Notes: generated by a model not told the origin, from the sequence alone. A DNA stretch of 33,436 nucleotides from an uncultured delta proteobacterium (GCA_947259215.1 CAMYLJ010000043.1:1-33436); one strand, 5' to 3'; shown: positions 1 to 33,436, counted from the first letter of the stretch. Numbers and translations are program-made.

Positions 1-256
1 CGAGCTCGGCGACGGTGCGCTCCACCAGCGCGTCGAGCTGCTCGGTCTCCATCACGTCACAGGCCACGGGCAGGGCGCGCCGGCCGAGCGCGCGGATCTC
101 CGCGGCGGCGGAGTCGATGTCGGCCTGGGTGCGCGCCGCCACCGCCACGTCGGCGCCGGCCTCGGCCAGGGCCAGGGCCGAGCCGCGGCCGATGCCCTTC
201 CCAGCGCCGGTCACGATCGCCACCTTCCCGTCGAGCTTGAAGCGGTCGAGGATCAT
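1..256 (-). CDS. SDR family oxidoreductase, partial (C-terminus beyond window edge)
   Basis: The first 85 residues of a classical short-chain dehydrogenase/reductase are visible; the rest runs off the left edge. Near the N-terminus a beta-strand leads into TGAGKGIG, the TGxxxGxG dinucleotide-binding turn of classical SDRs, followed by a helix rich in Ala and Gly and then an ARTQAD segment, where the cofactor 2'-phosphate or hydroxyl is recognised. The Arg after the second strand suggests NADP(H), by inference. The active-site Tyr-Lys lies outside the window. The start is the ATG at 256, preceded by a GGAGA-type site. The LLM oxidoreductase gene ends only 18 bases upstream on the same strand, so the two are probably co-transcribed. 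The substrate is unknown. Confidence 0.88.
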   Translation of the reverse strand, partial: MILDRFKLDGKVAIVTGAGKGIGRGSALALAEAGADVAVAARTQADIDSAAAEIRALGRRALPVACDVMETEQLDALVERTVAEL

Positions 257-274
257 GGGGGTCTCCAATCGGGG

Positions 275-1291
275 CTAGAGCACCAGCTCTGCCATGGTGC
301 GCAGGGTGTTCGCGTCGCCGCCGGCGACGAGGAGCGAGCTGACCGGCGACTCTCGCCAGGCCTGGATGCGCTCCGCGATGCGCTCCCGCGGGCCGCAGAG
401 CGAGATCTCGTCGGCGAACTGGTCGGGCACCGCCGCCACGGCTTCGTTTCGCTTCCCCTGCAGGAAGAGGTCCTGGATCTTCTCGGCCTCGGCGGCGAAG
501 CCCATGCGTCCCATGAGCTCCATGTGGAAGTTCCGTTTCTTGGCGCCCATGCCGCCGACGTAGAAGCCGAGCATGAACTTCACGGGCATCAGCGCCTGCT
601 CGAGGTCGTCGTTCACGTTCACCAGCAGGAACTGGGCGATCTCGAAGCCGGGCTTCATCTCCGCCAGCGAGTCCTGGTACACCTCGGGCCGGAAGGGCGA
701 GTAGTAGAGCGGCAGCCAGCCGTCGGCGATCTCGCAGGCCATGGCCACGTTCTTCGGGCCCTCGGCGCCCAGGTAGATCGGCAGGTCGGCGCGCAGCGGG
801 TGGGTGATCGAGCGCAGCGGCTTGCCCAGTCCCCAGGAGCCTTCGCCGTGATAGGGCAGGGGGTAGTGGGGCCCGTCGTTGCGGACCGGCTTCTCGCGCC
901 GCAGCACCTGCCGGATGATGTCCACGTACTCGCGCGTGCGGGCGAGGGGCTTCGCGAAGGGCCGCCCGTACCAGCCCTCGACGACCTGCGGACCCGAGAC
1001 GCCAAGGCCGAGGATCATGCGGCCGCCGGTCAGGTGGTCGAGGGTGAGCGCCGCCATGGCGGTGGCGGTCGGCGTGCGCGCCGAGAGCTGGCAGACCGCG
1101 GTGCCGAGCTTCACGCGTTCGGTGTGGGCGCCGATCCAGGCCAGCGGCGTGAAGCAGTCCGAGCCCCAGGCTTCCGCGGTCCACACCGAGTCGTAGCCGA
1201 GGCGCTCCGCCTCCTGGGCCAGGCCGACGAAGTCGGGGGGAGGTCCGGCCTGCCAGTAGCCGAGCTGAAGACCGAGCTTGAGATCACTCAC
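275..1291 (-). CDS. LLM class F420-dependent oxidoreductase
   Basis: This 338-residue protein belongs to the luciferase-like monooxygenase superfamily (TIM barrel, F420 or flavin dependent). Visible signatures are the N-terminal strand LKLGLQLGYW, the AEAWGSDCFTPLAWIGAHT segment (about residues 40-56), VKLGTAVCQLSARTPTATAM (60-79) and the LTGGRMILGLGVSGPQVVEGW block (87-107), which is typical of the actinobacterial Rv3520c-like F420 branch. F420 rather than FMN use is inferred from that likeness. The GTG at 1291 was chosen over a TTG 24 bases further upstream because GGAGGG sits about eight bases before it. The gene is divergent from the TetR/P450 pair and is followed by an SDR on the same strand, suggesting a shared oxidative pathway under TetR control. 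Confidence 0.9.
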   Translation of the reverse strand: MSDLKLGLQLGYWQAGPPPDFVGLAQEAERLGYDSVWTAEAWGSDCFTPLAWIGAHTERVKLGTAVCQLSARTPTATAMAALTLDHLTGGRMILGLGVSGPQVVEGWYGRPFAKPLARTREYVDIIRQVLRREKPVRNDGPHYPLPYHGEGSWGLGKPLRSITHPLRADLPIYLGAEGPKNVAMACEIADGWLPLYYSPFRPEVYQDSLAEMKPGFEIAQFLLVNVNDDLEQALMPVKFMLGFYVGGMGAKKRNFHMELMGRMGFAAEAEKIQDLFLQGKRNEAVAAVPDQFADEISLCGPRERIAERIQAWRESPVSSLLVAGGDANTLRTMAELVL

Positions 1292-1348
1292 GGGCGGGTC
1301 CCTCCGGGGCTGCAAGTGCCTGAATTCGGGACGACTTTATCTCAAGCC

Positions 1349-1377
1349 TTGACTCCCGGCGACCGAAGAAGGAAACT
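1349..1377 (+). promoter_or_regulatory. Candidate sigma70-type promoter for the TetR gene
   Basis: TTGACT at 1349-1354 is followed after 17 bases by GAAACT at 1372-1377. The -35 box matches five of six consensus bases, the -10 box only three of six. It lies directly upstream of the regulator and overlaps the dyad at 1374-1391, which would suit repression by a TetR protein. It is a sequence match only. Confidence 0.35.
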
Positions 1378-1391
1378 AGCGCTCGTTCGTT
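1374..1391. promoter_or_regulatory. Candidate TetR-family operator (inverted repeat)
   Basis: AACTAGCG-CT-CGTTCGTT is an 18-base dyad in which the half-sites AACTAGCG and AACGAACG (reading the second on the minus strand) agree at six of eight positions. It sits between the divergent LLM and TetR genes, 19 bases before the TetR start, the usual place for an autoregulatory TetR operator. Binding by the adjacent regulator is inferred. Confidence 0.5.
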
Positions 1392-1410
1392 TTCAAGCCG
1401 AGGTCTTCGC

Positions 1411-2025
1411 ATGTCGGCTGCCGCCGCAGCCCCGATCCGGACCGCCAAGGGCGAGCGCACCGCCGAGCGCATCCTGGACACGGCCGAGGCCCTGTTCGCC
1501 GAGCGGGGCTACGCCGGCACCACCCTGCGCGACGTGGCCAGCGCGGCGGGCCTGCGCATCCCGAGCCTCTACAACCATTTCGCCGGCAAGGATGCGCTCT
1601 ACGCCGCCGTGCTCGAGCGGGGCATCGCGCCGGTGATCGACGCGCTGGTCGCGCCGGACGCCAGCGACGCCGACACCGTGCAGCGCATCTTGGGGCAGCT
1701 CAACCGGCGTCCGAACCTCCCGCGCCTGGTGCAGCAGGAGGTGCTGCGCGGCGGCGAGCACCTGAGTCCCGTGCTGGTCCAGTGGTTCAAGCCGGCTCTG
1801 ACGCAGGCTGAGGAGACCTTGCGGGCCCGACCCGGGTCGCGCCGTTGGAGCGACGAGCAGATTCCGCTGCTGGTGCTGGCGCTCTACCAGGTGGTGGTCG
1901 GCTACTTCGCGATCGCGCCGTTGATGAAGGCCCTGAACGGCGAAGACCTGCTCGAATCGGAAGCCCTGGCGCGGCAGACGCGCTTCTTCGCAGACCTGGT
2001 TGCAGCGCTGCTGCCCGAGGAATGA
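1411..2025 (+). CDS. TetR/AcrR family transcriptional regulator
   Basis: This 204-residue protein has a canonical N-terminal TetR DNA-binding domain: RTAERILDTAEALFAERGY (about residues 16-34), TTLRDVASAAGL (37-48) as the helix-turn-helix, then PSLYNHFAGKDALYAAVLE (51-69), which is the family's strongest signature. The C-terminal two thirds is the variable all-helical ligand-binding and dimerisation region and does not reveal the ligand. The gene is ten bases upstream of a P450 on the same strand and divergent from an LLM oxidoreductase, so it probably represses one or both through the dyad at 1374-1391. A fatty-acid or steroid-like ligand would suit the neighbours but is not shown by the sequence. 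Confidence 0.93.
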   Translation: MSAAAAAPIRTAKGERTAERILDTAEALFAERGYAGTTLRDVASAAGLRIPSLYNHFAGKDALYAAVLERGIAPVIDALVAPDASDADTVQRILGQLNRRPNLPRLVQQEVLRGGEHLSPVLVQWFKPALTQAEETLRARPGSRRWSDEQIPLLVLALYQVVVGYFAIAPLMKALNGEDLLESEALARQTRFFADLVAALLPEE

Positions 2026-2035
2026 GGAGCTCCCC

Positions 2036-3280
2036 ATGGTACACGTCGACATCGATTACCTGGAATCGCGCCACTGGGACCGCGAGGCCATGCACGAGCG
2101 CTTCCGCTGGCTGCAGCAGAACGATCCCGTCTACTGGGCGGAGAAGAGCCAGTGCTGGGTCCTGACGAAGTACCAGGACGTGATGGACGCCTCCAAGGAC
2201 CAGGGTCGCTTCACCTCCGAGCACGGCGTGCGCGCCAACGTCCCGGTGAAGTTCGGGCTGATCGACGAGGGCGAGCCCCGTCACACCCAGCTGCGCAAGC
2301 TGCTGAACCGTGGCTTCACCCCGCGCATGGTGAAGGTCTGGGAACAGAAGTTCCAGGCGCTCTGCGACGACGTGATCGGAGAGGTCGCTCCCCGGGGCGA
2401 AGCGGACTTCGTGCACGACGTGGCGGTTCCCCTCCCCCTGCTGCTCATCGCCGAGATGATCGGGATCCGCAAGCAGGACCGCGCGCGCTTCCACCACTGG
2501 TCCGACGCCATGATCGCCGGCGACGGCAACTTCGACAAACCGGAGATCATCGCCAAGGCCGGGCAGGCCTTCGTGGAGTACTCCCAGTACGTCACGGAGA
2601 TCATCGAGGAGCGGCGCAGCGAGCCGCGGGACGACTTCGTGAGCATCCTGGTGAACGCCAAGGACGAGGGCCTCCTCACCACCTACGACGAGCAGCCCGA
2701 GCTCTTCTCGCCCGTCGATGCGGACATGGAGCTGGCCAACGACGAGCTGATCAAGCTGCTGGTGGTGCTGCTCGTCGCGGGGAACGAGACGACCCGAAAT
2801 GCCATGTCGGGCGGCATGGAGCTCCTGATCGAGCATCCCGAGGCCCGGCAGAGACTGATCGAGGACCCGGAGCTGATGAACCCGGCCGTGGAGGAGATGC
2901 TGCGGCTGGTGTCGCCGGTGCACAGCTTCTCGCGCACGGTGACCCGCGACCTCGAGTTCGGCGGCAAGGCCATGAAGGAGGGCCAGAAGATCCTGCTGGT
3001 CTACCCGGCTGCCAACCGCGACCCCGAGGTGTTCGAGAACCCCGAGGTCTTCGACATCGACCGCAACCCCCACCAGCTGGCCTTCGGCATCGGCCCCCAC
3101 TTCTGCCTGGGGGCCAACCTGGCGCGCATGGAGCTGCGGATCGCCTTCCGCGAGCTGCTGCGCCGCATCCCGGACATGCAGTACGCCACGGGCGGCCCGG
3201 AGTTCCAGCCCTCCGCCCTCGTCCGCACCATGCTCCGCATGCACGTCCGCTTCACCCCCGAACGCCGCGCGGCGGCGTAA
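2036..3280 (+). CDS. Cytochrome P450
   Basis: This is a complete 414-residue bacterial class I P450, a soluble haem monooxygenase needing a ferredoxin and reductase that are not in this window. The I-helix oxygen-activation motif is AGNETTR (residues 248-254), the K-helix ExxR is E287-R290 (EEMLR), and the haem-ligand loop FGIGPHFCLGANLAR (350-364) carries axial Cys357. The substrate is unknown; the overall look is of the actinobacterial CYP124/125/142-like type acting on steroids or branched lipids, which is a guess. The ATG at 2036 follows GAGGAG at a proper distance and lies ten bases after the TetR stop, so the two genes form an operon. An upstream in-frame start would extend into the TetR gene without a binding site. 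Confidence 0.95.
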   Translation: MVHVDIDYLESRHWDREAMHERFRWLQQNDPVYWAEKSQCWVLTKYQDVMDASKDQGRFTSEHGVRANVPVKFGLIDEGEPRHTQLRKLLNRGFTPRMVKVWEQKFQALCDDVIGEVAPRGEADFVHDVAVPLPLLLIAEMIGIRKQDRARFHHWSDAMIAGDGNFDKPEIIAKAGQAFVEYSQYVTEIIEERRSEPRDDFVSILVNAKDEGLLTTYDEQPELFSPVDADMELANDELIKLLVVLLVAGNETTRNAMSGGMELLIEHPEARQRLIEDPELMNPAVEEMLRLVSPVHSFSRTVTRDLEFGGKAMKEGQKILLVYPAANRDPEVFENPEVFDIDRNPHQLAFGIGPHFCLGANLARMELRIAFRELLRRIPDMQYATGGPEFQPSALVRTMLRMHVRFTPERRAAA

Positions 3281-3298
3281 CGCGTCCGTCTCGTGCGC

Positions 3299-3463
3299 GG
3301 GGCGGGTGGGTGGCTGCCTCCAGCGTTGTCCTCGCTCGCCGACAATCGGTGGTGTGCGTCTGGAGGCCACGCCGCCGCCTCCGGGTTCGCCGGGTCGGCT
3401 TCGCGTGCGCGTACGCCCTGCTCTCGCTGCGGATTACGCCTCCGGCAGCCACCCACCCGCCCC
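3299..3463. repeat. Inverted-repeat element A (20-bp perfect arms, 125-nt interior)
   Basis: Bases 3299-3318 (GGGGCGGGTGGGTGGCTGCC) are exactly the reverse complement of 3444-3463. The complementarity continues imperfectly outward to about 3280 and 3480. The interior carries a 16-base core at 3323-3338 and GCGTCTGGAG at 3356-3365, both of which recur in opposite orientation in element B. No reading frame with coding character is present. It lies immediately after the P450 stop codon, between convergent genes. Confidence 0.8.
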
Positions 3464-3570
3464 GACGTGAGCTGACGCGTCACGCATGGTGGGAAGGCTA
3501 GTCGGTTGGTGAGACGTCGAGCGCCGCGGCGAAGTCTGCGGCCCGAGCCCGTTGGCGTTCGCCCCACGCC

Positions 3571-3680
3571 GCGCCGGGCGGGCCGGTCCCTGCGGCGTAA
3601 GCGTCGGCGTGAGCTCCAGACGCGAACCGCCGACCCACGTCGAGCGAGGACAACGCCGCAGGGACGGGCCCGCCCGGCGC
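3571..3680. repeat. Inverted-repeat element B (28-bp arms with one mismatch), homologous to element A
   Basis: Bases 3571-3598 pair with 3653-3680 at 27 of 28 positions (mismatch at 3585). On the minus strand the interior repeats element A's core: the 16 bases GCGTTGTCCTCGCTCG (3641-3656) and GCGTCTGGAG (3614-3623), separated by 17 bases in both elements. The outer arms differ in sequence from those of element A, yet each element's arms complement each other. Together A and B fill the 450-base gap between the convergent P450 and serine hydrolase genes; no gene is visible there. Confidence 0.8.
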
Positions 3681-3732
3681 GCGCAAAGAGACAGCCCCCC
3701 GACGCGCAAGGGCGCAGGCACCGCCGTAGCGG

Positions 3733-4956
3733 TCAGTCGTCGATGGAGCCGTAGACGATGGATTTGAGCTGGCCGCGGAAGTTGAAGCTGCCCGACGGGA
3801 AGAGCTGGGTCAGGTAGATCACGATCAGCTCCTCGGCCGGGTCGATCGAGAAGATCGTGCTGGCGGCGCCGCCCCAGGCGAACTCGCCCGGCGACCCCAC
3901 CACGCCCGCGCGCACCGGATCCAGGGTCACCGCGAAGCCGAGGCCGAAGCCGGCGCCGGGAAGCGCGATCTCCGTGTAGTTGCCCAGGGCCGCGCTGGCC
4001 ATGTCGCGGCCGTCCGTCAGGTGGTTGCGGGTCATCAGCTCGAGGGTCTTGCGCGAGAGGATGCGGGTCCCGTCGAGGCTCCCGCCGCCGAGCAGCATGC
4101 GGCAGAAGCGCAGGTAGTCGTGGGCGGTAGAGACCAGGCCGCCGCCGCCGCCGAGGAAGCGCGGCGGGCGCCGGTAGCTGCTGCGCTCGGGGTCGTCCAT
4201 CAGCACGGTCTTGCGGCCGGGCGCGCGCTGGTAGCAGGCGGCGAAGCGCTCGAGCTTCTCTTCCGGCACGTGGAAGTCCGTGTCCTCCATGCCCAGGGGG
4301 CCGAAGAGGTGGCGGCGCAGGTAGTCGTCCAGGGTCTCGCCGGAGAGCATCTCCACCAGGCGCCCGCAGACGTCGCTGGCGATGGAGTAGTTCCAGGCGC
4401 TGCCGGGCTGGAACTCCAACGGCAGCTCCGCCACCCGCCCGATCAGGTCCTCCAGGGTGCCGGGGAAGCTCTTGCCGAAGCTTCCGATCGCGAGCTCGCG
4501 GTACGCCGCATCCACCGGCGTCTGCATCATGAAGCCGTAGGTGAGTCCGGACTGGTGGGTCAGGAGATCGCGGATGCGCATGGGGCGCTCGCACGGAACC
4601 GTCTCGAAGTCCGGCCAGTCGCCGCGCTTGTAGACCCGCAGCTGGCGCCACTCGGGCAGGAACTTGTGCACCGGGTCGTCGAGCTGGAAGTGCCCGTGCT
4701 CGTAGAGCTGCATCAGCGCCACCGAGGTGACGGGTTTCGTCATCGAGTAGATGCGGAAGATCGTGTCCTCGGCCATGGGCTTGCCGCGCTCGCGGTCGGC
4801 GAGGCCCAGCGGCGACAGCCAGGCGATCTCGCCGCGGCGGTACACCAACGTGAGGGCGCCCGCGATCTTGCCGGGGTCGAGGTAGCGGCGCTTCAGGTGG
4901 GCGTCGATGCGGGCCAGGCGCTCGCTCGAGAGGCCAACGTCTTCGGGGCGTGCCAT
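3733..4956 (-). CDS. Serine hydrolase of the class C beta-lactamase/esterase family
   Basis: This 407-residue protein has the beta-lactamase/DD-peptidase fold. The nucleophile motif SxxK is S71-M-T-K74, in the context FRIYSMTKPVTSVALMQL typical of EstB-like esterases. The tyrosine motif, usually YxN or YSN, reads Y190-S-I, and the third strand motif is represented by WGGAAST near the C-terminus rather than KTG. Such changes are common in the esterase branch, so hydrolysis of esters or beta-hydroxyacyl substrates is likelier than antibiotic resistance. No signal peptide is visible, suggesting a cytoplasmic enzyme. The ATG at 4956 was chosen because homologues begin with a short helix before LSSERLARIDAHL; a longer frame would run into the upstream gene. 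It sits 25 bases after that gene on the same strand. Confidence 0.92.
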   Translation of the reverse strand: MARPEDVGLSSERLARIDAHLKRRYLDPGKIAGALTLVYRRGEIAWLSPLGLADRERGKPMAEDTIFRIYSMTKPVTSVALMQLYEHGHFQLDDPVHKFLPEWRQLRVYKRGDWPDFETVPCERPMRIRDLLTHQSGLTYGFMMQTPVDAAYRELAIGSFGKSFPGTLEDLIGRVAELPLEFQPGSAWNYSIASDVCGRLVEMLSGETLDDYLRRHLFGPLGMEDTDFHVPEEKLERFAACYQRAPGRKTVLMDDPERSSYRRPPRFLGGGGGLVSTAHDYLRFCRMLLGGGSLDGTRILSRKTLELMTRNHLTDGRDMASAALGNYTEIALPGAGFGLGFAVTLDPVRAGVVGSPGEFAWGGAASTIFSIDPAEELIVIYLTQLFPSGSFNFRGQLKSIVYGSIDD

Positions 4957-4981
4957 GGCCGGGGATGCTACCACGCGCCCG

Positions 4982-5332
4982 TCAGGCTGCGGCGAGGCCC
5001 GGGACGGCGGACGGCTCCACCACCACGCGCCACTCGTCGTTGTCGTGCCAGGCGTCGAGGAGCACCGGGATGCCGTGGCTCGCGACGGAGGCCACGGCTT
5101 CTGCCGCGGGCGCATCGAACAGGTTTGGCAGCAGCTCCGGAGCCAGGGCATGGGCTGCCAGGTACAGGCACCAATTTCCGGGGTGCAGGAACTGGTCCAG
5201 CAGCCGGCCGTCGTCCACGTGACGGGGGACCGTCCAGGTATCCCGGGCCGCCAGGATCCAGGTGCCAGGGAGCTCCCAGTCGTGGGGGTTCTCGCTGTAG
5301 ACGAGGTAGGCGTTCCAGGGGAGGGCGCGCAC
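4982..5332 (-). CDS. Hypothetical protein, probably 5'-truncated by a palindromic repeat
   Basis: The frame from a GTG at 5332 gives 116 residues (PWNAYLVYSENPHDWELPG near the start) with no family I recognise. The same frame stays open upstream to a stop at 5441-5443, and residues encoded between 5333 and 5416 (YALARALWPPFVRTRRL and following) look like real protein, yet no ATG, GTG or TTG occurs there. The open frame runs straight into the palindrome at 5418-5486. The simplest reading is that the repeat replaced the original start, leaving either a truncated product from 5332 or a dead gene. It lies between the nitronate monooxygenase and serine hydrolase genes in the same orientation. Codon use resembles the neighbours. 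Confidence 0.5.
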   Translation of the reverse strand: MRALPWNAYLVYSENPHDWELPGTWILAARDTWTVPRHVDDGRLLDQFLHPGNWCLYLAAHALAPELLPNLFDAPAAEAVASVASHGIPVLLDAWHDNDEWRVVVEPSAVPGLAAA

Positions 5333-5417
5333 GGCGCCGAAGACCCGCTCCTGACGTTCGATCAGGCGACGCGTGCGGACGAAGGGAGGCCAGAGCGCCC
5401 GGGCGAGCGCGTAGATC

Positions 5418-5486
5418 GTAGGGGACGTTGGTTCAGTAGTTCAGGGACTGGTGCAGTTCCTGAACTACTGAACCAACGTCCCCTAC
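5418..5486. repeat. Palindromic extragenic repeat, copy 1 (complete hairpin)
   Basis: Bases 5418-5450 pair with 5454-5486 over 33 positions with one G-T pair (5446/5458) and a three-base loop GTG. It begins GTAGGGGACGTTGGTTCAG. It shares its arm with the repeats at 32494 and 33398. The TAG stop codon of the nitronate monooxygenase gene (5485-5483 on the minus strand) lies inside its edge. It may act as a terminator or be a REP-type mobile repeat. Confidence 0.9.
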
Positions 5487-6604
5487 AGCTCGGGCTGGAT
5501 GGCGTTCAGGTGCTCTACCGCGTCGACGTACTGCTCGACCATGCGCTGGATCACCTCGCGCACCGGCTCCACCGCGTTGATCTCGCCCACGATCTGGCCG
5601 ACCGGATTGAACGCCACGTTCTTCGCCTTGTCGGCGTAGCGATGGGTCCGCGAGACCGCCTCGGCGGTCACCATGAACTGGAGCGGCATCCCCAGCGGGT
5701 CCGGCGTGTCCGGGCGTCCCCAGGCCTCGGTCCAGTCGTTGCGCAGCATGCGGCACGGCTTGCCGGTCCAGGAGCGCGAGCGCACGGTGTCGCGGCTCGT
5801 GGCATCGACGTAGGTCTGCTTCTCCGCGGGCTCGGCGGCCGCCTCTTCGACGGCCAGCCAGAGCGATCCGGTCCACACGCCCTGGGCCCCCATGGCGAGC
5901 GCTGCGGCCATCTGGCGCCCGTTGCCGATGCCGCCGGCCGCGAGCACGGGCAGCGGCGCCACGGCCTCGATCACCTGGGGCCACAGCACCATGCTGCCGA
6001 TGTCGCCGGTGTGCCCGCCGCCCTCGGTGCCCTGGGCGATGATGAAGTCGAGCCCGGCCGCCTTGTGGGCCAGGGCGTGCTTCACGGTGCCGCAGAGCGC
6101 CCCCACCAGGCGGCCGGTGTTCTGGATCTCCTTCACCACGTCGGCAGGCGGCGTGCCGAGCGCGTTGGCGACGAGCTTGACCTTGTCGCTCTTCAGCGCC
6201 TGCTCGACCTGGGGCCCGGCCGTGGTCGCCGTCCAGCCCAGGAGCTCGCGGGTCTCGGTGCCCTTGGGCAGCTCGGGCACGCCGGCGTCGGCCAGGAGCT
6301 TCTTCGCGAAGTCGCGGTGCTCCCGGGGCACCATGGCCTTGAGCTTCGCTTCCAGCTCGGCGGCGTCGAGCTCCTCGCCCTTCCCCTCGTACTTGCCGGG
6401 GATCACGATGTCGATGCCGTAGGGCTTGTCCGTGTGCTCGTCGATCCACTTCATCTCGACGGCCATCTGCTCCGCGCTGAAGCCCACGCAGCCCAGCACG
6501 CCGATGCCGCCGGCGTTGGACACGGCGGCCACCACGTCGCGGCAGTGGGTGAAGGCGAAGATCGGGAACTCGATGCCGAGCTTCTCGCAGAGTTCGGTTC
6601 GCAT
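5483..6604 (-). CDS. Nitronate monooxygenase / 2-nitropropane dioxygenase family FMN enzyme
   Basis: This 373-residue TIM-barrel flavoprotein matches the nitronate monooxygenase family. It shows the N-terminal strand IEFPIFAF, SNAGGIGVLG (29-38), the signature QGTEGGGHTGD (191-201) with H198 at the position of the catalytic base, and the FMN-phosphate loop AAGGIGNGRQMAAALAMGAQGV (222-243). Family members oxidise nitronates such as propionate 3-nitronate, but many act as enoyl reductase-like enzymes, so the substrate is open. The ATG at 6604 has a GGGAGA site; the ATG at 6637 has none. The stop TAG is formed by the first bases of the palindromic repeat, leaving the gene end flush with it. Confidence 0.93.
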   Translation of the reverse strand: MRTELCEKLGIEFPIFAFTHCRDVVAAVSNAGGIGVLGCVGFSAEQMAVEMKWIDEHTDKPYGIDIVIPGKYEGKGEELDAAELEAKLKAMVPREHRDFAKKLLADAGVPELPKGTETRELLGWTATTAGPQVEQALKSDKVKLVANALGTPPADVVKEIQNTGRLVGALCGTVKHALAHKAAGLDFIIAQGTEGGGHTGDIGSMVLWPQVIEAVAPLPVLAAGGIGNGRQMAAALAMGAQGVWTGSLWLAVEEAAAEPAEKQTYVDATSRDTVRSRSWTGKPCRMLRNDWTEAWGRPDTPDPLGMPLQFMVTAEAVSRTHRYADKAKNVAFNPVGQIVGEINAVEPVREVIQRMVEQYVDAVEHLNAIQPEL

Positions 6605-6699
6605 GGGGGTCTCCCGGATGGATGGGAAGCCCAGCATAGCGCGGAAGTGAAACGTGTTCTAGTCCCGCTGCCGGGCGCGTCGCATGCTACTCCTCCGGC

Positions 6700-7740
6700 A
6701 TGGGGGATCCGGAGCGCGCCCTGGAGGCGTTCGCGATCGGCGACGCCCGGCTGGAGCCGATCCGCAGCGGGCTGATCCACCAGAGCTTCGCGGTGGAGGC
6801 GGCGAGGGGCCGCTACGTGCTCCAGCGCGTGAACCCGATCTTCGACGCCGGCGTCCACGAGAACATCGCGGCCGTCAGCGAGCACCTGTGCCGAAAGGGC
6901 GTCGAGACCCCGCGGCTGCGAGCGACCCCCGGCGGCGCACTCTACGTGGACCTGGGCGACGCCGGACGCTGGCGCGTCCTGACCCGGATCGCGGGCGTCT
7001 CCTTCGACCGCTGTACGGACCCGGCCCAGGCCCGCTCCGCCGGCGCCCTGCTGGCGCGCTTCCACACGGCCCTGGATGACCTGGACCACCGCTTTCGCGA
7101 TCTCGGCTTCCGCTACCACGACCACGCCCACCACCTGGCCGAGCTGGCGCGCGCCCTCGACGAGCACGCGGGCCACCGCCTGTACGACGCGGTGGCGCCC
7201 CTGGCCGAGAGCATCCTCGAGGCGGCGGCCCGCGCGCCGCTGCAGGAGGGGCTGCCCTCCCGCGTGATCCACGACGACCTGAAGTTCAGCAACGTGCTCT
7301 TCGCCGGCGAGTCCGGCGGCGACCGCGCGCGCGCCGTCGCCCTGATCGATCTGGACACCGTGACCCGGGCGCCCCTCTGGCGCGAGCTCGGGGACGCCTG
7401 GCGCTCCTGGTGCAACCGCGCCGGCGAGGACGAGCCGGAGGCCCGGCTCGACCTGGAGCTTCTGCGGGAGTCGGCCGCCGGCTACGTCGGGGCGGTCGGG
7501 TTCGCGATCGGAGCCGAGGAACGGGAGGCTTGCGCTGGGGGTCTCGAGGCCATGAGCCTCCAGCTCGCCGCGCGCTTCGCCACCGACGCCCTGGACGAGA
7601 GCTACTTCGGCTGGGACCCGGCCCGCTTCGCGGCGCCGGGCGAGCACAACCGCGTGCGTGCGGTGGGCCAGCTGTCGCTGTATCGCCAGGCTGAGGCGGC
7701 GCGCCCGGAGCTGGTGCGTCTGCTCCGCACGGCGGGATAG
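6700..7740 (+). CDS. Phosphotransferase of the aminoglycoside phosphotransferase (APH) fold
   Basis: This 346-residue kinase-like protein has the APH/choline-kinase catalytic core. RYVLQRVNPIFD (about 38-49) followed by HENIAAVSEHL is the ATP-binding lobe, and resembles the sugar-kinase (N-acetylhexosamine 1-kinase-like) branch more than antibiotic kinases. The catalytic loop is HDDLKFSNVLF (191-201), with D193 and N198 in the HxDxxxxN positions, and the metal-binding segment is LIDLDTV (215-221). It most likely phosphorylates a small hydroxylated metabolite or sugar; the substrate is not evident. It is divergent from the nitronate monooxygenase gene and stands alone on the plus strand. The ATG at 6700 has no strong ribosome binding site in view. 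Confidence 0.88.
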   Translation: MGDPERALEAFAIGDARLEPIRSGLIHQSFAVEAARGRYVLQRVNPIFDAGVHENIAAVSEHLCRKGVETPRLRATPGGALYVDLGDAGRWRVLTRIAGVSFDRCTDPAQARSAGALLARFHTALDDLDHRFRDLGFRYHDHAHHLAELARALDEHAGHRLYDAVAPLAESILEAAARAPLQEGLPSRVIHDDLKFSNVLFAGESGGDRARAVALIDLDTVTRAPLWRELGDAWRSWCNRAGEDEPEARLDLELLRESAAGYVGAVGFAIGAEEREACAGGLEAMSLQLAARFATDALDESYFGWDPARFAAPGEHNRVRAVGQLSLYRQAEAARPELVRLLRTAG

Positions 7741-7796
7741 ACTGGCCCGACGGAATCCGGGGAGACCAGCGTGCAGCTCGCCGGGAGGGGCAGGGA

Positions 7797-9108
7797 TCAG
7801 TCGGCGCGGCCTCCCAGCTCCCTCAGCATCTGGGTGAGGTAGGGCCGGTCTCTCACGCTCATGAAGTTCTCGCGGAAGCGGACGAGCCCGAGCTCGGCGA
7901 CTTTCTGTTGATCGCGGATGTCTCGCAGAACCACGGCGAAGCGGTTTCCTGCGTACAGCCGTGTGTTGTCCATGAACGGCAGATCGAAGTACGAGACTTT
8001 GAACTCGATGGGGTCTTGGTTCGCCGGCTTGAAGCCCACCAGGACCTTCGCTTGTCGCCATTCGCCGTCGTCTCCTCGGCGAAGGAGTCCTCGAACACGT
8101 TCAAGGCAACCCGTACGGAATCTTCACGGATCTCCGTCACCTTCAGCTGGATGGAGTAGAGCCCCTTCTCGTCGAGTCGCGTCCCCGACCCTTGTCGTCC
8201 CTCGACTCCAACGCCTCCTGCCATTCCGCCGGCAGCCGTGCGACGGTGGTCTCGTCCTGGAGCACCTCCAGAAGTTCTCTCTTGCGCACCTTGTCGATGG
8301 GGGGGCTTGACGAAGAGCGCTCGGACTTTCTTGTCCCAGCGGGCGTACTTACTGAACGGTGCGATAGGCGGGTTCTCCAGGGGCAATCGGATGTATACCT
8401 CCCGGCCTTCGCACGTATCGAAGTCTCGATAAGCCATCGCCTCGTAGGCGCGTTTGCCGTCCTTCAGGTACGGGACGTGGCGGCCTACGTGCGAGTACAG
8501 CGGAATGCAGCGATGCTGGTTCTTCTCGAAGTGGATGTTTTTCGTCACTCCGACGCGCGCCAACATGACCTCCTGTCTCAGCGCCGTACCCTTCGAGATG
8601 CCGATCAGCTCATCGATCAGGTCCTGGGCGTCTTCCCCCGACTCCCTGGCCTCCTTCAGGCGCCGATGCAGATCTTCGAACAGGACCGCGTGTTGAAGTA
8701 CTCCTCGAAGTTCTTGATGAGCAGGTTTACGAGCAGGATCTCCCGTTGAATCCCGGCCAGGCTTCGCGCAGGCTTCCCCTTCTCGAGCTCGAAGTAGTTA
8801 TCCAGCAGGGACCGGAACATCGTGGCCCGGATCTCGCTGTCCGCTCGCTCGCGGTTGCTCATCATCTGGGCGAAGAGCTGCGCGCGCCGGTTCCGCTCCG
8901 CAATCTCCGCCTGCTGCTTCCGGTTCTCGCTCTCGACCGCCGTCTGCTGGCTCTGTCGCTCCCTCTCGATCTTCAGCTCTTGTTCCCGGCTGCTCTGCTG
9001 GTCCTGGTGCAGGAGGGTGGTCACGACCAGCCCGAGGGCGGGGATGCTCGTCGCGCCGATGATCTTCGCCAGGCGCTCGACCCTGTCCAGATCCCAGTTC
9101 GACGGCAT
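7797..9108 (-). pseudogene. Frameshifted gene for a membrane-anchored coiled-coil protein of unknown function
   Basis: Reading across frames rebuilds a protein of about 430 residues. It starts at ATG 9108 after a GGAGA site. A short hydrophobic stretch (IGATSIPALGLVVTTLL, about 17-33) precedes a charged Gln/Glu/Arg coiled coil (34-80), then a helical region, then a mixed alpha/beta C-terminal half. At least four frame changes are needed: near 8690, at the seven-G run 8299-8305, between about 8175 and 8195, and near 8065-8080. The sense of the protein continues in the new frame each time (for example VKPPIDKVRKRELLEVLQDE across the G run). This is gene decay or, less likely, local sequence error, since neighbouring genes are intact. 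Bases 8101-8160 are only 32/60 G+C, well below the window's norm. I recognise no family. Confidence 0.7.
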
Positions 9109-9134
9109 GGTGCTGCAATCTCCCTCGGGGCGGG

Positions 9135-9455
9135 TCAGGAGTCGTCGACGTAGAGGGTGATCCGAATGCCCTCGGGCGGCACGAAGACGTCCTGGACGCG
9201 ACCGCCGGCCAGGACCTCGCAGGGGCCGGTCTGCATCACGTCCACGCTGAAGAAGCCGGAGCTCCCCGCGTTGGCCTCGATCTGGATCGGCTCCTCCACT
9301 CCGCAGGAAATCACGATTTCGGCGTACGCCGCCGGCTCCCCGCTAGGGAACAGGACCTGGCCCGAGAGCAACGGCTACGCGGAGGCGTCGGGGACGCAGA
9401 GCCACGCAAGGACGAAGAGCAGCACCAGCTGCTTCGCGCGTCGGGATCGAATGCG
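9135..9455 (-). pseudogene. Secreted beta-sandwich (carboxypeptidase regulatory-like) protein with in-frame stop
   Basis: Two in-frame segments are separated only by a TAG at 9377-9375. Upstream is a typical export signal: basic RIRSRRAKQ, hydrophobic LVLLFVLAWLCV, then a PDASA cleavage site. Downstream is a 78-residue domain beginning LLSGQVLFPSGEPAAYAEIVI, with SSGFFSVDV and a terminal VFVPPEGIRITLYVDD, the pattern of carboxypeptidase regulatory-like or Ig-like repeats (xGxVxxxxGxPxxxAxV...GxF). The stop falls exactly where the mature protein would begin, so the ancestral gene was one secreted protein of roughly 105 residues. No ATG is visible just before the signal. It ends 26 bases before the coiled-coil gene and probably shared its transcript. 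Confidence 0.55.
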
Positions 9456-9473
9456 GGAGGGCGTGGTGGCCCC

Positions 9474-9617
9474 GCCCAGGCGGAGAGCCCGCGCCGCGTT
9501 GTCCCAGAGGATCTTGCGCTCGCTCGGCTCGGAGATCGGCTTCTCCTCGAAGCGGGTGGTGCCCCAGGGAGAGGTGTCATCGGCCGACCCGGCCAGAAAC
9601 GGGATCGCGGCGCGCAT
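9474..9617 (-). pseudogene. C-terminal fragment resembling an amidohydrolase-family protein
   Basis: From an ATG at 9617 the frame reads AIPFLAGSADDTSPWG and then EPSERKILWDNAARALRLG. The last block is the usual C-terminal helix of PF04909-type amidohydrolases (ERxKILWxNAARLY). Only this tail is present; the metal-binding core is missing. It is in frame with the downstream signal peptide without an intervening stop, which looks accidental. I take it as a remnant, with modest confidence. Confidence 0.35.
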
Positions 9618-9899
9618 CGCAGACCCTCCGATCCGACAGGATACACCCGACCGCTCTTGCAAGGGAAGCCGGATCGCCGCAGGCTGTGCGTCGCGGCCTA
9701 CCTCCGGGGGGCTGGAGCGTGGCCGGCACGTTGTCCGGCCGCGCGGCCCGAAGAACGCGGTGTGTGGGCGTTCGAGCTGTGATCGGTCTCTTCCCGCCTG
9801 CAAGTCCGGGATGCGGCGCAGGGGCCGGGAAGCACCGCTCCAGAAGTCGGTATCCTATCGGTGTCGGCGGATCGCGCACTGACCGGCAGGAGGGGCCCG
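9618..9899. other. Gene-free stretch upstream of the TIR gene
   Basis: Open frames cross this stretch on both strands but none shows recognisable protein content or a credible start. It should contain the promoter of the TIR gene; no clear -35/-10 pair stands out. Confidence 0.5.
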
Positions 9900-10880
9900 A
9901 TGGAATGGATCGGTGACGACGACACGTTCCGCATCTTCATCAGCCACAAGCACGAGGATCACGGCGTGGCGAGGGCGTTGAAGGATGCGCTCGGTAGCCT
10001 ATCCGGCGAGTACGCGATCGAAGCCTTCGTGTCCGGCAGCGATATCCCCGCCGGCGCCGATTGGAACTCCCTGCTCAGGGCCGAGCTGGGTCGCAGCCAC
10101 ATGCTGATCCTGCTCTTCACGAATCCGAGCCGGAACTGGGACTGGTGCCTCTACGAGGCCGGCCTCTTCACCCGCTTCGATCGCGAGCAGGCGCGCGCGG
10201 TGGTCTGCCTGTACGACCCCGGCAGCTCGCCGCCGTCGCCGCTCAAGGGCCTCCAGGGCGTACCGGTGCGCGAGCGGAAGATCGAAACGTTCCTGGCGAG
10301 GCTCTGCAAGACGACGTGGGAGGTCGCCGACGACTGGAAGCGCGGGCCGTTGAACGCGGGCATCGAACCCAAAGCCATCGCGTCCGCCGCCCAGACGATC
10401 TGCGACTCCTTCCAGCACGGCACGTACGCCTACCACCCGTGCCACCGGGTCGTGCTCGACCTGACCGCCGTCGGGAAGATCGGTGACAGGATTCCCGAGG
10501 AGGCCCACGTCGTCGAGGGCCCGGGCGCCACTTCTGCCTTCACCCTCTCGATCTTCGGAGTCGCCGAGGGTGCAAGAGAACGCACCTGGGGCGACCTGCT
10601 CGAGGGAGTCGAGGGCCGCGAGGCCGACTGGCGCCGGCAGCTCGACGAGGTCTTCTGCGCAGCATTGCGTGAAGAGCTGTTCGAGCCGGTGACGGCCCCC
10701 CTGCGATCGTGGCAGCAGAACCGCGACTACCGCCCGATTCTCTACCGGATCGAGCGCGCCCGGGAGCAGGTGGACGAGGCAAAGGCGGCGGACGAGGTTG
10801 GGGAGAAGGACGAGTCTGGCCAGCTGCTCGAGGTGGTGATCGTGTTTGAGGGGTCGGTCGGCCCGGAAAAAGAGCGCTAG
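9900..10880 (+). CDS. TIR domain-containing protein
   Basis: This 326-residue cytoplasmic protein begins with a bacterial TIR domain (about residues 9-140). Strand A is FRIFISHKHEDHGVARALKDAL, the BB-loop region is FVSGSDIPAGADW, and the alpha-C segment WDWCLYEAGLF places E86 in the WCxxE position of the catalytic glutamate in NAD-cleaving TIR domains. NADase or cyclic-ADP-ribose signalling activity is therefore plausible. The C-terminal half (150-326) is an unrecognised alpha/beta region that may sense a trigger; it ends abruptly after LLEVVIVFEGSVG and could be slightly truncated. AGGAGG at 9888-9893, six bases before ATG 9900, fixes the start. It diverges from the decayed secreted and membrane genes at 7.8-9.5 kb, which may have been its partners. 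Confidence 0.9.
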   Translation: MEWIGDDDTFRIFISHKHEDHGVARALKDALGSLSGEYAIEAFVSGSDIPAGADWNSLLRAELGRSHMLILLFTNPSRNWDWCLYEAGLFTRFDREQARAVVCLYDPGSSPPSPLKGLQGVPVRERKIETFLARLCKTTWEVADDWKRGPLNAGIEPKAIASAAQTICDSFQHGTYAYHPCHRVVLDLTAVGKIGDRIPEEAHVVEGPGATSAFTLSIFGVAEGARERTWGDLLEGVEGREADWRRQLDEVFCAALREELFEPVTAPLRSWQQNRDYRPILYRIERAREQVDEAKAADEVGEKDESGQLLEVVIVFEGSVGPEKER

Positions 10881-10918
10881 AGCTGGGCGACTCGCCCGGC
10901 GGAGTTCGGGAGATCGCT

Positions 10919-12730
10919 GTGCGGCTCACGGGCAGGGGCAGGAGATTTCTGGTCGGTGCGCTGGCGCTGGGCGTCGGCGGCTGCGCGGGCGGCGCCTCCG
11001 CCCCTGCCGACCCTCCGCCGCCGCGGCCGGCCGCGGGCGCCGACCAGCCCGCGGCGCCCGAGAGCGCGTTCCCGAGCGTCGAGCGGCTGGAAGAGCTGGC
11101 CGAGGAAGAGGCGCCCCTGGCCTCGGTCTTCGCCGTCGAGCACGCCGACGTGGACGGCTGGACCCTGCGCGGTCCGCTGCCGGATCGCATCGGGGACGAG
11201 CCGATCGCTTCTCCCGGGCCGTTCGACGAGCGGCTGCTCGCCGCGGCGCGGCGGCGGGCGGGACTGGTGGTGGCCTCCGAGGCCATGCGCTGTGCGGCGC
11301 GCGAGCTGGCGTACTTCGTGCTCGAGAACGAAGCCCCTCCGCCCCGCCCGTTGCGTCGCTTCATCCTCGGCCGCTGCGGCGCCACGGGCTCGGAGTCGAT
11401 GCTCGGGTGGTTCGGCGCGCGGGTGCCGGCAGGGGCGACCGAAGCGGAGGTGGTGGACGCCTGGCGCGCCGATCTCGACGAGGCGGTCGCGCGCTATCTG
11501 GGAACCGGACCGCGCGCGGTGGGCATCGGACTTGCGCGCGACGGCGAGGACGCGCTCGCGCTCGTGGTGTCGGCCCGGCGGCGCGTGCACCTGGATCCGG
11601 TCTCGTCGGTTCCCGACGCTGAGGGCTGGCTGCGGCTCCAGGGCGAGTTGCTGGACCCGGGCGATGACGTCGGTGCCCAGATGAATCACGGTGCCACCGG
11701 CTTCGCGGAGTGCGAAGCCGATCCCGCCGTGCGCCTGCCGCGCTTCTCGCTGGCCTGTCGGGTGGACCGCGCTGACGAGTCCGCGTGGGTGTCCGTCAGC
11801 GTGCGCAGGCCGGGGCGGCTGCTGTTGCAGTCGGTCCTGGGCGCGCTGGCACGTCCATCGGGAGGTGCGGCCGATCGCTGGGAGCGCGGACGCTACGGAG
11901 GCAGCGGGACCGTCGAGGATCCCGACGCGTTCGCCGAGCGGCTGCTGGTGGAGGTGAATCGCCTCCGGCGTCGCGCAGGCGCTCAGCTCCTCGCACTCGA
12001 GGCGGGCGAGAGCCAGCTGGCCGTCAAGCTGGCGCCTTTCTACTTCGGGTCGAGCCTCGGCCTGCTGGAGGATTCCTACGGCGACCTGGTGGCGCTCGGC
12101 CTGATGGCCGGCTGGCAGGTGGACGGCCTGGTGCGGCACGCGCACATGGCCGGCACCCTGGCGCTGGCCACCCTCGACCTGGGGCATTGGCTGGCGCAGG
12201 CCTTCCAGGATCCCGGCGTGCGCCGGGTGCTGATGGACCCCGAGGCCTCGCGGCTCGCTGTCGGGGCCCTGATGTCCGAGGAGCACCGCTACCTGGCCGC
12301 GGTACTCACCGGCTACACCCTCGTCGGCGACGAGGACCCGAGCGAGGCGCGCGAGGCCTTCTACGCCCGCCTGAACCGCGACTTCGACGAACGTGGTCTG
12401 CGCTTTCCGCGCCGCGCGCGCGAGATCGAGGCGGCCGCCGCACGCCACGCCGCACGGGTGCGCGTCGGCTCGGTGGGACGCGACGAGGCCATCGACGCGA
12501 TCCTGGACGAGGCCGCAGCCCTGGCCGGCGCGAACGTGAAGGGCTGGGTCCTGGACGGGACCCGCGTGGAGGACGCGATGCTCCCCGACGAGCTCTTCCG
12601 CTCGCCGCCGAGCCGCGTCGCCGTGGCGGTGGCTCGCTACCAGCCCGTGGCCTGGCCCTGGGCCCGGCTCGCCATCTTCCTCGTCTCCATTCCCGAGACC
12701 GGCACGCGCTCCGCCCGCGCCCCGCGCTAG
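10919..12730 (+). CDS. Hypothetical lipoprotein with CAP-like segments
   Basis: This 603-residue protein starts at GTG 10919 after GGGAGA. The N-terminus has basic residues, a hydrophobic run and the lipobox VGGC with lipidated Cys22, followed by a Pro/Ala-rich linker, so it should be an envelope lipoprotein. Two segments recall the CAP/SCP fold without being convincing: SEAMRCAARELAYFVLEN with VGIGLARDGEDALALVV in the N-terminal half, and LLVEVNRLRRRAGAQLLAL further on. A hydrophobic helical part (FGSSLGLLEDSYGDLVALGLM, GYTLVGDEDP) follows. No enzyme motif is certain. It stands between the TIR gene (38 bases upstream) and a convergent methyltransferase whose stop overlaps its own end. I cannot assign a function. 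Confidence 0.8.
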   Translation: MRLTGRGRRFLVGALALGVGGCAGGASAPADPPPPRPAAGADQPAAPESAFPSVERLEELAEEEAPLASVFAVEHADVDGWTLRGPLPDRIGDEPIASPGPFDERLLAAARRRAGLVVASEAMRCAARELAYFVLENEAPPPRPLRRFILGRCGATGSESMLGWFGARVPAGATEAEVVDAWRADLDEAVARYLGTGPRAVGIGLARDGEDALALVVSARRRVHLDPVSSVPDAEGWLRLQGELLDPGDDVGAQMNHGATGFAECEADPAVRLPRFSLACRVDRADESAWVSVSVRRPGRLLLQSVLGALARPSGGAADRWERGRYGGSGTVEDPDAFAERLLVEVNRLRRRAGAQLLALEAGESQLAVKLAPFYFGSSLGLLEDSYGDLVALGLMAGWQVDGLVRHAHMAGTLALATLDLGHWLAQAFQDPGVRRVLMDPEASRLAVGALMSEEHRYLAAVLTGYTLVGDEDPSEAREAFYARLNRDFDERGLRFPRRAREIEAAAARHAARVRVGSVGRDEAIDAILDEAAALAGANVKGWVLDGTRVEDAMLPDELFRSPPSRVAVAVARYQPVAWPWARLAIFLVSIPETGTRSARAPR

Positions 12731-13473
12731 GCCGGCTTGCGGAGCTTCCAGATGTTCTCGGCCGGCCAGCGCCGCGCCCAGTCGAGGGGCACGAAGTCCG
12801 GATAGGTAGTGGTGGCGTCCGCGGGCGGGCGCAGCTCCAGCAGGTCCTCCACCACGAGGTCGCTCTGCCGGAACAGGCGGATCCAGTCGCCGTGGAGCCG
12901 CTGGGGGTTCGCCTGCTCGGCGTCCTCGATCCAGCGCAGGCCGAAGCCGTCGCGCTGGAGACTCGTCTCGATCGTGTCGGTCGGCTGCTTCCAGCAGAGG
13001 TCGTGGATCAGGCTCGAGATGTTGAACGCGAACAGGCCTCCGGGCCGCAGCACGCGCGCCGCTTCGGGGACCGCGCGCTCCGGGTCGGCGAAGCTGGTCG
13101 CCCCGTGGTCGCAGAACACCACGTCGAAGCGCGCGTCGGGGAAGGGCAGGGCCTCGGCGCTCCCCTGGACCAGGGGCAGCCGGACGCCCGCGGCCGCCAG
13201 CCGCGGCCGGGCGTTGGCGAGCTGCGAGTCCGAGAAGTCGATCCCCACGGGCCGCGCCCCGGCCTGCGCCAGGAAGAGCGACCACTGGGCGGCACCGCAG
13301 CCGAGTTCCAGCACGTCGCGCCCCGCCACGTCACCCAGCACCTGGAGCTCCGCCTCCGGCAGCCCCCAGACCCCCCAGGCCAGCGCCTTCCGGTCGAGCT
13401 GCGGCCCGTGTTGCGCCTGGTAGGCATCGCTCGTGGCGTTCCACATCGCCCGGTTCTTGCGTGAGGTGTCCAT
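12727..13473 (-). CDS. Class I SAM-dependent methyltransferase
   Basis: This 248-residue protein has the Rossmann-type methyltransferase core. Motif I is VLELGCGAAQWSLFLAQ (54-70), followed by the acidic strand end RPVGIDFSDSQLANAR, the motif GSAEALPFPDARFDVVFCDHG (post-I and motif II) and LRPGGLFAFN (motif III), as in the UbiE/Methyltransf_11 group. The substrate is unknown; small aromatic or lipid acceptors are typical for the family. The start ATG at 13473 is only 20 bases from the divergent start of the CDF transporter, so the two promoters must overlap coding or leader sequence. The stop codon overlaps the end of the convergent lipoprotein gene by four bases. Confidence 0.92.
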   Translation of the reverse strand: MDTSRKNRAMWNATSDAYQAQHGPQLDRKALAWGVWGLPEAELQVLGDVAGRDVLELGCGAAQWSLFLAQAGARPVGIDFSDSQLANARPRLAAAGVRLPLVQGSAEALPFPDARFDVVFCDHGATSFADPERAVPEAARVLRPGGLFAFNISSLIHDLCWKQPTDTIETSLQRDGFGLRWIEDAEQANPQRLHGDWIRLFRQSDLVVEDLLELRPPADATTTYPDFVPLDWARRWPAENIWKLRKPA

Positions 13474-13493
13474 GATGGGGGAAGGTATCGCCC

Positions 13494-14423
13494 ATGGCGG
13501 CGGGGGGTGGGAGACGGGCGATCGTCGCGGCGCTGTTCGCCAACCTGGGGATCGCCATCGCGAAGTTCGTGGGGTACCTGGCGACGGGTGCGGCCTCGAT
13601 GCTGGCCGAGGCCGTGCACTCGGTGGCGGATACCAGCAACCAGGCGCTGCTCCTCTGGGGCTCGAACGCCGCGCGCCGGGAGCCCACGGAAGACCACCCC
13701 TTCGGCTTCGGCCAGGAGCGCTACTTCTGGTCGTTCGTCGTGGCGCTGGTGCTCTTCTCGCTGGGCTCGCTCTTCGCCATCTACGAGGGTGTGAGCAAGC
13801 TCCAGCACCCCCACGAGCTGGCGAGCCCGCTCTGGGCGGTGGGCATCCTGGTGATGGCGATCGGTCTCGAGACCTACTCCTTCCGCACCGCCGTGGTGGA
13901 GTCGCGCCCGCTCCTGCGCGGCCGCTCCTGGTGGCGCTTCGTCCGCACCAGCAAGCAGCCCGAGCTGCCGGTGGTGCTGCTGGAGGACCTGGGCGCGCTG
14001 GTGGGCCTCTTCCTGGCGCTCGCCGGCGTCGGGCTCGCGACGGTGACCGGCGACGCGCGCTGGGACGCCCTCGGCAGCATCGCGATCGGCGTCCTGCTCG
14101 GCGTGATCGCCGTCGTGCTGGCCATCGAGATGAAGAGCCTGTTGATGGGCGAGGCGGCGGCGCCCGAGAACCGGGAGAAGATCCGCGCCGCGTTGCTGGC
14201 CGACGAGGCAGTGCGCCGCGTGATCCATCTGCGCACGATGCACCAGGGCCCGGATCAGCTGCTGGTCGCCGCCAAGGTGGAGTTCTCCGGGGAGCTGCCC
14301 TTCCGGGCCGTGGCCCAGGCGATCGACGCGGCCGAGGCACGTGTGCGGGCCGAGGTGCCCATCGCGAGCCTGATCTTCGTGGAGCCCGACGTCTGGAAGC
14401 CGCCGCCCTCCGGCGCCTCCTAG
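13494..14423 (+). CDS. Cation diffusion facilitator (CDF) family metal transporter
   Basis: This 309-residue inner-membrane protein is a CDF divalent-metal/proton antiporter. The metal site of TM2 is H42-SVA-D46 (EAVHSVADTSNQALLLWG), followed by HPFGFGQERYFWSFVVAL, a signature closer to the ZnT9-like branch than to FieF. The second site is in LLEDLGALVGLFLALAGV (162-179), with E164/D165. Six hydrophobic segments are visible, then a cytoplasmic ferredoxin-like domain from about residue 210 to the end (LRTMHQGPDQLLVAAKVEF). Zinc, cobalt or manganese export is possible; the metal cannot be chosen from sequence. It is divergent from the methyltransferase and is not followed closely by any gene. 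Confidence 0.93.
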   Translation: MAAGGGRRAIVAALFANLGIAIAKFVGYLATGAASMLAEAVHSVADTSNQALLLWGSNAARREPTEDHPFGFGQERYFWSFVVALVLFSLGSLFAIYEGVSKLQHPHELASPLWAVGILVMAIGLETYSFRTAVVESRPLLRGRSWWRFVRTSKQPELPVVLLEDLGALVGLFLALAGVGLATVTGDARWDALGSIAIGVLLGVIAVVLAIEMKSLLMGEAAAPENREKIRAALLADEAVRRVIHLRTMHQGPDQLLVAAKVEFSGELPFRAVAQAIDAAEARVRAEVPIASLIFVEPDVWKPPPSGAS

Positions 14424-14540
14424 CCCCTTCGGCCGCCGCCCGGCTGCGGATTCCCGAGCCCCCGCGCGGCCCTGGCCCGGGCGCTGCGCCCCCGTGAGCC
14501 GGCTGATCCGGTTTTCGCCGCCGCGCAGACCTATTGCGCG

Positions 14541-16724
14541 ATGGCAGAGACCCACACGACGCCCGGCCGCGACCCGCGGCCCTACCAGATCGCGGTGCTC
14601 TCGACCCTGCTGGCCTACGGCCTGCTGTGGCTGGACTTCGAGGTGGCGCTGCTCCAGGCCGCCGTCAGCGTGGCAAGCGCGCTCGTCACCCAGCGGTTCT
14701 GCTCCCGGCTCACGGGCCAGCGCTTCGATCCCCGCAGCGCGCTGATCAGCGGGCTTTCCCTGGCGCTCCTGCTGCGGACGGACCAGCTGGTCTTCGCGGC
14801 CCTGGGCGGGGCGATCGCCATCGCCAGCAAGTTCGTCCTGCGCCGCGAGGGGCGCCACGTCTTCAACCCGAGCGGCCTCGCCCTGGTGGCGCTGATGGCC
14901 GCCGGGGCGCCGGTCTGGATCTCCGCGGGCCAGTGGGGCAGCGGCGCCCTCGGCGCCCTGGCGGTGGCCGGCCTCGGGTCGCTCGTCCTCTACCGCAGCG
15001 CGCGCAGCGACGTCACCTTCGCGTTCCTCGGCCTCTACGCCGCGGGGCTCCTGGGCCGCGCCCTCTGGCTCGGTGATCCGCTGGCGATTCCGCTGCACGC
15101 GCTCCAGAGCGGGGCGTTCCTCGTCTTCGCCTTCTTCATGATCTCGGACCCGAAGACGATCCCCCACGCCCGCGCCGGTCGCGTGGCACACGCCGGCCTC
15201 GTGGCCGCGGGCGCCCTCTTCGTGCAGTACGGGCTCTACGAGCCCAACGGATTCCTGTGGAGCCTGGTGGCGCTCTCGCCCGCGGTTCCGCTCCTGGATC
15301 GCCTGTTCCCGGGCGAGCGCTACGCGTGGACACGCGTGCGCCTCGCCGACTCGCTTCCCCACCCCCAGCATCAGGAGACTCTCATGCGACGCATGCGACG
15401 ACGCGCGGCCCTCGCGCTGGGTCTGGCCCTCGGGCTGGCCCTGCCGTGGGACGCACTGGCCTTCTGCGGCTTCTACGTCGCGAAGGCCGATACCCAGCTC
15501 TTCAACAAGGCCAGTCAGGTGGTGCTCGTGCGCGACGGTGACCGCACCGTCATCACCATGAGCAACGACTTCCAGGGCGATCCGAAGGAGTTCGCCATGG
15601 TGATCCCGGTGCCCACCTTCATCGAGCGCGAGCAGATCAACGTGGGTGACCGCAAGGTGATCGAGCACCTGGACGCCTACACCTCGCCGCGGCTGGTGGA
15701 GTACCACGATCCGGATCCCTGTCTCAGGACCGGCGGGCGCCTCTTCGAGGGGCTGATGTCGCGGAAGTCCATGCCCATGGCCGCCGATGCCGCCGCCGAG
15801 CAGGAGGCCAAGGCGGAGGGCGTCACCATCGAGGCGCGCTACGCCGTCGGCGAGTACGAGATCCTGATCCTCTCCGCCAAGGAGAGCCGGGGCCTTGCGG
15901 GCTGGCTGAAGCAGAACGGCTACCGCCTGCCCGCCGGCGCCGAGCCGGTGCTCGACAGCTACCTGAAGCAGGACATGCGCTTCTTCGTGGCCAAGGTGAA
16001 CCTCGAGAAGCACACCAAGCTCGGGTTCTCCTACCTGCGCCCGCTCCAGGTGGCCTACGAGTCGCCCAAGTTCATGCTGCCGATCCGCCTGGGCACCCTC
16101 AACGCCGACGGCACCCAGGAGCTCTTCGTCTACACCCTGACCCGCAAGGGCCGGGTGGAGACGACGAACTACCGCACCGTGAAGCTCCCGACCGGGATGG
16201 ACATCCCCACCTACGTGAAGGGCGAGTTCGGGGACTTCTACAAGGCGATGTTCGACACCCAGGTGCGGGGCGAGGGCATGCGCGCGGTCTTCACCGAGTA
16301 CGCCTGGGACATGGCCTGGTGCGATCCGTGCGCGGCCGATCCGCTGTCCGTGAAGGAGCTGCGCGACCTGGGAGTCTTCTGGGCCAAGCAGAGTGGCGGC
16401 CCGGCCCGGAACGTCTTCGTGACGCGCCTGCACGTGCGCTACGACGGCGACCACTTCCCGGCCGACCTGGTCTTCCAGGAGACCTCCGACCGCAGCAACT
16501 TCCAGGGCCGCTACGTGATGCGCCACCCGTTTGCGGGCGAGACGAGCTGCTCCGGCGCGGAGGGCTACTGGCGCCAGGTGCGGGAGCGCCAGGAGCGCGA
16601 GGCGCAGACCCTGGCGAAGCTCACGGGCTGGAGCCTGGCGTCGATCCGGGACCGCATGGAGCTGGATCGCCCCCTGGCCGGCGGCGGCGAGCCCGCCCCC
16701 TGGTGGAAGACGATCTGGGAATAG
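14541..16724 (+). CDS. Fusion of RnfD/NqrB-like membrane protein and DUF2330 protein
   Basis: One uninterrupted frame of 727 residues joins two families. Residues about 12-275 are a polytopic membrane domain of the NQR2/RnfD/RnfE family: HVFNPSGLALVAL and FFMISDPKTIPHARAGR are its hallmarks. The flavinylation site, normally (S/D)GAT, reads SGAF, so covalent FMN is doubtful. Residues 282 onward start again as a secretory protein: MRRMRRRAALALG, a hydrophobic core, then AFCGFYVAKADTQLFNKASQVVLV and MVIPVPTFI, typical of DUF2330. A separate ribosome binding site and ATG precede that part (15373-15386), so a free exported DUF2330 product of 446 residues is also likely. In other genomes I would expect two adjacent genes; the missing stop between them makes this a fusion or a recent stop loss. 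Confidence 0.85.
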   Translation: MAETHTTPGRDPRPYQIAVLSTLLAYGLLWLDFEVALLQAAVSVASALVTQRFCSRLTGQRFDPRSALISGLSLALLLRTDQLVFAALGGAIAIASKFVLRREGRHVFNPSGLALVALMAAGAPVWISAGQWGSGALGALAVAGLGSLVLYRSARSDVTFAFLGLYAAGLLGRALWLGDPLAIPLHALQSGAFLVFAFFMISDPKTIPHARAGRVAHAGLVAAGALFVQYGLYEPNGFLWSLVALSPAVPLLDRLFPGERYAWTRVRLADSLPHPQHQETLMRRMRRRAALALGLALGLALPWDALAFCGFYVAKADTQLFNKASQVVLVRDGDRTVITMSNDFQGDPKEFAMVIPVPTFIEREQINVGDRKVIEHLDAYTSPRLVEYHDPDPCLRTGGRLFEGLMSRKSMPMAADAAAEQEAKAEGVTIEARYAVGEYEILILSAKESRGLAGWLKQNGYRLPAGAEPVLDSYLKQDMRFFVAKVNLEKHTKLGFSYLRPLQVAYESPKFMLPIRLGTLNADGTQELFVYTLTRKGRVETTNYRTVKLPTGMDIPTYVKGEFGDFYKAMFDTQVRGEGMRAVFTEYAWDMAWCDPCAADPLSVKELRDLGVFWAKQSGGPARNVFVTRLHVRYDGDHFPADLVFQETSDRSNFQGRYVMRHPFAGETSCSGAEGYWRQVRERQEREAQTLAKLTGWSLASIRDRMELDRPLAGGGEPAPWWKTIWE
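15373..15386 (+). promoter_or_regulatory. Internal ribosome binding site and start for the DUF2330 part
   Basis: AGGAG at 15373-15377 stands six bases before ATG 15384-15386, in frame with the long fusion. The codons that follow encode a Sec signal peptide (three Arg pairs, ALALGLALGLALP, ALAF). This is what a separate gene's start looks like and suggests independent translation from 15384 to 16724. Confidence 0.65.
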
Positions 16725-16747
16725 CTGCTCCCCCGGATCGTCCCGAC

Positions 16748-16779
16748 GGGGGCGGTCCTGCTCCGGCAGGGCCGCCCCC
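16748..16779 (+). terminator. GC-rich hairpin with UNCG tetraloop after the DUF2330 gene
   Basis: Bases 16748-16761 pair with 16766-16779 over 14 positions (one G-T), closing on the loop TCCG, which as C(UCCG)G is an exceptionally stable UNCG tetraloop. GGTTT follows. It lies 24 bases after the stop codon and before the next operon, as expected for an intrinsic terminator, though the T-tract is short. Confidence 0.7.
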
Positions 16780-16821
16780 GGTTTGCGATGATGGGGCCCG
16801 TCCGAGTCCGAGGAGCCCCCC

Positions 16822-18684
16822 ATGCCGCCGCCCCGCCCCTTCCGCATCCCGTGCGCCTGCCTCGTGCTGGCCGCGCTGTCCCTCGCCTGCGGCGGCGGCG
16901 AGTCGGCCAACCCGGTGGCGGATCCGAGCTCGCGGCGCGACCTCCCCGCCGGCCAGGTCGTCGGGTACACGGGTCCCTACGGCGCGCATGCCTGGCAGGG
17001 CATCCCCTACGCCGAGCCGCCCGAGGGCGACCTGCGCTGGCGGGCGCCGCGCCCGGCGGCGCGTTGGAGCGGAGTGCGCGAGGCCCTGGCGCCCGGCTCG
17101 GCCTGTCCCCAGTACGCCAGCGTCTACGCCGGCGCCGATCGGGACGCCGAAGGCATCGTCGGGAGCGAGGACTGCCTGTACCTGGACGTCTACGCGCCGC
17201 GCTTCGAGCCCGGCGCGGTGCCGGCGGCCGACGGCGAGCGCCTGCCGGTGATGCTCTGGATCCACGGCGGCGGAAACACCATCGGCAACTCCGGCTTCTA
17301 CGATGGCGGCAAGCTGGCTGCCAGCGGCGACGTGGTGGTCGTCGCCATCAACTACCGGCTGGGGCCGCTGGGCTGGTTCCGCCACGCCGCGCTGCGCGGT
17401 GCCGGCACGACCGCGGGCGATCGCTCGGGGAACTACGGCACCCTGGACACGATCCGCGCCCTCCACTGGGTGCAGGAGAACATCGCCGCGTTCGGCGGCG
17501 ACCCGAGCCGGGTCACGGTATTCGGCGAGTCCGCCGGCGGCGGGAACGTCGGGGCGCTGCTGCTGTCCCGCGAGGCTTCCGGGCTTTTCCAGCGCGCGAT
17601 CATCCAGAGCGGCGGCTTCGGCTTCACCCGGGCCGAGGAGGCGGAGTCCTACGGGTTCGAGCAGAGCTCGGCCGAGGGGCTGGTGCGGCTGCTCGTGGCC
17701 GACGGCACGTCGGCCGATCGTGTCGCCGCGCGCCGGCACGTGGAGTCGCTCGACTACGCCGAGGTCGAGGCCTACCTGCGCGGCAAGCCCACGGAGGCGA
17801 TCCTCGCGGCCTACAAGAACGGCGACGGCGGCATGTACGATGTGCCCACGCGAATCCGCGACGGCTACGTGCTCCCCCGCCAGGAGCCGATCGCGCGCTT
17901 CCGCCGTGGCGCCTACAACCAGGTGCCGGTCATGCTGGGCACGAACCGGGACGAGAACAAGATCTTCATGCTCTTCGACGAAGAGCTCGTGGAATGGCGC
18001 TTCGGGCTGATCCCCACGCCGCGGGACGAGGATCGCTACCTGGCCCAGGCGGAGCATCAGTCGAACGCCTGGAAGGCGCGCTCGGTGGACGCGCCGGCGT
18101 CGCTTCTGCGCCAGGTCCAGGGTCCCACCGTCTACGCCTACCGCTGGGACTGGGACGAGGAGCCGGGCATCCCGCTGCTGCTGGATGGGCCCGCGCTGGT
18201 GGGGGCGTCCCACGGGCTCGAGATCCCGTTCGTGTTCGGACACTGGGACCTGGGCCCGGAGACCGGCCGCCTGTTCGTGCGCTGGAACCGCGGAGGCCGC
18301 GAGGTGCTCTCGCGCCAGATGATCTCCTACTGGGCGCAGTTCGCCCACGCGGGCGCCCCTGGCCGCGGGCGCGGCGGGGACCTGCCCGAGTGGCCCGCCT
18401 GGGACGACTCGAGCCCCGACGCCCCGCGCTACCTGGTGCTCGACACGCCGGCGGACGGCGGGTTGCGCACCGCGTCGCAGACCTGGCGCATCGCCGACGT
18501 GGTGGCCGACATCGGGCGGGACCCGCGGCTCGCCGACGCCCGCGATCAGTGCGCGGTGCTCCGGAACCTGACCGACTGGGACTACATCGACCCCGAGGAG
18601 TACGCGAGCGCCAATGGCGCCGTCTGTGCGCGCTACGCCCTCGACGAGTACCCCTGGTCCGACGTGGCGGCCGGCGGGGGCTGA
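16822..18684 (+). CDS. Type B carboxylesterase/lipase family lipoprotein
   Basis: This 620-residue alpha/beta hydrolase belongs to the COesterase family. The signal ends in the lipobox SLAC with Cys23, so it is probably an envelope lipoprotein. Family marks in order are WQGIPYAEPPEGDLRW (58-73), SEDCLYLDVYAP (115-126), the oxyanion-hole segment LWIHGGGN (145-152), the nucleophile elbow FGESAGG with Ser237, an acidic residue in TNRDENKIF, and the catalytic His context ASHGLEIPFVFG. It would hydrolyse carboxylic esters outside the cytoplasm. The ATG at 16822 is preceded by GAGGAG. It is the first gene of a compact five-gene run; the next start is only 25 bases past its stop, so it may supply a substrate for the following enzymes. 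Confidence 0.93.
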   Translation: MPPPRPFRIPCACLVLAALSLACGGGESANPVADPSSRRDLPAGQVVGYTGPYGAHAWQGIPYAEPPEGDLRWRAPRPAARWSGVREALAPGSACPQYASVYAGADRDAEGIVGSEDCLYLDVYAPRFEPGAVPAADGERLPVMLWIHGGGNTIGNSGFYDGGKLAASGDVVVVAINYRLGPLGWFRHAALRGAGTTAGDRSGNYGTLDTIRALHWVQENIAAFGGDPSRVTVFGESAGGGNVGALLLSREASGLFQRAIIQSGGFGFTRAEEAESYGFEQSSAEGLVRLLVADGTSADRVAARRHVESLDYAEVEAYLRGKPTEAILAAYKNGDGGMYDVPTRIRDGYVLPRQEPIARFRRGAYNQVPVMLGTNRDENKIFMLFDEELVEWRFGLIPTPRDEDRYLAQAEHQSNAWKARSVDAPASLLRQVQGPTVYAYRWDWDEEPGIPLLLDGPALVGASHGLEIPFVFGHWDLGPETGRLFVRWNRGGREVLSRQMISYWAQFAHAGAPGRGRGGDLPEWPAWDDSSPDAPRYLVLDTPADGGLRTASQTWRIADVVADIGRDPRLADARDQCAVLRNLTDWDYIDPEEYASANGAVCARYALDEYPWSDVAAGGG

Positions 18685-18709
18685 GCGGCGGGCTATCCTC
18701 GCGACTCCC

Positions 18710-20923
18710 ATGCCCGAGACCCGCCACACCTTCTGCCGCATCTGCGAGTCGCTCTGCGGCCTGGAGGTGACCCTCGAGCAGGGTCGCGTCGCGCAGATCC
18801 GTCCGGACGCCGATCACGTGGCGACGGGCGGCTTCGGCTGCGTGAAGGGGCTGAAGCAGCACCAGCTCTTCGACTCGCCCGACCGCCTGAAGCATCCGCT
18901 GAAGCGGGTGGGACGCGAGTTCCACCGCGTGGCGTGGGACGACGCCCTCTCGGGAATCGGAGAGACGGTCCAGCGCATCCGCGCCGAGTCCGGTCCCGAC
19001 GCCGTCGCCATGTACGTCGGCACCGCGGCGGGCTTCAGCCTGCTGCATCCGATCTTCGCCCAGGGCTTCATGACCGGCCTGGGCTCGAAGAGCATGTACG
19101 CCTCGGCCAGCCAGGACTGCTCCAACAAGTTCGCCGTGGCGCGTGAGGTGTACGGCTTCCCGTTCACCCAGCCCTTCCCGGACGTGGACCAGGTGCAGTG
19201 CCTGATCGTCGTCGGCGCCAATCCCGTGGTCTCGAAGTGGAGCTTCCTCCAGGTGCCGAACCCGATGGAGCGCCTGCGCGCAATCGAGGAGCGCGGCGGT
19301 CAGCTCTTCATCGTGGACCCGCGACGCACCGAGACCGCCAAGGCGGCGGGGCGGCACGTGCCGATCCGGCCCGGCACCGACGTCTTCTTCTACCTGTCCT
19401 TCCTGCACGAGCTGCTGGCGACGGGCGGCGTGGACCGCGACGTGGTGGCCGCACATACCCGCGGGCTCGACGCGATCGAGGAGCTCACGGCGAACTGGAC
19501 CCCCGAGCGCACGGCCCAGGTGACGCGCATTCCGCCCGGAGCGCTGCGCGAGATGGTGGCGGCCTACCGCGATGCGGACGGGGCGGCGCTCTACAGCTCC
19601 ACCGGCGTCAACATGGGTGGCCACGGTGCGCTCGCCTTCTGGCTCCAGGAGGTCGCGAACGCCGTGTCCGGCAACCTGGATCGGGCCGGCGGCACCCTGG
19701 TCGGGCGCGGGATCCTGGACTTCGCGAAGCTCGGCAAGCGCAGCGGCTTCGGTCTCTCCCGGGAGACCTCGCGCATCGGCGAGTTCGCGGCGGTGAACGA
19801 CGCCTTTCCGGGCGGGGTGCTGGCGGACGAGATCCTGACGCCCGGCCCGCGTCGGGTGCGGGCGCTCTTCGTGACCGGCGGGAACCCGCTCATCACCATC
19901 CCCAACTCGGCGCGCCTGCGGGAGGCCTTCGAGCAGCTCGACCTGCTGGTGACCCTCGACATCCTGCCTACCGAGACCGGACACCTGGCCCACTACATGC
20001 TGCCGGCCACCAGTCCGCTCGAGCGCTGGGACCTGCCCTTCGCCTTCCCTCTGCTGATGGGCATGCAGTCGCGGCCCTACCTCCAGGCCACGCGGCCGGT
20101 GGTGGAGCCCGACGGCGAGCAGCGCGACGAGGCCACGATCTACCTGGACCTCTGCCGCGCCTGCGACGCGCCGATCTTCGGCTCCAAGCTCGCCCAGCGT
20201 GCGCTCGAGGGCGCGGCGGCGGTGTCCTCGCGCCGCGGGGGTCGGCGCACGCTACCCCAGGAGGGGCTGATGTCCCTGCTGCTGCGCCTCACCGGCAACG
20301 GCGGCTTCGGCCGGCTCCACGCGGAGCCCCACGGTCGTCCGCTCCCGGCCCACGAGGCCGGCAGCTACCTCGGCGAACGCGTGGCCAGCGAGGACGGGCG
20401 CATCGACCTGGCGCCCGCCGCGCTGCTGGCCCAGACCGCGCGGCTCGAGGCGGACTTCGAGCGCGAGCGCGCGCAGCGAGGGCGGCTGAAGCTCATCACG
20501 CGCCGCCACGTGAAGACCCACAACTCCTGGACCCACAACGACCCGGAGTTCGTGTCCGGCGTGCGCCACACCAACTACCTCTACATGCATCCGGAGGATG
20601 CCGCCGCGGCGGGCATCGCCCACGGCGAGCTGGCGGACGTGGCGTCCGAGACGGCGGTGGTGCGGGTGCCGGTGCACCTGCTGGCAGATCTCCAGCCCGG
20701 CACTGTGGCGTTGCCCCACGGCTGGGGTCACCAGGGCGCGCCCGGCCTCTCGGTGGCGAGCAAGACCGCGGGCGTGAACGCCAACCTGCTCGCGGCCGAC
20801 GGACCCGGCGCCCTGGAGCCGGTGTCGGGCATGGCGCGGCTCACGGGCATCCTGGTCGACGTGCGGCCGGCCGCGGGACCGCAGGACGCTGGAAGCTGGT
20901 CCGGCATGTCGGAGGGGACGTGA
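18710..20923 (+). CDS. Molybdopterin (bis-MGD) oxidoreductase, DMSO reductase superfamily
   Basis: This 737-residue catalytic subunit has an N-terminal 4Fe-4S site C9-x2-C12-x3-C16-x27-C44 (FCRICESLCG...FGCVKG). The MGD-binding core follows, with VVGANPVVSKW, VDPRRTETAKAAGRHVPIRPGTD and FVTGGNPLITIPN, and ends in LPTETGHLAHYMLPA. Cys137 in ASQDCSNKF sits where the molybdenum ligand is expected. The last 150 residues form the molydopterin-dinucleotide-binding beta-barrel (KTHNSWTHNDPEF...HPEDAAAAGI...LPHGWGHQG). There is no twin-arginine signal, so it is probably cytoplasmic. No electron-transfer or membrane subunit is adjacent, so it may pair with distant partners or use a soluble carrier. 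The substrate is unknown. The ATG at 18710 was preferred to an upstream start inside the esterase gene. Confidence 0.92.
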   Translation: MPETRHTFCRICESLCGLEVTLEQGRVAQIRPDADHVATGGFGCVKGLKQHQLFDSPDRLKHPLKRVGREFHRVAWDDALSGIGETVQRIRAESGPDAVAMYVGTAAGFSLLHPIFAQGFMTGLGSKSMYASASQDCSNKFAVAREVYGFPFTQPFPDVDQVQCLIVVGANPVVSKWSFLQVPNPMERLRAIEERGGQLFIVDPRRTETAKAAGRHVPIRPGTDVFFYLSFLHELLATGGVDRDVVAAHTRGLDAIEELTANWTPERTAQVTRIPPGALREMVAAYRDADGAALYSSTGVNMGGHGALAFWLQEVANAVSGNLDRAGGTLVGRGILDFAKLGKRSGFGLSRETSRIGEFAAVNDAFPGGVLADEILTPGPRRVRALFVTGGNPLITIPNSARLREAFEQLDLLVTLDILPTETGHLAHYMLPATSPLERWDLPFAFPLLMGMQSRPYLQATRPVVEPDGEQRDEATIYLDLCRACDAPIFGSKLAQRALEGAAAVSSRRGGRRTLPQEGLMSLLLRLTGNGGFGRLHAEPHGRPLPAHEAGSYLGERVASEDGRIDLAPAALLAQTARLEADFERERAQRGRLKLITRRHVKTHNSWTHNDPEFVSGVRHTNYLYMHPEDAAAAGIAHGELADVASETAVVRVPVHLLADLQPGTVALPHGWGHQGAPGLSVASKTAGVNANLLAADGPGALEPVSGMARLTGILVDVRPAAGPQDAGSWSGMSEGT

Positions 20924-21597
20924 AGCGACGAACTGGATGGGTCTGCCTGCTGGCGCTGACGCTGCTGGTCGCCATGCCGAGCGTGACGGACGCCGACGAG
21001 GAGCGCCGCCAGGAGCTGGTGCCGAGGTTCAAGGGACCGGAGATCGTGGCGAAGCTGAAGCAGGGCGGATACGTGATCATGGTCCGCCACATGGCCACGG
21101 TGCACAGCCCGGACAACCTCTACGGCGTCGACCTCGAGGACTGCACGACCCAGCGCATCCTCTCGGACGAGGGCAAGCAGCAGGCGCGCGATCTGGGTGA
21201 GGCCTTTCGCAAGCTCGACATCCAGGTCGGGCAGGTCTACGTCAGCCCCTACTGCCGGACCCGCGAGACCTCCAAGCTGGCCTTCGGCACGGAGGGCGAG
21301 ATCTCCGACACGCTCTCGGTCTGGGACGAGCTCGAGGTCGAGGAGAAGACCGCGCGCGGCAGCGAGATCCGCCAGATGCTCGACACGCCGCCGACGAAGC
21401 CGGGCACCAACACCGTGCTCGTGACCCACACCGGGAATCTGCTCTGGAGCTTCGGGCTCGATTCCCGGCCCGAGGGCCTGGCCCACGTCTTCAAGCCCAC
21501 GGGGCTCTCCATCGGTCGCGCAAGCTACCTGGGCATGGTGCGCCCGGAGGAATGGCGCAGCCTCTCCGGCATGGACGCCGCCGCGCCCCAACCCTGA
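20920..21597 (+). CDS. Exported histidine phosphatase family protein
   Basis: This 225-residue protein has an N-terminal signal peptide (KRRTGW, then CLLALTLLVAMPSVTDA). It keeps the branch-2-like phosphatase layout: VRHMAT (55-60) holding the phospho-accepting His57 in place of the usual RHG, SPYCRTRETS (109-118) with the second Arg113, an acidic WDELEVEE region and VTHTGNLLW with the second His. The Met in RHM replaces Gly, which is unusual but does not remove a catalytic side chain. The GTG start overlaps the molybdopterin gene's stop as GTGA, with GGAGGGG just before it, so translation is likely coupled. A periplasmic phosphatase is the best call; its partner in this operon is unclear. 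Confidence 0.9.
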   Translation: MKRRTGWVCLLALTLLVAMPSVTDADEERRQELVPRFKGPEIVAKLKQGGYVIMVRHMATVHSPDNLYGVDLEDCTTQRILSDEGKQQARDLGEAFRKLDIQVGQVYVSPYCRTRETSKLAFGTEGEISDTLSVWDELEVEEKTARGSEIRQMLDTPPTKPGTNTVLVTHTGNLLWSFGLDSRPEGLAHVFKPTGLSIGRASYLGMVRPEEWRSLSGMDAAAPQP

Positions 21598-21607
21598 GGA
21601 TCCGCAC

Positions 21608-22843
21608 ATGCCGCAGCCGACCCGTCCCCCCCTGGCGGGCGTCCGGGTGATCGAGAGCTCGCTGCTCGGCCCCGCCGCCATCACCACCCACCTGGCCGAC
21701 CTGGGCGCCGAGGTGATCAAGGTGGAGTCGCCCGCGGGCGACTACGTGCGCGAGATGACCTGGCCCATCATCGAGGGCGTCTCGCTGCTGCACCTGCACG
21801 TGAACCGCGGCAAGCACAGCCTGACCCTGGACCTGAAGCAGCCGGAGGCAGTGGCGGTCTACAAGGATCTCGCGTCCGGCGCCGACGCCGTGGTGGAGGC
21901 CATGCGTCCGGGCTCGCTGGCGCGCCGAGGGCTCGGCTACGACGAGCTGAAGCAGCTCAACCCGAAGATCGTCTTCTGCAACGTCTCGGGCTACGGCATG
22001 ACGGGCCCGTACCGCAACCTTCCCGCCCACGGCATCGCCTTCGACACCTGGGCCGGTATCGTGAACCCGGCCTACGACGAGGAGGGCTTCTGCTACATCC
22101 CGGAGCACGCCTCGATCGGCATGCACGCCGGGCCGATGTTCGGCGCCCTGGGCCTGCTGGCGGCGATCATCCGCGCGCGGGAGACGGGCGAGGGCTGCAT
22201 GCTCGAGATCGGCCAGAGCGACGCCGCGGCCTACATGGACTGGTACCGCTCGGAGAGCTGGCTGGCCTACGAGCGCCCGGAAGACGTGGTCACCGGCAAC
22301 AAGGCGGACGACTACGTGCGGCGCGCGCCGGGCACCGCCGGCATGAAGGAGGGCGTGCGCTACCAGATGTACGAGTCCTCCGACGGCCACGTGCTCTTCA
22401 TGTGCTCGGAGCAGGCGTTCTGGAAGAACTTCTGCGAGTGCGTCGGGCGGCCGGAGCTCTTCGACCGCTGGCCGGGCTCCAAGTACGCGGATCACGCCCG
22501 GGGCAACCGCGAGCTCCAGCGCGAGCTGCGCGATATCTTCCGGACGAAGACCTCCGACGAGTGGATCCGGCTGGGCGACGAGAAGAACTTCCCGATCGCG
22601 CCGGTGAACAGCCCGAAGACCCTGACCGACGATCCGCAGTTCCGCGATCGCTTCCCGCTCTACTCCCACGAAGCCCACGGTGCCGACATGCTGCCCTTTC
22701 CCGTGAAGTACGTGGGCGAGACCCTGCCCGAGCCCGGGAAGGCGCCGACGGTGGGCGAGCACAGCGACGCCGTGCTGCGCGACGTCCTGGGCTACGACGC
22801 CGAGCGCATCCAGAGCCTGCGCGACGCCGGCGCCCTGGGATGA
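21608..22843 (+). CDS. CaiB/BaiF (family III) CoA transferase
   Basis: This 411-residue cytoplasmic enzyme transfers CoA between carboxylic acids through an aspartyl intermediate. The family is clear from GVRVIESSLLGPAAITTHLADLGAEVIKVE (11-40), HVNRGKHSLTLDLK (64-77), the NVSGYGMTGPYRNLPAHGIAFDTWAGI block (125-151) with catalytic Asp146, and MFGALGLLAAI later. The C-terminal half carries the linker and small domain (IAPVNSPKTLTDDPQF). The acid substrate cannot be deduced. The gene starts ten bases after the phosphatase stop with a GAGG site and overlaps the thioesterase gene by ATGA, so CoA activation and release are co-expressed. Confidence 0.94.
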   Translation: MPQPTRPPLAGVRVIESSLLGPAAITTHLADLGAEVIKVESPAGDYVREMTWPIIEGVSLLHLHVNRGKHSLTLDLKQPEAVAVYKDLASGADAVVEAMRPGSLARRGLGYDELKQLNPKIVFCNVSGYGMTGPYRNLPAHGIAFDTWAGIVNPAYDEEGFCYIPEHASIGMHAGPMFGALGLLAAIIRARETGEGCMLEIGQSDAAAYMDWYRSESWLAYERPEDVVTGNKADDYVRRAPGTAGMKEGVRYQMYESSDGHVLFMCSEQAFWKNFCECVGRPELFDRWPGSKYADHARGNRELQRELRDIFRTKTSDEWIRLGDEKNFPIAPVNSPKTLTDDPQFRDRFPLYSHEAHGADMLPFPVKYVGETLPEPGKAPTVGEHSDAVLRDVLGYDAERIQSLRDAGALG

Positions 22844-23265
22844 GCGATCGCCCCGGGATCGGGCCCAACCGCTTCGGCGCGGAGGCGGTGGGTATCGAGA
22901 TCCTCGAGGCCTCGCCGGAGCGCATTCGCGCGCGCGTGGAGGCGGGTCCCCAGCACCACCAGCCCTACGGGATCCTCCACGGCGGCGTCTACTGCGCCAT
23001 CGTCGAGGACGTGGCCAGCCAGGGGGCCGGGCTCGCGGCCCGCGCCCGCGGCCAGGCGGGTGTGGTGGGCGTGTCGAACCAGACGGACTTCCTGCGCTCT
23101 CACAGCACGGGCGAGCTGGTGGCCGAGGGCACGCCGATCCACGCGGGCCGGAGCGTCCATCTCTGGCAGGTGGTGATTCGCCGCAGCCGCGACGAGGCCG
23201 TCGTGGCCCGCGGCCAGGTCCGCTTCCACGTGCTGAGCGAGCTGCCGTCCGAACGCTCGGGCTAG
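22840..23265 (+). CDS. Hotdog-fold thioesterase (PaaI-like)
   Basis: This 141-residue protein has the hotdog acyl-CoA thioesterase pattern. QPYGILHGGVYCAIVEDVAS (41-60) holds the HGG turn and catalytic Glu56 of the PaaI/YdiI type, followed by VVGVSNQTDFLRSHSTGELVAEGTPIHAGRSVHLWQVV. It would hydrolyse an acyl- or aroyl-CoA, perhaps the product of the CoA transferase just upstream, with which it shares ATGA. Its TAG stop (23263-23265) overlaps the TAG of the convergent FG-GAP gene in the tetranucleotide CTAG. Confidence 0.92.
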   Translation: MSDRPGIGPNRFGAEAVGIEILEASPERIRARVEAGPQHHQPYGILHGGVYCAIVEDVASQGAGLAARARGQAGVVGVSNQTDFLRSHSTGELVAEGTPIHAGRSVHLWQVVIRRSRDEAVVARGQVRFHVLSELPSERSG

Positions 23266-24227
23266 CCCGCGCGCCGGCGCCGACCCCGGCGCAGAACGTG
23301 CGCCGTGACCAGGACCAGCAGAGGCTCGATCCCGAGCAGGCCGCAGCCCTCGGGGTGCCGCCAGACCACCAGCGTGCCGTTTCGCGCCACACCGTTGAGC
23401 ACCCGCAGCGAACCTCCGAGCCAGGCGATCGTCACCTCGTGCACGGGCTCCGCGATGGGGGCGCCCAGCCCGAAGTGGGCCACCGCCTCGCTCTGGCCCA
23501 GGAAGTGGCTGGCGGCGCCCATCTCGCGCACTTGCACGGGTCCGCCGGGGACGGCCTGCACGCGGATCTTCGCGCCGAGCCCGCGGAAGTTGCCGCGGCG
23601 GTCGCGGAGCTTGATACGCAGCCAATCGTTCGCGTTGCCGCCGTCGTTGCGGTAGAGGAGCCCGCCGTCCACGGTGTTGGCGAGCATCAGGTCGAGGTCG
23701 CCGTCTTCGTCGTAGTCGAGCACGGCCAGACCCTTGCCGGAGCGGACGTCGACCAGGCCCACCTGGGCGGAGCGCGCGCTCAGGTTCCCGCTGCCGTCGT
23801 TCTCCCAGTAGCGCATGGGGTCCGCGTTGAAGGCGGCGTCGGCGCCCACGAGCGGGAAGTCGACGCCGTTGGTCATCACCAGATCGAGGTCGCCGTCGTT
23901 GTCCGCGTCGAAGAAGGCGGCGCCCCAGCCCCAGAAGCCGGCCCGCACGCCCGCGGCGTCGGTGGCGTCGCCGAAGCTGCGGCCGCCGTCGTTGCGGTAG
24001 AGGCGGTTCCCGGTGATGCCCCAGCCGCAGTTCTGGCTCGAGCAGGTGTCGAGGGGATCCCAGATGGAGGTGACGAACCAGTCGAGGTCGCCGTCGCCAT
24101 CGTAGTCGCCGAAGGTCGAGCCCATCCCGTTCTCGTCGGTTCCGACCCCGGCCCCGCTGCGTCCTCCAGGAAGGTCCCGTCACGCGGCCACCGCAAGGAT
24201 CAGGATCGTGAACGTCCGTGCCAGCAT
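23262..24227 (-). pseudogene. Damaged FG-GAP/ASPIC-type secreted protein with C-terminal sorting-like tail
   Basis: From ATG 24125 the frame gives 287 residues with three calcium-binding FG-GAP motifs (DYDGDGDLDW, DADNDGDLDL, DYDEDGDLDL) spaced about 65 residues apart, then the ASPIC/UnbV domain (LRIKLRDRRGNFRGLGAKI...GQSEAVAHFGLG...VTIAWLGG). The end reads GCGLLGIEPLLVLV and then an Arg-rich stretch, a tripartite sorting-type tail. Upstream, the same frame has a stop at 24182-24180 preceded by a short signal (ATG 24227, LARTFTILILAVAA), and RDGTFLEDAAG is found in a different frame. The protein normally has several more repeats between signal and first motif, so an internal deletion plus a frameshift has probably broken the gene. 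A shortened product from 24125 would lack export. Confidence 0.7.
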
Positions 24228-24404
24228 CCAGTGCATCCGCCTCGACGAACGGGAGCCCGAACCGGGGCCATATCAGGAACCGGGGTCCGCCGGGGAAGCG
24301 GCGGCAGCGAGCGGCCGCGCCGGCCCGGGGCCCCGCCCAGATCCCGCGCTGGCGCCTACGGCTTCCAGCCCTGCTTGCCGCCGGGCGGCGCGCGTCACAC
24401 GCCT

Positions 24405-25427
24405 TCAGGCCGTGGGCGCGTGGTCGCGCAGCCAGGCCACCGTGTCGCGCAGCGTCTCGCGCGGATCGCGTGCCTTGTAGCCGAGATCGTCCCCGGCGTG
24501 CAGGGAGCGCGCGCCCCAATAGCGCGATGCCATCTCCACCACGACCGGATCGGGCAGCAGGTGCAGTCGCTCCAGCGCCCGCGCCAGCAGCCAGGCCGGG
24601 CGGTAGGGCAGGAGCCAGCGCGGCGCGGGCACGCCCGATACCTCCTCCACCATGCCGAAGAACTCCTCGATGGAGCACTCGGTGCCTTCGACGTGGTAGA
24701 CCGGGCGCGGCGCTGGATGCGCGAGCGCCGCCACGACGGCGTCGGCCGCATCGCGCACGTCCGCGAAGTGGATGCCGCCGCGGACCACGAAGGGCAGCTT
24801 GCGGCGGATCGCCTTCCACACGTTGCTGGTGGAGCGCAGGCGGTGGTCGCCCGGTCCGAGCAGGACCGGAGGTCGCAGGAAGACGAGCTCGACGTCCAGC
24901 TCCTGCGCCAGGGCGCGCGCGCGCCGCTCCGCCTCGATCTTCGAGCGGTAGTAGGGCCAGCGCCCCACGGTCTCCTCCGCGTAGGCGGCGTCCTCATCGG
25001 CGCGCTCGTGGGGGCTCTCGAAGCAGCCCACGGTTCCCGACGTGGAGACCATCACCAGGCGACAGCGGTGCGCGGCGGCCAGCCGCACCATGTGCAGGGT
25101 GCCTTCGACGTTGGTCTCGTAGAGGTCGCCGACGTCGCGGCGGCTGTGGCGCACCACGGCGGCCAGGTGGAGGATGCCGCCCAGGGCCGGAAGCTCGCCG
25201 GACCAGCTCGGGGTGTGGGCCACCGCGCCGCGCACGAGCTCGACGTTGCCGAGGTCCCGGGTCCAGTCGTAGCCGTGCCACTGGGCGGGGTCGCGCACGA
25301 GCGCCAGGACGTCGCGCTCCTCGTCCTGAGCCGCGAGGCGCGTCAGCACGTGACGGCCGACGAAGCCCGTGGCGCCGGTCAGCAGCAGCGGCCGCGTCTC
25401 GTCGGCGGGGAGGAGGGGGTCGCTCAC
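24405..25427 (-). CDS. Extended SDR (NAD-dependent epimerase/dehydratase-like), third gene of ether-lipid operon
   Basis: This 340-residue protein has the extended SDR fold: TGATGFVG (17-24) for the dinucleotide, LHLAAVVRHS (87-96), VSTSGTVG (128-134) holding the serine, and YYRSK (159-163) with the Tyr-Lys pair. FLRPPVLLGPGD and a C-terminal substrate-binding lobe follow. The group includes dihydroflavonol reductase- and 3-beta-HSD-like enzymes acting on ketones. Its GTG start overlaps the acyltransferase fusion's stop as GTGA, so it is translationally coupled to the ether-lipid genes. It could reduce alkyl-DHAP, the step done by PexRAP in peroxisomes, or act on a lipid head group; that role is inference from position. 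Confidence 0.9.
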   Translation of the reverse strand: MSDPLLPADETRPLLLTGATGFVGRHVLTRLAAQDEERDVLALVRDPAQWHGYDWTRDLGNVELVRGAVAHTPSWSGELPALGGILHLAAVVRHSRRDVGDLYETNVEGTLHMVRLAAAHRCRLVMVSTSGTVGCFESPHERADEDAAYAEETVGRWPYYRSKIEAERRARALAQELDVELVFLRPPVLLGPGDHRLRSTSNVWKAIRRKLPFVVRGGIHFADVRDAADAVVAALAHPAPRPVYHVEGTECSIEEFFGMVEEVSGVPAPRWLLPYRPAWLLARALERLHLLPDPVVVEMASRYWGARSLHAGDDLGYKARDPRETLRDTVAWLRDHAPTA

Positions 25428-28132
25428 GACGGATCCACCCCGGCGTCGACCCGCGCGCACAGGTGGGCGTACGACTCGATCTCCTCCGCCGCGGGCCCGA
25501 AGGCGTGGCGCCCGGACTCGGCGTCGCGCACCAGCGCTCCGCGCTCCACGAGGTCTTCGAAGGCGCCTTCCACATCGGGTCGGTGGGCGCCGGCTCGCTC
25601 GCGGGTCACGTCCGCGGGCTCCGGCACGGCCGCCGCGGTGCGCAGCCGCTCCGCCAGGACCCCGGCGGTACCGGCGTAGTCCGCGCGCACGGGCTCGAAC
25701 AGGGCGCGCAGGACGGAGCGCACCCGCGGGTCGCTCAGCTCGGCCTCCGGGTCGAGGGTCTTCCCCGGCGCGTAGCCGTTGCGCCGGATGTGGTGCTCGA
25801 CCGCCGGGTTTCCCGCGTAGGCGAGCGCGGCCTCGGGGTAGAAGAGGTGCAGGAAGTGGTAGCGCATGCAGCGCTCGATCACGTCGGGCACCGCCTGCTC
25901 GCGCCGGGCGACCTCCAGCACGCGTCCTCCGCGACGCTCGAGCGCCGCCACCAGCCAGTCGAGATCCACGTCCTTCAGGTCGTTCCGGGACAGGAATCCG
26001 CGCAGGTGGTGGGTCGTCGTCACCGTCTCGGCCTGGAGCTGCCCGACCACCTCGCGCGAGACGGCGTGCACGTCGCTGGTCAGGTCCAGGCCGACCGGGC
26101 GCCCGCAGGCCAGGTGGATCCGGCCCAGCTCGACCTGGCCGCGCAGCAGCCGTGCGGTCCAGCCCAGGAGGCCTCGCAGGCGCATCGGCGGCTTCGGCGC
26201 GCCTTCGAGCTCGGCGACGAAGGCCGCCTGCTCCGGCACGTGGTCGTAGCTGATGGCCACGGGTAGCAGGGTCACCGGGCGGCCGGTGGCCTGGAGGCTG
26301 CGCAGCAGCCCGCGCCGCGGGGGCAGGCAGCGGCGGGAACGGCTGCGCTGGCCCTCGATGAAGAACTCGAGGGTTTCGCCGTCGGCCACCAGGGCGTGAA
26401 CCGCCTGGGTGAGGGCCTTGTCCTCGCGGCCGTGGCCCCGCTCCAGGTAGAAGGCGTGCAGCTGCCGGAAGAGCCGGCCCAGCAGCGGGATGCGCGCGAA
26501 CTCCACGGCCGCGGCCACGTGCGGGATCGACAGCCCCAGGTCCGGGCGCGCGAAGCACAGGAAGGAGATCAGCACGAAGTCCAGGTAGCTGCGGTGCGAG
26601 GGCGCGATCACCACCACGGCCTCGTCCGGGATGGCGGCTCTCCCGCGGCGGAAGGACTCCACGTCGACGGTCACCCGGTCCACGCCGCGGCGCAGCGCCT
26701 TGGCGACGAGCCATGCCGCGGCGCGGATGAAGAGGTTTCCGCGCGGCTGGCTGGCTGCCCAGCCGAGATCGCCGCGCCGGCGCCGGTGGGCGCGCCCAGC
26801 CAGGTTGACCTCGCGCTTGTCGCCGCCGAGCAGGTGCTGGTAGATCCCGCGGCAGACCGTGTCCAGGTAGCGCGCCACGTCGAAGTCCGGGTCGCGCAGG
26901 GGCAGCGAGCTCTGGAACCGGAAGCTGTTGAGCGTGAAGTAGGCGAAGCGGCGGTTGGTGTCGGCCAGGCGCTCCGCGATGGGCTTCGACTCGCGGCGCA
27001 GCCGGTGCTGCGCCAAGTGCCACAGCCGGTAGCGGAGCCCGTCGGGCCCGATGTAGTGCACGCGGGCCAGGGGGCCGCCGCCGTCGCCCAGCGGGTTGCG
27101 CGCGAAGAACTTCTGGATGCGCTCCCCGCACAGCACCAGGCTCGGGCTGCGCTCGGAGCCGGCCACGGCATGGCGGATCGGCACGGCCACACCCGCCTGG
27201 CGCGCCGCCGGCGAGGGCCGGAAAGCGGACGTCAGGATGCGATCCGCCACCGCGTCCACGGGCACGATGTCGAGGCGCGAGTGCCGCTTCGCCACCACGG
27301 CGCGCATGCGGCCCGAGCCGATCATCATCACGAACAGCGCGAAGGCCGCCGGGCTGTCGATCCAGCCCGGGAAGGGATGCCGGTGGGCGGCGCTGATGAT
27401 GCTGGGGCGCACCAGGGTGAGGGGCACGTCGCCGCGCCGCTCCAGCAGCAGGTGCTCGGTCAGGCACTTGGTGAGGGTGTAGGTGTTCGGATGGCCCGTC
27501 ACCGCCAGCAGGCCGGCCTCGTCGTCCGGGTCGGCGTAGCCGCCGGCCAGGATCTCGCCGTAGGTCTCGGCGGCCGGCCGTCGCAGCGGAGCCAGCACCT
27601 CTTCCACCGGGACGCGGTCGCCCGGGTGCGGTGTCACGTAGGCGGTGGAGACGTCCACCAGCGAGCGCAGGTCCGGGCACGCCCGCGCCAGCTCCAGCAC
27701 GTGGAGTGCGCTCGTCACGTTGGCCGCGGCGGCCTGGGCGATCGGCAGGTGGAACTCCACGGACGCGGCGCAGTGGATCACGTGGGTGGTGCGGGCGCAG
27801 AGCGCGCCGCGCGCCTCGGGCGCGAGACCGGCCGCTTCGCTGGCGAGATCGCCGGCCACGGGGACCACGTGCTCGGTCCAGCTCTCGGGCAGCCGCGAGA
27901 AGCAGGGCGAGCCCAGCACCTCGCTGCGGAAGCGCGCCTCGGGCGAGACGCCCCGCTTGCGCCGGACGAGCGCGTGCACCCGCGCCACCCCGAGCTCCTC
28001 GCGCCGGCGCAGGAGCTCGTGCAGCACGACCTTCCCCAGGAACCCGGTCGCACCGGTCAGCAGGACCTCAGCGCCCTCGTTCGTTCCTCGCGACAACGAC
28101 TCCCCCCCAGGCGTCCGGTCAGGCCGGATCAT
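25424..28132 (-). CDS. Fatty acyl-CoA reductase-like / PlsB-GNPAT-like acyltransferase fusion
   Basis: This 902-residue protein joins two enzymes. Residues 20-330 form the NAD-binding (male-sterility type) domain of fatty acyl-CoA reductases: TGATGFLG (26-33), VIHCAASVEF (118-127), DVSTAYV (160-166), catalytic Y218-TLT-K222 and VRPSIISA. Residues about 460-720 are a glycerol-3-phosphate/DHAP acyltransferase: block I PSHRSYLDF with H513 and D518, the LGRLFRQLHAFYL segment, block III FIEGQRSRS (591-599) and block IV LLPVAISYDHVPE. A helical C-terminal region typical of GPAT/GNPAT follows. It should make fatty alcohol and acyl-DHAP, the two inputs of the upstream alkyl-DHAP synthase, whose stop it overlaps by 14 bases. 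The start could also be GTG 28138; neither has a strong binding site. A bifunctional role is inferred. Confidence 0.92.
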   Translation of the reverse strand: MIRPDRTPGGESLSRGTNEGAEVLLTGATGFLGKVVLHELLRRREELGVARVHALVRRKRGVSPEARFRSEVLGSPCFSRLPESWTEHVVPVAGDLASEAAGLAPEARGALCARTTHVIHCAASVEFHLPIAQAAAANVTSALHVLELARACPDLRSLVDVSTAYVTPHPGDRVPVEEVLAPLRRPAAETYGEILAGGYADPDDEAGLLAVTGHPNTYTLTKCLTEHLLLERRGDVPLTLVRPSIISAAHRHPFPGWIDSPAAFALFVMMIGSGRMRAVVAKRHSRLDIVPVDAVADRILTSAFRPSPAARQAGVAVPIRHAVAGSERSPSLVLCGERIQKFFARNPLGDGGGPLARVHYIGPDGLRYRLWHLAQHRLRRESKPIAERLADTNRRFAYFTLNSFRFQSSLPLRDPDFDVARYLDTVCRGIYQHLLGGDKREVNLAGRAHRRRRGDLGWAASQPRGNLFIRAAAWLVAKALRRGVDRVTVDVESFRRGRAAIPDEAVVVIAPSHRSYLDFVLISFLCFARPDLGLSIPHVAAAVEFARIPLLGRLFRQLHAFYLERGHGREDKALTQAVHALVADGETLEFFIEGQRSRSRRCLPPRRGLLRSLQATGRPVTLLPVAISYDHVPEQAAFVAELEGAPKPPMRLRGLLGWTARLLRGQVELGRIHLACGRPVGLDLTSDVHAVSREVVGQLQAETVTTTHHLRGFLSRNDLKDVDLDWLVAALERRGGRVLEVARREQAVPDVIERCMRYHFLHLFYPEAALAYAGNPAVEHHIRRNGYAPGKTLDPEAELSDPRVRSVLRALFEPVRADYAGTAGVLAERLRTAAAVPEPADVTRERAGAHRPDVEGAFEDLVERGALVRDAESGRHAFGPAAEEIESYAHLCARVDAGVDPS

Positions 28133-29927
28133 CCTCACTGCCGAAGAGCTGGTTGGCCGCGCCGAAGAGGTTGTTCGGGTCGGCGGCGGCCTTGATCCGA
28201 CGGGCCATGGCGAGCGTGCCCGGCGAGGCGATCCGCGCCAGGAAGGGCTGCCGGATCTTCCCGATCCCGTGGTGGTGGGAAAGGGAGCCCCCCTGCTTCA
28301 GGACCTCGTCGCGGGCCGCCTGCTCGAGCTCCGCGTAGACATGGCTCGGATCCGCCACGCCCTGGAAGAAGAACGCGTAGTAGAAGTAGACGCAGACGCC
28401 GGTCTCGTAGACCTGCGTCACGCGGCAGGTGAGGAAGGGCTTGCCCGGCAGTCCGCGTCGCTCGTGCTCCTCGCGCAGACGACGCTTCACGTTCTCGCAC
28501 AGCGCTTCCACCTGCGACCACGGCACCGAGGTCTCGAAGCTCTCGCCGAGCAGGAAGTGGTTCATCACCCAGTCGCGCAGGTAGGCGATGGCGAAGGTCA
28601 GCTGGTAGCCCCGCTTGCCGTTCTCCGAGCCGCCCGCGATTCCGCCGTGGCGCTTCGCGATGGCGTAGGTCTGCTTCTCCTGGGCGCGGACCTCGTCGCG
28701 AGTCCCCTCGAAGACCAGGGTGCAGGCCGTCATCTGCTCCACGTCGAAGCCCTTGACCCGGGTCACGAAGAGCTTCTCCACGTCGCTCTTGAGCTTCGCC
28801 AGTCCGGTCTTGCGCGGCTTCAGCATCTGGCTGAAGACGAACTGGAAGTTGTCCACCAGGCGCGCGCTGGCCGGCACGTTGCCGGCCTGCTGCAGCTCGT
28901 AGAGGAAGCGCACGCCGCTGGCGAAGTCCGGGAAGACGATGGAGCCGTAGTGCTGCACCTCGGGCAGCGGGAAGATCTTCACCACGGCGCTGGTCACGAT
29001 CCCGAGGCAGCCCTCGCTGCCGAAGATCCAGCGTCGGACGTCGCCCGCGCCGACGCTCTCCCGCGGCGCCACCGCCGGCCGCTCGAGCACCCCCTGGGCC
29101 GTCACGACGCGCACCCCGAGCACCAGGTCCTCGATGTTCCCGTACTTGTTCTTCTTCATCCCCGAGGCGTGGGTCGCGACCCAGCCGCCCAGGGTCGAGA
29201 ACTCCACACTGTCGGGCTCGTGGCCCAGGGTGTAGCCGTGGCGCGCGAGGCCGGCGGCGATCTGGCGACCGACGGCGCCGGCCTGGATGCAGGCGGTGCG
29301 GTTCGTCGGATCGATCCACAGGATCCGGTTCATGCGGCTCATGTCGACGGAGACGATGCTGCGGGCTTCGTCCTCGGGGCAGTGGAGCGCCTCGCTCACG
29401 TTGGTGCCGCCGCCGTAGGGAATCAGGCAGACACCGTGGCGCCCGGCCGCCTCCACCAGCGCCTCCACCTGCGCCTCGTCGGTCGGCCACACGACCAGGT
29501 CCGGCACCCGCGGGATGCGGCCGTACTTGATGGCGTACATCTCCTCCTGGGTGTGGCCGTGACCGTGACGGAGCCGCAGCTCCGGATCCTCGGAGAGCTG
29601 GTCGTCGGCCAGGTGCTTGCGCACCTCGTCCAGGAAGGCGGCGTTGCGGACGGGTTCGGGGATCTCGGGCGGGTAGGACGGCGGGTTCAGGTTCTCCGGG
29701 TTGATGCCCGGGTGCACCGCTTCCTGGACCCACGGCACCAGATCGGGCAGCTCCTGACCCGAGAGCTCGTAGCGGTCGCCCGTCACCTCCACCACGCCGT
29801 CGGCGCGCAGGCGGAAGGCGGTATCGCGGAAGCCCCAGACGTCGAGGGATTCGACATCGCGCGGGTCGACGGGGAGCGGCTCCGGCACGATGCGCGGCGC
29901 ATCGGGATCGTAGGCGCGCTGGGACAT
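28119..29927 (-). CDS. agpS: Alkyldihydroxyacetonephosphate synthase (AGPS-like FAD enzyme)
   Basis: This 602-residue FAD-dependent enzyme exchanges the acyl chain of acyl-DHAP for a fatty alcohol, forming the ether bond of alkyl ether lipids. The match to the peroxisomal enzyme is strong along its whole length: GRIPRVPDLVVWPTDE (136-151), IPYGGGTNVSEAL for FAD (169-181), HEPDSVEFSTLGGWV (236-250), SGMKKNKYGNIEDLV (255-269), CRVTQ (501-505), the YFYYAF segment (514-519) with the active-site Tyr, and SLSHHHGIGK (549-558) with the catalytic His cluster. It lacks a peroxisomal targeting extension, as expected in bacteria. ATG 29927 has GGAGGG about seven bases upstream. It heads an operon with the reductase-acyltransferase fusion and an SDR, which supports ether-lipid synthesis rather than a generic lactate-dehydrogenase-like role. 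Confidence 0.95.
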   Translation of the reverse strand: MSQRAYDPDAPRIVPEPLPVDPRDVESLDVWGFRDTAFRLRADGVVEVTGDRYELSGQELPDLVPWVQEAVHPGINPENLNPPSYPPEIPEPVRNAAFLDEVRKHLADDQLSEDPELRLRHGHGHTQEEMYAIKYGRIPRVPDLVVWPTDEAQVEALVEAAGRHGVCLIPYGGGTNVSEALHCPEDEARSIVSVDMSRMNRILWIDPTNRTACIQAGAVGRQIAAGLARHGYTLGHEPDSVEFSTLGGWVATHASGMKKNKYGNIEDLVLGVRVVTAQGVLERPAVAPRESVGAGDVRRWIFGSEGCLGIVTSAVVKIFPLPEVQHYGSIVFPDFASGVRFLYELQQAGNVPASARLVDNFQFVFSQMLKPRKTGLAKLKSDVEKLFVTRVKGFDVEQMTACTLVFEGTRDEVRAQEKQTYAIAKRHGGIAGGSENGKRGYQLTFAIAYLRDWVMNHFLLGESFETSVPWSQVEALCENVKRRLREEHERRGLPGKPFLTCRVTQVYETGVCVYFYYAFFFQGVADPSHVYAELEQAARDEVLKQGGSLSHHHGIGKIRQPFLARIASPGTLAMARRIKAAADPNNLFGAANQLFGSEDDPA

Positions 29928-30215
29928 GCACGGGCCCTCCCTATCCGTGTCCCGCCCGGAGTCCGGACGCACCCCGCCTCTCCAGGGGTCTTCGCGCTCG
30001 GACTGCGCTCCGGGAATGACTGCGAGTCACCCAAGCCTACAGGAACCCTGCGCCGGCGGGGAGGGGCTTCTCGGCTTGCGGGGCGGTCCTCGCGGGGCCG
30101 GGCCGGCGAGGGGGATTCCCCTGTCCCGCCAGGCCCCGTGGGCGGGCTTCAGCCCAGCAGCCTGGGCGGAGGGGATGGGTAGGATGGGTATGATGGGCGG
30201 CCGGAGGGCATGCCG
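29928..30215. other. Divergent intergenic region with imperfect hairpin
   Basis: This 288-base region must carry the promoters of the ether-lipid operon and the DUF3604 gene. An imperfect inverted repeat is visible: CGGGGCC at 30093-30099 pairs with 30132-30138, and inside it AGGGG-GATT-CCCCT forms a small stem. Several GATGGG repeats precede the DUF3604 start. I see no clear promoter boxes. Confidence 0.4.
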
Positions 30216-32462
30216 ATGGTCCGTACGATCCTGCTGGTTCTGGTCGCGATCCTGGTGCTGGTGGGGCTCTACGTGGGGGCGGCCTGGTTCGGGCTCTTCG
30301 GCGAGTACGAGCACGCCGGCGACCCCACCGCGACGGCCATCCCGCCCGACGTGGTGGCCGGGCGCGCGCGTGCCCAGCAGCGCGCCGCGGCGTCCATCAC
30401 CATGGCGCCCACCAAGGCCATTCTCTTCGGCGACCTCCACGTCCACACCACCTTCTCCACCGACGCCTTCGCGCGCAGCCTGACCATGCTGGGCGGCGAC
30501 GGTGCCCACCCGGTGGCCGACGCCTGCGACTACGCCCGCTTCTGCTCGGCCCTCGACTTCTGGTCCATCAACGACCACGCCGAGGCGTCCACGCCGCGCC
30601 GCTGGCGCGAGACCAAGGAGACCCTGCGCGCGTGCAACGCCCTGGCCGATCCGGCGGACCCGGACGTGGTGGCCTACCTGGGCTGGGAGTGGAGCCAGGT
30701 CGGCATTCTTCCCCAGGACCACTACGGGCACAAGAACGTGATCTTCCGCGATCTGGGCGACGACCAGGTGCCGCCTCGCGCCATCGGCGCCGCGGGCCCG
30801 GCCACCGACGCACTCCGCGGCGATGCCGTCCGCCCCCACCCGGCGCTGCCCTTCCTCGATCTCCCCAACCGCCAGCGGTACTACAACTTCGCCGAGTTCA
30901 TGGCGGAGATCTCCGAGGTGCCGGTCTGCCCGGAGGGTGTCCCCAGCAACGAGCTGCCGCCGGACTGCTACGAGTCCGCCGTCGACCCGGGCACCCTCTT
31001 CGAGAAGCTCGAGCAGCAGGGCTTCGACACCATCGTCATCCCCCACGGCAACACCTGGGGCTACTACTCGCCGCCGGGGATCAGCTGGGACAAGCAGCTC
31101 ACCGCCGCCCAGAACGACCCCACCAAGCAGATCCTGCTGGAGGTGATGTCCGGGCACGGGAACTCCGAGGAGTACCGCGACTGGCGCGCCGGCTACGAGC
31201 TGGAGGACGGCAGCCTCGTGTGCCCGGCGCCGACGGACGACTACCTCCCGAGCTGCTGGCAGGCCGGCGAGATCATCCGCGCGCGCTGTCTCGAGGCCGG
31301 CGAGAGCGAGGCGGAGTGCGAGACGCGCGCCGTCGAGGCCCGGGACAACGCCTCCTGGATGGGGCAGGCGGGCCACCTGACCGTGCCGGGCGCCGAGGCC
31401 GAGGACTGGCTCGACGCTGGCCAGTGCCGGGACTGCTTCCTGCCCGCCTTCAACTACCGGCCCGGCGGCTCCAGCCAGTACGCCCTGGCCATCAGCAACT
31501 TCGACGAGCCGGAGCCCAAGCGCTTCCGCTTCGGCTTCATCGCCTCGAGCGACAACCACACCGCGCGCCCGGGCACCGGCTACAAGGAGGTGAGCCGCAA
31601 GAACAGCACCGACACCACCGGCGCGCCCAGCGAAGCCTGGCGTCAGCGCCTGCGCGGCGAGCGTCAGGCGCCGGAGCCGCGCTCGGTGCGCAGGGAGCGC
31701 GCGGAGGCCCTGAGCCTCGGCCTGCGCGCCCTCGAGGGCGAGCGCCAGGCCGCCTTCTTCCTGACGGGCGGCCTGGCCGCCGTGCACGCCGACAGCCGCG
31801 ACCGGGAGGCGGTGTGGGACGCCATGAAGCGCAAGGAGGTCTACGGCACCAGCGGCGACCGCATCCTGCTCTGGTTCCACCTGCTGAACGCCGAGCGCGC
31901 CGACGGCAGCTTCGGCGCCATCCCCATGGGTGGCGAGGCGGCCCTCGGCGCAGCCCCGCGCTTCGAGGTGCGCGCCGTGGGCGCCTTCCACCAGAAGAAG
32001 GGCTGTCCGGACTACAGCGTGCGCGCCGTCGGCCCCGAGCGACTCGAGTGGCTGTGTCAGGGCGAGTGCTTCAACCCGTCCGATCGCCGCAAGCTCATCA
32101 CCCGCATCGAGGTGATCCGTATCCGCCCGCAGACGAGTCCGGACGAGCCGGTCGTGGGCCTGATCGAGGATCCCTGGCGCGTGTTCCAGTGCGCTCCCAG
32201 CGAGGCGGGTTGCGTGGTGCAGTTCGACGACCCGGACTTCGCCGCGGCGGGCCGGGACACGGCCTACTACGTTCGCGCCATCGAGGAGCCGAGCGACGCC
32301 ATCAACGCGGACCCGCTGCGCTGCGAGTACGACGAGTCCGGCAACTGCGTGCGCGTCCGCCCGTGCTACGGGGACTATCGGCTTCCGGACGAGGAGGAGT
32401 GCCTGGCCGAGATCGAGCAGCGGGCGTGGTCGTCTCCGATCTACGTCGACTGGTCCGGCTAG
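30216..32462 (+). CDS. DUF3604 domain-containing membrane-anchored protein
   Basis: This 748-residue protein has an N-terminal transmembrane anchor (RTILLVLVAILVLVGLYVG, 3-21) and a large outer part of the DUF3604 family. The PHP-like start FGDLHVHTTFSTDAF holds H75 and H77 as likely metal ligands, followed by FWSINDHAEASTP, YLGWEWSQ, IPHGNTWG, GFIASSDNHTARPGTGYKE and VYGTSGDRILLWF. This points to a metal-dependent hydrolase whose substrate is unknown. Several Cys pairs (DYARFC, CRDCF, CRV) suggest disulfides outside the cytoplasm. ATG 30216 is eight bases from GGAGG, while ATG 30210 is only two, so the second was chosen. It is divergent from the ether-lipid operon. Confidence 0.92.
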   Translation: MVRTILLVLVAILVLVGLYVGAAWFGLFGEYEHAGDPTATAIPPDVVAGRARAQQRAAASITMAPTKAILFGDLHVHTTFSTDAFARSLTMLGGDGAHPVADACDYARFCSALDFWSINDHAEASTPRRWRETKETLRACNALADPADPDVVAYLGWEWSQVGILPQDHYGHKNVIFRDLGDDQVPPRAIGAAGPATDALRGDAVRPHPALPFLDLPNRQRYYNFAEFMAEISEVPVCPEGVPSNELPPDCYESAVDPGTLFEKLEQQGFDTIVIPHGNTWGYYSPPGISWDKQLTAAQNDPTKQILLEVMSGHGNSEEYRDWRAGYELEDGSLVCPAPTDDYLPSCWQAGEIIRARCLEAGESEAECETRAVEARDNASWMGQAGHLTVPGAEAEDWLDAGQCRDCFLPAFNYRPGGSSQYALAISNFDEPEPKRFRFGFIASSDNHTARPGTGYKEVSRKNSTDTTGAPSEAWRQRLRGERQAPEPRSVRRERAEALSLGLRALEGERQAAFFLTGGLAAVHADSRDREAVWDAMKRKEVYGTSGDRILLWFHLLNAERADGSFGAIPMGGEAALGAAPRFEVRAVGAFHQKKGCPDYSVRAVGPERLEWLCQGECFNPSDRRKLITRIEVIRIRPQTSPDEPVVGLIEDPWRVFQCAPSEAGCVVQFDDPDFAAAGRDTAYYVRAIEEPSDAINADPLRCEYDESGNCVRVRPCYGDYRLPDEEECLAEIEQRAWSSPIYVDWSG

Positions 32463-32493
32463 CGCGCGCGCGGCCGCGGGGCTGGGGTGCCGG

Positions 32494-32539
32494 AGGGGAC
32501 GTTGGTTCAGAAGTTAAGAAACTGCAGCAGTTTCTTAAC
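32494..32539. repeat. Palindromic extragenic repeat, copy 2 (3' arm shortened)
   Basis: It begins AGGGGACGTTGGTTCAG as in the other copies. GTTAAGAAACTGC (32513-32525) pairs with 32527-32539; beyond that the 3' arm is missing and unrelated sequence follows. Compared with copy 1, three paired positions differ with matching changes on both sides of the stem. It lies 32 bases after the DUF3604 stop and ends 20 bases before the hydrolase ATG. Confidence 0.85.
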
Positions 32540-32559
32540 GGCGCGCTACCAGAGTGGAC

Positions 32560-33399
32560 ATGGGTGGGGCTTCGATCGATCGCTGGGTGGATCTCTCGGG
32601 GCGCGGGCAGACGTGGCTGCGCGACATCGCCGGTCCCGCGCCCGATGCGCCGGTGGTGATGCTGCTGCACGGGCTCGGGGCGACGGCGCGGCTCAACTGG
32701 GGGGCTTGCTTTCGGCCCCTGTCGGCGCACTTCCGGGTGTTGGCGCTCGACCACCGCGGCCACGGCAAGGGGCTGCGCACCCGGCGCTTCACCCTGGCGG
32801 ACTGTGCGGACGACGCGGTGCATGCGGCCGAGGAGGTGGGCGTCTCGCGCTTCGTGGCGGTCGGGTACTCGATGGGCGGTCCGATCGCGTCGCTGGCGTG
32901 GCACCGCCATCCCGAGCAGGTCGCGGGGCTCGTGCTGTGTGCGACGGCCCGCCACTTCGTGTCGCGTGGCGGGGCCCGGGTCGCCCGGGTCTTCTTGCCC
33001 GCGGCGGCGCAGGCGGCGCGCCTCGTCCCGGGCCTGGCGCAGCGCCGCATCCTGGAGCGGATGCTGGCGCGGATCGAGCACCCGGAGCTGCGCGAGAAGG
33101 TGATCGAGGAGTTCGCGGGTCATCACCCGGCCACCTTGGTCCAGGCCGCCGGCGCCGTGGGAGGCTTTTCCTCCACGGACTGGATCGGTCGGGTGGACGT
33201 GCCCAGCGCCGTGCTGGTGACGCTCCGCGACACGCTGGTGCCGCCGGCGCGGCAGCGCAGGCTCGCCGAATCGATCCCCGGCGCCGAGTGCTACGAGGTG
33301 GACGGCGACCACGACGCCTGCGTCGGCGCGCCGGCCTTCGTGCCCACCCTGGTGGCCGCCTGCCGCAGCGTCGCCAAGCGCGCAGGCCTCGAGCCTTAG
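32560..33399 (+). CDS. Alpha/beta hydrolase
   Basis: This 279-residue protein has the alpha/beta hydrolase fold: oxyanion region LLHGLGATARLNW (35-47), VLALDHRGHGKG (60-71), the nucleophile elbow VGYSMGGP with Ser104, the acid in VTLRDTLVPP and the His in DGDHDACV. It is probably a cytoplasmic esterase or lipase-like enzyme of unknown substrate. ATG 32560 was taken as the start, though a GTG six bases upstream is possible; neither has a Shine-Dalgarno site because repeat copy 2 occupies the leader. The TAG stop is formed by the first bases of repeat copy 3, so the gene is framed by the repeat on both sides. Confidence 0.92.
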   Translation: MGGASIDRWVDLSGRGQTWLRDIAGPAPDAPVVMLLHGLGATARLNWGACFRPLSAHFRVLALDHRGHGKGLRTRRFTLADCADDAVHAAEEVGVSRFVAVGYSMGGPIASLAWHRHPEQVAGLVLCATARHFVSRGGARVARVFLPAAAQAARLVPGLAQRRILERMLARIEHPELREKVIEEFAGHHPATLVQAAGAVGGFSSTDWIGRVDVPSAVLVTLRDTLVPPARQRRLAESIPGAECYEVDGDHDACVGAPAFVPTLVAACRSVAKRAGLEP

Positions 33400-33436
33400 G
33401 GGACGTTGGTTCAGAAGTTAAGAAACTGCTGCAGTT
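33398..33436. repeat. Palindromic extragenic repeat, copy 3 (cut by window end)
   Basis: AGGGGACGTTGGTTCAG followed by AAGTTAAGAAACTG-CTG-CAGTT matches copy 2 up to the loop. The return arm starts (CAGTT) before the window ends. The G of the hydrolase TAG stop is the first G of the repeat. Confidence 0.85.

Follow-up and report, generated by a model that had tools for sequence, protein, structure and literature searches.

The three genes on the minus strand between positions 24405 and 29927 of the window (the whole 33,436-nucleotide stretch of DNA analysed here, from an uncultured delta proteobacterium) very likely encode the early part of ether-lipid synthesis through the DHAP route familiar from animal peroxisomes, and are the counterpart of MXAN_1676-1674 in Myxococcus xanthus. 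They encode a homologue of alkylglycerone-phosphate synthase (AGPS), a fusion of a fatty acyl reductase (FAR) with a PlsB/GNPAT-type acyltransferase, and an extended SDR (Table 1). This reading is based on homology, intact catalytic motifs, a kept gene order, natural gene fusions that link the SDR to the pathway, and the lack of any match to ElbD or to PlsA-type enzymes. Whether, in this lineage without ElbD or a genuine CarF, the three genes are the sole route from acyl-CoA and DHAP to 1-O-alkyl-glycerol-3-phosphate and cover all of it, with the SDR and ElbE as an extended-SDR type of bacterial alkyl-DHAP reductase, we regard as evenly balanced. The new points are modest: the link between the SDR and ElbE with its supporting gene fusions, and lineages in which the operon appears to stand alone.

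Table 1. Genes and protein domains of the operon, in window positions
Feature	Position	Strand	Details
AGPS (alkylglycerone-phosphate synthase) homologue, gene 1	28119..29927	-	ATG 29927, 602 aa; phmmer, Pfam
FAD-binding domain of AGPS	29085..29504	-	residues 142-281; PF01565 (FAD_binding_4) E=7.5e-39
C-terminal cap/active-site domain of AGPS	28164..28967	-	residues 321-588; PF02913 (FAD-oxidase_C) E=1.7e-40
FAR-GNPAT fusion, gene 2	25424..28132	-	902 aa from ATG 28132
Fatty acyl-CoA/ACP reductase domain of fusion	27239..28060	-	residues 27-300; PF07993 (NAD_binding_4) E=3.9e-62
FAR C-terminal ('Sterile')-like segment of fusion	26831..26947	-	residues 398-436; PF03015, 7eoz fold match
PlsB/GNPAT-type acyltransferase core of fusion	26249..26644	-	residues 499-630; PF01553 (Acyltransferase) E=2.3e-20
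C-terminal helical region, acyltransferase half	25454..26068	-	residues about 691-895; predicted helices
Extended SDR, gene 3	24405..25427	-	GTG start, 340 aa; PF01370 (Epimerase) E=6.3e-27

The first-pass annotation of this DNA had described the reading frames, their order, and overlaps of 4-14 bases, all of which the ORF coordinates confirm, and the motifs that it named (YFYY, SLSHHHG, TGATGFLG, YTLTK, HRSYLD and EGQRSRS) all lie in the proteins to which it had assigned them. The AGPS and fusion genes overlap by 14 bases (20 if the fusion begins at an alternative GTG at 28138, giving 904 aa), and the fusion stop and SDR start overlap by 4 bases (GTGA), so the three genes are very probably co-transcribed. 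With a third-position GC of 0.94-0.95, the reading frames of AGPS and the fusion fit real genes in a GC-rich genome; together with the Pfam E-values, this argues that the ORFs and motifs are not due to chance. Just downstream of the SDR, an FG-GAP/UnbV-ASPIC repeat ORF (23262-24125, minus strand) appears to be truncated at the N-terminus, perhaps through a frameshift, which would point to gene decay or to an error in sequencing. Elsewhere in the window, the plus strand encodes a TIR-domain protein (9861-10880; PF13676 E=4.6e-10, with weak ThsB/TIR-TM matches) flanked by proteins at 9157-9882 and 10919-12730, both without a Pfam or PADLOC match; the stretch 9157-12730 is possibly a defence or signalling locus.

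Along its whole length the AGPS homologue can be aligned with guinea-pig AGPS (PDB 4bby; 45% identity over 578 columns, phmmer E=9.3e-176), and it also matches 2uuu end to end, its VAO-type FAD-binding and FAD-oxidase C-terminal domains spanning the full length. Guinea-pig residues H300, D303, T309, R419, R515, S527, Y578 and H615-617 are all identical in the window protein, where R356, R451, Y514 (in the YFYY motif) and H551-H553 (in SLSHHHG), all located in the C-terminal cap/active-site domain, align with R419, R515, Y578 and H615-617. In Dictyostelium AGPS, mutagenesis has shown R352, R447 and Y508 to be catalytically important, and AGPS requires acyl-DHAP and works by a covalent flavin mechanism (PMC3509576). 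These three residues correspond to R356, R451 and Y514 of the window protein (chain numbering offset +3), and because they are kept the same covalent flavin mechanism is probably applicable here.

Both halves of the fusion carry intact catalytic residues, which show little or no variation across 15 homologues taken from other genomes. In the reductase half these are the TGxxGFxG motif (TGATGFLG, residues 28-35), the catalytic Ser/Thr (VSTAYV, which includes residues 164-165) and the YxxxK motif of FAR (YTLTK, Y220-x3-K224). The acyltransferase half contains PlsB/GNPAT motifs I-IV as HRSYLD, FYLER, EGQRSRS and P-x3-ISYD, and in the homologues the conserved forms are HRSY-x-D, F-Y-x2-R, EG-x-RSRSR and, for motif IV, P...YD. 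A predicted model of the fusion (pLDDT 76, from a shallow alignment) gave rice fatty acyl reductase DPW (7eoz, E=1.3e-18) as the best fold match of the reductase half, over 485 alignment columns that cover the FAR C-terminal domain. The corresponding Pfam family, PF03015 (FAR_C/Sterile), is weak in 7 of the 15 homologues (best E=0.0015) and non-significant in the window fusion itself. The C-terminal helical region is modelled mostly at pLDDT 88-97; GPAT_C is found weakly in two of the 15 homologues, and the region is mostly missing in the homologue at locus L078 and shorter in that at L080.

To our knowledge, neither a bacterial FAR-GNPAT fusion nor an SDR of the operon type has been assayed as a purified protein. 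We infer the individual reactions, the choice of DHAP over glycerol-3-phosphate, the substrate and cofactor of the SDR, and any physical coupling, as follows. The reductase half would convert fatty acyl-CoA (or acyl-ACP) to fatty alcohol, while the acyltransferase half would convert DHAP to 1-acyl-DHAP. AGPS would then form a covalent DHAP intermediate at FAD-N5, in which the fatty alcohol replaces the acyl group to give 1-O-alkyl-DHAP, and the SDR may use NADPH to reduce the ketone at C2, yielding 1-O-alkyl-glycerol-3-phosphate that would enter ordinary phospholipid synthesis. The assignment of FAR, GNPAT and AGPS functions to the DHAP ether-lipid route, as first made from the DNA alone, has good support in the sequences, the folds and the order of the genes. 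The accompanying suggestion of direct channelling of fatty alcohol and acyl-DHAP does not follow from the fusion, as both are substrates of AGPS, which is a separate polypeptide. Since AGPS uses both products, the fusion would secure their co-supply and cannot itself pass either one on, and because it cannot feed its own other half, direct channelling would need a fusion-AGPS complex. Such a complex, if there is one, would be comparable to the GNPAT-AGPS complex reported in mammals (PMC9131029).

The SDR, with the active site WPYYRSK, was modelled at pLDDT 92, and its best fold match is gox2253 (3wj7); further matches are to cinnamoyl-CoA reductase, dihydroflavonol reductase and similar ketone/aldehyde reductases, rather than to sugar epimerases. 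A sugar epimerase had been considered and was rejected on this fold and profile, and on the best NCBIfam match, HpnA, which scored 142 bits against a cut-off of 368. A maximum-likelihood tree places the operon SDRs in a single clade (100/99), joined by M. xanthus ElbE (95/95), and ElbA and the other sampled SDRs of two genomes fall outside this clade, where several branches are long and the branching order is unsure. In M. xanthus, inactivation of elbE lowers ether lipids, an effect that elbD does not rescue (PMC9131029). In two genomes the SDR is physically joined to the pathway: a Nitrospira-labelled MAG encodes FAR-GNPAT-SDR in a single 1189-aa frame (L078, 5914-9480), and genome G189 (L037/L054; L054:2-2269) encodes FAR-SDR in a single 756-aa frame, without the acyltransferase. 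We found no description of either natural fusion in the literature examined. The grouping with ElbE, whose loss affects ether lipids, and these fusions make the SDR the best candidate for the alkyl-DHAP reductase of the ether-lipid pathway, and it probably reduces 1-O-alkyl-DHAP. The first-pass annotation had listed the SDR in the operon and had given it no role; the ElbE clade and the fusions now place it in the pathway. In mammals alkyl-DHAP reduction is carried out by DHRS7B (PMC13200781), and we found no firmly assigned bacterial alkyl-DHAP reductase in the literature searched.

The gene order is conserved well beyond the window. In a sample of 284 genomes from the phylum, 29 strongly match the fusion or one of its halves. 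Scanning named genomes yielded 40 loci; AGPS is the immediate upstream neighbour in 33 of the 37 where this could be assessed, and the SDR the immediate downstream neighbour in 32 of 34. Carriers nominally from other phyla are MAGs labelled Gammaproteobacteria, Bacteroidetes, Gemmatimonadetes, Nitrospira, Acidimicrobiia and Planctomycetota. Some loci encode FAR alone (L032/L049, L034/L050 and L094) or the acyltransferase alone (L033/L055), either beside AGPS or in the locus, and in none of these was a separate gene for the other half found nearby. Standalone forms such as those of L032, L034 and L033 indicate that the fusion is not obligatory, a point that weighs against our best explanation. 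One single-half relative (G265) has ElbD, which could be its fatty alcohol source. The FAR-only forms are placed among the fused forms in the FAR tree, with modest support, which tentatively suggests repeated loss or splitting of the fusion. We found no further description of the operon outside Myxococcus in the open-access literature. One record in the scan, 'Comamonas sp. KCTC 72670' (BNCN01; L086 and L090), has two Myxococcus-type operons and CarF in a 9.0 Mb genome, and is probably a mislabelled myxobacterium.

Two of the proposed reactions have to be weighed against alternatives. The main rival for the SDR is that the FAR half carries the reduction no further than the aldehyde, and that the SDR reduces fatty aldehyde to alcohol instead of acting on alkyl-DHAP. 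In keeping with this, the closest folds to the FAR half include NRPS/PKS R domains and the R domain of carboxylic acid reductase, many of which stop at the aldehyde, cinnamyl-alcohol dehydrogenase and aldehyde reductase are among the matches of the SDR, and the fusion in G189 joins FAR to the SDR with no acyltransferase between them. However, the best fold match of the FAR half is a full-length fatty acyl reductase including its C-terminal domain, and an SDR devoted to aldehydes would leave the operon without an assigned alkyl-DHAP reductase. ElbE loss lowers ether lipids despite ElbD having a FAR domain of its own, an observation that does not separate the two readings. On balance we consider aldehyde reduction by the SDR unlikely, and favour alkyl-DHAP as its substrate. 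For the acyltransferase half, action on glycerol-3-phosphate in the manner of PlsB, or re-acylation of a lyso-ether lipid, would agree with its nearest library models, which are those of plsB (6.7e-33, residues 491-686, far below cut-off), and with its fold match to human GPAT1 (8e4y, E=4.9e-14). Yet the window genome already encodes a separate PlsB (871.5 bits against an NCBIfam cut-off of 721) and another PlsB-like protein, so bulk phospholipid synthesis does not need the fusion. The acyltransferase is fused to FAR and stands beside AGPS, which needs acyl-DHAP (PMC3509576), and no other source of acyl-DHAP is evident. Given this fusion, this neighbour and the separate PlsB, DHAP appears to be the acceptor, and we regard the glycerol-3-phosphate and lyso-lipid readings as very improbable. 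We nevertheless count it against our best explanation that the acyltransferase half lies far below the plsB cut-offs, with DHAP as its presumed substrate on the strength of context.

The final lipid is a further point at which readings diverge. The window genome contains a protein of the CarF/TMEM189/FAD4 family (PF10520; G000:C6:52791-53303) that is 41% identical to M. xanthus CarF, and on this match we initially favoured a pathway ending in plasmalogens, in which this protein would desaturate the alkyl lipid. CarF H113 is essential, and is missing from homologues unable to replace CarF (PMC9131029). In the window genome's sole CarF-family protein the position equivalent to H113, located through the 281-aa M. 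xanthus reading frame, is Arg (MTRRRY vs ITRHDF), as is usual in the plant homologues that cannot replace CarF, so that the histidine expected of CarF/TMEM189 (PEDS1) is not present. Two same-order carriers have no PF10520 match at all. We therefore dropped this gene as a source of plasmalogens, and a plasmalogen end point now seems distinctly unlikely. The anaerobic PlsA/Ger route was also rejected: DUF2229, which we take to be the domain of the PlsA/Ger-type anaerobic ether-lipid enzymes, had no match in the genomes tested, including the window genome. With Arg at the His113 position and no ElbD or PlsA-type enzyme found, we predict that the organism makes alkyl-ether lipids, and not plasmalogens, by the operon alone. 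As the window genome is about 96% complete, the absences are likely rather than certain.

As a system for studying a pathway known chiefly from peroxisomes, the operon is a clean one. ElbD masks it in M. xanthus, whereas the window genome and at least two same-order relatives gave no ElbD match; in such lineages, expressing or deleting the three genes would test their sufficiency for ether lipids. The analysis also supplies a concrete alkyl-DHAP reductase candidate in the SDR, and in ElbE with it, and helps in predicting whether uncultured bacteria have alkyl or vinyl ether lipids.

The arrangement of AGPS, fusion and SDR is already known from M. xanthus, of which the window operon is a further, well-conserved case. 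The MXAN_1676-1675-1674 operon encodes AGPS, a fusion with a FAR1-like N-terminus and a GNPAT-like C-terminus, and an NAD epimerase/dehydratase (PMC9131029, citing Curtis 2006 and Lorenzen 2014), and so shares with the window the co-directional genes, their order, the fusion and the SDR type. A locus of M. xanthus AM003 (L083), which we take to be this operon, has the same order, with identities of 58, 45, 42 and 44% for AGPS, the FAR half, the acyltransferase half and the SDR. M. xanthus differs in having a dominant ElbD and a genuine CarF, whereas the window genome has no ElbD match and a CarF-family protein that lacks His113. Disruption of MXAN_1676 causes a drop in ether lipids, which speaks for our best explanation, but the drop is slight because ElbD supplies most of them (PMC9131029); the operon is thus the minor route in M. 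xanthus, which we count against that explanation.

ElbD itself, which the first-pass annotation had offered for comparison, proved to be the wrong comparator, and the true counterpart of the fusion is MXAN_1675. ElbD has a FAR-ACS-ACP-AGPAT-like order (PMC9131029; sequence P0004), and a Pfam search of the fusion (P0002) found no ACS or ACP domain. Neither the window genome nor five same-order genomes gave an ElbD match at E<=1e-40. The likeness to the elb operon is confined to the FAR domain at the N-terminus of ElbD and to the grouping of the window SDR with ElbE; ElbD is about 1470 aa long, its FAR domain lies far off in the FAR tree (branch 5.6) and the elb operon has no AGPS. The PlsA/Ger-type anaerobic enzymes give the same kind of product, ether glycerolipids, but are unrelated. 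A parallel in reactions is the animal peroxisomal set of FAR1, GNPAT, AGPS and DHRS7B/PexRAP, from which the same series of steps would be expected and whose AGPS is 45% identical with its catalytic residues kept. Unlike the animal system, the bacterial one has FAR and GNPAT in one polypeptide and operates without an organelle.
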